DNA of 64,000 bases from Geomonas sp. RF6 (GTDB taxonomy: Bacteria > Desulfobacterota > Desulfuromonadia > Geobacterales > Geobacteraceae): assembly GCF_021044625.1 (NCBI RefSeq), contig NZ_CP087999.1, positions 3,493,001 to 3,557,000 of the forward strand. Reading direction: 5' to 3'. Below the pieces are notes generated by a model. It had not been told where the DNA came from, ran no database searches, and saw nothing but the letters and a program-made list of their open reading frames with translations. Numbering within the stretch: position 1 is the stretch's first letter; every line of letters begins with the position of its first letter. The position numbers and the translations under genes were made by a program. Of this stretch, positions 1 through 64,000 are shown in pieces.

Positions 1-1540
1 CTACGTCCTGCAGCACCAGACCGCGACCCTGATGGTCGCCGTCGGCACTCTTCTTCTCACCGTCGTCCTCTACATCCTGGTGCCGAAAGGGTTCTTCCCG
101 GTGCAGGACACCGGCGCCATCATGGGGATCAGCGAGGCGTCGCAGTCGGTCTCCTTCAAGGCGATGGCGGAGCGCCAGCGCGAGCTCGCCCGCGTGATCC
201 TGAAGGACCCGGCGGTGGCAAGTCTCTCTTCCTTCATCGGGGTGGACGGCGTAAACACCTCCTTGAATTCCGGGCGCATCCTCATCAACCTGAAGCCGCT
301 GGAGGATCGCGACCTCTCCGCGAGCGAGGTCATCCGCCGCCTGAAGCCGGAGCTCGCCAAGGTGCCGGGGGTGACGCTGTACATGCAGCCGGTGCAGGAC
401 CTCTCCGTCGACGCGAAGGTCAGCCGGACCCAGTTCCAGTACCTCATTGAAGACCCCAACACGCAGGAGCTGAAGGAGTGGGCCCCGCGCATCGTGGCGG
501 CGCTGAAGGAGAGGCCCGAGCTCGCGGACGTTGGGAGCGACCAGCAGGACCTGGGGCTTCTCCTTGCGCTGGACATCGACCGCAGCAGCGCCTCGCGCCT
601 CGGCATCTCTCCGCAGATGATCGACGACACACTCTACGACGCCTTCGGTCAGCGCCAAATTTCCACCATCTTCACGGAGCTGAACCAGTACCGCGTCGTC
701 CTCGCGGTGGACGAGCCGTTCAGCAAGGGGCCAGAAAGCCTCGACTCCATCTATCTCAAGGGCGCGCAGGGGGGGGCGGTGCCGCTGAGCGCGGTCACCC
801 GCGCCACCGAGGCCACCACGCCCCTTGTGGTGAATCGCCAGGGGCAATTCCCTGCCGTCACCGCCTCCTTCAACCTGGCCCCCGGGGTATCGCTCGGCGG
901 TGCCGTCGCAGCGATCGAGGAGGCGACCCGGGAGATGGGTCTCCCCCCGAGCGTGCGCGGCTCCTTCCAGGGGACCGCACAGGCGTTCCAGGAGTCGCTC
1001 AGGAACGAGCCTCTCCTCATCCTCGCCGCGCTCATCACGGTGTACATCGTCCTCGGGGTGCTGTACGAGAGCTACATTCACCCGGTGACGATCCTTTCCA
1101 CCCTGCCGTCCGCCGGCGCAGGCGCGGTCCTGTCCCTCATGATCTGCGGCAGCGAGATGAGCGTCATCGCGGTCATCGGCATCATCCTTCTGATCGGGAT
1201 CGTGAAGAAAAACGGGATCATGATGGTCGATTTCGCCCTTGCCGCCGAGCGGGAAGAGGGGAAGCCGCCCGAGCAGGCGATCTACGAGGCGTGCCTCTTG
1301 CGTTTCCGCCCGATCATGATGACCACCATGGCCGCACTTCTCGGCGCCCTGCCGCTGGCGCTCGGGCACGGCATGGGGAGCGAGCTGCGCCGCCCCCTGG
1401 GGATATCGATCGTCGGCGGTCTCATCATCAGCCAGATCCTCACCCTCTACACGACCCCCGTCATCTACCTCGCCTTTGACAGGGTGGCGCGCCGCTACGG
1501 CCGCAAGGGAGTTGAGCCGGAGGGGCAGACGCCGGCATGA
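1..1540 (+). CDS. mdtB: RND efflux permease, MdtB-like (5' end outside window)
   Basis: Inner-membrane proton-driven permease of the RND/HAE-1 family, one part of a tripartite efflux pump. The frame is open from base 2, so the N-terminal half lies upstream; about 512 residues remain. Visible are the second periplasmic porter region beginning near GFFPVQDTG, and the C-terminal membrane segments carrying GIVKKNGIMMVDFAL and LRFRPIMMTTMAALL, family signatures. The stretch VGVDG/IGVDG...SLNSGR and the repeated QVSRTQ-type region follow E. coli MdtB more closely than AcrB (recalled comparison). It overlaps the next permease by four bases (ATGA), the arrangement of mdtB-mdtC, whose products assemble as a mixed trimer. 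The periplasmic adaptor (mdtA) is expected upstream, outside the window. Confidence 0.9.
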   Translation, partial: YVLQHQTATLMVAVGTLLLTVVLYILVPKGFFPVQDTGAIMGISEASQSVSFKAMAERQRELARVILKDPAVASLSSFIGVDGVNTSLNSGRILINLKPLEDRDLSASEVIRRLKPELAKVPGVTLYMQPVQDLSVDAKVSRTQFQYLIEDPNTQELKEWAPRIVAALKERPELADVGSDQQDLGLLLALDIDRSSASRLGISPQMIDDTLYDAFGQRQISTIFTELNQYRVVLAVDEPFSKGPESLDSIYLKGAQGGAVPLSAVTRATEATTPLVVNRQGQFPAVTASFNLAPGVSLGGAVAAIEEATREMGLPPSVRGSFQGTAQAFQESLRNEPLLILAALITVYIVLGVLYESYIHPVTILSTLPSAGAGAVLSLMICGSEMSVIAVIGIILLIGIVKKNGIMMVDFALAAEREEGKPPEQAIYEACLLRFRPIMMTTMAALLGALPLALGHGMGSELRRPLGISIVGGLIISQILTLYTTPVIYLAFDRVARRYGRKGVEPEGQTPA

Positions 1541-4500
1541 ACATCTCCGCCGTCTTCATAAGGCGCCCCGTCGCCACGACTCTCCTGACGATCGCGGTCG
1601 TCCTCGCGGGGTGCATCGGCTTCAACCTCCTCCCGGTCTCCCCCCTGCCGCAGGTCGATTTTCCCACCATATCGGTCTCCGCGGCGCTCCCCGGCGCCGA
1701 CCCGGAGACGATGTCGACCTCGGTGGCGGCTCCCCTGGAGCGGCAGTTCGGCCGCATCGCCGGGGTGACGGAGATGACCTCCACGAGCTACCGGGGGAGC
1801 ACCAGCATCACCTTGCAGTTCGACCTCTCGCGCGACATCGACGGCGCCGCCCGCGACGTGCAGGGGGCGATCAACGCGGCCCGCGGCTACCTCCCCGCGA
1901 ACCTGCCGAGCAACCCGAGCTACCGGAAGGTGAACCCCTCCGACGCGCCGATCATGATCGTCGCACTGACCTCGCAAACCGTCAGCAAGCCGCAGATGTA
2001 CGACCTCGCCTCCACGATCCTGCAGCAGAAGCTCTCGCAGGTGGAGGGGGTGGGGCAGGTCTTCATCGGGGGGAGCTCCCTTCCCGCGGTGAGGGTCGAT
2101 CTCAATCCGCTCGCCCTGTCGCGCTACGGTGTCAGCCTGGAGCTTGTGCGGGGGATGCTGTCCGCGACCAGCGTGAACCGCCCGAAAGGGAGCCTCGCCG
2201 GTGACACGAGAAGCTGGGAGCTGCGCACGAACGACCAGCTGCACAAGGCGAAGGACTATCTCCCCCTTGTGGTGCGCTACCAGAACGGGAGCGCCCTCAC
2301 CCTTGCCGACGTCGCCTCCGTGCAGGACTCGGTGGAGGACGTGCGCGCCGCGGGCATCGTGAACGGGAAGCCGGCGATCATGGTGATCATCTTCCGCCAG
2401 CCCGGCGCGAACATCATCGAGACGGTCGACAGGGTGCGGGCGCTCCTGCCGCAGCTAAAGGGGGCGCTCCCCGGCGCGGTGGACCTCTCCGTCGTCCTCG
2501 ATCGCACCCCTCCCATCCGCGGGTCGCTCCATCACGTCGAGGTGACCCTCGTCATCTCGGTCCTCCTGGTCATCCTCGTCGTCTTCTGGTTTCTGAGGAA
2601 CGTGCGTGCGACCGTCATTCCCGCCGTGGCGGTGGCGGTCTCCATCATCGGCACCTTCGCCATCATGTACCTCTTTGGCTACTCCCTCGACAACCTCTCC
2701 CTCATGGCGCTGACCATCGCCACCGGCTTCGTGGTGGACGACGCCATCGTCGTGGTGGAAAATACCACCCGCTATCTGGAGGAGGGAAAAGCGCCGCTGC
2801 AGGCGGCACTCCTGGGAAGCGGCGACATCTCCTTTACCGTCCTCTCCATGAGTCTTTCGCTCGTCGCCGTCTTCATCCCGATCCTCCTCATGGAGGGGAT
2901 GGTGGGGCGCCTCTTCCGCGAGTTCGCGGTGACCCTCTCCGCGGCGATACTCGTCTCCCTCGTGGTTTCCCTCACGGTCACACCGATGATGTGCGCGACG
3001 ATACTGAAGCCTGAAAGAGGAGGGGAGAACGGCTTCTTCTACCGCTTGAGCGAGCGCTCCTTCCTCTGGCTGCAGAGCGGCTACCAGCGGACCCTGACCT
3101 GGGCGCTGCGGCACTCCCTCATCACCCTCCTTCTCGTCTTCGTGACAGTGGGGGTGAACGTGATCCTCTTCGTGAAGATCCCGAAGGGATTCTTCCCCGA
3201 GCAGGACAACGGGCGGCTCTCGGCGAGCATCCAGGCCTCCCAGGACACCTCCTTCCAGGCGATGAGCCAGAAGCTCGCCCAGGTGGCGGAGATAATAAAG
3301 AAGGACCCGGACGTGGAGTACGTCGCCGGCTTCACCGGCGGTGGCGGGGGAGGGGGCTCCACCACGAACACGGGGCGCATGTTCATCACCCTGAAGCCTT
3401 TCTCCGAGCGCAGCGCCACCGCCTTTGATGTTATCAAGAGGCTGCGCCCGAAGGTCTCCTCCGTCCCCGGTGCGCCGACCTTCCTGCAGCCGGTGCAGGA
3501 CCTGCGCGTCGGTGGAAGGGGGAGCGGCGCCCTCTACCAGTACACCCTCACCGGCGACAACCTGGACGCCCTGAACAGCACCGGGCAAAAGCTCCTGCGC
3601 AAGCTGCGCGGCGTGCCGCAAGTGGCGGATGTGAATAGCGACCAGCAGGACAAAGGGCGCGAGGCGAGCCTCGTCATCGACCGCGCCACCGCCGCGCGTC
3701 TCGGGATCAGCATGCAGACCATCGACAACACCCTGTACGACGCTTTCGGGCAGCGCCAGGTCGCGGTGCACTATACGGAGCTGAACCAGTACCATGTGGT
3801 GATGGAGGTCGATCCGGTCTTCTGGCAGCGGCCGGAGACGTTGAGGGACATCTACGTCCCCGCCGCCGGCGGCGCGCTCGTCCCCTTGAGCGCCTTCACC
3901 CGCTACGAGCCGAAAGCCACCGCCCTCGCGGTGAACCACCAGGGGCAGTTCCCGTCGGTGACCTTCTCCTTCAACCTCTCACCGGGGATCGCGCTCGGGG
4001 ACGCGGTGAAGGCGATCGAGGCGGCGGCCCGCGAGGTCGGGCTCCCCGCGGGGGTGCGGGGGAGCTTTTCCGGCACCGCGCAGGCCTTCCAGGCATCGCT
4101 GGCGAACGAGCCGCTCCTGATCCTCGCGGCGCTGGTAACTGTGTACATCGTACTCGGTGTCCTGTACGAAAGTTACATGCACCCGTTGACGATTCTCTCC
4201 ACCCTCCCCTCCGCCGGTGTGGGTGCCGCGCTCGCCTTGATGATCTTCAAGACCGACCTGAGCCTCATCGCCATCATCGGCGTCATCCTGCTCATCGGGA
4301 TCGTGAAGAAGAACGGGATCATGATGGTCGACTTTGCCCTTTCTGCCGAGCGCAAGGAAGGGAAGAGCCCGAGGGACGCCATTTACGAGGCGTGCCTGCT
4401 CCGTTTTCGTCCGATCATGATGACCACCATGGCAGCACTTCTGGGGGCGCTCCCCCTGGCGCTCGGGACCGGTGTGGGGAGCGAGTTGCGGCGCCCGCTC

Positions 4501-4662
4501 GGCATCTCCATCGTCGGCGGTCTCATCTTCAGCCAGATGCTTACCCTGTACACCACGCCGGTGGTGTACCTCTACCTGGACCGGCTGCGGCTGTGGATCG
4601 AGAAGAAGCGCGGTAAAGGGCCGCAGAGGGTGCAGTATGAAGAGGAGCGGGCAGGGGTGTAG
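1537..4662 (+). CDS. mdtC: RND efflux permease, MdtC-like
   Basis: Complete 1041-residue HAE-1 family permease, the usual length. The N-terminus (RRPVATTLL, then PLPQVDFPTI) matches the MdtC start; TM4 carries the proton-relay acidic pair D401-D402 in VVDDAIVVVEN; TM10-12 carry GIVKKNGIMMVDFAL and LRFRPIMMTTMAALL. Two large periplasmic loops lie at about residues 35-335 and 560-870. An unusual run of seven glycines (GGGGGGG, about residues 600-606) sits in the second loop where E. coli MdtC has a short GGS. It starts inside the end of mdtB (ATGA overlap), so the two are translationally coupled. Substrate is not predictable from sequence; MdtBC pumps in enterobacteria export bile salts, novobiocin and similar compounds. 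Confidence 0.93.
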   Translation: MNISAVFIRRPVATTLLTIAVVLAGCIGFNLLPVSPLPQVDFPTISVSAALPGADPETMSTSVAAPLERQFGRIAGVTEMTSTSYRGSTSITLQFDLSRDIDGAARDVQGAINAARGYLPANLPSNPSYRKVNPSDAPIMIVALTSQTVSKPQMYDLASTILQQKLSQVEGVGQVFIGGSSLPAVRVDLNPLALSRYGVSLELVRGMLSATSVNRPKGSLAGDTRSWELRTNDQLHKAKDYLPLVVRYQNGSALTLADVASVQDSVEDVRAAGIVNGKPAIMVIIFRQPGANIIETVDRVRALLPQLKGALPGAVDLSVVLDRTPPIRGSLHHVEVTLVISVLLVILVVFWFLRNVRATVIPAVAVAVSIIGTFAIMYLFGYSLDNLSLMALTIATGFVVDDAIVVVENTTRYLEEGKAPLQAALLGSGDISFTVLSMSLSLVAVFIPILLMEGMVGRLFREFAVTLSAAILVSLVVSLTVTPMMCATILKPERGGENGFFYRLSERSFLWLQSGYQRTLTWALRHSLITLLLVFVTVGVNVILFVKIPKGFFPEQDNGRLSASIQASQDTSFQAMSQKLAQVAEIIKKDPDVEYVAGFTGGGGGGGSTTNTGRMFITLKPFSERSATAFDVIKRLRPKVSSVPGAPTFLQPVQDLRVGGRGSGALYQYTLTGDNLDALNSTGQKLLRKLRGVPQVADVNSDQQDKGREASLVIDRATAARLGISMQTIDNTLYDAFGQRQVAVHYTELNQYHVVMEVDPVFWQRPETLRDIYVPAAGGALVPLSAFTRYEPKATALAVNHQGQFPSVTFSFNLSPGIALGDAVKAIEAAAREVGLPAGVRGSFSGTAQAFQASLANEPLLILAALVTVYIVLGVLYESYMHPLTILSTLPSAGVGAALALMIFKTDLSLIAIIGVILLIGIVKKNGIMMVDFALSAERKEGKSPRDAIYEACLLRFRPIMMTTMAALLGALPLALGTGVGSELRRPLGISIVGGLIFSQMLTLYTTPVVYLYLDRLRLWIEKKRGKGPQRVQYEEERAGV

Positions 4663-5219
4663 AGAACGGGAGGAGATCGGCTGCAAAAGCAGTGCTGTTT
4701 CCTGTGGTTCACCAGCGTCACCTCGCGCTGGAGCGCAGGCATCTTGCCTGCGATGGTGACGCAAGCCGCCACAGGAACGGCGTTGGCAGGGGGGAAGATG
4801 GACGGGGATCATGTTGTTGCCACTGCCGCGAACTCGCGTTCCCCCCTTTGCGAAGGTCTATTCGGGAATTCCGGGGCAGCGTGGTGTACATTGCCACGAA
4901 GCACTGCAGAAGGCCTCACGTTCCCCCCTTTGCGAAGGGGGGGCAGGGGGGATTTGATCTTCAAGTCTCCTCCAGAACCGCAGCCCGTTTAACAGCACAT
5001 CTCGGTCGTCGAACCGCAGCTGCGGCAGTCTAAAGATCAACGACATTGGCCCCACCAGGTTTTGCAAACAGAATCAAAGAAATAGTTGAAACCACAGCAG
5101 TTGCGCACCCTTGCAGGACGGCTGGCCAAGTCAAATCCCCCCTGTCCCCCCTTCGCAAAGGGGGGGACGTAATAGCCTCGCTTAGTCCTTGAAGGGGCAG
5201 CAGTAAAGGTGGTGCACTT
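4663..5219. repeat. Repeat-filled intergenic stretch (C-rich repeat family 1, locus A)
   Basis: No convincing gene. A hairpin with 7-bp arms lies at 4734-4752 (CGCAGGC/GCCTGCG) and could end the permease transcript, although no T-run follows. Forward copies of a dispersed repeat (GTTCCCCCCTTTGCGAAGG) start at 4838 and 4920; the first runs on into a GGAATTCCGG core, the second into GGGGGGCAGGGGGGATTT. An inverted copy lies at 5133-5169. The same forward-forward-inverted layout recurs at 12840-13335 and, in part, at 26577-26869. Short open frames here are created by the repeats and are not called. Confidence 0.75.
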
Positions 5220-6686
5220 ATGCGAAAAAACCTGCTTACCATACTGGCAGCCCTGGCGCTTACCGCCTGCAGCGTCGGTCCCGACTACGTGAAGCCGTCC
5301 GCGGAGGTGCCGACGCAGTACAAGGAGACGCACCCCCCCGACGCGCCCTTCAAGGAAACGAAGGGGTGGAAGGTGGCGCAGCCGGGGGACCCCGGCCTGA
5401 GCAGCACGTGGTGGGAGCTCTTCGGCGACCCGCAGCTGAACGCCCTGGAGTCGCAGGTGGAGATCTCCAACCAGAACATCAAGGAGGCCGAGGCAAACTT
5501 CCGCCAGGCCCGCGCCCTCGTGCGCGAGGCGCGCTCCGGCTATTTCCCCACCGTCACCACGAGCCCGTCCGTGACCCGCTCCCGCACTCCCGGGGGCTCT
5601 TCCTCCGGACGCTCAGGCGCCGGGGCCACCTTCACCGACTTCAATCTACCCGCGGACGCGACGTGGGAGATCGACATCTGGGGGCGCGTGCGACGTGCGG
5701 TGGAGGGGAGCCGGGGGCGGGCGGAGGCAAGTGCAGCCGACCTCGCAGCGGTTCGCCTGAGCGCACAGGCGGAGCTCGCGCGCAACTACTTCCTGCTGCG
5801 GGTGCAGGACACGCAGCAGAGACTCCTTGACGCAACGGTGGCAAATTACCAGAAAGCCCTGGAGCTGACGCGCAACCGCTACGACAGCGGAGTCGCGGCG
5901 CGGGCGGAAGTCCTCCAGGCAGAGACGCAGCTGCAAAGCACGAAGGCTCAGGCGCTCGACCTGCAGGTGCAGCGAGCCCAGCTGGAGCACGCCATCGCGC
6001 TTCTGATCGGAAAGTCCCCCGCCTCCTTCTCCCTCAAGGCGGAGGAGCTCAAGCCGACCTTTCCAGTCATCCCTGTGGCCCTCCCGTCCCAGCTCCTGGA
6101 GCGAAGACCGGACATCGCTGCAGCGGAGCGCCGTATGGCGGCCGCCAACGCAGACATAGGAGTCGCGAAAGCCGCCTACTTTCCGAGTCTCAGCATCAGC
6201 GCTTCTGCAGGCTTTCAGGCACTGAGCGCCGCCGACTGGCTCCTCTGGCCGAGCCGGTTCTGGTCGATCGGCACGAGCCTCGGGCAGGTACTCTTTGACG
6301 GAGGGTTGCGCCGGGCCCGCAGCGAGGAGGCGGTCGCCGCCTACGAGGCGAATGTCGCCGCTTACCGGCAGAGCGTCCTGGTCGCCTTCCAGGAGGTGGA
6401 GGACAACCTCGTCGCCTTGCGTGTACTGGAGGAGGAAGCAAAGGTGCAGGAAGCCGCGGTAGTCGCCGCACGCCAGTCGGTCGACGTCTCGCTGAACCAG
6501 TACCGGGCAGGGACCATCAGCTACCTGAACGTGGTGGTGACGCAGTACGCCGCCTTGAACAACGAAAGGGCTGCAGTCGATATCCTCGGCAGAAGGCTTG
6601 CCGCCAGTGTCGGGCTGGTGAAGGCGCTCGGGGGGGGGTGGAGCAGCGGCACCCTGTCTGCTGAAGGCAGAAATGCCCGGCCGTAG
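5220..6686 (+). CDS. Outer-membrane efflux lipoprotein, NodT/OprM type (TolC-like)
   Basis: 488-residue outer-membrane channel of a tripartite efflux pump, the normal length for the NodT/OprM group. The signal peptide ends in a lipobox (LTAC) with Cys17 as the lipidated residue, followed by the family hallmark SVGPDYVKP. Two OEP (outer membrane efflux protein) repeats follow, at about residues 65-260 and 275-470; each contains long helical, Ala/Gln-rich stretches, with LLERRPDIAAAER-type sequence between them, typical of this family. It lies 557 bases downstream of mdtC on the same strand and is the natural partner of that pump, though the repeat-rich gap leaves cotranscription unproved. No separate promoter was clear. 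Confidence 0.92.
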   Translation: MRKNLLTILAALALTACSVGPDYVKPSAEVPTQYKETHPPDAPFKETKGWKVAQPGDPGLSSTWWELFGDPQLNALESQVEISNQNIKEAEANFRQARALVREARSGYFPTVTTSPSVTRSRTPGGSSSGRSGAGATFTDFNLPADATWEIDIWGRVRRAVEGSRGRAEASAADLAAVRLSAQAELARNYFLLRVQDTQQRLLDATVANYQKALELTRNRYDSGVAARAEVLQAETQLQSTKAQALDLQVQRAQLEHAIALLIGKSPASFSLKAEELKPTFPVIPVALPSQLLERRPDIAAAERRMAAANADIGVAKAAYFPSLSISASAGFQALSAADWLLWPSRFWSIGTSLGQVLFDGGLRRARSEEAVAAYEANVAAYRQSVLVAFQEVEDNLVALRVLEEEAKVQEAAVVAARQSVDVSLNQYRAGTISYLNVVVTQYAALNNERAAVDILGRRLAASVGLVKALGGGWSSGTLSAEGRNARP

Positions 6687-6696
6687 GCAGAATCCG

Positions 6697-6725
6697 TTGC
6701 ACAGCCTCATGAACTACTCTATAAT
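6697..6725 (+). promoter_or_regulatory. Sigma-70-type promoter for the 6771 gene
   Basis: A perfect TATAAT -10 box (6720-6725) is preceded, after 17 bases, by a weak -35 box TTGCAC (6697-6702). Transcription would begin near 6732, giving a leader of about 40 bases. Confidence 0.6.
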
Positions 6726-6770
6726 GCCGGGCCTATTAACGATGACGCTTGAGGGCGAAGGGGGACACTC

Positions 6771-7217
6771 GTGAAATTGAAGAAGCTGATAGTGGCTGTT
6801 TCCGGCGCACTGCTGGTTGCGGGGATGTTCGGGTGCGGGGACGTGGAGTGGTTCCCGGAAAATAACAGCACGACGGGGGGGAATTCCCCCAATGCCTTTA
6901 CCTTCACCACCCCTGCAGAGGTTACACAGGCGGTAGCTTCCGGCTCCGGAGTGGTGAGCCAGTCCAATACAGTGACGGTGACTGGCACGCAGACAACCGG
7001 ATGGACCGTTACGGTGACCGATGTCACTCCCGGTGCGGACAGCAAGGTCAATATCGCCGGTGCCGGATTCAACGGCACCACCGGTACCATCCTTCCGAAC
7101 CAGACGCTGCAGGTGGAGCATACCCCCTCGAAGACGGTAGGCGGGCAGGTGACGACCCAGATCAAGGTCGGCGATTACACCACGACCTTTACCACGAACA
7201 CCATTGCGAATCCCTAG
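6771..7217 (+). CDS. Small exported protein, probable lipoprotein, function unknown
   Basis: 148 residues, GTG start preceded by GAGGGCGAAGGGGG. A basic N-terminus (MKLKKLI) and a hydrophobic stretch end in GMFGC, so Cys22 may be a lipid anchor, although Met at -3 makes the lipobox imperfect. The mature part is rich in Thr, Gly, Val and Asn with alternating polar and hydrophobic residues, as in an all-beta domain; no catalytic motif is visible and no family is recognised. It has its own promoter and is convergent with treS, so it is a single-gene unit. It could be a periplasmic or surface beta-sandwich protein; that is inference. Confidence 0.65.
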   Translation: MKLKKLIVAVSGALLVAGMFGCGDVEWFPENNSTTGGNSPNAFTFTTPAEVTQAVASGSGVVSQSNTVTVTGTQTTGWTVTVTDVTPGADSKVNIAGAGFNGTTGTILPNQTLQVEHTPSKTVGGQVTTQIKVGDYTTTFTTNTIANP

Positions 7218-7250
7218 CTTTTAAGCAGTTCGGGGAAAAGATCGAAACGC

Positions 7251-7281
7251 GCCGGCCCCTGCAACTCTCACAGGGGCCGGC
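7251..7281. terminator. Hairpin between convergent genes
   Basis: Perfect 11-bp stem (GCCGGCCCCTG/CAGGGGCCGGC) with a 9-base loop, between the 6771 gene and treS. Read on the minus strand it is followed by a moderately T-rich stretch (GCGTTTCGATCTTTT), so it most likely ends the treS transcript and may work in both directions. Confidence 0.6.
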
Positions 7282-7294
7282 GGTACGGGGAAAA

Positions 7295-10200
7295 CTATCC
7301 TTCCTTGCGGGTACCGTTCAGCAGGTCGATGATGCTGCGCAGCGGTATCATCACCCAGTCCGGACGGTTGTTCAGCTCATACCCCAACTCGTAGACCGCC
7401 TTGTCCAGCATGAAGCAGGTCAGAATCGTCTCCAGTTCATCCCGGTCCTCGGGCAGGAACGAATTTTCCCCCACGTACTCCAGGTAGGAGTTGAGAAAGA
7501 CGGCGCCGTTGTAGCGGTACCACGCTTCCGCCCACGGCTCGAGGTAAGGGATGTCTTCCTCCCGTATCTGCGACTTCAGCAGCGCCGAATATGCTGCGTA
7601 GTAAAATGAGTTCACCATCCCCGCCACGTCCCGCAGCGCGGAATGCTTGATCCTCCTCTCGCTCACCGATTTCGCCGGTTCCCCCTCAAAGTCGATGATT
7701 ACGAAATCGTTCCCCGTGTAGAGCACCTGCCCCAGGTGGTAATCGCCGTGGGTGCGGGTCTTCTGGGCGGAGAACTTCCGCAGGGTGATCGCCCTGAAGA
7801 ATTCAAGGATCTCACCTTCCGCGCCGATGACCGAGTCTGCGTCCGCTCGCAGCGCCTCCGGAAGCCTGTCGAGGTTCTTGCGCAGGAGGTTCAGCGTCTT
7901 GTGCGCCCTCGTGCGCATCGACTGGTAGAGGGAGCGCTGGTAGAGGAGCGTGAACGGCTCCGGAGCGAAGGACGCTTCCTGTCCGCTTGCAAGCGCCACG
8001 TGCAGCTTCGCGGTCCTCTTCCCGAGGAGGGAAACCATCTCCGGATAGAACCCGCCCATGAGCTCGAGTATCTCCGGAGCTGCATGGTCGCCGGCCGCCA
8101 GGTACGGCGGGGACGGGAGGAGCGGTGCCTTCTCCGCCTCGGCGCGCTGTGCCAGCGCCCGCTCCAGATACTGGTTTACCTCGGTGAGCGTGAACCCCCA
8201 GGCGTCCCCCTCGCTCGCGGCAAATCCCTGCATCAGCGCCATCGCCGCCGGCTCCATCCCCTGGCGCGTGTACTCCATCACCCCGGCAAGGGGCGCTATG
8301 TGCGGGAAATGCGCCTTCTCGCTCAGGAACTCGCCGACTTCCACCTCCGGATGCACCCCTTCCTGGATGCGGCGGTACAGCTTGAAGAAGAAGACCTTGT
8401 CGAAGAGGATCGCGCTGTTGCTCTGCTCGACGCGCCCCACCTGGGAGGGGAGGGGAGCGGTCTGCTGGGCGAGGAGCCTGCTGCACATCTGGGTGCAGCG
8501 CCCGGAGATCTTCGCCCCTTTGCGCGGCGTCCTTCTGCGCACCATGAAGTGAAAGAGCGCCTGGCGGAATGCCGGGTTGTACAGGGCGTCGTACAAAAGC
8601 CCCGTCTCGCCGCTGTCGATCCTCAGTCTGGTGATCGCGGCCTCCGGCGTGTCCTTTTGCAACGCCTCCGCTTCGTCGAGGGGGAGGTAATGGAGCGGCA
8701 GGATGTACGTCTCGGGGGTCCCCTCACCGTAGCTTATCTCGAAGAAGGCGAGGAGTCCCGACTCGTTCCTCTCCTCCAGCGGCACGGGGGCGGTGTCGGT
8801 CAAGGTCACCCTGCTGATGCTGCGCCCTTTCCCCTGGAACCAGCGGCACTTCTTCAGGTACGTGGGGAGGACCTGCTCGAGGTGGCGCAGTGCCCCCCCC
8901 TTCAGCACGTTTTGCCACACACCGGGGCAGGGGATCTCCGGGAATCCCGCCTTCTCCGTCGGCATCTCCGCCTCGCGCTCCCGGGTCATCAGGAGGAGGT
9001 GGTAGTCATAGGGACCGAGCAGCACCACGTACGGGGTCTCCTTGATCATCGGGAAGCGGTTCCTGCTGAACATGTCTTCCGGGACGAGCCCCGCAAAGCG
9101 CGGCAGACCGACCTGCATGACCTGCGCGAAACGGGAGAGGTTCACCACCACGAGGATCGTCTCACCCTGGTACTCCCGCACCATGGCCAGCACCTTCGGG
9201 TTGTCCATGTCGAGGAATTCCAGCGTCCCCCAGCCGAAGGCCTTGAAGCGCTTGCGCAGATCGATGATCTTTTTCATCCACCAGAAGAGGGAGGTGGAAT
9301 TGCGCGCCTGGTTCTCCACGTTCAGCGCCTCGTAGTGGTACTCGGGATCGATGATGACCGGGAGGTACAGCCTCTGCGGGTTCGCCTTCGAAAAGCCGGA
9401 GTTGCGGTCCGGGCTCCACTGCATGGGGGTGCGCACGCCGTTTCTGTCGCCGAGGTAGTAGTTGTCCCCCATACCGATCTCGTCGCCGTAGTAGAGGATC
9501 GGCGTCCCGGGGAGGGTGAAGAGGAGGACGTTCATGAGCTCGATCTTGCGCCGGTCATTCCCCATGAGGGGGGCGAGGCGCCGCCTGATCCCCAGGTTGA
9601 TGCGCGCCCTGGGGTCGCGGGCGTAGACCCGGTACATGTAGTCGCTCTCCTCGTCCGTCACCATCTCGAGGGTGAGTTCGTCATGGTTCCGGAGGAAGAG
9701 GGCCCACTGGCATTCGGGCGGAATCTCCGGCGTCTGCTGCAGTATGTTGGAGATCGGGAAGGAGTCCTCCATCTGCAGCGCCATGTACATGCGGGGCATG
9801 AGGGGGAAATGGAAGGCCATGTGGCAGGCGCGCCCCTCGCCAAAGTAGGAGGCGGCATCCTCCGGCCACTGGTTCGCCTCCGCAAGAAGCATCCGGTCGG
9901 GGTAGCGCTCCTCCACGAACGAGCGCAGCTTCTTCAGGAACTCGTACGTCTCCGGGAGGTTCTCGCAGTTCGTCCCTTCCCGCTCGTACAGGTACGGGAC
10001 CGCGTCGAGCCTGAGACCGTCGACCCCCATGCCGAGCCAGAAGTCGAGTACCTTGAACATCGCCTTGTGCACGGCGGGGTTGTCGTAGTTCAGGTCGGGC
10101 TGGTGCGCATAGAAGCGGTGCCAGTAGTACTGCTTCGCCACCGGGTCGCGGGACCAGTTGGAGGACTCGAAGTCCTTGAAGATGATGCGGGCGTCGAGGT

Positions 10201-10624
10201 ACTTGTCGGGGTTCTCGCTCCACACGTAGAAGTTCCGCCAGCTGGAGCCCGGCTTTGCGTTGCGCGACCGCTGGAACCAGGGGTGCTGGTCCGAGGTGTG
10301 GTTCAGGACCAGCTCCGTTATCACCCGCATCCCCATCCGGTGCGCCTCCCGGAGGAACTCCTGGAAGTCGCGCAGCGTGCCGTAGTCGGGATTTATATTG
10401 TAGTAATCCGCGATGTCGTAGCCGTCGTCGCGCAGCGGAGAAGGGTAGAAGGGGAGGACCCAGACAGCGGTCACCCCCAGATCCCTGAGGTAGGGGAGCC
10501 TGCTCATCAGGCCGCGTATGTCGCCGATGCCGTCACCGTTGCTGTCGTAAAAGCTCCTGATGTGCACCTCGTATATGACTGCATCCTTAAACCAGAGAGG
10601 ATTCTTGTCGGTTCTGTCGGGCAT
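7295..10624 (-). CDS. treS: Trehalose synthase-maltokinase fusion (TreS-Mak)
   Basis: 1109-residue cytoplasmic bifunctional protein. Residues about 1-550 are a GH13 trehalose synthase that interconverts trehalose and maltose: nucleophile D207 in GLRLDAVPYL, acid/base E249 in LLAEANQWP, and D315 in FLRNHDELT. Residues about 570-1109 are a maltokinase (Pep2-like) with the kinase-fold motif THGDYHLGQ near residue 958 and IIDFEGEP near 975; it phosphorylates maltose to maltose 1-phosphate. The fused form channels trehalose into the GlgE pathway. GlgE is encoded 145 bases upstream on the same strand, and TreY/TreZ beyond it. The start ATG is followed by the standard MPDRTDKNPLWFKDAVIYE opening. 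Confidence 0.95.
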   Translation of the reverse strand: MPDRTDKNPLWFKDAVIYEVHIRSFYDSNGDGIGDIRGLMSRLPYLRDLGVTAVWVLPFYPSPLRDDGYDIADYYNINPDYGTLRDFQEFLREAHRMGMRVITELVLNHTSDQHPWFQRSRNAKPGSSWRNFYVWSENPDKYLDARIIFKDFESSNWSRDPVAKQYYWHRFYAHQPDLNYDNPAVHKAMFKVLDFWLGMGVDGLRLDAVPYLYEREGTNCENLPETYEFLKKLRSFVEERYPDRMLLAEANQWPEDAASYFGEGRACHMAFHFPLMPRMYMALQMEDSFPISNILQQTPEIPPECQWALFLRNHDELTLEMVTDEESDYMYRVYARDPRARINLGIRRRLAPLMGNDRRKIELMNVLLFTLPGTPILYYGDEIGMGDNYYLGDRNGVRTPMQWSPDRNSGFSKANPQRLYLPVIIDPEYHYEALNVENQARNSTSLFWWMKKIIDLRKRFKAFGWGTLEFLDMDNPKVLAMVREYQGETILVVVNLSRFAQVMQVGLPRFAGLVPEDMFSRNRFPMIKETPYVVLLGPYDYHLLLMTREREAEMPTEKAGFPEIPCPGVWQNVLKGGALRHLEQVLPTYLKKCRWFQGKGRSISRVTLTDTAPVPLEERNESGLLAFFEISYGEGTPETYILPLHYLPLDEAEALQKDTPEAAITRLRIDSGETGLLYDALYNPAFRQALFHFMVRRRTPRKGAKISGRCTQMCSRLLAQQTAPLPSQVGRVEQSNSAILFDKVFFFKLYRRIQEGVHPEVEVGEFLSEKAHFPHIAPLAGVMEYTRQGMEPAAMALMQGFAASEGDAWGFTLTEVNQYLERALAQRAEAEKAPLLPSPPYLAAGDHAAPEILELMGGFYPEMVSLLGKRTAKLHVALASGQEASFAPEPFTLLYQRSLYQSMRTRAHKTLNLLRKNLDRLPEALRADADSVIGAEGEILEFFRAITLRKFSAQKTRTHGDYHLGQVLYTGNDFVIIDFEGEPAKSVSERRIKHSALRDVAGMVNSFYYAAYSALLKSQIREEDIPYLEPWAEAWYRYNGAVFLNSYLEYVGENSFLPEDRDELETILTCFMLDKAVYELGYELNNRPDWVMIPLRSIIDLLNGTRKEG

Positions 10625-10721
10625 GGTAGTAGCTCTCCCGCGTTAGCGCTTGTCGGTTCCCTCCTGCCTCCGATGATTACATCGACGACGCAGATCGTCT
10701 TCAGGCTGCACAGCTTCCACC

Positions 10722-10763
10722 GTCCCCTCCCTTTCAAGGGGAAGGACAGGGTGGGGATGGGGT
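10722..10763. repeat. Dispersed repeat family 2 copy
   Basis: A C-rich arm (CCCCTCCCTTTCAAGGGGA) followed by GGACAGGGTGGGGATGGGGT, in the gap between treS and glgE. The same unit occurs at 26676-26718 and inverted at 26735-26773. The CCCCTCCCTTTCAAGGGGA part can form a hairpin. Confidence 0.65.
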
Positions 10764-10769
10764 CCTTTC

Positions 10770-12746
10770 CTAGTAGAAGTAGTCGAAATCCAGCTCCCGG
10801 CGCATCGGCGCGCAGATGCGGAAGATCCTCGCCGGCTGCGTCCGCGGGTCGAGTTCTATCGTAACAACTTCACCCTGCCAGATGAACCGGTCTTTGTTCA
10901 ATACGTCCTGCACCAGGTAGTGCTGCCCCGGCGCGATGGAGAACTCCTCGATCGGCACCTGCAGCCGCCCCCTGTGGCTGCGGAAGGGGTCGAGATTGAC
11001 GGCGATGAAGAGGATGTCGTCGCCGAGGGCCTTGCGGTACCAGATGATGTTCTCGTTGTCGGAGCGATAGAAGGTGACGTTGTCGGTGCGCTGCAGACAG
11101 GCATGTTCCTTCCGGAGCCGGTTCACCTCCGTCATGAGCTCCCTGAGAGCCCTCCCTTTCTGCACGTCCCACTCCTTGATCTCGTACTTCTCGTTGTCGA
11201 TGTACTCCTCTTTCCCCGGCGCCGCCTCGGAAAGGCAGAGCTCGTAGGGGGGACCGTAAACCCCGTAGCTCGCCGACAGCGTCGCTGCGAGGACGAGCCT
11301 GATCTTGAAGGCAGGCTCTCCGCCGTACTGCAGGTACTCGGTGAGGATGTCCGGGGTGTTCGGCCAGAAGTTCGGGCGGAAAAATTCCCGCGCCTCGCCG
11401 CGGGTGAGCTCCATGAGGTACGTCTCCAGCTCCTCCTTTGTGGTGCGCCAGGAGAAGTAGGTGTACGACTGGCTGAAGCCGAGCTTCGCCAGGCGGTGCA
11501 TGACCTTCGGCCTCGTGAACGCCTCGGCGAGAAAGATGACGTCTGGGGAAACCTTGCGCGCCTCCGCGATGATCCACTCCCACAGGGCGAACGGCTTCGT
11601 GTGGGGGTTGTCCACCCGGAAGATCCGCACCCCGTTCGACATCCAGAAGGTGATGATGCTCTTTAGCTCCTCCCACAGCTCGCGCCACTGCGGCGTCTCG
11701 AAGTGGAAGGGGACGATGTCCTCGTACTTCTTCGGCGGGTTCTCCGCATACTGCACCTTGCCGTCCGGGCGCCAGAGGAACCACTCGGGGTGCTCCTTCA
11801 GATAGGGGTGATCGGGGGAGCACTGGAAGGCGATGTCGATCGCCACCTCGATCCCGTGCTGGCGGGCCTTCGCGATGAAAGCCTGGAAATCCTCCATGGT
11901 CCCGAGCTGCGGGTGGATCGACTTGTGCCCCCCTTCCGCCGCGCCGATGGCCCACGGGCTTCCGGGGTCATCGGGGGAGGCGACTGTGGAGTTGTTCCTC
12001 CCTTTCCGGTGCGAGACGCCGATGGGGTGAATGGGGGGGAAGTAGACGACGTCGAACCCCATCGCCGCTATCTCCGGAAGGCGCTGGCTTGCCTGCTGAA
12101 AGGTGCCGTGCCCCCCTTCCGGTGAGGTGGAACGGGGGAAGAACTCGTACCAGGTGGAAAAGAGCGCCCTCTTGCGGTCGACGGTGACGCTCAGCTCCCT
12201 TCCGTAGCGCGCCGCGTGGGCCCGCCCGGAGCAGGCGTCGTAGATCGCCGCTGCCTCCTCTGTTGTGGCGCGCCTGAAAGCCGCCGCCGGGTCCGAGAGC
12301 CCCTTCACCTCCCCGATCAGGGTCCGCAGCCTGACCACCGCGTCACCGGAACCGTGCTCCAGGGCGTGCTCCAGGTGCTTTACCCCGATCACCAGTTCCG
12401 GCGCCGGGTCCTGCCCCGCCGCGACCCTCTTTACCAGCTCCTTCTGCCAGGTGCGAAAGTGGTCCACCCACGCCGCGACGGTGTAGTGGTAGCTCCCCGC
12501 GAAGGGGAGGGGAAAACTCCCTTCCCAGCGGTCGTTCCCGATCCGCTCCATCGGGCTTTCGCTCCAGCTGTCGTCGCCGTCGCGCCGGTAGAGGAGACGG
12601 GCGTCCAGTTCGTCGTGGCCGTCGCTGAAGATGTCCGCCTGCACGGTCATCTTCTCCCCCGCGATCCGCTTCGCCGGGTACCGCCCGCAGTCGATCTCCG
12701 GTGCCACTCCCTCTATCACCACACGAACTCTTCCGTCTTCGTTCAT
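10770..12746 (-). CDS. glgE: Alpha-1,4-glucan:maltose-1-phosphate maltosyltransferase
   Basis: 658-residue GH13_3 enzyme that transfers maltose from maltose 1-phosphate to the non-reducing end of alpha-1,4-glucans. The N-terminal region (residues about 1-200) has the GlgE-specific beta domain and helical insert (VIEGVAPEIDCGRYPAKR; YHYTVAAWVDHFRTW). The catalytic barrel follows: YFPPIHPIG, nucleophile D379 in FRVDNPHTKP, and acid/base E408 in FLAEAFTRP. The C-terminal beta domain ends near residue 658. The substrate is made by the neighbouring TreS-Mak fusion. On the same strand as treS and separated from treY by a repeat-filled gap, so it may be transcribed separately from treY-treZ. Confidence 0.96.
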   Translation of the reverse strand: MNEDGRVRVVIEGVAPEIDCGRYPAKRIAGEKMTVQADIFSDGHDELDARLLYRRDGDDSWSESPMERIGNDRWEGSFPLPFAGSYHYTVAAWVDHFRTWQKELVKRVAAGQDPAPELVIGVKHLEHALEHGSGDAVVRLRTLIGEVKGLSDPAAAFRRATTEEAAAIYDACSGRAHAARYGRELSVTVDRKRALFSTWYEFFPRSTSPEGGHGTFQQASQRLPEIAAMGFDVVYFPPIHPIGVSHRKGRNNSTVASPDDPGSPWAIGAAEGGHKSIHPQLGTMEDFQAFIAKARQHGIEVAIDIAFQCSPDHPYLKEHPEWFLWRPDGKVQYAENPPKKYEDIVPFHFETPQWRELWEELKSIITFWMSNGVRIFRVDNPHTKPFALWEWIIAEARKVSPDVIFLAEAFTRPKVMHRLAKLGFSQSYTYFSWRTTKEELETYLMELTRGEAREFFRPNFWPNTPDILTEYLQYGGEPAFKIRLVLAATLSASYGVYGPPYELCLSEAAPGKEEYIDNEKYEIKEWDVQKGRALRELMTEVNRLRKEHACLQRTDNVTFYRSDNENIIWYRKALGDDILFIAVNLDPFRSHRGRLQVPIEEFSIAPGQHYLVQDVLNKDRFIWQGEVVTIELDPRTQPARIFRICAPMRRELDFDYFY

Positions 12747-13380
12747 ATCTTCTCCCTCTTCTGCCGTCGAACCTTGACGGGAGGGTGTTGCGGGCCCCGT
12801 TGATGCATATCGCCGGAAACCGGCTGCAGGACCCCTCCCGTTCCCCCCCTTTGCGAAGGTTCTTCCGGGAATTCCGGGGAACCGGTATCTATCGGCCCTT
12901 CAGCAAGGAGGCCAGGCCACTTCGTTCCCCCCTTTGCGAAGGGGGGCCAGGGGGGATTTGCCTTTGCCTTGTCATCCCTGACCAGTTGAAGACGGTCATA
13001 AAGCAAGCTGCTATGAGCAACTGCTGTGGTCTCATCTTCGCGCCCGGCAACGTCTTGATCTCCACATACGACGAAATTGAGTGGCCCCATCTGCTGATCT
13101 CTTTGCTGCCGAAGGACAGCGGAGATTGAGGTCGATAGGACCGCAGCACCTTCAGCTTCACAATGAACCGCTTACTGTCGAAACGATTCCGGCTCTACTG
13201 CCAACGAAAGCTAAATCCCCCCTGTCCCCCCTTCGCAAAGGGGGGGACGCGAGGCCCTCCTGCGATTCATTATGACAAACTACGGCTTCCCCAGAATTCC
13301 GGATGAACCTTTGTGAAGGGGGACCGGGGGATTTCCTTTTGGGACGGAGGACTGCGTCACCCCACTATAAAAGCCTACCG
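12747..13380. repeat. Repeat-filled intergenic stretch (C-rich repeat family 1, locus B)
   Basis: No gene seen. Forward copies of family 1 lie at 12840-12880 (with the CCGGGAATTCCGGGG core) and 12924-12959 (with the GGGGGGCCAGGGGGGATTT tail). Inverted copies lie at 13213-13249 and, more diverged, at 13286-13335. The layout closely mirrors locus A at 4838-5169. The roughly 250 bases between forward and inverted copies have no clear coding potential. Confidence 0.75.
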
Positions 13381-16341
13381 TCACTGTGCCAAAAGTGCCA
13401 CAGGCCCACGCGCAAAAACCTTTGCCGCCGAAAGGAGCGCTTCACCCTCCCTCGGCTCCGCCTCCACGGTCTCTTCGGTGAAGACATTCCGGTAGCGGGT
13501 GGGGGCGTTTGCCGGGAGGGTGATGGCGGTATCGAGCCACGCCCCCTCTCCGAGGGGCGCGCTCCCCGGTTCCGGAGTGAGCCCCGAAACGAGGCGCGGC
13601 ACGGCGACGATCCCCCACTCCCCGCCGCAGGTGCGCGCGAAGGCGCAGATGTGTCGCCCCCTCTCTCCCCGTGTCTCCAGGGGGAGATACTCACCCCTCT
13701 CGAAGAGTGCGCGGTGTTCCCCCCGGAAGGAGAGCACCCGGTGGATGAGGTACAGCTTCAGGCGCCCGTCGTGCCGGGAGGCCAGAAGCTCCTCCACCAA
13801 AGCCGCTGCTCCGATCTCCCCCTCGCGTGCCACGAGCCGCTCCAGCGCCTCGCTGCGCACCCCGTAGTCGACCTGCCGTCGGTTGTCCGGGTCGACGAGG
13901 GTGAGTTCCCACAGCTCGCTCCCCTGGTAGAAGTCGGGGACTCCGGGGGAGGTCATCTTCAGGAGGGTCTGGGAGAGGGCGTTGAAGAGGCCGCAGTGCG
14001 CGATCTGCCGCTGCAGGACCCTGAACTCGCCGAGGAAGGGATTTTCCTCCCGTTCTGTCAGGATGAGGTCGACGAAGCGGGAGAGCGCCTCCTCGTACGC
14101 GATGTTCGGGCTGATCCAGCTGGAGTGCGCCTTTGCCTCGCGCAGCGCCTTCGTGAGATATCCCTTCACGCGACCCCTGAATTCCTCCCCGCAGCCGTCC
14201 CCCTCCGGCGGCCAGGCGCCGAGGAGGATCTGGTACAGGAGGTACTCCTCGTTGCGGTCCGGGACCTGCTGCCCCTCTACGACCGGCTTTCTACCCTGGT
14301 TCATCCGGTTCCAGCGGGTCAGCGCCTTCTGCCACTGCTGCGGGTACTCCGAGAGGGCATCTATGCGGGCGCGGAAGTCGGAGCCGTGCTTCGAATCGTG
14401 GGTGGAGGTGGTGATCATGGCGTGGGGGGAGGTGCTGAGGCGGGCGACGTTCTCGCCGTGGAAGCTCTCGATCCCGCTCCCGAAGCGCTCCGGCATGCCA
14501 CCGACCTCGTTTAGCGAGACGAGCCGGTTGTACAGGTAGAAGGCGGTATCCTCCACCCCCTTCGCCATGACAGGACCGGTGATCTGCTGGAACTTCATGA
14601 CGAAGTGGAGCCACTCGGAGCGGTCCGCCTCGGTGGCGTAGGGGGGGAAGTGCAGGAGGAGAATCGCGCGCAGGAAGTCGAAGACCGCCCGGCTGAGCGC
14701 GGGGTTCTTGCGCCGGGCATTGTCGATCGCCTCCTCGATGTAGCGGCTGTCCGTCTCCCGCACCGAGGTTGAGCTCGTGTAGCTGCGGTAGACCGGGAAG
14801 CAGGCGATGACCTCGATCAGCGCCCGGGTAAGGCTTGCCCGGGTAAAGTCGCGGGTGGCGCGGTCGCGCTCGCAGATCGTGCTCAGGTGGTGCCCCATGG
14901 TGATTATCTCGCCGGACATTGCCACCTGCATCACCAGCTTTTTCGTGCGGTAGCTCACCTCGCGGAAGGAGAGGGGGCGCCGCACGAACCTGCAGTAGAT
15001 CCGGTCGAAGGCCCTCGCCGCCGCCGCGTCGATGAAGACGCCATTCAAGTTCTCGGCGAAATCGTAGCCGGTGGTGCTGGTGAGGAGCCAGTCGTCGGGG
15101 ATGCGCTCCCCCTCCAGGAGGATCTTCTCCCCCACGACGTAGAAGGGGTGGTAGTGCGGGTGCTCCTCCAGGAGGGCGTCGAACTCCTTCCCGTGGCGCG
15201 CCACGAGCTCTGCCTCCTCGGAGCCACCGTCGGCCGCAAGGCGCAGCTGGACGAAGCACCCGCGCTGCAGCCTCTTTAGATAGGCAGCGGGATCGTACAG
15301 CCCGTCCAGGTGGTCGAGTCTCAGTCCGGTGACGAGCCTGTCGCGGATGAGCTGGAAGAGGAGCTCGTGGGTGTGCCTGAAGACCGCTGCATCCTCCATC
15401 CGTATCGCCGCGAGCCCGTTTATGTCGAAGAACCTGCGGTAGTTTATCTCCTCGGTGGCGACCCTCCAGAAGGAGAGGCGGTACGGCTGTTCCCGCAAGA
15501 GGGCGTCCAGGAGGTTGAAGCTGTCCGGGGTCCCGACGGTCCCGTTGAAGGCGGCGATGTTTCTGCCAAGGAAATCGGCGATCTGCGGGCTCTGCGCGCA
15601 GAGGTCCTGCAGCCTCCTCTTGATGATCTCCTTCTCGCGGTACCGCTCTTCCCGGTGGTCCGGGTCCTGCTCCGTGGGGGGGGGGAGGTGCTGCAGGGCG
15701 GTTATGATGCTCAGAAACTCCAGCCGCGCGGGGGATTCCCGGTGCAGGAGGGTGTCCAGCTGCTCGGGACGGTACTTGAGGATCTGCAGCCAGGTCGTCG
15801 GCTCGAGGGGGACTACCGCGTCGTAGTAGCGGATCAGGAAGGCGCCGTTTTCAAAGGAGAGGACCAGTTCGCCGCGCTCGAGCACCGTGCCGTACTGGTC
15901 GCCGAGGAAGGGGAGGAGGACCTTCCCCCACAGCTCCTTTTTCACCGGCTCCCAGTCGATGTCGAAGAAGTAGGCGTAGGGGGAGCTGCGGCCGTTCTCC
16001 AGGACGTCCTGCCACAGCCGGTTTCCGGGGCTTTCGATGCACATGTGGTTCGGCACGAAATCGAGGATCTGCCCCATCCCGAGGCGCTGCAGTTCGCTGC
16101 AGTAGGAGAGGTAATCCTCCCGGCTCCCGAGCTCGGGGTTCAGCGAGCCGTGGTCGACGACATCGTAGCCGTGGCCGCTCCCCTTGCGCGCCGCGAAGCA
16201 GGGGGATGCGTAGACGTCGGTGATGCCGAGGCGGCGCAGGTAGGGGAGTATGTCGCGGGCGGCGGCAAAGCCGAAATCCTTGTTGAACTGGAGCCGGTAG
16301 GTGGCAACCGGAATCCGTGGTCGTGGTCGATCTCCATCCAT
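13381..16341 (-). CDS. treY: Maltooligosyltrehalose synthase
   Basis: 986-residue GH13 enzyme that isomerises the reducing-end alpha-1,4 bond of maltooligosaccharides to alpha-1,1, giving maltooligosyltrehalose. The opening (PVATYRLQFNKDFGFAAA) is the TreY hallmark. The catalytic nucleophile is D343 in GLRLDHLDGLYDP, and the conserved glutamate lies in VVGEKILLEGE. TSTTGYDF and the C-terminal TSTHDSKHGSDFRAR motif are also typical. The length, above the 700-950 usual for the family, is within range for deltaproteobacterial versions. Its product is cut by TreZ, encoded 107 bases upstream on the same strand, so the two form an operon reading treZ then treY. Confidence 0.95.
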   Translation of the reverse strand: MDGDRPRPRIPVATYRLQFNKDFGFAAARDILPYLRRLGITDVYASPCFAARKGSGHGYDVVDHGSLNPELGSREDYLSYCSELQRLGMGQILDFVPNHMCIESPGNRLWQDVLENGRSSPYAYFFDIDWEPVKKELWGKVLLPFLGDQYGTVLERGELVLSFENGAFLIRYYDAVVPLEPTTWLQILKYRPEQLDTLLHRESPARLEFLSIITALQHLPPPTEQDPDHREERYREKEIIKRRLQDLCAQSPQIADFLGRNIAAFNGTVGTPDSFNLLDALLREQPYRLSFWRVATEEINYRRFFDINGLAAIRMEDAAVFRHTHELLFQLIRDRLVTGLRLDHLDGLYDPAAYLKRLQRGCFVQLRLAADGGSEEAELVARHGKEFDALLEEHPHYHPFYVVGEKILLEGERIPDDWLLTSTTGYDFAENLNGVFIDAAAARAFDRIYCRFVRRPLSFREVSYRTKKLVMQVAMSGEIITMGHHLSTICERDRATRDFTRASLTRALIEVIACFPVYRSYTSSTSVRETDSRYIEEAIDNARRKNPALSRAVFDFLRAILLLHFPPYATEADRSEWLHFVMKFQQITGPVMAKGVEDTAFYLYNRLVSLNEVGGMPERFGSGIESFHGENVARLSTSPHAMITTSTHDSKHGSDFRARIDALSEYPQQWQKALTRWNRMNQGRKPVVEGQQVPDRNEEYLLYQILLGAWPPEGDGCGEEFRGRVKGYLTKALREAKAHSSWISPNIAYEEALSRFVDLILTEREENPFLGEFRVLQRQIAHCGLFNALSQTLLKMTSPGVPDFYQGSELWELTLVDPDNRRQVDYGVRSEALERLVAREGEIGAAALVEELLASRHDGRLKLYLIHRVLSFRGEHRALFERGEYLPLETRGERGRHICAFARTCGGEWGIVAVPRLVSGLTPEPGSAPLGEGAWLDTAITLPANAPTRYRNVFTEETVEAEPREGEALLSAAKVFARGPVALLAQ

Positions 16342-16448
16342 ATGACTTCACCGTCGGCTGCCGCGAGCTTCCCGGCTGCCGCACCGGTCGGGATACCCCT
16401 CCAGCCCGTCCCCGTCGATCCCGGCGGGGTGCAACGGGGGGAGGAGGA

Positions 16449-18305
16449 TCAGTACTTGCAGTAGAGGAGGGCCGAGAATGGGGCAACCTTCAGGCGGCTC
16501 TCCGCCTGCATCGCCGTCACCTCCCGGGAGGCTATCTCGCCGCGCCCCCCCCACTGCGGCGCTGCCGAGTCCAGAAGCTTCTGCCACGTCCCTTGCGTCA
16601 GCCGGACCTCCACCTCCTCCCCTTTCGAGGAGAAGGAAAGGAGGACGCACGCCTCGCTCCTGCCGCTTTTCCGGTGCAGGACGAGTACCTGCTCGCGCTC
16701 CAGGGGAATTACCTCCACCCCCTCGCGGGAGAGGTCCCGCAGTGCGGGGATGGTGCGGCGCAGTTGCAGCGCCTTGCGGTAAAAGGAGAGGACCCGCTCC
16801 TCCCTCTCGTCTCTCCTGCGCTCCACGTCCACCATGGAGCGCAGGAAGGTCTCCTCCGACTCCGGATCCGGCACCTCTCCCTGCCACGAGAAGCAGGCGA
16901 ACTCCTCCGCTCGCCCCTTCCGCACCGCCTCGATGAGGGCCGGGTCGCCGTGGTCGACGAAGTACTGGAAGGGGGCGCGCTCGGCGTACTCTTCCCCCAT
17001 GAAGAGAAGGGGGATGAAGGGGGAGAGGATCACTGCCGCTGCGGCGAGGGTGAGCTGGTCGCCGGTGAGGGACGAGGAGAGACGGTCTCCGGTCATGCGG
17101 TTGCCGACCTGGTCGTGGTTTTGCGAAAAGGCCACCAGCTGCGACGGCGCGATGTCCCTGCTGGAGTTGCCGTGGCGCCTCTTGCGGAAGGGGGAATACT
17201 CCCCGGAGAAGACAAATCCCTCGCTGTACGCCTTCGCCAGCTGCGTGAAGGAGCCGAAGTCCTCGTAGTAGCCGCTGCGTTCGCCGGTGAGGATCGCGTG
17301 CAGCGCGTGGTGCAGGTCGTCGTTCCACTGGGCGTGCACGCCGAACCCTCCCCGCTCCGGCGGGTGGATGATGCGCACGTCGTTTAGCGCGCTCTCGGCG
17401 ATGAGATAGCTTTTCCTCCCGGTCGACCTCTCATTCTCCGCCACCGCCTCGGCCAGTTGCAGGAGGAAGGGGCGGGCGCCGAAGTCGAAGATGCCGTGCA
17501 CCGCGTCGAGCCGCAGGGCGTCCACGTGGTACTCGTTTATCCAGTGCAGCGCGTTCTGTATGAAGTAGTCGCATACCGGGTCACTGAAGGGGCCGTCGTA
17601 GTTGAGCGCGTTCCCCCAGGGGGTCCGGTACCTGTCGGTGAAGTACCATCCGAACTCTTCCAGGTAGTTCCCCTCGGGACCCAGGTGGTTGTACACCACG
17701 TCGAGGACAAGGGCGAGCCCCTTCGCGTGGCAGGCGTCCACGAGCCGGCGCAGCCCTTCGGGGCCGCCGTAGCTGTTTTGCGGGGCGAAGGGATATACCC
17801 CGTCGTACCCCCAGTTGCGCCTCCCGGGAAACTGCGCCACCGGCATGAGCTCCACGGCGGTGATCCCCAGCTCCTTCAGGTAGTCGAGGCGCGGGATGAG
17901 GGAGGCGAAAGTCCCCTCACGGGTGAAGGTGCCGACATGGAGCTCGTAGATCACGTACTCCTCGAGGGAAATCCCCCGCCACCCCTCGTCGTGCCAGGTG
18001 AAGAGGTTCGGGTCGACGACCTGGGAGGGGCCGTGCACCCCTTCCGGCTGGAAGCGCGATGCGGGGTCGGGGCGCGCCTCCTTCCCTTGCGGCAGGAACA
18101 GGTAACGCGACCCCGGAGGGAGATCGTGCAATGTCACGGTGTAGTAGCCGTTTTCTTCCGGCTCCATCTCCCGCGTATCCTCTTTGCCGCCGGTTATGAC
18201 CCTCAGCCTCATCCCCTCCGCCTTCGGGCCCCACACCCTGAAGCGGGTGCCGCCGTCCGCCAGTACCTCGGCCCCAATCCCGGTAATGCGCGCCTTTTCT
18301 GCCAT
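16449..18305 (-). CDS. treZ: Maltooligosyltrehalose trehalohydrolase
   Basis: 618-residue GH13 enzyme that releases free trehalose from maltooligosyltrehalose. An N-terminal CBM48-like domain (FRVWGPKAEGMRLRV) is followed by the barrel with EYVIYELHVGTFT, DVVYNHLGPEGN, nucleophile D267 in ALRLDAVHGIFDF, E304 in LIAESALND, and FSQNHDQVGNR. I chose the ATG at 18305 because GGAGGAGG lies just upstream and the protein then begins at the conserved domain; the in-frame ATG at 18410 would place the start inside the predicted promoter. It is the first gene of the treZ-treY unit. Confidence 0.94.
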   Translation of the reverse strand: MAEKARITGIGAEVLADGGTRFRVWGPKAEGMRLRVITGGKEDTREMEPEENGYYTVTLHDLPPGSRYLFLPQGKEARPDPASRFQPEGVHGPSQVVDPNLFTWHDEGWRGISLEEYVIYELHVGTFTREGTFASLIPRLDYLKELGITAVELMPVAQFPGRRNWGYDGVYPFAPQNSYGGPEGLRRLVDACHAKGLALVLDVVYNHLGPEGNYLEEFGWYFTDRYRTPWGNALNYDGPFSDPVCDYFIQNALHWINEYHVDALRLDAVHGIFDFGARPFLLQLAEAVAENERSTGRKSYLIAESALNDVRIIHPPERGGFGVHAQWNDDLHHALHAILTGERSGYYEDFGSFTQLAKAYSEGFVFSGEYSPFRKRRHGNSSRDIAPSQLVAFSQNHDQVGNRMTGDRLSSSLTGDQLTLAAAAVILSPFIPLLFMGEEYAERAPFQYFVDHGDPALIEAVRKGRAEEFACFSWQGEVPDPESEETFLRSMVDVERRRDEREERVLSFYRKALQLRRTIPALRDLSREGVEVIPLEREQVLVLHRKSGRSEACVLLSFSSKGEEVEVRLTQGTWQKLLDSAAPQWGGRGEIASREVTAMQAESRLKVAPFSALLYCKY

Positions 18306-18374
18306 AGTGGTACCTTTTCCTCCTCCGGAGACTCCGCGCGACTCTTTCTGTGCCGATTCCCACTCTCTCTTATA

Positions 18375-18403
18375 AAAATACTTTAACATCCAAGGGCAGT
18401 CAA
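18375..18403 (-). promoter_or_regulatory. Sigma-70-type promoter for treZ-treY
   Basis: On the minus strand TTGACT (18403-18398) and TATTTT (18380-18375) are 17 bases apart. Transcription would begin near 18368, leaving a leader of about 60 bases before the ATG at 18305. Confidence 0.55.
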
Positions 18404-18539
18404 ACTGCACCCGGCGCTACACCTTCGGGGAGCGCTCTTTTAGAGTAGGCGACGATCCCCCCTCATTTTTCTGTATCTGGCATGTGAATCTCCTTACTTT
18501 TTGCACAATGTTATAGGATACTGTTCCCATACGAGCGGT

Positions 18540-18567
18540 TTGACACAGTGTAGCGGCATGATATTTT
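18540..18567 (+). promoter_or_regulatory. Sigma-70-type promoter for the 18612 gene
   Basis: A consensus -35 box TTGACA (18540-18545) lies 16 bases before TATTTT (18562-18567); TTTAAT at 18565-18570 is an alternative -10 box. The region is AT-rich against a GC-rich background. The 306-base gap 18306-18611 holds this and the divergent treZ promoter and nothing else that I recognise. Confidence 0.6.
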
Positions 18568-18611
18568 AATAGTATTGTATCTTTCTCACAGGACAGGGTG
18601 GAGGTGTAATA

Positions 18612-19073
18612 ATGAGAATGGATAAGATAGGCCGCTACGTTTTAATGCTGGCACTCTGTGCATCCCTTACAGGCTTCACAACGACGGTCTCTGCCGATGA
18701 AAATGCAGACGGTATGGTCAGGGACAGAGCGATGGAGATGCCGGTTCTGACAGGGCAACTCTGGCAGAAGATGAGCAGCGACTCAAAGACCGCCTTTATC
18801 TGGGGCATCGGCCATGTAGTCACGGTCGAGAAGCACGTGGTACAAAAGCATCCGGAGCTGAAACGGAGCGACTTTACAGAGAAGCTCTCCGAAGGGCTGA
18901 CAGGGGTGCCGATGGACTCCATCGTTCAAGGCATTGACAACTACTACCGGAACCATCCGCAGAATCTCGACACGCCGGTCATGAAGGTGATCTGGCGGGA
19001 GATGGTGAAGCCAAAGCTCAAGCAAGGCATAGCGGACCAGCCGGTAAACCCGGAGACTGACCAGTCCAGATAG
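18612..19073 (+). CDS. Secreted protein of unknown function
   Basis: 153 residues with a clear signal peptide (basic MRMDKIGR, hydrophobic VLMLALCASLTGF, likely cleavage after VSA near residue 28). The mature part is mostly helical and charged, with GQLWQKMSSDSKTAFIWGI and a later DNYYRNHPQN motif; a Trp at the start of the domain and a G-rich helix resemble small periplasmic Rap1a-like proteins, but the match is too weak to name. The start at 18612 is set by GGTGGAGGTG 5-13 bases upstream. It has a strong promoter of its own. Function unknown; a periplasmic location is the only firm inference. Confidence 0.7.
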   Translation: MRMDKIGRYVLMLALCASLTGFTTTVSADENADGMVRDRAMEMPVLTGQLWQKMSSDSKTAFIWGIGHVVTVEKHVVQKHPELKRSDFTEKLSEGLTGVPMDSIVQGIDNYYRNHPQNLDTPVMKVIWREMVKPKLKQGIADQPVNPETDQSR

Positions 19074-19177
19074 CCCGGTGTGGGCGAGACTGACACCCCC
19101 GCGGCTCCGGCGCTGACGGGGTGAGTCGGGTGCCGCCGTAGGGGGGCGGGTCCGGTCTCTACACAAGGAGACGATGT

Positions 19178-19408
19178 ATGACAACGGCGAAAAGATCCCT
19201 TCTGATACTTGTAGTGGCGGTAACCTGCGGGTGCACCGGAATGTCGCAGCGGCAGCAGAGCACCCTGAGCGGCGGCGCGATGGGCGCGGGTGGCGGCGCC
19301 CTCCTCGGTGCGGTGACCGGGGGAAGCCCCGCGGTCGGCGCGGCAGTCGGTGGCGCCGCGGGAGCGCTCGGCGGCTACATCGTCGGCGGCCAGCACGACA
19401 AGAGGTGA
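19178..19408 (+). CDS. Small glycine-zipper lipoprotein
   Basis: 76 residues. The signal peptide MTTAKRSLLILVVAVTCGC ends in a Cys that is probably lipidated. The mature part is a glycine zipper (GGAMGAGGGALLGAVTGG, then GAAVGGAAGALGGYIVGG), the pattern of the SlyB/OmpA-like Gly-zipper families that insert helical hairpins into membranes. AAGGAG lies just before the ATG at 19178; an overlapping ATG at 19174 is in another frame. A terminator follows at 19452. It is probably a cell-envelope structural or stress protein; the exact role is not known. Confidence 0.8.
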   Translation: MTTAKRSLLILVVAVTCGCTGMSQRQQSTLSGGAMGAGGGALLGAVTGGSPAVGAAVGGAAGALGGYIVGGQHDKR

Positions 19409-19451
19409 CGGGGCGTACTGAAGGGGGTAAAACGGAGGCAGCGACACAGAA

Positions 19452-19480
19452 GGGTCCGCTCCACCGGAGCGGGCCCTTTT
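19452..19480 (+). terminator. Rho-independent terminator
   Basis: An 11-bp stem (GGGTCCGCTCC/GGAGCGGGCCC, one G-T pair) with a 3-base loop is followed by TTTT, 43 bases after the glycine-zipper gene. Confidence 0.8.
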
Positions 19481-19593
19481 CCGTGCCGGACAGGAAAGAA
19501 AACGCTAAAGATGGACCGTGCAACTTCCGATAGGACAACAGAATAGTGTACGACGTGCACTGATAGTTAGCGTCGCTGGCAGAAGCTGGCAGC

Positions 19594-19632
19594 ACCCGTC
19601 CCGGCGGGTGACCGAGGGGCCTTTTGGGCCCC
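19594..19632 (+). promoter_or_regulatory. Structured leader upstream of the PilZ gene
   Basis: Two hairpins in succession, ACCCG/CGGGT (19594-19609) and GGGGCC/GGCCCC (19616-19632), lie 23-60 bases before the ATG at 19655, preceded by a direct repeat AGCTGGCAG-like (GCTGGCAG at 19575 and 19585). The second stem is followed by CGTGACTCC and the ribosome site AGTAAGGA. I could not match it to the c-di-GMP (GEMM) or other riboswitch consensus. It could be an attenuator, a protein-binding leader or a new element. Confidence 0.4.
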
Positions 19633-19654
19633 GTGACTCCAGTAAGGATTTTCT

Positions 19655-20341
19655 ATGCCAGATACCAATATATTGCTGGTCGTGAAGGGGGAAGACGCGC
19701 GCAGCGCCTACGAGGAAGCGCTCTGCCGGATCGGGGTCGGGTACGAGGTCGCTTCCTCCTTCGGGGAGGCGCTGAAGCTCTCCATCGAGAGGGCCTTTAG
19801 CGGCGTCGTCATCGACATCCTGACGCTCGTGCGCAGCGACAAGGACGAGAAGCTCATCGCCTACGACTGCATCAACCTGTACCCCTCCATCCGTGTCAAA
19901 TGGGACGGTCGCAAGAAGGAGATCAACCTGAGTCTCCTGGAGCAGTCCTTTGTCTCCGACAGCGAAGCGTCGCTGCGCTACTTCGTCGAGCACAGGTGCA
20001 GGAATTTCCCCCCCCGTTCGCTGCGCAAGTACCACAGGACCACTATCTGCCTGAGCGTCTATCTCTGCGTCGCTGAAACCTTCTCCGAGAAGGAGAGCGC
20101 GAAGAGCTTCACCGTCAACCTCTCCAGAGGGGGCGCCTTCGTCCACACCACGGTGCCGCTGGCGAAGGGGGAGACCGTGTGGCTCTCCTTCCCCGGCTTC
20201 GACGATCCCGCCCCGATCCGCTGCAGGGTCTGCTGGTCCATCCCCTGGGGCTCCGGACGCTCCATCCCCGGGGTCGGCGTCTGCTTCGAGAGTCTCTCCG
20301 AAACCCAGAGCGCCGAGGTCGCGGAACTCAGCCGCGGGTAA
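19655..20341 (+). CDS. PilZ-domain protein with degenerate receiver-like N-terminus
   Basis: 228 residues, cytoplasmic. Residues 1-80 resemble the alpha/beta opening of a response-regulator receiver (NILLVVKGEDARSAYEEAL, then AFSGVVIDILT) but lack the acidic pocket. Residues about 120-225 form a PilZ domain with the c-di-GMP-binding motifs RKYHR (RxxxR) and NLSRGG (D/NxSxxG). The family binds c-di-GMP and controls motility, polysaccharide or gene expression through partner proteins. The start is supported by AGTAAGGA upstream. It stands alone between two unrelated genes, behind a structured leader. Confidence 0.85.
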   Translation: MPDTNILLVVKGEDARSAYEEALCRIGVGYEVASSFGEALKLSIERAFSGVVIDILTLVRSDKDEKLIAYDCINLYPSIRVKWDGRKKEINLSLLEQSFVSDSEASLRYFVEHRCRNFPPRSLRKYHRTTICLSVYLCVAETFSEKESAKSFTVNLSRGGAFVHTTVPLAKGETVWLSFPGFDDPAPIRCRVCWSIPWGSGRSIPGVGVCFESLSETQSAEVAELSRG

Positions 20342-20456
20342 CCCCCCCCATATTTCATCCCGTTTGCTGCGACATATCGATCTTGTGATATCTTAGAGTT
20401 CTCCCTCAGTCAGAGGGAGAGGGCGGAAATTACAGCAGCAGGACTGGAGCGACTCC

Positions 20457-22751
20457 GTGCAAGACAAGGGAACGGCGGCGCGCGTCGTCCTTCGGGACGT
20501 GTCGCGCAAGGATGACGGCAAAAGCGGCAAGGCGGAAGCGGCACCCCCGGGTGCGGCGAAGGGATCCCCGGAAAAGCCCATAAAAAAGGGGAAAGTGAAG
20601 GGGAAACAGAAGAAGGATGGAGGGGCGCAGACGCAACCGGCCTTCGACCTCTCCGACAGCCGGTGGTATCTCAACCGGGAGCTTACCTGGCTTCAGTTCA
20701 ACCGGCGCGTGCTGCACGAGGCGGAGGACGAACGCACCCCGCTCCTGGAGCGGGTGAAGTTTTTGGCGATCGTCAGCGGCAACCTCGACGAGTTCGTCAT
20801 GAAGCGTATCGGCGGTCTGAAGCAGCAGGTCGCTGCGGGGGTGAAGGAACTGACCCTCGACGGGCGCACGCCGCTGCAGCAGGTGCGCGAGTGCCAGGGG
20901 GTCTTGCGCGAGCTCCACGCCCAGAAGCGGGACGCCTACAACGAGGTCTTCCGCCTCCTGGAGCAGAAAGGGATCGTGATCCACCCCTACGATGCCCTCA
21001 CCGCGAAGGAGAAGAGGAGCCTGCGGGAGCTCTACTACGAGAACATCTACCCCCTCCTCACCCCCCAGTCGATCGATCCCGCCCACCCCTTTCCCTTCAT
21101 TTCGAACCTCTCGCTGAACCTCCTGGTCACCCTGCGCCACCCGAAGACGGAGGAGCTTTCCCTCGCGCGGGTGAAAGTTCCGGTGGGAAACGGCATTCCC
21201 CGCTTTCTGAGGGTGGGGAAACTGGACCACTTCATCCTCCTGGAAGAGCTCATGATGCACAACCTGGACATGCTCTTTCCGGGGATGCAGATCGTCGCCT
21301 GCGAGATCTTCCGCGTCACCCGGAACGCCAATACGGAGAGGGACGAGGAGGAGGCGGACGACCTCCTGGCGATGATCGAGTCCGAGTTGCAGGAGCGAAA
21401 ATTCGCCCCCATCGTGCGGCTGGAGGTCGGCGCGGGAATGGTCCCCCTGCACCGGGGGCGTCTCGCCTCGGAGTTTGAGCTCGACGAGGCGAGCGACGTC
21501 TTCGAGGTCTCCGGGATGCTTTCGATGCGCGACCTCTTCGAGATCGCCTCCCTCGACTACCCGCGCCTGCACGATCCGCCGCACCACCCGGTGGACCACC
21601 CGCGCATCCCGCCGGCGCGAAACATCTTCCACACCATCCGCGATGCCGGCTCCATCCTCCTGCAGCACCCCTACGAGTCGTTCTCCACCTCGGTGGAGCG
21701 CTTCCTGAGGGAGGCGGGGACCGATCCGAAGGTCCTGGGGATCAAGATGACCCTGTACCGCACCTCCAAGAAGAGCCGCATCATCGACGCCCTCATCACC
21801 GCCGCGCAAAACGGAAAGCAGGTGGCGGTGGTGGTGGAGCTGAAGGCGCGCTTTGACGAGGCGGCGAACATTCTCCTCGCGGAGCGGATGGAGGAGGCGG
21901 GGATCCACGTCACCTACGGCGTCGTAGGCTTAAAGACGCACTGCAAGGTCATTCTGGTGGTGCGCCAGGACTACACCGGACTGCGGCGCTACGTGCACAT
22001 CGGCACCGGGAACTACCACACCGACACCGCCCGCATCTACAGCGACCTCGGGCTCTTCACCTGCGACCGCATGATCGGTCAGGACGTCACCGAGCTCTTC
22101 AACTATCTCACCACCGGCTTCACCGCAAAACGCAACTACTCCGCCCTGGCACCCGCCCCCCGCTACCTGAAGAAGGCGCTCCTTGCCAATATCGAGCGGG
22201 AGATGGCGCTGCACGCGGAAAAGGGGGAGGGCACGATCCGGTTCAAGATGAACGCGCTGGAGGACGGCGACATCGTGAAGGCGCTGTACCGCGCCTCCCA
22301 GGCGGGGGTGAAGGTGCACCTGTACGTGCGCGACACCTGCCGGCTGCGCCCGGGGATACCGGGGCTCTCCGACAACATCCGCGTGGTGAGCGTCGTCGGG
22401 CGCTTCCTCGAGCACTCCCGGATCTACTACTTCAGAAACGGCGGACAGGAAGAATATTTCATCGCCTCGGCCGACGCCATGAAGCGCAATCTGGAGGCGC
22501 GGGTGGAGATACTCTCCCCGGTGACAGCTCCGGAACTCACCCGGGAGATCGCGCTGATCTTCGCCGCCCACGACGCCGACCAGCGCTCCGCCTGGGACAT
22601 GCAGCCGGACGGGAGCTACCTCCAGCGCACCCCCCAGAGCGAGGAGCACGCTGACGGCTGCCAGCAGATGCTGATCGCCCTCGCCCAGAAGCGGGTGAAG
22701 GCTGCCCAGAAGCAGAAAAAGAACCGCCTCGCGGAAGGGATATCGCTGTAG
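20457..22751 (+). CDS. ppk1: Polyphosphate kinase 1
   Basis: 764 residues. PPK1 reversibly polymerises the gamma-phosphate of ATP into polyphosphate. After a Lys/Gly/Pro-rich, probably disordered extension (residues 1-65, KKGKVKGKQKKDGG), the N domain starts at RWYLNRELTWLQFNRRVL. The two phospholipase-D-like catalytic domains carry the autophosphorylated His at 495 (GLKTHCKV) and the second His at 653 (FLEHSRIYYF); KARFDEAANI and HIGTGNYHTDTAR are also family motifs. The GTG start at 20457 gives the extension; no later start gives a complete N domain with a better ribosome site. Inverted G/C repeats follow the gene at 22774-22797 and may end the transcript. Confidence 0.95.
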   Translation: MQDKGTAARVVLRDVSRKDDGKSGKAEAAPPGAAKGSPEKPIKKGKVKGKQKKDGGAQTQPAFDLSDSRWYLNRELTWLQFNRRVLHEAEDERTPLLERVKFLAIVSGNLDEFVMKRIGGLKQQVAAGVKELTLDGRTPLQQVRECQGVLRELHAQKRDAYNEVFRLLEQKGIVIHPYDALTAKEKRSLRELYYENIYPLLTPQSIDPAHPFPFISNLSLNLLVTLRHPKTEELSLARVKVPVGNGIPRFLRVGKLDHFILLEELMMHNLDMLFPGMQIVACEIFRVTRNANTERDEEEADDLLAMIESELQERKFAPIVRLEVGAGMVPLHRGRLASEFELDEASDVFEVSGMLSMRDLFEIASLDYPRLHDPPHHPVDHPRIPPARNIFHTIRDAGSILLQHPYESFSTSVERFLREAGTDPKVLGIKMTLYRTSKKSRIIDALITAAQNGKQVAVVVELKARFDEAANILLAERMEEAGIHVTYGVVGLKTHCKVILVVRQDYTGLRRYVHIGTGNYHTDTARIYSDLGLFTCDRMIGQDVTELFNYLTTGFTAKRNYSALAPAPRYLKKALLANIEREMALHAEKGEGTIRFKMNALEDGDIVKALYRASQAGVKVHLYVRDTCRLRPGIPGLSDNIRVVSVVGRFLEHSRIYYFRNGGQEEYFIASADAMKRNLEARVEILSPVTAPELTREIALIFAAHDADQRSAWDMQPDGSYLQRTPQSEEHADGCQQMLIALAQKRVKAAQKQKKNRLAEGISL

Positions 22752-22995
22752 CCTTCCCGCGAGACCCGGCACCTCTCCCCCACCGTCTGCGGGGGAGGGG
22801 AGCGTCCCCCCCCCTTTCCCCTCAAGTTTCTCCCCCTGCTGCCGAAATGTCCTCATGTGCTGGCGTGCCTCACCGTTTTCATTGGGGCGGGGGAATCGTT
22901 CCTCCGTCATCCGCGAGGGGGTGGCCGCACAAAAGCCGCGACTTCACCAGGAGGCGCGGCGTGCCGAGAGAATACCCGCATCTTCAGAGGGTTGG

Positions 22996-23592
22996 ATGAC
23001 CGTGTGGCCGAAAAATTTATCCCCTGCTCCCCGCCGAAAGGGGGAGCTGCCGGGGTTGCGCGTGGTGGGGAGCTTTCTTCTCTGCGCGCTTCTCCTCATG
23101 GGGCTTTTCGTGTCACGCGCCCCCGCCGAGGAGACCTCTGCCGCGTCCGCCCCCCAGGTCAAGGCAGCCTTCCTGTACAACTTCCTCAAGTTCACGGAAT
23201 TTCCCGATGCCCCCGCCTCAGGGACGATCTGTCTCGGCGTCCTAGGGAAGGATACCTTCGGAGACGCCCTCGACGGTGTGCGGGGGAAGACCGCCCGCGG
23301 CCGCAAGGTGGTGATCGCGCGCTTCCGGCGGGTCGATGAGGTGAAAGAGTGCGATGTCCTCTTCATCTCGGAGTCGGAGAAGGGGCGCCTTCCCCACGTG
23401 CTGAGGGCGCTGCAGGGGACCCACACCCTCACCGTCGGGGACCAGGAGGGGTTTTGCGAGGCGGGGGGGATGATCAACCTGATCTCTTCCAGGAACAAGG
23501 TCGGCTTCGAGGTAAATGTCGGGGCGGCCAACCGTGCCAGGGTACGCATCAGCTCGCAGCTTCTGAAGCTCGCGCGCAGCGTCTTTGAATAG
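22996..23592 (+). CDS. YfiR-like periplasmic protein (DUF4154)
   Basis: About 198 residues. A hydrophobic signal ([15 protein letters not shown]) followed by the DUF4154/YfiR hallmark [16 protein letters not shown]. Further conserved parts are [19 protein letters not shown] and [22 protein letters not shown]. YfiR in Pseudomonas is a periplasmic repressor of the diguanylate cyclase YfiN; homologues elsewhere sit beside sensor kinases. The ATG at 22996 is chosen because AGAGGG lies upstream; the frame is open further back, so the true start may differ. It is 13 bases from the hybrid kinase and very probably regulates it. Confidence 0.85.
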
Positions 23593-23605
23593 GGAAGGAA
23601 AGGAA

Positions 23606-26443
<2,838 letters not shown>

Positions 26444-26867
26444 TGTAGGTTTCCTGTGGGATGTAGGTAAATGTAGGCCGGCATAAGCGAAGCGTTGCCG
26501 GCATTAAGGTGGCTTATCCGGGAAGTGCGTGGAAGCCACTGTTGTGTCTGCGAATAAGCAGTACGCGAGGCTTTACGTTCCCCCCTTTGCGAAGGTTCGT
26601 CTGGGAATTCTGGGGAAGCTTGCATCGCTTTAATCCGCCGGCCCTGTGTGTCTTTAGCAGGTCAGGAGCTCAGGCGTCCCCTCCCTTTCAAGGGGAGGGA
26701 CAGGGTGGGGATGGGGTAGAGTTGGCCGCGCCGACCCCATCCCCCTCCTGTCCTCCCCCTTGAAAGGGGAGGAACGCGCTGCCGGCGGCTTGCTCTGATT
26801 CATCTCCTCCACGCGAGGGCACCCGCGTTCTTTATAACGACCTTCCCCGGAATTCCCGGATGAACCT
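26444..26867. repeat. Intergenic stretch with REP-like, family 1 and family 2 repeats
   Basis: No gene seen in these 424 bases. They hold a REP-like unit (26471-26505, with a partial inverted arm to 26524), a forward family 1 copy (26577-26618), a family 2 inverted pair (26676-26718 and 26735-26773, separated by 16 bases), and an inverted family 1 remnant (26841-26869). The family 2 pair can fold into a long hairpin and may end the upstream transcript. Confidence 0.7.
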
Positions 26868-27806
26868 TCAAAATCCCAGGTAGCACACCTCTTCCTGCAG
26901 GAGCACCCCGGTCTTTTGCGCCACCTCATCCCTTATCAGCGCCGCCAGTTCCCGCACATCGCGAGCGGTGGCATTTCCGGTATTGATGATGTAGTTCGCG
27001 TGCTTCTCGCTCACCATCGCCCCGCCGACCCTCCTGTTGCGCAGCCCCGCCCGCTCGATGAACCACCCGGCGGGAATCCTGTTGTCACGGCAGTGCACCC
27101 GGCGCTCCCCCTCGAACGCCTCCACGAGGCTCCTCTCCGTCACGACCGGATTCATGAAGAAGGACCCGACGCTGAGCTCTGCCTGCAGGTTCCTTGCGAG
27201 GCGCTTCGCCAGCGTTTCCTCCACCTTCTCCGCTATCTCCTCCCGCGGCGCGCTGTGCAGGTCCAGGAGCGCCGAAACCACCACCAGCCGCTTCGTCTTC
27301 TTGAAGGTGCTGCTGCGGTAGTGAAAATCGCACTCCTCGCGCGTCAGGGGGATGAACTCCATCCGCTCCAGGTCGAGCGCCACCACCCCCCGCACAACTT
27401 CCCCGATCGCGGTGCCGTACGCCCCGGCGTTGCCGCGCACAGCTCCCCCCACGGTGCCGGGAATCCCGGCCAGCCGCTCCATCCCCCCCAGCCCCTCCTG
27501 CGTTGCGCACTGCACGAGACGCATAAGCTCCACCCCCGCGTCGACCTCTACAGACTCCCCGCGCAGCCGCATCCCGTCCAGGTTCATCTGGATCACCATC
27601 CCGGGGAAGCCGCTGTCGTTTACCAGGATGTTCGTACCGCCGCCGAGGATGTGGTAGGGGAGATCCTTCTGCAGGGCGAAGGTGATCGCCTGCCGCAGCT
27701 GGTCCTTCGTGGAGACGGCGCAGAAGAGCTTGGCCGCACCGCCGATGCGGAAAGAGGTGAAAGGGGCCAGTCTGACTTCCTTTTCCATGATGATCATGAG
27801 CGCCAC
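26868..27806 (-). CDS. murB: UDP-N-acetylenolpyruvoylglucosamine reductase
   Basis: FAD-dependent enzyme of peptidoglycan precursor synthesis; reduces UDP-GlcNAc-enolpyruvate to UDP-MurNAc with NADPH. Visible motifs: TSFRIGG, LGGGTNILVNDSGFPG (FAD binding), GIPGTVGGAVRGNAGAYG, the catalytic Ser in SVGSFFMNP (type II-like short form), and PAGWFIERAGLRN. About 312 residues. Start uncertain: AAAGGA fits the GTG at 27806; ATGs at 27797 and 27830 are alternatives. It stands alone here, not in the usual mur/fts cluster, and is divergent from the chemoreceptor gene. Confidence 0.94.
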   Translation of the reverse strand: MALMIIMEKEVRLAPFTSFRIGGAAKLFCAVSTKDQLRQAITFALQKDLPYHILGGGTNILVNDSGFPGMVIQMNLDGMRLRGESVEVDAGVELMRLVQCATQEGLGGMERLAGIPGTVGGAVRGNAGAYGTAIGEVVRGVVALDLERMEFIPLTREECDFHYRSSTFKKTKRLVVVSALLDLHSAPREEIAEKVEETLAKRLARNLQAELSVGSFFMNPVVTERSLVEAFEGERRVHCRDNRIPAGWFIERAGLRNRRVGGAMVSEKHANYIINTGNATARDVRELAALIRDEVAQKTGVLLQEEVCYLGF

Positions 27807-27873
27807 GCCTGTTCCTTTACTTTCCCTCATAGTAGTATGTTACGCCAAAAAAAGCCGCTCCTCTTTGCTCGTC

Positions 27874-27900
27874 GCGCCTTCGAGAAGGTGCTTCCTTTTT
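27874..27900 (+). terminator. Terminator-like hairpin upstream of the chemoreceptor gene
   Basis: Seven-bp stem (GCGCCTT/AAGGTGC, one G-T pair) with a CGAG loop and a T-rich tail (TTCCTTTTTTCTC). Because no plus-strand gene precedes it, it could be a leader attenuator for the 27971 gene rather than a true terminator. Confidence 0.45.
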
Positions 27901-27970
27901 TCTCATCTTTTTCCATTACCCACCGATACGCTCAACAAGAGTCGTGCCTATGAATCTGAAGGAGATATCT

Positions 27971-29623
27971 ATGGTTTTCGTGAAGGGAAGCATAAAACAG
28001 CGCCTGCTGGCGATGGGGATCATTTCCGGGGCGTTTTATCTCTTCCTCGGCGGCCTGATCTTGTTGGGGCTGCAGCAGGCAGGGAAATCGGTCGACCTCC
28101 TTTACCAGGAGCATCTCCTGCGCGTGGAAAAGGTGAGCCGCATGAACGCGGCGCTGCGCGACACGAGGCTTGAGCTTCTTCTCGCCATGCGGCACGATCC
28201 GCGCCTGGGAACGGCGCACAGTCATCCGCTGAGCCTCCACACGACTCGCATAGCGGACCATCTCCAGGAGAGCGCTTCGCTCCTCAAGGAGTACGCCGCC
28301 GCCGGAGAAAAGAGCTCGGAGCGCAAAAAGCTCGAGGAGCAGTTCGGCGCGGCGCAGGAGCGGCTGGTGCGCGAAGGGGTGCTTCCTGCCGTTGCCGCCG
28401 TCGAGGCGGGCGATTTCGACAAGGCGGAGGGAATCGTTACCAAATCGGTCAATCCCCTCGCGGAGCAGGCCCTGAAGAGCGCGGACGACCTGGAGAAGGG
28501 GGAGGTTGCCCTGGCCAGAGGGCGCTACGAAGAGGCGAAAGAGAAATTCTCCGGCGGGCGCGTGGTCGCCTGGGGCGCGATCTTTCTTGCCATGTCCCTT
28601 GGCACCGCCATCAACCTCCTGGTCATAGGCTCCATCAGGCGCGGCTCGGCCGACCTGGTCCTCGCGACGACGCGTATGGCGGGGGGGGATCTGACTGCCG
28701 TTGCCACCAACACCAGTGACGACGAGCTCGGCCAGGTCGGGCGCTCTTTCAACGCCATGCGCGAGGCGATGGTGCGGCTGATCGGCGGGGTTACCAGCAG
28801 CGCCGAGCGGGTTATGGTCACCGCCGAGCAGGTGCACGCGACTTCCGAGCAGATGGCGACCGGGGCGGAGCAGGTTGCCTCGCGGCTCTCCACTGCCGCA
28901 ACCTCCGGAGAAGAAATGGCATCCACCTCTGCCGGCATCGCCCAGAGCTGTCAGGTCGCCGCGGCAGGGGCGGACGTCGCCACCGACGCCGCCGCCTCCG
29001 GCGTGCAGGTGGTGAAGGGGACGATCGACATCATGGAGCGCATCGCCCGCCACGTCCAGACAGCGGCAGGGACGGTGGAGACGCTCGGCGACCGCTCCGA
29101 CCAGATCGGCGCTATCATTGAAGTCATCGAGGACATCGCGGACCAGACGAACCTCCTCGCGCTCAATGCGGCCATCGAGGCGGCGCGGGCCGGGGAACAG
29201 GGGCGCGGCTTCGCAGTCGTTGCCGACGAGGTGCGGGCCCTGGCGGAGCGCACCACGAAGGCGACGAGGGAGATCGACGGGATGATACGGGCGATCCAGG
29301 CAGAGACGAAGGGGGCGGTGGCCGCCATGGAGCAGGGGGTGCAGGAGGTCCAGCAGGGTGGCGCAGAGGCCGCGGAGTCGGGGCAGGCGCTGCAGCGGAT
29401 TCTGGGGGAGATCGACGCGGTGACTTCCCAGGTGAACCAGATCGCCATCGCCGCCGAGGAACAGACGGCGACGACCGCAGAGATCAGCGCGAGCCTGCAG
29501 CAGATCGCGGAGGTCGTCCACCTTACCGCCAGCGGGGCGCACGACTCCGCCACCGCGGCACGGCACCTCTCCTCCCTCGCCGACGAACTGCAGCACATGG
29601 TGCAGCAGTTCAAGCTCGCCTAG
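27971..29623 (+). CDS. Methyl-accepting chemotaxis protein
   Basis: 550-residue inner-membrane chemoreceptor. TM1 ([19 protein letters not shown], about 14-32), a four-helix-bundle periplasmic ligand domain (about 33-190), TM2 ([20 protein letters not shown]), HAMP, then a long coiled-coil signalling domain with the conserved hairpin tip [20 protein letters not shown] followed by [18 protein letters not shown]. Methylatable Gln/Glu pairs flank it. The ATG at 27971 is chosen because AAGGAG lies seven bases upstream; an earlier GTG and ATG lack this. No cytoplasmic che genes are adjacent, so ligand and array are unknown. Confidence 0.93.
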
Positions 29624-29633
29624 GAGGGAGGTC

Positions 29634-30386
29634 GTGCCCCCCCTCATCATAGGGCACAGGGGCGCCTCCCGGGACGCCCCCGAGAATACCGCCGCCGCCT
29701 TCAGGCTCGCCTTTCTGCAGGGGGCGGACGGAATAGAGGCCGATTTCCGCCTCACCCGCGACGGCACCATCGTCTGCCTCCATGACGAAAGGACCGGGCG
29801 CACCGCTGGGCGCGATCTGAAGGTCGCCGAGACGGAAGCGGAGGAAATCCGCTCCCTCGACGTCGGGAGATGGAAAGGGGAGTCCTTCAGGGGGGAGCGC
29901 ATCCCCACCCTCGCAGAGACGCTGGAGATCGTCCCGGAGGGGAAGTCCCTCTTCCTGGAGATCAAGATAGGCCCCTCCATCATCGCGCCACTGAAGGCTC
30001 TTCTCTTCTCCTCCCGTTTCGATCCCGACCGGATCCGCTTCCTCTCCTTCGACAGTGAGGTCATCGCGGCTCTCAAGGAGGCGCTCCCCTCCTACCGGGC
30101 CTGCTGGCTCACCGACTACCGGTTTCGCGCCGGCTGGCGTCCGACCCCGGAAGAGGTCGTGGAGACGGCGCGCCGCTGCGGTGCCGACGGAATCGCCTCC
30201 CGCGCGAGGCCCCTCGTCGATTCCCGCTTCGTGGAGATGCTGCGCAAAAACGGCTTGGAGATCCACCTCTGGACGGTGGATAATCAGGGTGAGGCCCTCA
30301 GGCTGCACGCGCTTGGTGTCGATTCCATAATGACCAACCGCCCCGGGTACCTGCGCGGCATACTCCCCGGCGCTCCCCCAGCCTGA
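29634..30386 (+). CDS. Glycerophosphodiester phosphodiesterase
   Basis: 250-residue cytoplasmic GDPD-family enzyme that splits glycerophosphodiesters (deacylated phospholipids) into glycerol 3-phosphate and an alcohol. The signature IIGHRGASRDAPENT includes the catalytic His; GADGIEADFRLTRDG and VCLHDERTGRT complete the metal and catalytic site; the C-terminal HLWTVDN motif is also present. GTG start preceded by GGAGGGAGG. It begins ten bases after the chemoreceptor gene and 38 bases before a PlsB-like/hydrolase fusion, suggesting a lipid-turnover unit with the next two genes. Confidence 0.93.
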   Translation: MPPLIIGHRGASRDAPENTAAAFRLAFLQGADGIEADFRLTRDGTIVCLHDERTGRTAGRDLKVAETEAEEIRSLDVGRWKGESFRGERIPTLAETLEIVPEGKSLFLEIKIGPSIIAPLKALLFSSRFDPDRIRFLSFDSEVIAALKEALPSYRACWLTDYRFRAGWRPTPEEVVETARRCGADGIASRARPLVDSRFVEMLRKNGLEIHLWTVDNQGEALRLHALGVDSIMTNRPGYLRGILPGAPPA

Positions 30387-30424
30387 CGGCTCGCCCCCTC
30401 CCGCCGGAGGGGGGAGGGTACGTC

Positions 30425-32620
30425 ATGGATCGCTACGCCTACCTCGCCACCGGCCGACTCGCCACCCTCATGCAGGGGCTCACCAGGCTCCGCGTGCGCC
30501 TCCACAACCGCACCTTTATCCCCGGCGGCTCGGTAGTCTTCGTGGTGAACCGTTTCACGAGGCTGGAGACGCTCCTCGTGCCGTTCCATCTCTGCCGCCT
30601 CACCGGCAGTCCCGTCTGGTCCCTCGCGGACTCCTCCTTTTGCGCACCCCCCTTCGAAAACCTCCTTCTTCGCGCCGGAACCGTTTGCACCGCGAATCCG
30701 GACCGGGAGCGGCAGATGGTGAAGCCGCTCCTTGCCGGGCAGGCGAACTGGGTCACCTATCTCGACGAAAATGCCGGGCCTGGAAGTAGCGCAGAATCCC
30801 GCACCGGGAACCTCCTCCTGCATCCTGCGGCGCTCGCCGTGCGGACCGAATTTTACCGGCAGCGCCTCCTTCGCCTCTCCCGGAGCGCCCCTGACGAGGT
30901 TGCGAGGATCGCGGAACTCCTGCAGATGGAGCCGGTGGCTGCCGAGGGGAGAAAAATCTTTCTCGTGCCGGTCAATCTCTCCTGCTATCCGCTGCGGGCG
31001 CGGGACAAGGTGCTGGTCTTCCTTGCGGAACTCTTTTCCGAGGGAGCAGCGCCACGCACGGAGGAGATCCTCTCCGAGGGGACGATGCTCTTTTCCTCCG
31101 TCGACATCGACATGCGCTTCGGAGCGCCGCTGGAGGTGACGGACTTCCTTGCGCACCCCCTCATCCAGCGCGACATCCGCTCCCTTCTCCCCCTCGATTT
31201 CGACAGGAAGCTTTCCTCGCTCCCCCTCCTGCGGCAGGGGGTGAAGAGGCTCATGGACCTCTGCCTTGCGCGGCTCCACGCCGCTACCACCATCAATCAC
31301 GACCACCTCTTCGCCTCGCTTCTCAGCGCCATCCCCTTGCGCAGCATAGGGGAAGAGGACTTTCGCCGCAGGATCTATCTCCTCGCCTCCTCGGTGAAGG
31401 AAAGGGGAGTGCCGTGCCACCGGACGCTGGAAAAGGACCAGGTGGCGCTCCTTACCGACGACCGCCATCACCGCTATCGTGATTTCCTGGAGGTGGCGGA
31501 GGAAAAGGGGGGGGTGACACAGATAGGGGAACGGCTGGTAAAGGGGGGGCACGATCCGGTTGGCGACCCGTTAAAACTCCTGGCGCATCAGGTGCGTCCG
31601 CTGCAGGTGCTGCAGCGGGAGGTGTGGAAAGTCGCCTGGATGCCGGAGTGGCTGGTGCGTCGGCGTGTTGTGGAGAGGGTGGAGCGGCAGGCACTTGCGG
31701 AATTCGACGAGGACTACAGCCGCTTCTCCCGGCCGAAGGAGAGGAAGGGGCGCGACATCGGGGCGCCGCTCCTTCTGAAGGGGCGCTCCCGCGACCTCGG
31801 GGTCGTCCTCGTGCACGGCTTCCTCGCTGCGCCGGCGGAAGTCGCCGAACTGGCGCGATACCTCCACTCGCAGGGACTCTGGGTCTACCTGGTGCGGCTG
31901 AAGGGGCACGGCACCGCGCCGGAGGACCTCGCCCTGCGCACCCGGAAGGACTGGATGGAGTCGGTGGACCGCGGCTATGCGCTCATGAAAGGGATCTGCC
32001 GCGCAGTCGTTCTGGGAGGCTTCTCCTTCGGAGGGGGGATCGCGCTAGACTGCGCCAGTCGTGTCAGGGGCGTGGCGGGGGTGTTCGCGGTCTGCCCGCC
32101 TCACCGGCTCATGGACATCTCCTCCCGCTTCGTCCCCGCCATGGCCGTGTGGAACCGGGTCATGCACTTTCTGAAGCTGCGGGGGGTGAAGATGGAGTAC
32201 GCCCAGATCGTCCCGGAGCGGCCGCAGATAAACTACCACCGCCTGCCGATCCGCGCGGTCTGGGAGCTGGAGCTTTTCATGAGGCAACTGGAGCGAAAGC
32301 TTGCAGCGATCTCCGTTCCCGCCCTCGTGGTGCAGGCGGACTTCGACCCGGTTGTCGATCCGCGCGGCTCGCGGCGCCTCTTCGAGATGCTGGGGAGTGG
32401 CGAGAAGAAGTACCGCATCTTTCCCCGCAGGCGCCACGGGATCCTCGCAGGGGAGGGGGCGGAGGAGGTGCATGCCGCGATAGCGGAGTTCGTCCGAAAC
32501 CTGGCTGCCTCGGGACGGGAGGGGCGGGTCGTCGATCCGCGTGTGGCGCTGGTCGGGAAGATGTTCACAATCGCCTGCAAATCTGCTACAAGGGGGATAT
32601 GGTTGCGCTCTCAGAGATAG
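30425..32620 (+). CDS. PlsB-like domain fused to alpha/beta hydrolase
   Basis: 731 residues. Residues 1-400 align with the glycerol-3-phosphate/acyl-ACP acyltransferase fold: GGSVVFVVNRFTRLETLL sits where acyltransferases have NHxxxxDTLL, but the catalytic His is Arg43 and the Asp is Glu48, so this half is probably not an active acyltransferase. Residues about 460-710 are an alpha/beta hydrolase: VVLVHGF (oxyanion), nucleophile S534 in GGFSFGGG, Asp in ADFDPVVD, and His in RRRHGI. The protein may be a lipase or acyl hydrolase with a lipid-binding front half. It lies between a glycerophosphodiesterase and a HAD phosphatase. Substrate unknown. Confidence 0.8.
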   Translation: MDRYAYLATGRLATLMQGLTRLRVRLHNRTFIPGGSVVFVVNRFTRLETLLVPFHLCRLTGSPVWSLADSSFCAPPFENLLLRAGTVCTANPDRERQMVKPLLAGQANWVTYLDENAGPGSSAESRTGNLLLHPAALAVRTEFYRQRLLRLSRSAPDEVARIAELLQMEPVAAEGRKIFLVPVNLSCYPLRARDKVLVFLAELFSEGAAPRTEEILSEGTMLFSSVDIDMRFGAPLEVTDFLAHPLIQRDIRSLLPLDFDRKLSSLPLLRQGVKRLMDLCLARLHAATTINHDHLFASLLSAIPLRSIGEEDFRRRIYLLASSVKERGVPCHRTLEKDQVALLTDDRHHRYRDFLEVAEEKGGVTQIGERLVKGGHDPVGDPLKLLAHQVRPLQVLQREVWKVAWMPEWLVRRRVVERVERQALAEFDEDYSRFSRPKERKGRDIGAPLLLKGRSRDLGVVLVHGFLAAPAEVAELARYLHSQGLWVYLVRLKGHGTAPEDLALRTRKDWMESVDRGYALMKGICRAVVLGGFSFGGGIALDCASRVRGVAGVFAVCPPHRLMDISSRFVPAMAVWNRVMHFLKLRGVKMEYAQIVPERPQINYHRLPIRAVWELELFMRQLERKLAAISVPALVVQADFDPVVDPRGSRRLFEMLGSGEKKYRIFPRRRHGILAGEGAEEVHAAIAEFVRNLAASGREGRVVDPRVALVGKMFTIACKSATRGIWLRSQR

Positions 32621-33204
32621 CGGCGAGAAGTTCCTGGATCTTCGACCTCGACGGCACACTGACCGTCGCCGTGCACGATTTCGCCGCCATCCGCCGCGCG
32701 CTGGAGATCCCCGCCGGTGCGGACATACTCGGGCACCTCGGCTCCCTCTGCGAGGAGGAGTCGGCAAGCCGCTACCGGCAGCTCGAATTGATGGAAGAGG
32801 AGCTTTGCGTGCAGACGATGGCCGCCACCGGCGCGCTGTCGCTCTTTCAGCTACTCAGGCGGCGCGGGGTGCGCCTAGGGGTGGTAACCCGCAACACCAG
32901 AAGAAACGCCTTGCGCACTCTCGAGCACATAGGGCTTGGCGCCTATTTCCATGCCGGCGACATCCTCGGGCGGGAGGAGGCGCTGGCGAAGCCGCACCCG
33001 GATGGAATTTTCAGGCTTGCCAGCCGCTGGGGGGTCGCTGCGAGCGAGACGGTGATGGTCGGGGACTACCGCTTCGATCTCGAGGCGGGACGGGCTGCCG
33101 GGGCGGCAACGGTACATGTGGATGTAAGCGGCGCCTTTCCGTGGCCCGAACTGACCGACGTAGCGGTCGGTTCGCTCGGGGAGCTGGCGCTGCTGATAGG
33201 ATGA
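32599..33204 (+). CDS. HAD-family phosphatase
   Basis: 201 residues, cytoplasmic. HAD motif I FDLDGTL near residue 15 supplies the nucleophilic Asp; motif II is VVTRNT; motif III Lys lies in EALAKPHPDG; motif IV is MVGDYRFDLEAG. A small helical cap follows motif I, as in phosphoglycolate phosphatase/beta-phosphoglucomutase types. The ATG at 32599 is preceded by AGGGGG and overlaps the previous gene by 22 bases, so translation is coupled. With the two upstream genes it could dephosphorylate a lipid-derived headgroup; the substrate is not readable from sequence. Confidence 0.88.
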   Translation: MVALSEIAARSSWIFDLDGTLTVAVHDFAAIRRALEIPAGADILGHLGSLCEEESASRYRQLELMEEELCVQTMAATGALSLFQLLRRRGVRLGVVTRNTRRNALRTLEHIGLGAYFHAGDILGREEALAKPHPDGIFRLASRWGVAASETVMVGDYRFDLEAGRAAGAATVHVDVSGAFPWPELTDVAVGSLGELALLIG

Positions 33205-33243
33205 GAGACGAGGAAGGGAAAGGAGAGGTAAGGTGACAGAGGT

Positions 33244-34191
33244 TTGAGAGGTTCAGATACGGCCAAAGACGCCGGCACGGGTATGACGCCGATTCCTGCC
33301 GAGGCGGCCATGATCGTGGCTCATTACGGCGTCGCGGTGGAAGTCGCCTTCCCCGGGGGGGAGCGCCGCACCGTCCGGGTAAAGCGCAACTCCGGGCATG
33401 TAGTGGGGGATTACGTCACCGTCTCCGGCGAAACGCTGGAGCGGCTCCCCAGAAGGACCGAACTCAGACGGCGCGACGCCCGCGGCTCCGTTCGGCTTGT
33501 GGCCGCGAACCTCGACACACTGGGGGTGGTCCTTGCTCCCGCCTCTCCCACCGGTTTCGCCGACCGTGCCATTATCGCGGCGCGGGCGGCGGATCTTGCC
33601 CCCTTCCTCGTGGTGAACAAGTGCGATCTCCCCGAGTCGCGGCAGCTTGCCGCCATGATGCGCGATACGTACGGCTCCAGCACGGAGATCTTTTCCGTCA
33701 GCGCGGTGCGCGGCGACGGCCTCGATGACCTGCACGCCTTTCTGGCCCAGGGGCACCGCGGCGCGTTCGTGGGGAGCACGGGGGTAGGGAAGAGCTCCCT
33801 TTTGAACGCGCTCATCCCGGACATCGATCTGAAGGTCGGCGCTCTGAGCGAATACCACGGCATGGGGCGCCACACCACGACGGTTTCCACCCTGCACCAG
33901 GTACCGGGGGGGGGGGAGCTGGTGGATACTCCGGGATTCCGGGAGTTTGGACTCGTGGAGATCTTTCCGGAGGATGTGGTGGCGCACTTCCCGGGGTTCG
34001 AGGATCTGGAGGAGGGGGCCTGCCGTTTCCACAACTGCCGGCACCGCCGCGAGCCGGGGTGCGCGGTCATGGCACTGGTGGAAGAGGGTGCCCTGAGCGC
34101 GGAGCGATACGAGAGGTATCTGGAGATCCTTCAGGAGGCTGAGGCGGAAGAGCAGAGCGCCCAGCGGCGCGCCTGGAAGAACCCGACCTGA
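33244..34191 (+). CDS. rsgA: Ribosome small-subunit-dependent GTPase A
   Basis: 315-residue circularly permuted GTPase that acts late in 30S subunit maturation. Order: N-terminal OB fold (TVRVKRNSGHVVGDYVTV), then the permuted G motifs G4 NKCD, G5 SAVRGDG, G1 GSTGVGKSSLLN, and G3 DTPGFREFGL, and a C-terminal zinc knuckle with three Cys and a His (CRFHNCRHRREPGC). The TTG at 33244 has GAGAGG-like sequence upstream; the ATG at 33283 is an alternative start. It is closely followed by the 34223 gene. Confidence 0.94.
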   Translation: MRGSDTAKDAGTGMTPIPAEAAMIVAHYGVAVEVAFPGGERRTVRVKRNSGHVVGDYVTVSGETLERLPRRTELRRRDARGSVRLVAANLDTLGVVLAPASPTGFADRAIIAARAADLAPFLVVNKCDLPESRQLAAMMRDTYGSSTEIFSVSAVRGDGLDDLHAFLAQGHRGAFVGSTGVGKSSLLNALIPDIDLKVGALSEYHGMGRHTTTVSTLHQVPGGGELVDTPGFREFGLVEIFPEDVVAHFPGFEDLEEGACRFHNCRHRREPGCAVMALVEEGALSAERYERYLEILQEAEAEEQSAQRRAWKNPT

Positions 34192-34222
34192 TGAAATGAG
34201 GGGGTTACCCCGTGGAGGATCT

Positions 34223-34924
34223 GTGGCACAGCCGTGGAAGGTACTGGACAAAATTGAGACGGACGAGGGGATACTGGAGCTCAGGCAGCGCGCCGAGGGG
34301 GACTTTCTCATCACGGTAGGAAACCTCGTCCTTATGAACAGCCTCGCCCACCGCTCCGAGGTCGCTCTCGGTGCCCTCGCCTGCGCGGGATTGATGGAGC
34401 GCCCGGCACCGCGGGTGCTGGTCGGGGGGCTGGGGATGGGGTACACCCTGAAGGCGGTGCTGGACAATCTCCCCGCCGACGCCGAGGTCGTCGTCGCCGA
34501 GCTGAACCCGGTGGTGCTCAAGTGGTGTCAGGGGCCCCTCGCTTCCCTCACCGGGAGCGCCGTCACCGACCCCCGGGTCACCGTGGAGATAGCGAACGTG
34601 GCGGACGTGATAAAGAGGTCAGCCAAAGGCGGCGCCACCTTCGACGCCATCGTCCTCGACCTGTACAAGGGGCCGCACGCGAAGACCCTCCCCTCCGACC
34701 CGCTCTACGGGGCAGGCGCCATAGACCGGGCCCGCGCCGCATTGAAGCCGGGAGGCGCATTCGCGATCTGGGGAGAGAATTACGACGAAGGGTTCGCCCG
34801 GCGCCTCTCCGCAGCCGGTTTTTCAGTCACCTCGGAGCGTCCGGGGCGCGGTGGCCTGCGCCACGTCGTCTTTCTGGCGCGACTGCCCCAGGGGAAAAGT
34901 CTGGCGAAAGGGAAGGGGCGCTAG
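34223..34924 (+). CDS. Spermidine-synthase-like methyltransferase-fold protein
   Basis: 233 residues with a Rossmann fold of the spermidine-synthase/class I methyltransferase type: nucleotide-binding loop VLVGGLGMGYTL, acidic residue after strand 2 (VVVAELNP), and strand 4 FDAIVLDLYKGPH. The spermidine-synthase GGGDG loop and the DxTDP putrescine site are altered, so polyamine synthesis is doubtful; an S-adenosylmethionine-dependent methyltransferase is more likely. The GTG at 34223 is preceded by GGAGG at five bases; an ATG at 34196 in the same frame has no such site. It follows rsgA with a 31-base gap. Confidence 0.75.
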   Translation: MAQPWKVLDKIETDEGILELRQRAEGDFLITVGNLVLMNSLAHRSEVALGALACAGLMERPAPRVLVGGLGMGYTLKAVLDNLPADAEVVVAELNPVVLKWCQGPLASLTGSAVTDPRVTVEIANVADVIKRSAKGGATFDAIVLDLYKGPHAKTLPSDPLYGAGAIDRARAALKPGGAFAIWGENYDEGFARRLSAAGFSVTSERPGRGGLRHVVFLARLPQGKSLAKGKGR

Positions 34925-35402
34925 GGGGCGCCCGCACTCGCGCCTGAACGCGCGGCACTAGATCCTCCATCCAGTGCTACCACCGCTTTCTTGCTGCTGC
35001 ACTTTTTGCTCGTTCCCAAGCTCCGGCCTGGGAGCGCACTTGCCCGCGAGGGTGCGCCTCGCCACGCCCGCCTTTTATCCCTGCCGCTGACGCGGATGCA
35101 AAGCTGGAGCTTTGTGCGTTCCCAAGGTGACCTCGGGAACGAGTGAGAGATGCACCTTGGAAACCGGCTCTGCCAGGAACCCGGCACCTCCTGCTTCACG
35201 CACCACCTGTCCCCGTCGCTCCCGCACTCTCTCCAAAGAACACTCACCCTCATAGATCCGCCTTGCCCCCCGGACCGCCGCCGTCACGCCCCGCCTGCTA
35301 TGCAATTCCGGTGACAATCGCCCTCCCAGACGTTGCAATCTCGGCCACTTCCGATATTTTTATAGAAATTTCTAACGTTTTCGCCGTTCAGGAGATGGCG
35401 TT
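34925..35402. repeat. Intergenic stretch with GTTCCCAAG-type repeats
   Basis: 478 bases without a clear gene. An inverted-repeat family is visible: CTCGTTCCCAAGCTCCGGCCTGGGAGCG at 35009-35036 (arms CTCCCAGG-like), a hairpin GCAAAGCTGGAGCTTTGTGC at 35098-35117, and CGTTCCC/GGGAACG arms at 35117-35141. These look like two diverged copies of one dispersed element. The promoter-proximal end (35330-35402) becomes AT-rich and carries the candidate promoter of the next gene. Confidence 0.55.
35333..35360 (+). promoter_or_regulatory. Candidate promoter of the MEDS-PAS gene
   Basis: TTGCAA (35333-35338) and TATTTT (35355-35360), 16 bases apart, in an AT-rich island; an inverted AGAAATTTCT lies just downstream at 35364-35373 and could be an operator. 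Confidence 0.4.
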
Positions 35403-36671
35403 ATGGCTGACAAAAAAGAGGTGACAGCAGATACCCTTACCTTCCAGGAAATCTGTCGCCACGACCACCTCTCCCTCTTTTTCCACGAGGAGGAGGAAAC
35501 CGTGGCACCGGTGACCGAGTTCATCCAGGGGGGGCTGGCACTGGGGGAGCGCTGCGTAGGGATGAACCTGCGCCCCGAGCTGCAGCACCTCCTCGTCAGC
35601 GGGACGACGAGCCCGAAGCAGCGCGCCGCGGTCATCATGCTCTCGAAGGAGGAATCGTTCCTGCGCGGCGGCGCCTTCCACGGAGAAAAGATGCTCCGTT
35701 TCCTCGGCTCCCTGTGCCTCACCAACGGCACCGAGGGGTTCAAAGGAACGCGGCTGATCTGCGACATGGGGTGGGTCGTGCGGGAAGAGGTGGGGCACGG
35801 CCGGTTGACCGAGTTCGAGGCGCATCTGAACTACCTGGCGGCGGACCACGAGCTCACCATCATGTGTCTGTACGACCGCGCCCTTTTCCCTCCGGAGCTT
35901 TTGCTGGAGATCGCAAAGATTCACTCCCACCTGCACCTAGGGGGAAAAGTCTGCCGCAACAGCTTCTTCATCGCGCCGGACCGCTATCTCGTCCCGACCC
36001 GCCGCAGCAGCGAACTGGAAATCTTTCTCAACTCGGTCGAGCAGGCGGCAGGGCTCATGAACGAGCAGGAGAAGCTGCGCCGGGATCTGGAGCAGGCCCA
36101 CGCGACTCTGGCCCAGAAAATTTGCGAGGTATGGAGGGAGGAGGACGCCCTGCGCCGCAGCGAACTGCAGCTTCACGAGAAAAATGAAGCGCTGCAGGAT
36201 TACAAGAGGCGCATCCAGACGATCCTGCAGCACATCCCTCTCATGCTAGGAGCATTCGACAGCAAGAACCGTCTCGTGGCCTGCAACCACGAGTACGAGC
36301 TCGTCACCGGTTTCCGGGCGGAAGAGGTCATGGGGAAGCGCATCGTGGAACTCCTGCTGCTGGATGGAGCCGCCCGCGACGAGATGCTCGCGGCCCACCC
36401 GTCGGACGGGGGGAACTACAGGGACAGGGAGTGGCCCATCGCCTGCAAGGACGGGTCGCTGCGGCAGGTATCGTGGTCGAATATCTCGAGCTTCGTGCGG
36501 ATTCCCGGCTGGAACAATTGGATCGTGGGGCTCGACATAACGGACCGGGTGCAGGCGGAAAACACCGTCAAGGTGCTGAACGACCAGTTGAGGGTACAGG
36601 GGGGGGGCCCGTTGGGATTCGGTGTGGACCCCCTCTCGGAGGCGGGCTCCCCCCGCCAGCCGGCACCGTGA
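35403..36671 (+). CDS. MEDS-domain sensor with PAS domain
   Basis: 422 residues, cytoplasmic. Residues about 10-200 match the MEDS domain (HDHLSLFFHEEEE; then GERCVGMNL; then LRFLGSL and the region ending NSFFIAPDRYL), a sensory module first known from DcmR-type regulators and often fused to kinases. A coiled coil (215-270) joins it to a PAS domain (about 275-390; LGAFDSKNRLVACNHEYELVTGF, ending in WIVGLDITDR). The expected kinase is absent: after VLNDQLRVQ a nine-G tract (36599-36607) is followed by 20 residues of low-complexity sequence and the stop. The kinase is encoded by the next gene in a frame reachable by a one-base shift. AGGAG lies seven bases before the ATG. Confidence 0.85.
   Translation: MADKKEVTADTLTFQEICRHDHLSLFFHEEEETVAPVTEFIQGGLALGERCVGMNLRPELQHLLVSGTTSPKQRAAVIMLSKEESFLRGGAFHGEKMLRFLGSLCLTNGTEGFKGTRLICDMGWVVREEVGHGRLTEFEAHLNYLAADHELTIMCLYDRALFPPELLLEIAKIHSHLHLGGKVCRNSFFIAPDRYLVPTRRSSELEIFLNSVEQAAGLMNEQEKLRRDLEQAHATLAQKICEVWREEDALRRSELQLHEKNEALQDYKRRIQTILQHIPLMLGAFDSKNRLVACNHEYELVTGFRAEEVMGKRIVELLLLDGAARDEMLAAHPSDGGNYRDREWPIACKDGSLRQVSWSNISSFVRIPGWNNWIVGLDITDRVQAENTVKVLNDQLRVQGGGPLGFGVDPLSEAGSPRQPAP
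36599..36607 (+). repeat. G9 homopolymer at the end of the PAS-coding region
   Basis: Nine consecutive G at the point where the PAS-coding sequence loses its family-like character. One extra G, or a -1 ribosomal slip, would put translation into the frame that continues without a stop into the histidine kinase gene at 36752-37669. Confidence 0.7.
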
Positions 36672-36751
36672 CAAGCGGGACCGGATGCCGCAGAAGAAAG
36701 GTGCGGCAGGCCCGGAACAGGCGCTTTAGACGTGGTCGTAAAGGAGCCTTT

Positions 36752-37669
36752 ATGGCCGAGATGCTGAAAGAGAAGACGGCGCCCGAGGAGGGGAAATACT
36801 TGGATCTGGAAAAGGAGCTGACAGACAACATACTGAACGCGCCGCACGCGGACCTGAAGACGGCGGTACACACCTCCCTCGAGTCGATCCGCAACATGCT
36901 CGGCGAGGAGCACGACAGCGCCGAGGTGAACGTGCTGACGCAGCAGATCGAGCGCCTGCTCACGGAGCAGACGGAGAGGCTGGAATCGATAAACCGGGAT
37001 CTGGAGGCATTCAACTACTCGGTCGCCCACGACCTCTGCGCCCCGTTGCGGCGTATCTCCGGCTTCACCCGCGCCCTGCAGGAGCACTACGCCGACAGGC
37101 TCGACCTGGAAGGGATGGATTATCTGGAGAGGATCTTCAAGTCGTCGCAGCAGATGAACGAGCTCATCGACGCGCTCCTGCAGCTTTCGCAGCTTTCGCA
37201 CCTCAATATAAAGAGGGAGCTCGTCGACCTGAGCGAGATCGCCACCGCCACCGCCATCGAGCTCCGGCAGGGGACGCCGGAAAGGGCGGTGGAGTTCGTC
37301 ATTCAGCCACGGGTGCGCACCTTCGGCGACCGGCACCTCCTGGAGATAGCCATGAAGAACCTCTTCAGGAATGCCTGGAAGTTCACCCGCATGAGGGACA
37401 CCTCCCACATAGAGTTCGGAACCACCACCGCCAGCGACGAGAGGACCTGCTTTGTGCGCGACAACGGCATAGGATTCGACATGTCCAACGCGGAACGTAT
37501 GTTTCACGCCTTCCAGCGGCTGCACAACAGCTCTGAGTTCCCCGGCAACGGGATCGGCCTCACCACGGTGCAGCGGATCATTCTGCGCCACGGCGGGCGG
37601 ATCTGGGCGGAAGGGGAGCCGGGGAAGGGCGCCACCTTCTACTTCACCCTGCAGACCTGCATCACCTGA
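36752..37669 (+). CDS. Histidine kinase, cytoplasmic, without sensor domain
   Basis: 305 residues. After about 85 residues of helical linker, the HisKA domain has the phosphorylated His in FNYSVAHDLCAPLRR (Cys replaces the usual Arg); the N box is LFRNAWKFT, G1 is FVRDNGIGFD, and G2 is GNGIGLTTVQRI followed by GKGATFYFTL. This is the bacteriophytochrome/PAS-kinase type that normally follows a sensory module. The ATG at 36752 has AAGGAG six bases upstream, so the kinase can be made alone. The same frame is open back to 36431, past the G9 tract, so a fused MEDS-PAS-kinase is possible. No response regulator is adjacent. Confidence 0.9.
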   Translation: MAEMLKEKTAPEEGKYLDLEKELTDNILNAPHADLKTAVHTSLESIRNMLGEEHDSAEVNVLTQQIERLLTEQTERLESINRDLEAFNYSVAHDLCAPLRRISGFTRALQEHYADRLDLEGMDYLERIFKSSQQMNELIDALLQLSQLSHLNIKRELVDLSEIATATAIELRQGTPERAVEFVIQPRVRTFGDRHLLEIAMKNLFRNAWKFTRMRDTSHIEFGTTTASDERTCFVRDNGIGFDMSNAERMFHAFQRLHNSSEFPGNGIGLTTVQRIILRHGGRIWAEGEPGKGATFYFTLQTCIT

Positions 37670-37783
37670 CCTCACCCGCTTCAGCGCGTATCACCACGCC
37701 GCCGCCGGCACGGCCACCGTCCGGCGGCGGTGCACTTTCACCTTCTGGATCGTGGACCTCATGGACCGGTCATGGAGGGGCTG

Positions 37784-39877
37784 ATGCCCAAGGACTCCCC
37801 TTCTCTGCACAGCGCCATTCTTGCCGCCGCTTTCTGCGTGGCACTCCTTCTCCCCGTCGCGCTTCCCGCCGCGGGGGGGGAGGGTGCCGGTGCTGCAAGG
37901 GCGTGCGTGGCGACCGGGTCGGGCGTCTGGCCTCTCCCCCCCGGGGACCTCACGATCCTCTCGGAGATTTGCCTCGGCGGGGCCGCCTGCTGTCTCGTCA
38001 CCGCCGGGATCTTCAGCGGAGTGCGCCGGCGCAGAGAAAGGGAGGTCACCGCCCGGCTCACGGAGAAGAACCGGGCGCTGGTCCTGGAACTCGGACGGCA
38101 GTGCCTCGCGGAGAAGGAACTGGAGGAATCCCGCTCCTTCCTGCAGGGGATACTGGATGCCCTCGCGGAGCCGGTGGTGGTGATCGGCTTTGACCACCAG
38201 GTCGTGGCGCTGAACCGCGCTGCCCGCAGCTTCAGATCGGACATGGGGGAAGGGGGGGGGTACTGCTTCCGGGTGCTGCACGGCCTTGACCGCCCCTGCC
38301 CGACTCACGCCGGCCGCTCTTTCTGCGGCCTGGAGGCGCTCGGGGAATCGCTGGAGGCGTGCACCGTGACGGGGGACCATGAGTGGGTGGCGCCGGACGG
38401 GAAGAGGAAGTGGTGCCAGGTTAGCGCCACCATCTTCAGCGCCGGCGACGGTTCCCGCCGCTTTATCCTGGAGTCGCTTCACGACATCACCAAGATGAAG
38501 GAAGCGGAAGAGAGCGTGCGCCTCCTGGCCGACTTCGACCCCCTGACGGGGCTCCCGAACCGTCGGCTCTTCAACGACCGTCTCACCCTCGCGCTGGTGC
38601 AGGCGCACCGGCGCAAGGAGAAGGTGGCGCTCCTCTTTCTCGATCTCGACCGCTTCAAAGTGATAAACGACACCCTCGGGCACTCCATCGGGGACCTCCT
38701 GCTGCAGGAGGTCGCCAGGCGGCTGCGGCAGTGCTGCAGGCGTGAGGAGGACACCATCGCGCGGCAGGGGGGGGACGAGTTCGTGGTGATCCTGACGGAA
38801 ATTTCGGACGTCGCTGCCGCGGCAAAGATCGCCCAGGAAGTGGTGGAAGCGTTCAAGGAGCCGTTTTACCTGGCGGGGCACGAGCTTTTCGCGAGCACCT
38901 CCATAGGGATCAGCATCTACCCGGACGACGGCGACAATGCCGACCGGCTGGTGAGAAACGCGGACACCGCGCTGTACTTCGCAAAGGAGCACGGCAAAAA
39001 CGGCTACAAGATCTACAATCCGGAGCTGAACAAGAAGGCAATGGAGCGGCTGACCCTTGAAAACAGCATCCGGCGGGCGCTGAGGGAGCAGGAATTCGTC
39101 CTTTACTACCAGCCGAAGGTAAACGTGAAGACCTCCCGCATCGTGTGCCTGGAGGCGCTGATCCGCTGGAACCACCCGGAGTTCGGGCTCCTCCTCCCTG
39201 CCGAGTTTATCCAGACGGCCGAGGAGACCGGCTCCATCATTCCTCTGGGGGAGTGGGTGCTGCGCACCGCCTGCACCCAGAACAGGAAGTGGCAGCTCGC
39301 GGGGCTTTCCCCGGTACGGGTGGCGGTGAACCTCTCGGAGCGGCAGTTCACGAGGCCCGATGTCGTTGACTCCGTGGTGGAGGCTCTGGCGCAGTCCGGC
39401 CTCGAAGGGAGGTGGCTCGACCTGGAAATCTCGCTGGAGCTCCTCATGCGCAGCGGCGAGGAGAGCCTGGAGACACTGAGGCGGCTGACGGGGCTGGGAG
39501 TGCAGATCTCGGTGGCCAATATCGGGAAGGGGTACAGCTCCCTGAGCTGCCTGAGGCGCCTGCCGGTGCACACCCTGAAGATCGACCGCTCCTGCGTCGG
39601 GGAGATCGAGAACGATCCCGAGTTTGCCTCCGCCTTCGTGCATCTGGCGCGGAGCATCGACCTGGAAGTCATCCACGAAGGGGTTGAGACGATGGAGCAG
39701 CTGGCATTCTTCCGCTCCATCGCCTGCGACGAGATGCAGGGAAACCTCTTCTGCCGTCCCCTTCCTCCCGAAGAGGTGGCGGAGATCCTCAACCGGAGCA
39801 GCATCGGCGCTATCGGGAAAGGCGCCCCCCTTCCTTCAGCGGCGCAACACGCCGGCGTTTTCCTTTCCGCAGAGTAA
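37784..39877 (+). CDS. Membrane GGDEF-EAL protein with PAS; EAL site degenerate
   Basis: 697 residues. Two membrane segments (about 9-31 and 62-82), a PAS-like domain (110-235, with Cys-rich YCFRVLHGLDRPCPTH), then GGDEF and EAL. The cyclase half is intact: GGDEF near 329 with the inhibitory RxxD (REED) five residues upstream. The phosphodiesterase half keeps EAL (near 456) and LKIDRS, but the loop-6 DDFGTGYSS is VANIGKGYSS and the metal-binding LExTE position reads LEISLE, so hydrolysis of c-di-GMP is unlikely. Expected net activity is c-di-GMP synthesis, with the EAL half as a sensor or binding domain. The ATG at 37784 has GGAGGGG upstream. Confidence 0.9.
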   Translation: MPKDSPSLHSAILAAAFCVALLLPVALPAAGGEGAGAARACVATGSGVWPLPPGDLTILSEICLGGAACCLVTAGIFSGVRRRREREVTARLTEKNRALVLELGRQCLAEKELEESRSFLQGILDALAEPVVVIGFDHQVVALNRAARSFRSDMGEGGGYCFRVLHGLDRPCPTHAGRSFCGLEALGESLEACTVTGDHEWVAPDGKRKWCQVSATIFSAGDGSRRFILESLHDITKMKEAEESVRLLADFDPLTGLPNRRLFNDRLTLALVQAHRRKEKVALLFLDLDRFKVINDTLGHSIGDLLLQEVARRLRQCCRREEDTIARQGGDEFVVILTEISDVAAAAKIAQEVVEAFKEPFYLAGHELFASTSIGISIYPDDGDNADRLVRNADTALYFAKEHGKNGYKIYNPELNKKAMERLTLENSIRRALREQEFVLYYQPKVNVKTSRIVCLEALIRWNHPEFGLLLPAEFIQTAEETGSIIPLGEWVLRTACTQNRKWQLAGLSPVRVAVNLSERQFTRPDVVDSVVEALAQSGLEGRWLDLEISLELLMRSGEESLETLRRLTGLGVQISVANIGKGYSSLSCLRRLPVHTLKIDRSCVGEIENDPEFASAFVHLARSIDLEVIHEGVETMEQLAFFRSIACDEMQGNLFCRPLPPEEVAEILNRSSIGAIGKGAPLPSAAQHAGVFLSAE

Positions 39878-39976
39878 CTGAGGCGATCACCTTCTCTTCC
39901 TCTTTACCCATCCTGCTAACACCCCGAGTCCTGCCACAACTCAGCATCGTCACCATCGGGTGCCATCGTACAGAAG

Positions 39977-40022
39977 CTTATAATTCAAGACCTGACCCCG
40001 GGGTCAGGTCTTGAATTATAAG
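39977..40022. repeat. 46-bp perfect palindrome
   Basis: Two 23-base arms without a spacer (CTTATAATTCAAGACCTG... meeting at CCCC|GGGG at 39999/40000). The CAAGACCTGACCCC core resembles short repeats seen with REP-associated transposases in many proteobacteria (recalled, not searched). It sits in the 314-base gap 39878-40191 before hypB, which otherwise holds only the inverted repeat at 40080. Confidence 0.85.
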
Positions 40023-40079
40023 GTTTCATCCCAGTGAAAGCGCGCGACCCTGATACGCTTCTCCCATCGCGATGGAAAA

Positions 40080-40093
40080 TACCGTGTACGGTA
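40080..40093. promoter_or_regulatory. Short inverted repeat upstream of hypB, possible operator
   Basis: TACCG (40080-40084) and CGGTA (40089-40093) separated by TGTA. A TTGACC/TATAGG pair at 40110-40136 has a 15-base spacing and is a weak promoter candidate, so the repeat would lie just upstream of it. Confidence 0.3.
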
Positions 40094-40191
40094 CCGGAGG
40101 CGGGTTCGCTTGACCTTTCCGCGGGAATACTATAGGCTCGAATTGCTCGATCCCCTAATCCCTAATGAGCGTACATCTGGAGGTTTGATTC

Positions 40192-41103
40192 ATGTGCATC
40201 GATTGCGGTTGCGCCACCCCGGTGGACCACCATCACGATCATGACCACGACGGCCACCACCATGCCCACGGTGACCACCACCACGATCACCATCACGACG
40301 GACACCACCACGACGGACACCACCACGGCCACGACGGTGACCACGACCACGACCACGATCACCACCATCACCACCACGATGGCGACCATCACCATCACCA
40401 CCACGGTGAAGGGGAGACACGCCGCCCGGAGGCGCAGGTCACCCGGAAGGTGGTGGTGCAGACCGATATCCTTTCCAAAAACAACGCCATTGCCGAGGAA
40501 AACCGCCTTCTCTTCAAGGAGAAGGGGCTCTTCGTGCTCAACCTGGTAAGCTCCCCCGGTTCAGGAAAGACCACGATCCTCGAGCGGACCCTGAAGGATC
40601 TCGGCTCGACCTGCCGCGCCGCGGTCATCGAAGGGGACCAGCAGACCGACAACGACGCGCAGCGGATCGCCGCCACCGGCGTTCCGGTAAAGCAGATCAA
40701 CACCGGCGCAGGATGCCACCTGGACGCCCACATGGTGCTCCACGCGGCCGCCCACTTCAACCTCTCCGACCTCGACCTCCTCCTCATCGAGAACGTCGGG
40801 AACCTGGTGTGCCCCGCCTCCTTCGATCTTGGCGAGCACCACAAGGTGGTGGTTTTGAGCGTCACCGAGGGGGAGGACAAGCCGCTGAAGTATCCCCAGA
40901 TGTTCCACGCCGCGACGATCATGCTCCTCAACAAGGTGGACCTCCTGCCGCACCTCGACTTCGACGTGGAGCGGTGCAAGGAGATGGCCCGCCGCGTCTC
41001 CCCGGGGATCACCATCTTCGAGCTCTCCAGCCGCACCGGTGAGGGGATGGACGCCTGGTACTCCTGGCTGCAGGAAGGGGTGCGGAAGGCGAAGGGGGCG
41101 TAG
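40192..41103 (+). CDS. hypB: Hydrogenase/urease-type nickel incorporation GTPase HypB
   Basis: 303-residue GTPase that delivers nickel to [NiFe]-hydrogenase. The N-terminal MCIDCGC is the high-affinity metal motif (CxxCGC). Residues 13-72 form a very His-rich tail, about 37 His mixed with Asp and Gly, which stores Ni or Zn. The GTPase follows: Walker A LVSSPGSGKTT, VIEGDQQTDND, INTGAGCHLDA with the metal-site Cys and His, IENVGNLVCPASFDLGE, and NKVDLL. First gene of a hypB-hypF-hypD-hypE run; GGAGG lies ten bases before the ATG. Confidence 0.97.
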   Translation: MCIDCGCATPVDHHHDHDHDGHHHAHGDHHHDHHHDGHHHDGHHHGHDGDHDHDHDHHHHHHDGDHHHHHHGEGETRRPEAQVTRKVVVQTDILSKNNAIAEENRLLFKEKGLFVLNLVSSPGSGKTTILERTLKDLGSTCRAAVIEGDQQTDNDAQRIAATGVPVKQINTGAGCHLDAHMVLHAAAHFNLSDLDLLLIENVGNLVCPASFDLGEHHKVVVLSVTEGEDKPLKYPQMFHAATIMLLNKVDLLPHLDFDVERCKEMARRVSPGITIFELSSRTGEGMDAWYSWLQEGVRKAKGA

Positions 41104-41112
41104 CCCCGTCCG

Positions 41113-43392
41113 ATGGAGATCCCCAGCCGCAGCCGCATCAGCATGGAGATCGACGGGATCGTCCAGGGGGTGGGCTTCCGCCCCTTCGTGTACCGCCTCG
41201 CCGCGAGGCATTCCCTCTCCGGGTGGGTGAAAAACCTGGGGAGCGCGGTTCTCCTGGAGGTGGAAGGGGAGGGTCGCGCCGTGGAGCTTTTCCGCGACGC
41301 CATCGTCGCCGAAGCCCCCCCCCTTGCCGTCATCGGGAAGGTCGTGGTGGAGCAGAAATCCCTCTGCGGCGGGGAAGGTTTCCACATTCTCGAGAGCGGC
41401 AGGGGGGAGCCCGGAGGTGGGGTCTCGCCGGACTGCGACGTCTGCGCCGACTGCCTCTCCGAGCTCTTTGACCCCGCCGACCGACGCTATCTCTACCCCT
41501 TCATCAACTGCACAAACTGCGGGCCGCGCTACTCCATCATCGATGCCATACCGTACGACCGTCCCGCGACCACGATGGCGGCCTTCCCCATGTGTCCGGC
41601 GTGCCTGCAGGAGTACCACGATCCCGGGAACCGCCGCTTCCACGCCCAGCCGAACGCCTGCCCGGTCTGCGGCCCATCCCTCGCGCTCTTCTCTGCCGAC
41701 GGCGCCAACCTCCCCGGCGACCCCCTGCAGGAGACGGTCGCCGCCCTGAAGGAGGGGCGCATTGTTGCGCTGAAAGGAATAGGCGGCTACCATCTCGCCG
41801 TCGATCCGCTCAATGAAGGCGCGGTGCGCAGACTGAGGGAGAGGAAAAAGCGGGACGAGAAGCCGTTTGCGGTCATGTTCCCCGATCTCGCTTCCGTGCG
41901 GCGCCACGCCGAGTGCCCGGAGAAGGAGGGGCGGCTCCTGCAGGGGGTGGAGCGCCCGATCGTCCTTCTGAAGAAGCTCCCGCTGCAGGAGATCTCGGAG
42001 CTCGTGGCGCCGGGGAACCGCTGGCTCGGGGTCATGCTGCCGGGGACCCCTCTGCACCACCTCCTCCTGCGCCTTTTTGGCGGACCGCTGGTGATGACGA
42101 GCGGGAACCTCTCGGATGAGCCGATCGCCTACCGTGAGGAGGATGCCTTCCGCACCCTTTCGGGGATTGCCGATCTTTTCCTCACCCACAACAGGGAGAT
42201 CCGCACGCGCACCGACGACTCCGTCCTGCGCCTCTTTGCGGGGGAGCCCCTCTTTCTCAGGCGCTCCCGCGGCTACGTGCCGCGGGCGGTACTTCTCCCG
42301 GCGCATCAGCCGGCTGTACTGGCCGTCGGGGGGGAGCTGAAAGGGACCCTTTGCCTCACCCGCGACAGCCGGGCCTTCATGAGCCAGCACATCGGCGACC
42401 TGAAAAATGCGGCGACCGCCGCCTCCCTTGAGGAGACAGCTTCGCACCTCTGCCGCCTCCTGGAGATAGAGCCGGAGGTCGTGGCCCACGACCTGCACCC
42501 GGACTACCTCTCTACCCTCTACGCAGAAAAGATCGAACTGCCGCGGGTCGCCGTGCAGCACCACCACGCGCATCTTGCCTCCTGCATGGCGGAGAACGGC
42601 CTGGAGGGGGAGGTCCTCGGGGTGATCCTGGACGGGACCGGGTACGGCACGGACGGCACGATCTGGGGGGGGGAATTCCTCCTCGGGGGATACCGGCGCT
42701 TCGAGCGACGCGGGCACTTCTCCCCCCTGCGCATGCCCGGGGGGGACGCCGCGGTGAAGGAGCCGTACCGGATGGCGCTCTCGGCGCTCTACTCGGTGCA
42801 CGGCGACAGGCTTTTCGAGGTGAGCCACCCCCTTCTTTGCGCGATCCCGGATGGTGACCGCCCCATATTCCTGAAGATGCTGCAGCGCGGCATCAACTCC
42901 CCCCTTACCTCCAGCTGCGGCCGCCTCTTCGACGCCGTCTCCGCCCTTCTCGGGGTGCGCGGCACCGTAAGCTACGAGGGGCAGGCGGCAATCGAGCTGG
43001 AGGCGCTGGCGGAGCGGGGGGAGGCGGACGAGCCGTATCCCTTTCTGATGGTGAACGGGGAGCGCCACGTCCTCGACTTCTCCCCTGCGATGGCGGCGAT
43101 CTGCGGCGATCTCGCCGCCGGGAGGGAAGCGCGCCATATCGCCCGCGCGTTCCACCGCACGGTCGCTGCGGCGATCCTGGAGACGTGCCGCGCCATCCGG
43201 GAGGAGAGCGGCGTGGAGCGGGTCGTCCTCTCCGGCGGGGTCTTCCAGAACCGTCTCCTCACCGAGGACGTCTTTCTCCTCCTCGCCGCGGCACGATTCG
43301 ACACCTATCGCCACCGGCTTGTCCCCCCCAACGACGGCGGGCTCGCCCTCGGGCAGACGGTGATAGCGGGGAGATCGTTCCAGGGGGAGTAA
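41113..43392 (+). CDS. hypF: Carbamoyltransferase HypF
   Basis: 759-residue cytoplasmic enzyme that makes the thiocarboxamide precursor of the hydrogenase cyanide ligands from carbamoyl phosphate. Domains in order: acylphosphatase (GIVQGVGFRPFVYRLA, residues 13-90), two zinc fingers (CDVCADCLSELFDP, INCTNCGPRYSI; MCPACLQEYHDP, CPVCGPS, about 108-190), YrdC-like domain (about 205-390), and the Kae1-like transferase domain with VQHHHAHLASCMAENGL and LDGTGYGTDGTIWGGE. It starts nine bases after hypB; an ATG at 41143 is an alternative start. Confidence 0.97.
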   Translation: MEIPSRSRISMEIDGIVQGVGFRPFVYRLAARHSLSGWVKNLGSAVLLEVEGEGRAVELFRDAIVAEAPPLAVIGKVVVEQKSLCGGEGFHILESGRGEPGGGVSPDCDVCADCLSELFDPADRRYLYPFINCTNCGPRYSIIDAIPYDRPATTMAAFPMCPACLQEYHDPGNRRFHAQPNACPVCGPSLALFSADGANLPGDPLQETVAALKEGRIVALKGIGGYHLAVDPLNEGAVRRLRERKKRDEKPFAVMFPDLASVRRHAECPEKEGRLLQGVERPIVLLKKLPLQEISELVAPGNRWLGVMLPGTPLHHLLLRLFGGPLVMTSGNLSDEPIAYREEDAFRTLSGIADLFLTHNREIRTRTDDSVLRLFAGEPLFLRRSRGYVPRAVLLPAHQPAVLAVGGELKGTLCLTRDSRAFMSQHIGDLKNAATAASLEETASHLCRLLEIEPEVVAHDLHPDYLSTLYAEKIELPRVAVQHHHAHLASCMAENGLEGEVLGVILDGTGYGTDGTIWGGEFLLGGYRRFERRGHFSPLRMPGGDAAVKEPYRMALSALYSVHGDRLFEVSHPLLCAIPDGDRPIFLKMLQRGINSPLTSSCGRLFDAVSALLGVRGTVSYEGQAAIELEALAERGEADEPYPFLMVNGERHVLDFSPAMAAICGDLAAGREARHIARAFHRTVAAAILETCRAIREESGVERVVLSGGVFQNRLLTEDVFLLLAAARFDTYRHRLVPPNDGGLALGQTVIAGRSFQGE

Positions 43393-43441
43393 CTTCATTC
43401 CGTACCGACTCGACGATTCGCCCAAGGGCGAAGGGGGTGCA

Positions 43442-44533
43442 ATGAACTATCTTGATCAGTTTCGCGACCGGGACCTGGTGCTGGGGCTCTCCCGGCGCAT
43501 CGCCGCTCTCACAGAGGGGGTGGAGAGGGAGCTCACCTTCATGGAGGTGTGCGGCACCCATACCATGGCGATCTACCAGTACGGCATCCGTTCCCTCCTC
43601 CCGCCGCAGGTGCGCCTTATCTCGGGGCCCGGCTGCCCCGTCTGCGTTACCGCCAACCCGTACCTCGACAGGGCGGTGGCGCTGAGCCGTCTCCCGGACG
43701 TCACCATCACCACCTTCGGCGACATGCTGAGGGTCCCCGGCTCCTCCTCGTCCCTCATGGAGGAGCGCGCCCGGGGGGCGGACGTTCGGATCGTCTACTC
43801 CCCGCTCGACGCGGTGCAGTACGCAGCGAAGAACCCGCAGCGCCGCGTCGTCTTCCTGGGGGTCGGCTTCGAGACCACAGCGCCGATCATCGCCGGGAGC
43901 ATCCAGGCGGCAGAGTCGATGGGGCTCACGAACTTCTTCGTCCTCGCCTCGCACAAGACGATCCCGATCCCGATGGAGATCCTCTCCTCCGACCCGGAGC
44001 TCTCGGTGCACGGCTTCATCTGCCCCGCCCATGTCAGCGCCATCATCGGTGCGGACGCGTACCGCTTCCTCAGCGAAAGGCACGGGATCCCGTGCGTGGT
44101 GACGGGGTTCGAGCCGGCAGACATCCTCCAGGGGGTGGAGATGCTCACCCGCCAGGTCCTGGCGGGGGAGAGCCGGGTGGAGATCCAATACAAGAGGGTG
44201 GTGAGCGCAGAGGGGAACTTGCGGGCACAGAAGGTTCTTGCCGAGGTCTTCACCCCCTGCGACGCCCAGTGGCGCGGCATCGGCCTCATCCCCGGGAGCG
44301 GGCTGAAGATCGCGGAGCGCTACGCCTCGTTCGACGCAGAGCTTGCGATCCCGGTCACCGTCGAGGAGACGCGCGAGCACCCCGGGTGCCTGTGCGGGGA
44401 GATCCTCAAGGGGAAGCGATCCCCGTTTGACTGCCCCCTCTTCGGAACGGTGTGCACCCCGGAGGACCCCGCCGGCGCCTGCATGGTCTCCTCCGAGGGG
44501 AATTGCGCCGCCGCTTACAAGTACGGCACCTGA
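43442..44533 (+). CDS. hypD: Hydrogenase maturation protein HypD
   Basis: 363-residue iron-sulfur protein on which the Fe(CN)2CO unit is built together with HypC. Visible: CGTHT (MEVCGTHTMAIYQYG), the central GPGCPVCVT motif, GFETTAPI, GFEPADIL, and the C-terminal 4Fe-4S ligands CLCGEILKGK...CPLFGTVCTPEDP. Full family length. It follows hypF by 49 bases, where hypC would usually be; no hypC reading frame fits there. Confidence 0.97.
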   Translation: MNYLDQFRDRDLVLGLSRRIAALTEGVERELTFMEVCGTHTMAIYQYGIRSLLPPQVRLISGPGCPVCVTANPYLDRAVALSRLPDVTITTFGDMLRVPGSSSSLMEERARGADVRIVYSPLDAVQYAAKNPQRRVVFLGVGFETTAPIIAGSIQAAESMGLTNFFVLASHKTIPIPMEILSSDPELSVHGFICPAHVSAIIGADAYRFLSERHGIPCVVTGFEPADILQGVEMLTRQVLAGESRVEIQYKRVVSAEGNLRAQKVLAEVFTPCDAQWRGIGLIPGSGLKIAERYASFDAELAIPVTVEETREHPGCLCGEILKGKRSPFDCPLFGTVCTPEDPAGACMVSSEGNCAAAYKYGT

Positions 44534-44607
44534 CAAACCACCCGCCGTGCGGCAGATGCGGCGCGGCACCCTGTTCCGTCACGGCGGCCCGGGGAAAAGG
44601 AGCACCT

Positions 44608-45618
44608 GTGGATACCGATATCATCTTGTTGGGGCACGGCAGCGGGGGGAAGCTCTCCCACCAGCTGCTGGACGAAGTGGTCGTGAAGACCCTCTCCGGT
44701 ACTCCCCCGGCAGGGCAGAACGATGCGGCGCTGGTGGAGGTCGGCGGCGGACGCCTCGCCTTCACCACCGACTCCTACGTCGTCGACCCGATCTTTTTCC
44801 CCGGGGGGAACATAGGGGACCTTGCGGTAAACGGCACTGTCAACGACCTCGCCATGATGGGGGCGCGCCCCCTCTACCTGAGCGTCGGGCTGATCCTGGA
44901 GGAAGGGTTCAGCAAGGGGGAACTCTCCGTCATCCTCACCTCCATGAGGAGCGCGGCGGACGCCGCCGGGGTGAAGATAGTGACCGGCGACACGAAGGTC
45001 GTGCCGCGGGGGAAGGGGGACCGCATCTTCATCAACACCTCCGGGATCGGCGTGGTCGAGCACGGGTTGCGCATCGACGGCGCCGCTGCGGCGGTCGGTG
45101 ACAAGGTCCTCGTAAACGGCACGATCGGGGACCACGGCATGGCGGTCTTGTGCGCGCGCGAAGGGCTCTCCATCGAGAGCGACGTCGCCAGCGACTCGGC
45201 GGCACTGAACGGCCTGGTGCAGGAGCTTCTGGCACTCGGCGGCGCGCTGCACGTACTGCGCGACCCCACAAGGGGAGGGGTTGCGACGACGCTGAAGGAG
45301 ATTGCGGTGCAGTCGGGGGTGACCGTCTCGCTTAAGGAGGGGGAGCTCCCGGTGCGGCGCGGGGTGAAGGGGGTGTGCGCCCTCCTCGGGCTCGATCCGC
45401 TGTATGTGGCGAACGAGGGAAAACTCCTCGCGCTCGTCGCCCCTGAGGCGGCGGAGCGGGCGCTGGAGATCATGCGCCGTCACCCGCTCGGTGCCGAGGC
45501 CGCTGTCATCGGTGAGGTCACCGCGGTTTCCGCGGGAAAAGTACAGATGGAGACCGCAGTCGGTGGGGTGAGGGGGGTGGAGATGCTTGCAGGGGAGCAG
45601 TTGCCGCGAATCTGCTGA
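44608..45618 (+). CDS. hypE: Hydrogenase maturation protein HypE
   Basis: 336-residue enzyme that dehydrates the HypF-made thiocarboxamide to a thiocyanate on its own C-terminal cysteine. It opens with LLGHGSGGKLSHQL and ends with PRIC, the expected terminal Cys. AFTTDSYVV and the AIR-synthase-like ATP-binding parts (DLAMMGARP, GDTKVV, NGTIGDHGMAVL) are present. GTG start at 44608 with AAAGGAG five bases upstream. Last gene of the hyp run; a hairpin follows. Confidence 0.96.
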   Translation: MDTDIILLGHGSGGKLSHQLLDEVVVKTLSGTPPAGQNDAALVEVGGGRLAFTTDSYVVDPIFFPGGNIGDLAVNGTVNDLAMMGARPLYLSVGLILEEGFSKGELSVILTSMRSAADAAGVKIVTGDTKVVPRGKGDRIFINTSGIGVVEHGLRIDGAAAAVGDKVLVNGTIGDHGMAVLCAREGLSIESDVASDSAALNGLVQELLALGGALHVLRDPTRGGVATTLKEIAVQSGVTVSLKEGELPVRRGVKGVCALLGLDPLYVANEGKLLALVAPEAAERALEIMRRHPLGAEAAVIGEVTAVSAGKVQMETAVGGVRGVEMLAGEQLPRIC

Positions 45619-45621
45619 GGC

Positions 45622-45649
45622 CGGGTCTGACGCCTTCTGGCGTCACCCG
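45622..45649 (+). terminator. Probable terminator of the hyp operon
   Basis: CGGG..TGACGCC paired with GGCGTCACCCG (one two-base bulge, TTCT loop), directly after hypE, followed by ATCTTTCC, a short T-rich tail. Confidence 0.55.
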
Positions 45650-45713
45650 ATCTTTCCGTTCTCGTCTCTTTCAGGGGCTCTTCAGGTTTTTTTTCGGGAA
45701 TAGGATGCTCTAC

Positions 45714-45743
45714 GGATGACCCGGAGCTGTGTACGGGTCATCC
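45714..45743. repeat. Hairpin between hypE and the PilZ gene
   Basis: Perfect 10-bp arms GGATGACCCG/CGGGTCATCC around a 10-base loop; a smaller CCGGTG/CACCGG hairpin follows at about 45754-45768. On the minus strand this could end the convergent PilZ transcript. Confidence 0.45.
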
Positions 45744-45791
45744 CCCTGGTGCGCCGGTGTACCACCGGGCCGGGACCGGGGTAGGGTGCGG

Positions 45792-46115
45792 CTAGTCGAG
45801 GAGGGTCTTTTCAAACTGCAGTCCCATACCCTTCTCCGTGGTGCGGACGACCCTCGCCTTCAGATCACAGAGTACCTGCGGCGTGAGGGTGTGGTAGATG
45901 GTGACCGCCACGTTGTCGCCGATATCCATACGCCGCGGCGACTTCACAAACACCCCCTTCATGCTCAGATTTTCTACTTCGCCTTCGAGTACCTGCCCGT
46001 CCTGCGTGATGTTCGCGCGAGCGTGCAGCGCCAGCCTTGCAAAATTCCGCTTTTCCCTAAACATGTGCGCCTCCTCGTCGGCAGTTGCCTGCGATAACAA
46101 ACCGTAATAGCTCAT
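45792..46115 (-). CDS. Small PilZ-domain protein
   Basis: 107 residues, nearly all PilZ domain. The c-di-GMP motifs are RNFAR (RxxxR, residues 23-27) and NLSMKG (NxSxxG). The N-terminal 18 residues are extra. The start at 46115 is supported by AAAGGA four bases upstream. Stand-alone single-domain PilZ proteins act by binding a partner after c-di-GMP uptake; no partner is adjacent. It is divergent from the aminotransferase gene and convergent with the hyp operon. Confidence 0.88.
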   Translation of the reverse strand: MSYYGLLSQATADEEAHMFREKRNFARLALHARANITQDGQVLEGEVENLSMKGVFVKSPRRMDIGDNVAVTIYHTLTPQVLCDLKARVVRTTEKGMGLQFEKTLLD

Positions 46116-46204
46116 TGGTATTCCTTTATTAGTCTATTATACAGAGTCTCCCTTTGCAAGGCGGGGGGAAAGAAGAGAAGCAGGAGAAGTGGCGCCGGGA
46201 GCGG

Positions 46205-46232
46205 TTGCGGCAGGAGTCTACCGTGCTATTAT
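46205..46232 (+). promoter_or_regulatory. Candidate promoter of the aminotransferase gene
   Basis: TTGCGG (46205-46210) and TATTAT (46227-46232) 16 bases apart. A second TATTATACAG lies at 46135-46144, so the gap may hold more than one start. Confidence 0.5.
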
Positions 46233-46270
46233 ACAGCTGTTTCTGAAAGCTTGTAGACACGGAGGGCTCC

Positions 46271-47557
46271 ATGGCCGACGGGTGCGGCATCGTACAGCGG
46301 GGGGTGTCGGTCTTCACGCCGGCGCAGCATACCTACTACAACTTCGCCATCGCCGAGGGGAGGGGGACCGAGGTCATCTCCACTGACGGAAAGCGCTACC
46401 TCGACTTCTCCTCCGGGCTCGCGGTGCTGAACCTCGGGCACAACCATCCGGCAGTCGTCGCAGCAGCGCGGGCGCAGCTGGAGCGCTTCGTGCACACCGG
46501 AGGGATCTACTACAACGAGTCGACGGTCCAGGCGGCGGAAGAGCTCCTGCAGGTCACTCCCCCCGGGCTGGACATGCTCTTCTTCTCCAACTCCGGCGCA
46601 GAGGCGGTGGAGGGAGCACTGAAACTGGCGCGCTACACCAGCCGGCGCCAGGGGATCATCTCCTTCACCAGCGCCTTTCACGGCAGGACCTTCGGCGCCG
46701 TCTCCGTCACCAGCAGCAGCGCCGCCTACCGCGCCCACTACCACCCGCTTCTCCCCTCCGTGTACCAGGTCCCGTATCCGACCTGCTTCTCCTGCCCCTG
46801 CGGCGAAAGCTCCCATGAGTGCGGCACCCGCTGCCTCGATGCGCTGGTGCGCCTCTTCGAGCACCAGATCCCCCCGGAGGAGGTGGCGGCAATCATCATC
46901 GAGCCCTTCCTCGGAGAAGGGGGGTACCACCCGGCTCCACCCCTCTTTCTGAAGGGATTGCGGGACATCTGCGACCAGTACGGGATCTATCTCATCTTCG
47001 ACGAGGTGCAGTCGGGGATCGGGAGGACGGGGCGCTGGTTCGCCGGCGAGCATGCGGGAGTCGTTCCGGACATCATGACGGTGGGGAAGGCGATCGCCTC
47101 CGGCTTTCCCCTCTCCTCGGTGATCTCCTCGAAAGGGGTCATGGACCGTTGGGAGCACGGCTGCCACGGCACGACCTTCGGGGGGAACCCGGTGTCGTGC
47201 GCGGCGGCGGTGGCGACGTTGCACGCCGTGAGGGACGAGGGGCTCCTTGAGCGCGCGCGGCAGAGCGGGACCCGGGTGCAGCTTGCGCTGCAGGCGCTCG
47301 CCGCGGAGCACCCGGAGATCGGGGACGTGAGGGGGCACGGGGTGATGATCGGGGTGGAGTTTGTGGACGGGGAGGGGAAGCCGAACACGGAGCGGTGCTG
47401 CCAGGTGCTGGAGAGCGCCTTCCGCAAGGGGGTAATCCTTATCCCGTGCGGGCTGCGCAAGAACGTGGTGCGCTTCATCCCCCCGATGAACGTGAAGGAC
47501 GCCGAGCTGGACGAGGCGCTGGAGGTATTCTCACAGGCTCTGAAAGAGCACAGCTAG
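46271..47557 (+). CDS. Class III aminotransferase (GabT-like)
   Basis: 428-residue PLP enzyme of the class III (omega) aminotransferase family. Visible: SGLAVLNLGHNHP, SNSGAEAVEGALKLAR, FHGRTFGA, the Cys-rich family insert CFSCPCGESSHECGTRC, EPFLGEGGY, FDEVQSGIGRTG, the PLP-binding Lys in MTVGKAIASGFPLS, and GTTFGGNPVSCAA. Closest to the 4-aminobutyrate/diaminobutyrate group; acetylornithine or other omega-amino substrates cannot be excluded. Upstream GGAGGG supports the start. Its stop is three bases from the end of the convergent receiver gene. Confidence 0.92.
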   Translation: MADGCGIVQRGVSVFTPAQHTYYNFAIAEGRGTEVISTDGKRYLDFSSGLAVLNLGHNHPAVVAAARAQLERFVHTGGIYYNESTVQAAEELLQVTPPGLDMLFFSNSGAEAVEGALKLARYTSRRQGIISFTSAFHGRTFGAVSVTSSSAAYRAHYHPLLPSVYQVPYPTCFSCPCGESSHECGTRCLDALVRLFEHQIPPEEVAAIIIEPFLGEGGYHPAPPLFLKGLRDICDQYGIYLIFDEVQSGIGRTGRWFAGEHAGVVPDIMTVGKAIASGFPLSSVISSKGVMDRWEHGCHGTTFGGNPVSCAAAVATLHAVRDEGLLERARQSGTRVQLALQALAAEHPEIGDVRGHGVMIGVEFVDGEGKPNTERCCQVLESAFRKGVILIPCGLRKNVVRFIPPMNVKDAELDEALEVFSQALKEHS

Positions 47558-47560
47558 CCG

Positions 47561-48424
47561 TTATCCTTCCTGGGCCGCCGGCGTCTCCGGCGCCCTGCTC
47601 ATGCGCTGCATGATCTCGAAGGCCCTCTTCACCCTCGATACCACCCGCACCGTCATGACCGGCTTCGCGATGAAGTCGTGGAAACCGGACTTCAGGGCCC
47701 GGTGCTCCTCCTCCGGGGATGCCTTCGAGGTGAGGAGGATCATGGGGATCTCCTGCGTTGCCGGGTTCGCCTTTATGGCGCGCATGAGGGCGAAGCCGTC
47801 CATGCGCGGCATGACCGCATCGCAGATGATCAGGTTCGGGATGGTGGAAAACGCGAGCTTCAGCCCTTCCACCCCGTCGCTGGCGGTGATGACGTGGTAC
47901 CCCTCCTTTTTCAGCGCGCTCTCGATGATGGCGGTCACGGAAGGGGAGTCGTCCACCACGAGGACGGTCTGCGCCTTCTCCTGAGCAGCGGCCACTCCCT
48001 TCAGGTAGTGCTTCCTTATTGCGGCAAGGATCTCGTTTCTGGTGGCAAGAACCGGGACTATCTTCAGCGCCGTCTTCTTCGCCAGGAAATCTATGGTGTC
48101 GACGTCAAAGGGGTCGTTTACGGCGAGAGCGAGCACTCCTCCCTGTTTTTTGAGCGGGAAGACGAGCTTTTGGACCGCCATGTCCTCCGGGACGAGGTCG
48201 AGGAGCGTGTGCGGGAAGGAGTGCGCGGCGATGTCGGTCACGGTCTTCAGGTCGAACTGCCGGGCGATGGCCTGCATGAGCTCCTCCTGGGTGATCACCC
48301 CCATCTCCTCGAAGATGATCCCGAGCCTTTTCCCGGTCCCCTGCTGCCTCTTCAGTGCCCGCTCCAGCGTCTTCACCGTAATGATTCCCGCCTCGACCAG
48401 GAGCTCGCCGACATGCTTTTTCAT
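47561..48424 (-). CDS. MshEN domain-receiver protein
   Basis: 287 residues. Residues about 4-150 are an MshEN (type II secretion E N-terminal) domain with its two 24-residue nucleotide-binding motifs (VGELLVEAGIITVKTLERALK and RLGIIFEEMGVITQEELMQAI), which bind c-di-GMP in MshE. Residues about 155-280 are a receiver: VLVVDDSPSV, phospho-acceptor Asp in ICDAVMPRMDG, and Lys in FIAKPV. No output domain. It probably integrates phosphorylation with c-di-GMP through protein contacts, perhaps for type IV pili or secretion. It is transcribed from its own promoter on the minus strand. Confidence 0.88.
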   Translation of the reverse strand: MKKHVGELLVEAGIITVKTLERALKRQQGTGKRLGIIFEEMGVITQEELMQAIARQFDLKTVTDIAAHSFPHTLLDLVPEDMAVQKLVFPLKKQGGVLALAVNDPFDVDTIDFLAKKTALKIVPVLATRNEILAAIRKHYLKGVAAAQEKAQTVLVVDDSPSVTAIIESALKKEGYHVITASDGVEGLKLAFSTIPNLIICDAVMPRMDGFALMRAIKANPATQEIPMILLTSKASPEEEHRALKSGFHDFIAKPVMTVRVVSRVKRAFEIMQRMSRAPETPAAQEG

Positions 48425-48473
48425 GATATAGCTTCCCTCGTTCCTGTAATTAGGAATCTTTCACTGCTTTACA

Positions 48474-48501
48474 AATATACAGATTCGGCATCAAATATCA
48501 A
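48474..48501 (-). promoter_or_regulatory. Sigma-70-type promoter for the MshEN-receiver gene
   Basis: On the minus strand TTGATA (48501-48496) and TATATT (48479-48474), each five of six to consensus, are 16 bases apart in an AT-rich patch; the start point would lie near 48467. Confidence 0.6.
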
Positions 48502-48677
48502 AAGAAAATGTGAAAAAGGGGGGGGCGAAGGGTCCGTTCCCTCTGCACTTTCCCGTTGACCTCTCCGGCACGAAACGGTACAGTCCCCTTCCTCCGGTGC
48601 GGGTGACGGAAGAAAGCGGGCGCTCCGGAAGCCGCCCCTTCCCCCTGCGCCCGGAAGCACGGGAAAAGGAGGGTGGG

Positions 48678-48776
48678 ATGTTCGGATTCAGCGCGGGGGA
48701 CTGGATTTTCATCGCGGGTGTCATGGCCGTGATCTTCTTCTTCGTCACATTGAGCGGCATGCGTAAGCGAAAATAG
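48678..48776 (+). CDS. Tiny single-pass membrane protein
   Basis: 32 residues: MFGFSAGDWIFIAGV, a hydrophobic helix, then MRKRK at the end. AAAGGAGGGTGGG directly precedes the ATG. The hydrophobic helix with a basic tail predicts an N-out/C-in membrane anchor. The frame is open further upstream (to 48510), but that part is Pro/Arg/Ser-rich with no ribosome site, so the short form is preferred. Function unknown. Confidence 0.55.
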   Translation: MFGFSAGDWIFIAGVMAVIFFFVTLSGMRKRK

Positions 48777-48884
48777 TATTATAAATAGTTGAGGAAGGTA
48801 GTACCGCCTCGCGGGAGGGGCGAGCGTCGCACCCGGTTCTCCCGCAAATCTCTTGGCGATCGATGATCACAGAAGGGGTGGCGT

Positions 48885-49298
48885 ATGCAGGAACCGGACA
48901 TCAGGAAGATCCTCACCGACTACCGCACCATCGCCGTAGTCGGTCTCTCCCCCGATCCCTCCAGGCCAAGCTTCGAGGTTTCCCACTACATGCAGAAGGC
49001 GGGGTACCGCATCATCCCGGTGAACCCCGCCTGCGACACCGTCCTCGGCGAGCGTTGCTATCGGAGTGTGACCGATATTCCCGATGAGGTGGAGGTCGTG
49101 CAGATCTTCCGCCGCAGCGAGTCCGTACCTCCCGTGGTGGATGAGGCGATCGCGAAGGGGGCGAAGGTCGTGTGGATGCAACTCGGCATCAAGAATCCCG
49201 AGGCCGCGGCGAAGGCTGAGGCCGCGGGGCTTGCGGTAGTCATGGACCTGTGCATGCTCCGCGAGCATGCGAGGCTGCGCATCCCGCCGAAGGAGTAG
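48885..49298 (+). CDS. CoA-binding-domain protein (YccU-like)
   Basis: 137-residue Rossmann-fold protein of the CoA_binding_2 family (E. coli YccU type): TIAVVGLSPDPSRPSFEVSHY with the nucleotide loop, then GYRIIPVNPACDTVLGE, VVQIFRRSESVPPVVDEAI, VWMQLGIKNPEAA and the C-terminal VMDLCMLREHARL. Members bind CoA or nucleotide; the physiological role is unclear. AGGGGTGGC precedes the start. It stands alone. Confidence 0.9.
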   Translation: MQEPDIRKILTDYRTIAVVGLSPDPSRPSFEVSHYMQKAGYRIIPVNPACDTVLGERCYRSVTDIPDEVEVVQIFRRSESVPPVVDEAIAKGAKVVWMQLGIKNPEAAAKAEAAGLAVVMDLCMLREHARLRIPPKE

Positions 49299-49404
49299 GT
49301 TCATCCGCCCTACCGGCGAAGCCGCCGGCGCGCCCCTATCCGGAGAGCAGGCAACTCCGGCGCCCCTACCTGAGTGAGGAAACGCGAGTCTTAGGCGCGC
49401 TGGC

Positions 49405-49502
49405 ATGTAGGCCGGAATAAGCGTAGCGTTTCCGGCATTCGCTGCTGCGCCCTGTCTGTCGTGGACTGCCGGGAACGCCTCGCGGCTTATCCCGGCCTAC
49501 AT
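49405..49502. repeat. REP/BIME-like inverted repeat pair
   Basis: A forward arm at 49405-49439 (ATGTAGGCCGGAATAAGCG, then GCGTTTCCGGCATT) and a reverse arm at 49468-49502 (GCCGGGAACGC, then GGCTTATCCCGGCCTACAT). A related forward unit lies at 26471-26505. The arms resemble the GTAGGCCGGATAAGGCG of enterobacterial REP units. Confidence 0.75.
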
Positions 49503-49601
49503 TGACGCTCTTCTGTATCCGCACTCTCGCACTTCCCCAGAGGCCTCTCCTCTCCACCTTTCCCTCCGTTCTCCTTTGTTAGCCGATATACAGATTCTTC
49601 C

Positions 49602-49631
49602 TTGCCACACCCCTTTCATCTCTGATAGTAT
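49602..49631 (+). promoter_or_regulatory. Candidate promoter of the cytochrome-barrel operon
   Basis: TTGCCA (49602-49607) and TAGTAT (49626-49631), 18 bases apart. The sequence TAGTATGTTACGCC (49626-49639) is also present upstream of the chemoreceptor gene at 27833-27846. Confidence 0.45.
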
Positions 49632-49709
49632 GTTACGCCGCCGCGGCTCTAATTAAAGCACGTGGAGCCGCGCGGGGCGGGACTTTAGCGTCGAAAAGGA
49701 ATCGAATAC

Positions 49710-50549
49710 GTGTTCGAGACGTTTGCAAAACTGAAACACGGCCTGGCGAGCTCCATCCTGCAGGCCGATAACGGCGCCTGCGCGGTCGATCTGAACGACA
49801 CGCGCGGCGTCGATATCCGCATCTCCCATCTGAACAAGTACTTCGGCTCCACCCACGTGCTGAAGGACATAAACCTGGAGATCCGCTCCGGCGAGACCTT
49901 CTGCATCATCGGCCCCTCCGGTACGGGGAAGAGCGTCCTTCTGAAGCACATCGTGAAGCTGGAGACCCCGGACAACGGGGAGATCTTCATCGACGGCAAC
50001 CCGATCTTCGCCCAGGAGAAGGCACCCCCCCGCGACTACCGCTACAGCATGGTCTTCCAGTCCTCCGCCCTCTTCAACTCCCTCACTGTGGGGGAAAACG
50101 TGGGGCTTTGGCTCAGGGAGAAGAGGATCTGCAAGGAGCAGCGCATTCGCGAGATCATCCGCGAGAAGCTGGAGATGGTGGGGCTTGTGGGGACGGAGGG
50201 GCTGCGCACTTCGGAGCTCTCCGGCGGTATGAAGAAGAGGGTGGCGATCGCCCGCTCCCTCGCCATGAACCCGGACCTCATCCTCTACGACGAGCCGACG
50301 GCGGAGCTCGACCCGGTAACGACCGACGAGCTGGCGAACACCATCCTGAAGCTGAAGGAAAGCACGAAGAACACCACGGTAATCGTCACGCACGACCTGA
50401 ACTTTGCCCTGTACATCTCGGACCGCATCGCCATGATGCACGGGGGCTCCATCGTGGAGGTCGGCACCCCGGCCGAGATAAAACGCAGCCAGAATCCGGT
50501 CGTGCGCGGCTTCATCTACACCACCACGAAAGGTATAAGGGGAGAGTAG
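49710..50549 (+). CDS. ABC transporter ATP-binding protein, MlaF-like
   Basis: 279-residue ATPase. A 35-residue N-terminal extension precedes the nucleotide-binding domain: Walker A IIGPSGTGKSVLLKHI, Q-loop MVFQSSALFNSLTVGENV, signature LSGGMKKRVAIARSL, Walker B LILYDEPTAELDP, and H-loop VIVTHDLN. The LFNSLTVGENV stretch and the SGGM signature are typical of MlaF/Ttg2A-type lipid-transport ATPases. No MlaE permease or MCE-domain gene is nearby, so it may pair with one encoded elsewhere. GTG start with AAGGA nine bases upstream. Its stop directly abuts the cytochrome start (no gap), so it heads a five-gene operon. Confidence 0.9.
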   Translation: MFETFAKLKHGLASSILQADNGACAVDLNDTRGVDIRISHLNKYFGSTHVLKDINLEIRSGETFCIIGPSGTGKSVLLKHIVKLETPDNGEIFIDGNPIFAQEKAPPRDYRYSMVFQSSALFNSLTVGENVGLWLREKRICKEQRIREIIREKLEMVGLVGTEGLRTSELSGGMKKRVAIARSLAMNPDLILYDEPTAELDPVTTDELANTILKLKESTKNTTVIVTHDLNFALYISDRIAMMHGGSIVEVGTPAEIKRSQNPVVRGFIYTTTKGIRGE

Positions 50550-51569
50550 ATGTCGGTAAAACGAGGCGCACATCCCTTCGTCATCATCCTTTCCCTCGGC
50601 GCGCTCCTGTGCGCCTCCTGCGCGGATCTGAAGCAGTCCAAACCGCTTCTCCCGGTCCGGGAGTACGAAAGGATGATCGTGGGGCGCCTCGACGCGGAGT
50701 ACGTCGGGACCTCGAACTGCGTCTCCAAGTGCCACTTCCACGACAAGATCACCGAGGACTTCTCCCACAGTGTGCACGGGGAGCAGATAAAGCCGGAGAG
50801 CGGGCTCCCCCTGGTGAACTGCGAGTCGTGCCACGGGCCGGGGAGCCTCGCCATCGCGCATCTGGACGACAACCGGGAGAAAAACACCCTCGAGAAGAAG
50901 AAGTGCGACACCTCGACCTTCCTCGACCTCATGCACCTCCCCCCCCAGGCCCAGTCCCTCATCTGTCTCAAGTGCCACTCCGCCGCCTCGGTCCCCGCGC
51001 TCGCCCACTGGAACGGGAGCGGTCATGCCCTTAACGACGTGAGCTGCTCCGACTGCCACAAGCTGCACCGGGGGCCGCAGCAGAAGGTCAGCCGCGAGGA
51101 GATGGCGGAGCTTTGCTACGGCTGCCACCCGGAGGTGCGGGGGGAGAACGCGCTCTACTCCCATCACCCCTTGCGGGAGAAGAAGATGGTATGCGTCGAC
51201 TGCCACGAGGTCCACGGCTCCACCCTCGACTACATGCTGAAGGGGACGAGTCTGAAGGAGACGTGTACCCGCTGCCACATGGAGAAGCAGGGCCCCTTCG
51301 CCTTCGAGCACGCCGACGTCGCAGAAAATTGCCTGAACTGCCACACCCCCCACGGCTCGGTGCACAGCCGTCTCCTGAACGCGGCGATGCCCTTTCTCTG
51401 CCTGCAGTGCCACAACGGGCACGTCCTCGGCTCCGCGCAGGCGCTTCCCGGAACATCCGGGGGGATAAAGGGGCTCTTCACCAACCGGTGCACCGACTGC
51501 CACTCGCAGATCCACGGCAGCGACACCCCTTCCCCGGCCCTTACCGGGCGCGGGACGCTGCGCCAGTAA
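50550..51569 (+). CDS. Decaheme c-type cytochrome, MtrA/DmsE-like
   Basis: 339 residues. N-terminal signal (FVIILSLGALLCASC); cleavage after SCA or lipidation at the Cys is possible. Nine CXXCH heme sites are present (CESCH, CLKCH, CSDCH, CYGCH, CVDCH, CTRCH, CLNCH, CLQCH, CTDCH), and the first site, CVSKCH, has three residues between the cysteines, giving ten potential hemes, the MtrA/DmsE/PioA number. Distal His residues (SVHGEQ, GSGHALN, EVHGSTLDY, TPHGSVHS) match that family. It would sit in the periplasm, partly inside the barrel encoded 18 bases downstream, and carry electrons across the outer membrane. Confidence 0.9.
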   Translation: MSVKRGAHPFVIILSLGALLCASCADLKQSKPLLPVREYERMIVGRLDAEYVGTSNCVSKCHFHDKITEDFSHSVHGEQIKPESGLPLVNCESCHGPGSLAIAHLDDNREKNTLEKKKCDTSTFLDLMHLPPQAQSLICLKCHSAASVPALAHWNGSGHALNDVSCSDCHKLHRGPQQKVSREEMAELCYGCHPEVRGENALYSHHPLREKKMVCVDCHEVHGSTLDYMLKGTSLKETCTRCHMEKQGPFAFEHADVAENCLNCHTPHGSVHSRLLNAAMPFLCLQCHNGHVLGSAQALPGTSGGIKGLFTNRCTDCHSQIHGSDTPSPALTGRGTLRQ

Positions 51570-51587
51570 ATGCGAAGGGAGAAAGGG

Positions 51588-53708
51588 ATGAGAAGAGGGG
51601 GGAGTGTAGCCGAGCACCTGGTACGAAGCCTGCTCCTCCTCGCGCTGGCGACGGCTCCGGTGCGGGGGGAGGAGCCGGCAGAGCTCCCTCCGGAACCGGC
51701 AGGGGCGGACGAGCGCGCCGCGGTAGGGGAGGAGCGCCACGTGGAGACCCTGGAGCAGAAGGGGGGCTCCATCGGCTACCGCTCCGTCTTTCGCGAGGAC
51801 AACCCCTCCCGCGCCCTGCCGTACAGCTACCTCCACTCCTCCGCCGCCGGCACCCTCTTTTACCGCCGCCTGGAGGCGGACAGCAACATCGAGGTCGAGG
51901 GCGCCTTCTTAAACCGCAACGACTACAACGGGGACCTCCTTCTTGACTACCGCGGCGACTACCGCCTGCACCTGCGCACGGAGAGCCTGTACCACAACCT
52001 CGACCGGGAGCTTCTCTTCACCCCCGACTTCATCCTCGACAGCAACGACCCCACGACCGGAAACCGCGCCCGCTATCACGCCAATCAGGATGCGGAGCAG
52101 GGGTACGGGATCAGCGTCACCCAGGACCTCGCGCAGTTCCGGTACCGCCTGCACAACTTCCCGCTGCACGCGAACTTCGGCTACTGGAGGCTCATCCGGG
52201 AGGGGACGATCCAGCAGCGCTTTGCCGACACCTCCTTCGAGGGTACCGGCGGCGCTCTGGCGAGCGGAGCGGAGAACAACGTCTTTGCGGAAGCGCGCGC
52301 GGTCGATCAGCGCACGGAGGAGGGGAGCGTGTCGCTCGACTCGCATCTCGGGCCTGTCGACCTGATCTACGCCTTCAAGGTGCGCCAGTTCGAGGACCGC
52401 GAGCCGATCCCGACCCACGACTACCTGTCGCGCACCGGCACCGACGGGATGACGGTGGACCGCTTCGGAGGGGTGCAGGAGCATAACGAAAACCCGGACA
52501 GCCGGCTCTACTCCCACACGGTAAAGGCGCACACCTCCCTCGCGGGGGGGCTCGCCGCGACCGGTTCCTACACCTTCGAGCGGCGGGAAAACCTGTCGCG
52601 CCTCACCGATACGGCCGGGGTGAAGCACGCGACGGTGGACGTCCAGGGGGGGGCGGGGGATGTCACCTACACCCCGTGCAAGGAATTCACCCTCTCGGTG
52701 AAGTACCGCCACCAGGAGCTCGATCACGACGGCCCGGCGGCCCTTTCCAACTCCTTCTTCACCACGAGCCAGCCGCTGCGCCCGGGGGTGGACACGGTGA
52801 AGGACCAGGTGACGGCGCTCCTTTCGTACCGCCTCTCCCGCACGGCGACGGTAAACGGCGAGTACCGTGGCGACTTCCTCTCCAGGGAGCAGGTGGCGCC
52901 GACCCCGAGCGCCCTTTACTTCGCGCTGCCGGAGCACTCGAACACCCAGCGCGGCACCCTTTCCTTCATCTACCGCCCGAAGAGGGGGGCGCGCCTGAAC
53001 GCCAGGTACAGCTACTCCACGACCGACCACCCCTCCTACGGGGCCTCCTTTGCCGAGCGCCACGAAGGGGAACTCCTCGCCTCCTACACCAGCGGCAGCC
53101 GTTGGGGGGCGACGGCGGGGGTGCGGGAGCGGCGTGACTCCAACGACGAGGTGCAGCGCTTTCTCCTCAACTACCCCTTCGACCCGATAAGCTACAGCAC
53201 CGCCCCCCCCATCTCCCGCTCCCGCGAGAGCCGCAGCGCGAACCTGGCGGTGTGGGTGGCGCCGCTGGCGCGAACGACCGTCAGCGCGCACTACTCCTAC
53301 CTGGAGAACTCCGTCGACCAGGGGGTCTTCTTCACCGGGATCGGGAGCGGCAGCGAGGCCTTTGCCAACTACTTCAACCGTGCGCACGTCTACGCCCTGA
53401 ACGGGACGTACGGGGCGAGCGAGACCCTCGACCTGCAGCTCATGCTGCAGCAGGTCCGCTCCCACGCAGCCTTCCGCCCGCAGATCGTCGCCTTCTCCGC
53501 GACCTCGGACACCTCCGGGGTCCGTGAGCTCACCGAGCAGGAGACCACCATCAGCACCCTCTCCGCCCGCGCGGAAAAGCGCTTCACGGAGCGGCTCTCC
53601 GGCTCGCTGGAGTATTCGCTGAACGACTACCACGAGGGGACCCCCCCCTACAGCACGTACAACGGGACGGTCCACGCCGTTGCCGCCTACCTTTCGGCCA
53701 GATGGTGA
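51588..53708 (+). CDS. Outer-membrane beta-barrel, MtrB/PioB family-like
   Basis: 706 residues. Signal peptide (SLLLLALATAPVRG) followed by a mature chain of alternating polar/hydrophobic strands (GDLLLDYRGDYRLHLRTESLYHN; VTALLSYRLSRTATVNGEYRG; LNARYSYSTTD) ending in SARW, an aromatic C-terminal residue typical of outer-membrane barrels. Length and the pairing with a decaheme cytochrome fit MtrB/PioB, the sheath of a porin-cytochrome conduit. No N-terminal CXXC as in Shewanella MtrB was seen. The ATG at 51588 (AAGGGAGAAAGGG upstream) is preferred to the ATG at 51570 that directly follows the cytochrome stop. Confidence 0.82.
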   Translation: MRRGGSVAEHLVRSLLLLALATAPVRGEEPAELPPEPAGADERAAVGEERHVETLEQKGGSIGYRSVFREDNPSRALPYSYLHSSAAGTLFYRRLEADSNIEVEGAFLNRNDYNGDLLLDYRGDYRLHLRTESLYHNLDRELLFTPDFILDSNDPTTGNRARYHANQDAEQGYGISVTQDLAQFRYRLHNFPLHANFGYWRLIREGTIQQRFADTSFEGTGGALASGAENNVFAEARAVDQRTEEGSVSLDSHLGPVDLIYAFKVRQFEDREPIPTHDYLSRTGTDGMTVDRFGGVQEHNENPDSRLYSHTVKAHTSLAGGLAATGSYTFERRENLSRLTDTAGVKHATVDVQGGAGDVTYTPCKEFTLSVKYRHQELDHDGPAALSNSFFTTSQPLRPGVDTVKDQVTALLSYRLSRTATVNGEYRGDFLSREQVAPTPSALYFALPEHSNTQRGTLSFIYRPKRGARLNARYSYSTTDHPSYGASFAERHEGELLASYTSGSRWGATAGVRERRDSNDEVQRFLLNYPFDPISYSTAPPISRSRESRSANLAVWVAPLARTTVSAHYSYLENSVDQGVFFTGIGSGSEAFANYFNRAHVYALNGTYGASETLDLQLMLQQVRSHAAFRPQIVAFSATSDTSGVRELTEQETTISTLSARAEKRFTERLSGSLEYSLNDYHEGTPPYSTYNGTVHAVAAYLSARW

Positions 53709-54682
53709 GGAGAGAGACTCTGAGGGCGATCCGGATCATACTCCTCGCGCTGGTCGTGTGCGCAGCGCTCCCTGCGTCACGCTCCGGCGCGAGCGGAAAG
53801 CTCGTGGCGGCGCTCCTGACCTGCGACCTCCCCCGGTACCGTGACGCCCACAAGGCCTTTATGAAGTCGCTCGGGCAGAAGGGGTACGACCAGAGCAACC
53901 TGGAGATGATCACCCAGACCCCCAATCCCGACCCTATCTCCTGGGCGAACAGCATCCGCAAGTTCAACGCCATCGGCGCGGACCTGATCGTGGCGTACGG
54001 GGCTCCCGCGGCCCTTGCCGCCATAAAGGAGCAAAGCGAGATACCGGTCGTCTTCGTGGACGTCTACGGCCCGGTGGAGACGGGGGTGGTGCACAGCATG
54101 TCGGGGTCCGGGAAGAACGTGGCGGGGGTGAGCTCGCGGGTCCCGCTGGTGACCCTCATAAAGACAGCGCTCGACCTGAAGGGGGGGAAGGGGCTCGGGG
54201 TGCTGTACAATCCGCGTGAGGAGGGGTCGCTCGTGCAGCTCAGGGAGGCGAGGAGGATCGCGGCTCAGCTCGGCCTCACCGTCACCGAAGTGAACGTCGC
54301 CTCCGCGGCGGGGATCGATGCCGCACTTGCCACACTCTTTGCGGCCAGAGTAGACTATATCTATGTTTCCGAGTGCTCCGCCTGCTGCCGGAGCTTCGAG
54401 AAGATCGTGCACCGCGCCGGGGAGACGCGCATACCGGTGCTCTCCCAGATGCCCGGTGCCGCGGCGAAGGGGGCGCTCATCGCCATGGAGATTGACCCGG
54501 TGGAGCAGGGGCAGGACGGAGCGGAGTACGCCGCGCGCATCCTCGGGGGGCGAAAAGCCGCGGCGCTGCCGGTACTCACGCCGAAGCGGGTCGAGCTGAT
54601 CGTGAACATGAAGACCGCGAGGGCGCTCGACCTGCATGTCCCCCTCTCGGTCCTTTCGGCGGCGACGAAGGTGCTGAAGTGA
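53702..54682 (+). CDS. Periplasmic ABC substrate-binding protein (PF04392-like) with Cys cluster
   Basis: 326 residues with a signal peptide (IRIILLALVVCAALPASRSGA). The two-lobed ABC_sub_bind fold is recognisable: ADLIVAYGAPAALAAIKE, IPVVFVDVYGPVETGVV, VAGVSSRVPLVTLIKTAL, LGVLYNPREEGS, DAALATLFAARVDYIYV, and PVLTPKRVELIVNMKTARAL. In the ligand site, where relatives have YVPTDN, this one has YVSECSACCRSFEK: Cys225, Cys228 and Cys229. That suggests a metal, thiol or redox ligand instead of an amino acid. It overlaps the barrel gene by seven bases and precedes a receiver gene; no permease is adjacent. Confidence 0.85.
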   Translation: MVRRETLRAIRIILLALVVCAALPASRSGASGKLVAALLTCDLPRYRDAHKAFMKSLGQKGYDQSNLEMITQTPNPDPISWANSIRKFNAIGADLIVAYGAPAALAAIKEQSEIPVVFVDVYGPVETGVVHSMSGSGKNVAGVSSRVPLVTLIKTALDLKGGKGLGVLYNPREEGSLVQLREARRIAAQLGLTVTEVNVASAAGIDAALATLFAARVDYIYVSECSACCRSFEKIVHRAGETRIPVLSQMPGAAAKGALIAMEIDPVEQGQDGAEYAARILGGRKAAALPVLTPKRVELIVNMKTARALDLHVPLSVLSAATKVLK

Positions 54683-54698
54683 CAGTTTTGAGGTATCG

Positions 54699-55115
54699 AT
54701 GGCGAGAATTCTGATAGTCGACGGCGACCCCCTCTTCGTGGAGGGGTTGACGGAAAATATAAAGGCGCTCTACCCGCTGCTCCAGGTGGAGACGACGGGG
54801 GACGCGCTGCAGGCCCGCGAGATCCTGAAGGGGGAGCGGGTCGATCTCCTCCTCATGGACCTGGAGCTCCCGGCCCCGCCGGGGATCGACCTGCTGGAGA
54901 GCGCGCTCTCCTCCGGGATGGACAAGAACAGGATCGTCATCCTCTCCGCCCGGGATCCGGAGTACCTGCACGAGCGCTTCCCGATGGGGAGCTGCCTTGC
55001 GGTTCTGAACAAGTTCGAGGCGAAGCAGCAGGCGTGCCTCGACATGATCCTCAGTTCGATGCAGAGAAAGGCCGCCGCCCTCAAGCGCTGCCCGTCCCAG
55101 GGTGGGGGAGGGTGA
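54699..55115 (+). CDS. Stand-alone receiver protein
   Basis: 138 residues, a single receiver domain plus a short tail: ILIVDGDPLFVEGL, phospho-acceptor Asp in LLLMDLELPAPPG, Ser in VILSARDP, and Lys in AVLNKFEAKQ. The second acid of the metal pocket is Gly (VDGD instead of VDDD), so phosphorylation may be weak. GAGG lies before the ATG. Last gene of the operon; its end overlaps the convergent phosphodiesterase gene by 35 bases. The cognate kinase is not in the window's immediate neighbourhood. Confidence 0.85.
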   Translation: MARILIVDGDPLFVEGLTENIKALYPLLQVETTGDALQAREILKGERVDLLLMDLELPAPPGIDLLESALSSGMDKNRIVILSARDPEYLHERFPMGSCLAVLNKFEAKQQACLDMILSSMQRKAAALKRCPSQGGGG

Positions 55116-55563
55116 AGAGTTCGGCGTGCGGGGGGGGACCTCCGAGGGTAAGGAGGGCGTAGCTGCCGAGGCCGGCGAGGGGGCCGGGGTTCAGAAGGAG
55201 GATACTCCCTTCCCGCCTGATGGAGGGGATGTGGGTGTGGCCGTACAGAACGACGCCGGCACCGACCTCCGCACCGCGGGCGAGGAGGCACGAAAGCCCC
55301 CCTTTCACCCCGTAGCGGTTTCCGTGGGTGGCAAAGACCCGCACCCCCTCGAGGTTCAGGAGGATGTCGCCGGGGAGAGTGGAACCGTGGTCGCAGTTTC
55401 CGGGAACCCGCACGACCGGGGTTTCCATCACCTCTTCCAGGAGGCGGGCATCCTCTGTCCCGTCCCCCAGGTGAATGGTGAGATCGACGGGCGCGGCCGC
55501 CTCGTGGGCCCGGAAGAGGCGGGCGTAGTCGCCATGGCTGTCGGAGCATACCAGGATCTTCAT
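55081..55563 (-). CDS. Metallophosphoesterase, YfcE/MJ0936 family
   Basis: 160 residues. The metal-site motifs of the calcineurin-like fold are all present: CSDSHGD (D, H), HLGDGTED (D), GNCDHG (N), FATHGNRYG (H) and YGHTHIP (H..H). The family hydrolyses phosphodiesters and is Mn- or Ni-dependent in vitro; the natural substrate is usually unknown. It is convergent with the receiver gene and divergent from sppA; the TATAGGAGAAGAAAAAGG stretch upstream on the minus strand supports the start at 55563. Confidence 0.92.
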   Translation of the reverse strand: MKILVCSDSHGDYARLFRAHEAAAPVDLTIHLGDGTEDARLLEEVMETPVVRVPGNCDHGSTLPGDILLNLEGVRVFATHGNRYGVKGGLSCLLARGAEVGAGVVLYGHTHIPSIRREGSILLLNPGPLAGLGSYALLTLGGPPPHAELFTLPHPGTGSA

Positions 55564-55652
55564 ACTCTCCTTCTTTCCGGGGGCGTCCCGGTCCTTTTTC
55601 TTCTCCTATAGGACATTCAGCGTCACCAAGACAAGAAAAATCGGAGGGCCGC

Positions 55653-56558
55653 ATGATAGGGAAGCTTTTGCGCCGGATCTTGATCTTCCTCGGGAGCCTC
55701 GTCGTCCTCGCCTTCGCCGGGATCGTGATCTCTCTTCTCTTCTTCTCCGACGGGCCGAGCTTCGGCGACGGGGTCGGGCTCGTGGAGGTGAAGGGGATGA
55801 TCGTGGACGGCCAGGAGACGGTGCGGCAGCTGCACGCCTTTGGCAAGGAGGAGAGGGTGCGCGCGGTCGTCCTGCGCATCGACTCCCCCGGCGGCGTCGT
55901 CGGCCCCTCGCAGGAGATCTACTCCGAGGTGAAGCGGCTCGCCGCGAAGAAGAAGGTCGTGGTCTCCATGGGGAGCGTCGCCGCTTCCGGCGGGTACTAC
56001 ATAGCGGCCCCCGCCTCCTTCATATTCGCCAACCCCGGCACCATCACCGGGAGTATCGGCGTCCTCATGAAGTTCACCAACGTGGAGGGGCTGATGGGGA
56101 AGGTCGGGGTAAAGGGGCTGACGCTGAAGAGCGGGCGCTTCAAGGACTCCGGCTCGCCGCTGCACGAGATGACCCCCGAGGAGCGCCAGATGCTCCAGGG
56201 GGTGATAGACTCGACCTATCGGCAGTTCGTGGCGGCGGTGGCGCAGGGGAGACGCCTCCCGGTGGAGGAGGTCTCCCGCATCGCCGACGGCAGGATCCTC
56301 TCGGGAGAGCAGGCGCTCTCACTGAAACTCGTGGACCGGCTCGGGACGCTTCAGGAGGCGGTGGAAGAGGCGGGGCGGCTCGCCGGGATGAAAGGGGAGC
56401 CGCGGGTCATCAAGGCCCCCCAGAAACGCCGCCCCTCCTGGGATTTGCTGGTGCAGGGGGTCGCCGAGCGTCTCGCCCTCTCGTCCCCCCGGGGAGTCGG
56501 GGTGGAGTACCTCATGGAGGGGGGCGGGAGCTCTCTAACTAGCGGATATTTACCTTGA
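55653..56558 (+). CDS. sppA: Signal peptide peptidase SppA, short form
   Basis: 301-residue membrane-bound serine protease (S49) that degrades released signal peptides. One N-terminal TM (IFLGSLVVLAFAGIVISLLFF), then the catalytic domain: VVLRIDSPGGVVGPSQEIY, nucleophile S112 in SVAASGGYYIA, and general base K164 in SGRFKDSGSP. This is the 300-residue single-domain form found in most bacteria, not the double-length E. coli enzyme. It is followed after 58 bases by yceD. Confidence 0.94.
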   Translation: MIGKLLRRILIFLGSLVVLAFAGIVISLLFFSDGPSFGDGVGLVEVKGMIVDGQETVRQLHAFGKEERVRAVVLRIDSPGGVVGPSQEIYSEVKRLAAKKKVVVSMGSVAASGGYYIAAPASFIFANPGTITGSIGVLMKFTNVEGLMGKVGVKGLTLKSGRFKDSGSPLHEMTPEERQMLQGVIDSTYRQFVAAVAQGRRLPVEEVSRIADGRILSGEQALSLKLVDRLGTLQEAVEEAGRLAGMKGEPRVIKAPQKRRPSWDLLVQGVAERLALSSPRGVGVEYLMEGGGSSLTSGYLP

Positions 56559-56616
56559 CAAACAGATCGCCATCTATATACTGAGGAGCTTTGAAAAAGG
56601 GGGGCTGGGGGATCTC

Positions 56617-57156
56617 GTGAAGATACGCGTCGAAGAGACCAAGAAGAAGCGGCTCACCCTGGAAGAGGACGAGCCGGCGGAACATTACGCCCCTCTGGCG
56701 GAAGTGGAGAAGAGCGGAGAGGCCCGCTTTACCGCCCCGGTGCACGTCGAGGTGAGCGCCTTTTGGGAGCACGACCACGTGAGGGTCGCCGGGAAGGTGG
56801 CGACAGCCGCCGCCCTTACCTGCTCGCGCTGCCTTACCGAATTTGAAACCCCTCTGGAATCGAGCTTCACCATCATCTACAGTCAGGCCAGGGACGAGTC
56901 CCCCGCCGACGAAGAGGTGGAGCTCTCCGAGGAAGACCTGGTGGCTGCGACATACCAGGGGGACGAGATAGATCTCGATTTCGAGATCGCCGAGCAGGTG
57001 ATGATGGAAGTGCCGTACAAGCCGCTCTGCCGCGAGGCGTGCAAGGGGCTGTGCACCGAGTGCGGTCAGGACCTGAATGTCGCCGAGTGCGGCTGCAACA
57101 GAGGCGGCATCAACCTGAAGATGAGTGCATTGCAGAAGATCAAGATAGAAAAGTAA
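56617..57156 (+). CDS. YceD family protein (DUF177)
   Basis: 179-residue protein of the YceD/DUF177 family, nearly always encoded just before rpmF as here. An N-terminal beta region ([19 protein letters not shown]) is followed by [13 protein letters not shown] and a C-terminal cysteine group [13 protein letters not shown]...CGC, which suggests a bound metal. The family is linked to 23S rRNA accumulation or processing in bacteria and plastids. GTG start at 56617 with GGGGGAT upstream. First gene of the yceD-rpmF-plsX-fab group. Confidence 0.92.
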
Positions 57157-57170
57157 AAGGAGACCTCACC

Positions 57171-57353
57171 ATGGCAGTACCCAAGAAGAAAACGTCCAAA
57201 TCGCGCAAAAATATGAGAAGGGCCCACGACTTCCTCACCCCCCCGACGGTGTCCACCTGCCCCCAGTGCAAGGCTCCCAAGCTCCCCCACTGCGTCTGCC
57301 CTTCCTGCGGCACCTACAAGGGAAGGCAGGTTCTGAAGGCCGAAGAGCTGTAG
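57171..57353 (+). CDS. rpmF: 50S ribosomal protein L32
   Basis: 60 residues. [20 protein letters not shown] is the classic L32 opening, followed by four cysteines in CPQCK and CPSCG, the zinc-binding form. AAGGAG lies before the ATG, 14 bases after yceD. Typical position between yceD and plsX. Confidence 0.98.
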
Positions 57354-57375
57354 TCGCTCGGCCCGCAGGAGTACT

Positions 57376-58416
57376 ATGAGAGTTGCTGTGGATGTGATGG
57401 GGGGAGACAACGCCCCCCATGTCGAGGTGGAAGGAGCGGTTGCCGCAGCCCGCGAGTTCGGGGTCCCCGTCACACTGGTGGGGGACACCGAGCGGGTTCG
57501 CGCGGAGCTCTCCCGCCACAACGTGAGCGGTCTCGACATCGAGGTGAAGCACGCCAGCGAGGTCGTGGGGATGCACGATTCGGCCTCCGATGCGGTTCGC
57601 AAGAAGAAGGACTCCTCCATACGGGTCGCCTTCGACCTGGCCAGGAACGGCGAGGCGGCAGCGGTGGTGAGCGCAGGTAATTCCGGTGCCACCATGGCCG
57701 CCGCCATGTTCGTCCTGAAAAGGCTGAAGGGTATCGATCGCCCCGCCATCGCCAACCTCTTCCCCACCCTCACCGGAAAGACCCTGGTCCTCGATGTCGG
57801 AGGGAACGTCGACTGCAAGCCGATGCACCTGGTGCAGTTCGCCGTCATGGGGGAGGTGTACTCGCGCTTCGTCCTCGGCATCCAGTCGCCGCGCGTCGGT
57901 CTTCTCTCCAACGGTGAGGAGGCGAGCAAGGGGAACGAGCTCACCCGCGAGACGAGCCTCCTTCTGAAGGAAAAGCCGATCAACTACATCGGCTACGTGG
58001 AAGGGCGGGATGTCTTCAACGGGGCCGTCGACGTCGTCGTGTGCGACGGCTTTGTCGGAAACGTGGTGCTGAAGCTCTCCGAGGGGCTCGCCGAGACCGT
58101 CGGGAAGATGCTGAAGGCGGAGATAAAGTCGAGCCTCCTCTCCCAGCTCGGCTACCTCCTGTGCCGGAAGGCCTTCAAGGAGTTCCGAAAGACGGTCGAC
58201 TACGCCGAGGTCGGCGGAGCACCCCTTCTGGGGGTGGACGGCGTGGCGATGATCTGCCACGGCGGCTCCAACGCGAAGGCGATAAAGAACGCGGTCCGCT
58301 TCGCCCACGAGTACGCCATGAAGGGTGTAAATGGCAGGATCGCCGAAAAGCTCCTGGAGAGCTTCCCCGATCTCGCCCGGGATCGCAGGGGAAGTGACGA
58401 GAAGGCGCTGTCCTGA
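57376..58416 (+). CDS. plsX: Phosphate acyltransferase PlsX
   Basis: 346-residue peripheral membrane enzyme that makes acyl phosphate from acyl-ACP for phospholipid synthesis with PlsY. Opening [15 protein letters not shown]; further motifs [50 protein letters not shown], and [10 protein letters not shown]. It lies in the usual place after rpmF. The next gene is fabD; the fabH that commonly stands between them is missing. Confidence 0.97.
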
Positions 58417-58538
58417 GGCGCTTTCCTTTCGCGCCCGGCACCTCTCTTCATCCCCCTTCAGACAAAAAGTGCATTGTGATGCAGGCTGCCGTCCCCGCCT
58501 TTTCGCGCCCGGCCGCCTATTGACTAAAGGAATTCCTC

Positions 58539-59471
58539 ATGCAAAAGTACGCCTTCATCTTCCCCGGACAGGGGTCGCAGTACGCCGGAATGGGGCGGGA
58601 GCTGGCCGGCGCCTTTGCGGTGGCGAGGCAGGTCTTCGAGGAGGCGGACGACGCCCTCGGCTTCTCCCTCTCCACCCTCTGCTTCGAAGGTCCCGAGGAG
58701 GAGCTGCGCCTCACCGCGAACACCCAGCCTGCCATTCTCGCCACGAGCATTGCGGCGCTGCGGGTCATCTCCTCAGAGACCTCCCTTACCCCCTCCTTCC
58801 TGGCGGGTCACTCCCTCGGCGAATACTCGGCGCTCGTCGCCTCAGGCGCCTTGTCCCTTTCCGACGCCTTGAAGACGGTGCGCGCCCGCGGCAGCTTCAT
58901 GCAGGACGCGGTGCCGGTCGGTGTCGGAGCCATGGCCGCAATCCTCGGGGCCGAGGCGGACGAGATCGCCGCAATCTGCGCCGATGCCTCCGAAGGTGAG
59001 CTCGTCACTCCGGCAAACTTCAACTCCCCCGGCCAGATCATCGTCTCCGGCCACGCAGGCGCGGTGAACCGCGCCATCGAGATCGCCAAGGAGCGCGGCT
59101 TCCGAAAGGCGATGCTCCTGCCGGTGAGCGCACCCTTCCACTGCCCCCTCATGGAGAGCGCCGCGCAGCGCCTTCAGGAGACCCTTTCCGGGGTAGCCGT
59201 CGGCGAGATCGCGGTCCCGGTCGTCACGAACGTGGAGGCGAAGCCAAACAGCGACGCCGGCCGCGTGAAGGATCTCCTGGTGCAGCAGGTCTGCGCGCCG
59301 GTCCTGTGGGACGCTTCCGTTAAGGAGATGATCTCCCTCGGCGTCACGAACTTCCTGGAGATCGGCCCGGGGAAGGTCCTGTGCGGCCTGGTGAAGAGGA
59401 TTGACAAAGGGGTTCCTGCCGTGAACGTGCAGGACCCGGAAGGCGTGAAAACGCTTGCGGAGGTGGCTTGA
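58539..59471 (+). CDS. fabD: Malonyl-CoA:ACP transacylase
   Basis: 310-residue enzyme that loads malonyl units onto ACP. Visible: FIFPGQGSQYAGMGREL, the nucleophilic Ser in LAGHSLGEYSALVASG, the Arg of the malonate site in TVRARGSFMQ, the catalytic His in PVSAPFHCPLM, and EIGPGKVL. AAAGGA precedes the ATG. The 122-base gap to plsX contains no gene. Confidence 0.97.
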   Translation: MQKYAFIFPGQGSQYAGMGRELAGAFAVARQVFEEADDALGFSLSTLCFEGPEEELRLTANTQPAILATSIAALRVISSETSLTPSFLAGHSLGEYSALVASGALSLSDALKTVRARGSFMQDAVPVGVGAMAAILGAEADEIAAICADASEGELVTPANFNSPGQIIVSGHAGAVNRAIEIAKERGFRKAMLLPVSAPFHCPLMESAAQRLQETLSGVAVGEIAVPVVTNVEAKPNSDAGRVKDLLVQQVCAPVLWDASVKEMISLGVTNFLEIGPGKVLCGLVKRIDKGVPAVNVQDPEGVKTLAEVA

Positions 59472-59472
59472 G

Positions 59473-60213
59473 ATGAGTCTTCAGGGACAGGTAGCTGTGG
59501 TGACCGGCGCATCGCGCGGCATCGGCAAGGCGATAGCGAAGCTTCTGGCGGCAAACGGCGCTGCCGTCGTCACGACCGCCACCACGGCGGAGGGTGCCCA
59601 GCGCGTCGCCGACGAGATCATCGAGGCGGGGGGCGACGCCCTCGCCGTAAAGGTTGACGTTTCCGTCGCCGCAGACGTGGAGGCGCTCTTTGCCGCCGCT
59701 GTGGAGAAGTACGGGAAGGTGGACATCCTCGTCAACAACGCCGGGATCACCAAGGACGGGCTCCTGCTGCGCATGAAGGAGGCGGACTGGGACCAGGTGC
59801 TCGACGTGAACCTGAAAGGGGCCTTCAACTGCACGAAGGTCGCTGCCAAGACGATGACGAAGGCGCGCTACGGCCGCATCGTGAACGTCTCCTCCGTGGT
59901 GGGGGAGATGGGGAACCCGGGGCAGGCGAACTACTGCGCCTCGAAGGCGGGGCTTATCGGCCTCACCAAGAGCGTCGCGCGGGAACTTGCCAGCCGCAAC
60001 GTCACCGTAAACGCGGTTTCCCCCGGCTTCATCGAGACGGACATGACGCACGAGCTCTCCGAGAAGGTGAAGACTTCCCTCCTGGAGCAGATCCCGCTGG
60101 GGCGTCTCGGCGCCGCCGAAGACATCGCGCTGGCGGTACTTTTCCTCGTCGGTCCGGGGGGAGGGTACGTCACCGGTCAGGTCCTTTCGGTGAACGGCGG
60201 AATGCACATGTAG
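59473..60213 (+). CDS. fabG: 3-oxoacyl-ACP reductase
   Basis: 246-residue short-chain dehydrogenase that reduces beta-ketoacyl-ACP with NADPH. TGASRGIG (cofactor), NNAG, catalytic Ser in VNVSSVVGEMG, Tyr and Lys in YCASKAGL, and PGFIETDM are all in place. The ATG at 59473 follows the fabD stop by one base and matches the usual MSLQGQVAVVTG start; an ATG at 59455 would add six residues. Confidence 0.97.
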   Translation: MSLQGQVAVVTGASRGIGKAIAKLLAANGAAVVTTATTAEGAQRVADEIIEAGGDALAVKVDVSVAADVEALFAAAVEKYGKVDILVNNAGITKDGLLLRMKEADWDQVLDVNLKGAFNCTKVAAKTMTKARYGRIVNVSSVVGEMGNPGQANYCASKAGLIGLTKSVARELASRNVTVNAVSPGFIETDMTHELSEKVKTSLLEQIPLGRLGAAEDIALAVLFLVGPGGGYVTGQVLSVNGGMHM

Positions 60214-60251
60214 CCCCTCTTTGAGGGCGCTTTTCGCGAAAAAAATAGCTT

Positions 60252-60279
60252 TTGCAAAATGATCTTTTCATGCTATGAC
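60252..60279 (+). promoter_or_regulatory. Candidate promoter for acpP
   Basis: TTGCAA (60252-60257) and TATGAC (60274-60279), 16 bases apart, in the AT-rich 128-base gap between fabG and acpP. Extra transcription of acpP is common because ACP is needed in large amounts. Confidence 0.4.
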
Positions 60280-60341
60280 AACAAGCAGACTTAACTCCGG
60301 GAACGTCTGCACGATACCCAAAAACACATGGAGGTGTATAG

Positions 60342-60575
60342 ATGGCTTCAATTGAAAAACGCATCAAAGAGATAGTGGCTGAGCAGCTTGGCGTGGACGA
60401 GTCGCAGGTAACGGGCGAGAGCTCCTTCATGGACGACCTCGGCGCCGACTCCCTCGACACCGTGGAACTGGTCATGGCTCTCGAGGAGGAGTTCGAGATC
60501 GAGATCTCCGACGAGGACGCCGAGAAGATCCAGTCCGTACAGGACGCCATCGACTATATCACCGATCACACCTAG
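60342..60575 (+). CDS. acpP: Acyl carrier protein
   Basis: 77 residues, strongly acidic. The phosphopantetheine-binding Ser is in [19 protein letters not shown], the universal ACP motif. Carries growing acyl chains for FabD, FabG and FabF encoded around it. GGAGG lies nine bases before the ATG. Confidence 0.98.
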
Positions 60576-60653
60576 CAGAGCCGGGGGAGGAGAGCTTCTT
60601 CCCCTTTTTCATGTAATGGGGTATGCGGTCAGATTGAGAAGGAGCTTTACCGT

Positions 60654-61886
60654 ATGAGAAGAGTCGTAGTGACGGGGATCGGCCTGGTTTCCCCGCTCGG
60701 GACCGGAAACAGCAAGAACTGGGAGGCCCTGACTTCGGGAAAATCGGGGATCGCCGGCATCACCCGCTTCGATGCCTCCGATCTGCCGGTGCGCATCGCC
60801 GGGGAAGTGAAAGACTTCAACGCCGAAGAGTTCGTGGACAAGAAAGAGATCAAGAAGATGGATCTCTTCATCCAGTACGCTCTCGGTGCTGCACACTTCG
60901 CCATGGAAGACTCCGGGTTCACAGTCACCGAGGAGAACGCCGAGAGGGTCGGCGTCCTCGTTGGCGCCGGACTCGGCGGCCTCCCCGCGCTGGAGCGGTA
61001 CCACACCGCCGTCGCGGAGGGGGGGTACAAGAAGATCTCCCCCTTCTTCATTCCCATGCTGATCATCAACCTCGCTCCCGGGCAGATTTCCATCCGCTAC
61101 GGCACGAAGGGGCCGAACCTCTCCTCTGTTTCCGCCTGCGCCACCGGGACGAACTCCATCGGCGATGCCTACCACATGATCCGCCGCGGCGACGTGGACG
61201 CCATGATCGCCGGGGGCGCCGAGTCCACCGTTACCCAGATGGGTATCGGCGGCTTCGCGGTCATGAAGGCGCTCTCCACCAGGAATGACGATCCTGCTGC
61301 TGCTTCCCGTCCGTTCGACAAGGGGCGCGACGGCTTCGTACTCGCCGAGGGGGCTGGCATCGTCATCCTCGAGGAGTACGAGTCGGCGAAGAAGAGGGGG
61401 GCGAAGATCTACGCCGAGATCGTCGGCTACGGCCTCTCCAGCGACGCCTACCACCTCACCACCCCGGCACCGGGGGGGGAGGGGGCTGCCCGCTGCATGA
61501 AGATGGCGCTGAACACCGCCGGGGTGAACCCTGAGGAAGTGGACTACATCAACGCCCACGGCACCTCCACTCCTTTCGGGGACGTCGGCGAAACGATGGC
61601 GATCCGCTCCGTCTTCGGCTCCCACGCCGATGAGCTGATGGTTTCCTCCACGAAGTCGATGACCGGGCATCTCCTTGGTGCGGCCGGCGGGGTGGAGGCG
61701 ATCTTCACCCTCATGGCGATGCAGAACTCCGTGGTACCCCCGACGATCAACCTCGACGAGCCGGATCCGGAATGCGATCTCGACTACGTCCCGAACACCG
61801 CACGCGAGGCCGAGGTGAAGGTAGCGATGAGCAACTCCTTCGGGTTCGGCGGCACGAACGCAACACTCCTTTTCAAGAAGGTGTAG
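60654..61886 (+). CDS. fabF: 3-oxoacyl-ACP synthase II
   Basis: 410-residue condensing enzyme for chain elongation. Active-site Cys in [15 protein letters not shown], the two His in [11 protein letters not shown] and [11 protein letters not shown], and the terminal [10 protein letters not shown] are present. AAGGAG precedes the ATG. It is followed one base later by rpiB. Confidence 0.97.
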
Positions 61887-61887
61887 C

Positions 61888-62334
61888 ATGATAGTTTTAG
61901 GCAGCGATCACGGCGGTTTGGAACTGAAGGAAGAGATCAAGAGCCTGCTCGGCGAGATGGGGCTTCCGTGCGAGGACCTCGGCACGAACGGGAGCGAGTC
62001 CGTCGACTACCCGGAGTTTGGGGAGAGGGTCGCCCGCCGCGTCTCCGAGGGGGGCGCGGAAAAAGGGATCCTCGTGTGCGGCACCGGCATCGGCATGTCG
62101 ATCGTGGCGAACAAGATCCCGGGTATCCGGGCGGCTCTTGTGACCGACACCTTCATGGCGCGCATGGCGAAGGAGCACAACAACGCCAACATCCTCGTCC
62201 TCGGGGGGCGCGTGCTGGAGATCTCCCTGGCAAGGGAGATGGTGCGGACCTGGCTGGAGGCGACCTTCGAGGGTGGCCGCCACCAGGGGCGCCTCGACAA
62301 GATCGCGGCTCTCGAAGACGGCTGCTGCAAGTAA
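61888..62334 (+). CDS. rpiB: Ribose-5-phosphate isomerase B
   Basis: 148-residue RpiB/LacAB-family isomerase linking ribose 5-phosphate and ribulose 5-phosphate. [12 protein letters not shown], the catalytic Cys in [35 protein letters not shown] and the C-terminal [11 protein letters not shown] are present. It abuts fabF, so it is cotranscribed with the fab genes. Confidence 0.96.
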
Positions 62335-62369
62335 CCAGGCTGCCGCAAAGAACGGTAAGGAATCTAAAG

Positions 62370-62394
62370 ACGGGACTGTCACGGTCCCGTTTTC
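62370..62394 (+). terminator. Hairpin between rpiB and glyA
   Basis: Seven-bp stem ACGGGAC/GTCCCGT with a 7-base loop, followed by TTTCATTT. It may partly end transcription after rpiB; glyA begins 26 bases later. Confidence 0.5.
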
Positions 62395-62419
62395 ATTTAT
62401 CAAGACTAGGAGATTGAGC

Positions 62420-63667
62420 ATGTCAGTACTGGAAACATTCGATCCCGAGATAGCGAGCGCGATCCGGCACGAAACGGAGCGCCAGGAGTACAACCTCGAG
62501 CTGATCGCCTCGGAAAACTTCGTCTCTCCCGCAGTCCTGGAGGCGCAGGGGTCCGTCCTTACCAACAAGTACGCGGAAGGGTACCCCGGGAAGCGCTACT
62601 ATGGGGGGTGCCACTGCGTCGATGAGGCGGAGAACCTGGCGATTGCCCGCGCGAAGGAGCTCTTCGGGGCCGACCACGCGAACGTGCAGCCGCACTCCGG
62701 CTCCCAGGCGAACATGGCGGTGTACTTCTCCGTGCTGAAGCCGGGGGACACCGTCCTCGGCATGAATCTCGCCCACGGCGGCCACCTTACCCACGGCAGC
62801 CCGGTGAACTTCTCCGGCAAGCTCTTCAACATCGTCCCGTACGGCGTGACGAAGGAAGACCAGACGATCGACTACGAAGAGGCGGAGCGTCTCGCGATCG
62901 AGCACAAGCCGAAGATGATCGTGGTGGGTGCCAGCGCCTATCCGCGCATCATCGACTTCGAAGCCTTCCGCCGCATCGCCGACAAGGTAGGCGCCGTCGT
63001 CATGGTGGACATGGCCCACATCGCCGGTCTCGTTGCCGCAGGGCTCCACCCGAGCCCGGTGCCGCACGCCGAATTCGTCACCACCACGACCCATAAGACG
63101 CTGCGCGGACCGCGCGGCGGCATGATCCTCTGCCGCGAGGACTACGCGAAGACCCTCAACTCCAACATCTTCCCGGGGATCCAGGGTGGGCCCCTCATGC
63201 ACGTCATCGCCGCAAAGGCCGTCGCCTTCAAGGAGGCGCTCTCCCCCGAGTTCAAGGAGTACCAGACGCAGATCGTGAAGAACGCGAAGACCCTCGCAGC
63301 GGCCCTCATGGCGCGCGGCTTCAAGCTCTGCTCGGGCGGCACCGACAACCACCTCATGCTCGTCGACCTCACCGACACCGGCCTTACCGGGAAGGTTGCG
63401 GAGGAGGCGCTGGACAAGGCGGGGATCACCGTCAACAAGAACGGCATCCCGTACGACACCCGTTCCCCCTTCATCACCTCCGGGATCCGTATCGGCACCC
63501 CTGCCGCCACCACCCACGGGCTGAAGGAAGGGGAGATGGAAGTCGTCGCCGGCTTCATCGCCGACGCCCTTGCCAACGTGGAAGACGAAGCGCGCCTCGC
63601 TGCGGTAAAGCAGCAGGTGAATGACCTCATGAAGCGCTTCCCGCTCTACGCCGGGAAGCTCGCCTAG
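62420..63667 (+). CDS. glyA: Serine hydroxymethyltransferase
   Basis: 415-residue PLP enzyme that converts serine and tetrahydrofolate to glycine and 5,10-methylene-tetrahydrofolate. [40 protein letters not shown], the PLP Lys in [14 protein letters not shown], and the C-terminal FPLY are present. The ATG at 62420 with TAGGAG upstream gives the standard N-terminus ([11 protein letters not shown]). A strong terminator follows. Confidence 0.98.
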
Positions 63668-63699
63668 CGGCTTCGCTGAAGAATGAAGAGAAAGAAAAA

Positions 63700-63733
63700 G
63701 GGAGGGTGCCTGGAAAGGCACCCTCCCTTTTTT
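63700..63733 (+). terminator. Rho-independent terminator after glyA
   Basis: Perfect 11-bp stem (GGGAGGGTGCC/GGCACCCTCCC), TGGAAA loop, then TTTTTT; an A-run on the other side lets it work in both directions. Confidence 0.93.
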
Positions 63734-63761
63734 CTGTTTTTAGGGTGATATTTTTTTCCGG

Positions 63762-63790
63762 TTGAAAAGAGGATTAGCGGGTGGTAATCT
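63762..63790 (+). promoter_or_regulatory. Candidate promoter for the 63820 gene
   Basis: TTGAAA (63762-63767), a 17-base spacer and TAATCT (63785-63790). The -10 box is weak. Confidence 0.35.
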
Positions 63791-63819
63791 TCGCTGGAAT
63801 CAACTCCGGGGGTGCTGCT

Positions 63820-64000
63820 ATGCGTACTGCTTTTATGATCTCCATTCTCCTTTTTGCCGCTGCCGGACCCTCTCATGCCGAGGACCCGCTGGAGTCACTA
63901 AACACCGTTCAGGAAACGCTGAGCCAACTTGCCCAGTACCGCGCGACTCATAGCTCGTCCCACGCGGCAGCCCTCAACCAGTCCCAATCTCCTCCCTCCG
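63820..64000 (+). CDS. Secreted protein, 3' end outside window
   Basis: The first 60 codons of a reading frame that runs off the window. A typical signal peptide (MRTAFMISILLFAAAGPSHA, cleavage after SHA) is followed by EDPLESLNTVQETLSQLAQY, a helical, Gln/Ser-rich stretch. Too little remains to name it. A promoter-like sequence and the glyA terminator upstream support a separate gene. Confidence 0.55.
   Translation, partial: MRTAFMISILLFAAAGPSHAEDPLESLNTVQETLSQLAQYRATHSSSHAAALNQSQSPPS

Follow-up and report, generated by a model that had tools for sequence, protein, structure and literature searches.

Genes for MtrAB electron conduits have been reported from Desulfobacterota, in a study whose main text mentions neither a binding protein nor Mla (PMC12133095). 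Among MCE-type lipid transporters, the mycobacterial ATPase MceG is common to the Mce1 and Mce4 transporters, and it probably docks on the EExDA loop of the Mce permeases (PMC9947336). A literature search of incomplete coverage found no report linking MCE/Mla or PF04392 proteins with MtrAB. The locus described here lies in the window, the whole stretch of 64,000 nucleotides of Geomonas sp. RF6 DNA that was analysed, and was characterized by computed homology, fold, gene order, presence or absence of a three-gene cassette and co-occurrence across genomes. The five-gene arrangement is real and old, yet it is not one machine; it is two modules. These probably share one transcription unit, in which an electron conduit with its binding protein is joined to the ATPase and receiver of a lipid transporter, and the puzzling "operon" would thus be resolved into two known kinds of machine.

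Layout and conservation of the five genes

Five open reading frames occupy positions 49710-55115, all on the + strand, in the order ATP-CYT-BAR-SBP-REC. ATP (49710..50549) is an ABC ATPase of the MlaF type; CYT (50550..51569) is a decaheme cytochrome of the MtrA/DmsE family and a probable lipoprotein; BAR (51570..53708) is an MtrB-type outer-membrane beta-barrel; SBP (53702..54682) is a PF04392 periplasmic binding protein of the TrpX fold; and REC (54699..55115) is a single-domain receiver that accompanies ATP. CYT, BAR and SBP form a cassette (50550..54682, + strand) that lies between ATP and REC and is either there or missing as a whole. The packing and order given in the initial annotation were borne out, as was its spacing of 0, -7 and 16 bases at three junctions. 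Its value of 18 between CYT and BAR is obtained only if the second BAR ATG, at 51588, is the start; the gene calls are longest open reading frames with uncertain start positions, and by these the gaps are 0, 0, -7 and 16. One promoter resembling the sigma-70 type, TTGCCA-N18-TAGTAT (49602..49631, + strand), lies 5' of ATP by consensus match only, and no convincing internal promoter was found within the five-gene unit.

The same five-gene order is seen again in dozens of genomes, far beyond chance. Its loss in relatives had been named in advance as grounds for refuting the five-gene operon; when relatives were compared, the order was found to be kept throughout the host's order, in families f1, f3 and f4.

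The cytochrome, the barrel and the binding protein

The cytochrome scores 269.9 bits against the DmsE-family decaheme model TIGR03508 (cut-off 192.2), also matches the paired CXXCH family, and among solved structures matches MtrA (6r2q chain A, E 1.2e-44). The molecule name printed for chain A of 6r2q does not fit, this chain being MtrA. Ten heme motifs are present, nine of them CXXCH and one CX3CH; the latter is the first, CVSKCH (50718..50735, + strand), and is found in 73 of 73 readable orthologs. The signal peptide ends in a lipobox-like segment (50610..50621, + strand) whose cysteine, Cys24, is invariant in alignment A1. The strict lipobox pattern occurs in 56 of 75 rows, most others keeping the cysteine after an unusual residue. 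Because this cysteine is conserved, the cytochrome is likely to be lipid-anchored. Equivalence to GSU2203/GSU2204 was considered and rejected, the window proteins falling under the model cut-offs (241 of 325 and 121 of 350).

A tree that included MtrA and nine further MtrA-like proteins from the host's order sets the 29 sampled cassette cytochromes apart from all of these by a branch with SH-aLRT 98, a result favoured by the way in which the loci were found, through motifs of the subfamily. Cytochrome identity drops from 81% to 46% over Geobacterales, Desulfuromonas, Desulfobulbia, Desulfobacteria and Nitrospirota.

The barrel matched no Pfam family and no solved structure by sequence; the fold search succeeded. 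An AlphaFold2 model built from 26 sequences (pLDDT 81, pTM 0.74) has MtrB, 6r2q_B, as its best match by a wide margin (Foldseek E 1.7e-20), and superposes on it with Z 21.9 and an rmsd of 3.5 over 568 residues, the next match having Z 16.8. An MtrB-fold barrel is thus encoded adjoining an MtrA/DmsE-family cytochrome, in agreement with the MtrAB/PioAB-type pair first proposed. As to the accompanying claim that an outer-surface cytochrome is missing, no gene of the MtrC family exceeds the family cut-off: the best score of the MtrC/OmcA model TIGR03507 in the whole genome is 26 bits against a cut-off of 209.3. A surface cytochrome outside the MtrC/OmcA family may nevertheless be encoded in this genome. 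CYT and BAR are, on homology and the modelled fold, very probably an electron conduit of the MtrAB/PioAB type. The cytochrome, which a lipid probably anchors to the inner face of the outer membrane, would fill the barrel, and the pair would carry electrons across that membrane by the MtrAB/PioAB mechanism.

With each species represented by one genome, the scan yielded 78 loci, 66 of them testable for adjacency, and SBP lies directly 3' of BAR in 64 of these 66. The testable loci range over Geobacterales, Desulfuromonas, Desulfobulbia, Desulfobacteria and Nitrospirota, the taxon labels of metagenome bins being those of their records. What follows SBP varies. REC occupies this place in 34 loci (Geobacterales), and a PhnD-like second binding protein in 18 (19 if a split SBP is counted); after the latter there is as a rule a HAMP histidine kinase whose outer part bears a CXXCH motif. 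The gene encodes a chemotaxis receptor in 3 loci and a 12-13-heme cytochrome in 3 more, where a chemotaxis receptor then comes next. In Desulfobulbia and Nitrospirota the usual successors are the second binding protein with the kinase, or a chemotaxis receptor. Further MtrA-type clusters in the host's order, L065-L073, have neither SBP nor ATP nor REC.

The binding protein belongs to PF04392 (2.5e-43), and its model (pLDDT 92) has the TrpX fold, with 3lkv (Z 40.5), 3lft bound to L-Trp (Z 38.9) and 6hni (Z 38.6) as matches and the next family at about 23. The motif QTPNPDPISWANSIRK (53915..53962, + strand) follows the pattern Q-x-P-x-P-D-x-x-S-x-x-N-x-x-R-K, in which Q72, P74, P76, N83, R86 and K87 are invariant among 19 sequences and D and S nearly so. 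The cysteines of the window SBP are not conserved, and their candidacy as a metal site was rejected. The locus holds no permease for a PF04392 importer, and the ATPase there is of the MlaF type. A broken importer made of ATP and SBP was likewise rejected, this ATPase having partners of its own elsewhere.

That the binding protein senses a ligand and acts on the conduit had been suggested from this one locus. Its near inseparability from the barrel now extends across phyla, and its adjoining kinases and chemotaxis receptors in relatives makes sensing plausible. Since SBP is tied to BAR and keeps such neighbours, gene context gives it roughly an even chance of being a sensor for the conduit. For Geobacterales the signalling argument rests on distant relatives, because the gene after SBP there, REC, is not conduit-specific. 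The binding protein, soluble and without a transporter at its locus, would most likely be the conduit's ligand-sensing partner; in relatives it would signal to a kinase or chemotaxis receptor, and in the window genome to some other partner. It is a rather doubtful further step that SBP detects either a ligand or the cytochrome's state and signals this to a heme-bearing kinase or chemotaxis receptor, so that electron transfer at the outer membrane is itself the sensory input. The recurring association with kinases and chemotaxis receptors makes the sensing of extracellular electron acceptors through a conduit directly testable and, if true, the sensing conduit would be a class spread over Desulfobacterota and Nitrospirota.

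The ATPase, its probable remote partners and the receiver

The ATPase (ABC_tran, 3e-33) has MlaF chains as its nearest solved structures (7d06, 6z5u and 6ic4) and scores 165.8 of 441 against the MlaF equivalog model, short of the cut-off. The initial annotation described it as MlaF-like and without a permease. An MlaE permease and an MCE protein do exist, 286 kb away, in a WPL-MlaE-MCE group assigned to it by orthology (G000:C1:3253678-3257040). The window genome has three MlaE genes, two of them with their own MlaF; the third (G000:C1:3255120-3255905) lies between genes for a 485-aa protein and an MCE protein, without an adjacent ATPase. In four Desulfuromonadales loci (L112, L115, L116 and L153) the order is MlaE-ATP-MCE-CYT-BAR-SBP, the ATP ortholog (62-71% identity) standing between MlaE and MCE, and the orphan WPL, MlaE and MCE proteins in the window genome have their orthologs in Desulfuromonas (about 42, 63 and 43%). 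Upstream of L112 and L115 are the same HDAC-GNAT-TPR genes that precede ATP in Geobacterales; because these neighbours are common to both, the Desulfuromonas-type and Geobacterales loci are one and the same locus.

In the coordinates of locus L160, the MlaE and MCE genes of this genome that lack an ATPase of their own lie at L160:4621-5409 and L160:5471-6541, with PF02405 and TIGR00056 over cut-off. No MlaF gene adjoins the orphan WPL-MlaE-MCE group at any of 30 inspected loci, as judged within 1.5 kb at these loci and genome-wide in the window genome. The orphan MlaE keeps an EEIDA loop, or coupling motif, and MceG shows that one ATPase can serve more than one MCE system. A TM4 query gave no match in the window genome, which alone proves little, and inspection, rather than a model search, showed no STAS (MlaB) protein at the ATP locus or the remote MlaE locus.

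Co-occurrence was scored in 141 genomes from hand-compiled lists, unlisted genomes being counted as absent. In the 107 genomes of 90% or greater completeness, ATP and the orphan MlaE agree in 106: both are present in 63 and neither in 43, with one discordant genome (G002). Within this set, the genomes without the cytochrome have both in 17, neither in 39 and the one discordance, and those with the cytochrome have both in 46 and neither in 4. The overall p of about 1e-29 ignores relatedness and is not to be taken at face value. Two genera, g23 and g25, each hold both states, so the losses of ATP and MlaE were not a single event. The ATPase accompanies the remote MlaE whether the conduit is present or not, which speaks against its having been listed as a conduit part; a role in assembling the conduit is unsupported, its partners being the remote MlaE and MCE proteins. 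Orthology and co-occurrence leave little doubt that ATP is the MlaF of the remote MlaE-MCE system, where it would drive an MCE-type lipid transporter. The orphan ATPase would thus gain its missing partner.

Twelve loci with ATP and without CYT were sampled (L196-L207). In ten of them (L196-L201, L203-L205 and L207) ATP and REC adjoin, 12-143 bases apart, and in L202 and L206 the binding protein is kept between ATP and REC, cytochrome and barrel being gone. L196 has the stop codon of ATP fused directly to the ribosome site of REC, the one that lies downstream of SBP in L040 and in the window. The ATP tree requires at least 6-7 changes of cassette state, and the distances of ATP, CYT, SBP and REC correlate (r 0.63-0.87). 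Thus, old shared residence with repeated loss of the cassette fits better than its repeated arrival.

Loci that lack the cassette have ATP and REC side by side, so the receiver is to be grouped with the ATPase. It had been counted with the conduit, which it outlasts at these loci, and regulation of the conduit was rejected as its main reading on this ground. REC (Response_reg, 2.1e-11) has the phospho-acceptor Asp54 together with Ser83 and Lys105, all invariant among 13 sequences, as expected of a receiver; the window protein has Gly at the second acidic position (Asp9). No output domain is present, Response_reg being the sole domain found in its 138 aa. Single-domain receivers are a known kind. 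Tentatively, and with somewhat less than an even chance, this conserved companion may act on ATP, perhaps as a phosphorylation-controlled regulator, by analogy with the STAS protein MlaB acting on MlaF (PMC7367683).

Alternative readings and comparison with known systems

The conserved five-gene order, the tight spacing and the one upstream promoter would also suit a single five-part machine: a ligand sensed by the binding protein would be relayed by the receiver, and the MlaF-like ATPase would assemble or adjust the conduit. Such a machine is very improbable: ATP and REC occur together without the conduit in the ten sampled loci, and with SBP only in two more; 4 genomes of at least 90% completeness have the conduit and no ATP; and the permease and MCE partner of the ATPase are located elsewhere. 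Against a clean split, however, the two modules adjoin in both arrangements, as MlaE-MlaF-MCE-CYT-BAR-SBP in Desulfuromonas and as ATP-CYT-BAR-SBP-REC in Geobacterales, and some real link between lipid transport and conduit may exist. Such a link could take the form of an MCE system that supplies or removes outer-membrane lipid for a lipid-anchored conduit, shared expression being selected, with which the lipobox-type cysteine agrees. This coupling is nevertheless quite unlikely, for either module is found without the other, the cassette loci seen outside Desulfuromonadia have no adjacent MCE genes, and both arrangements may descend from one ancestral locus, as their common HDAC-GNAT-TPR neighbours suggest.

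The binding protein admits a separate alternative, namely that it is not a sensor and instead captures the ligand on behalf of a transporter or a delivery shuttle, working in trans with a permease encoded elsewhere. Its PF04392 family and TrpX fold suit this role, and a further PF04392 gene, at G000:C1:4648714, has an ABC ATPase about 1 kb from it. Capture is unlikely, since the neighbours of SBP track the barrel and not a transporter and in distant relatives include kinases and chemotaxis receptors. Two modules in one transcription unit, with SBP as a candidate sensor of the conduit, thus remain the preferred reading.

Each part of the locus can be set beside a described system. SBP has the same fold as the TrpX-type PF04392 proteins (3lft with L-Trp and CD0873, 6hni; Z 38-40), but shares only 25-26% identity with them, has its own invariant motif and lies at a locus without a permease or matching ATPase. 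XylFII-LytS (5xsj) likewise uses a type-I binding protein for sensing, and the SBP-PhnD-kinase order of relatives is similar, whereas the window locus has no kinase. With the Mla/MCE lipid transporters are shared an MlaF-type ATPase, an MlaE permease and an MCE protein; unlike them, the MlaF gene here belongs to an operon for an electron conduit and has a receiver gene close by. As in MtrAB, PioAB, MtoAB and DmsEF, a decaheme DmsE/MtrA-family cytochrome adjoins an MtrB-fold barrel. In contrast to those systems, no MtrC-family gene exceeds the cut-off here, the cytochrome branch is separate from MtrA and from the order's other MtrA-like proteins, and the cytochrome has an EYExMIVG segment in addition to its CX3CH first heme and conserved lipobox-type cysteine. 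The last two features, together with a binding protein gene that is nearly constant at the cassette, define a conduit subfamily that spans phyla.

Small genes and repeats flanking the operon

Two small genes flank the locus in most Geobacteraceae (L038-L064, L078-L114). The gene immediately 5' of the MlaF-type ATPase gene encodes a hydrophobic protein of ~150 aa (TM4), and the gene 3' of the receiver gene encodes a 130-aa protein with a C-terminal CHNCGCGC (GCGC); both proteins are without a Pfam family. The window locus shows no ORF for TM4 or for GCGC. A query of the window genome with TM4 gave no match, which is weak evidence on its own. Close upstream of the five-gene operon lies a REP/BIME-like palindrome (window 49405-49502; ATGTAGGCCGGAATAAGC / GCTTATCCCGGCCTACAT), with a further unit at window 26472-26488; three matches were observed against 0.01 expected.

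The gene preceding MlaE

In the loci inspected that encode the MlaE permease and MCE protein, MlaE is preceded by a gene for a repetitive W-P-L/F protein of ~490 aa (L160:3179-4636 in the window genome; L115:2535-4025 in a relative). This protein, without a Pfam family, may form the outer part of the lipid transporter.

Related loci in other genomes

One relative's contig carries two near-alike copies of the locus, one per contig end (G116:C1:1-8000 and 4065000-4077000; L077 and L058), with broken frames; the pair is probably an assembly overlap. At two other loci, histidine kinases with CXXCH in the presumed periplasmic part (L125:11795-13297; L127:11879-14128) adjoin the conduit and a PhnD-like binding protein. 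A second MtrA-like cluster of the Geobacterales (L065-L068), in which the barrel itself contains a CXXCH motif, is probably of the GSU2203/GSU2204 type.
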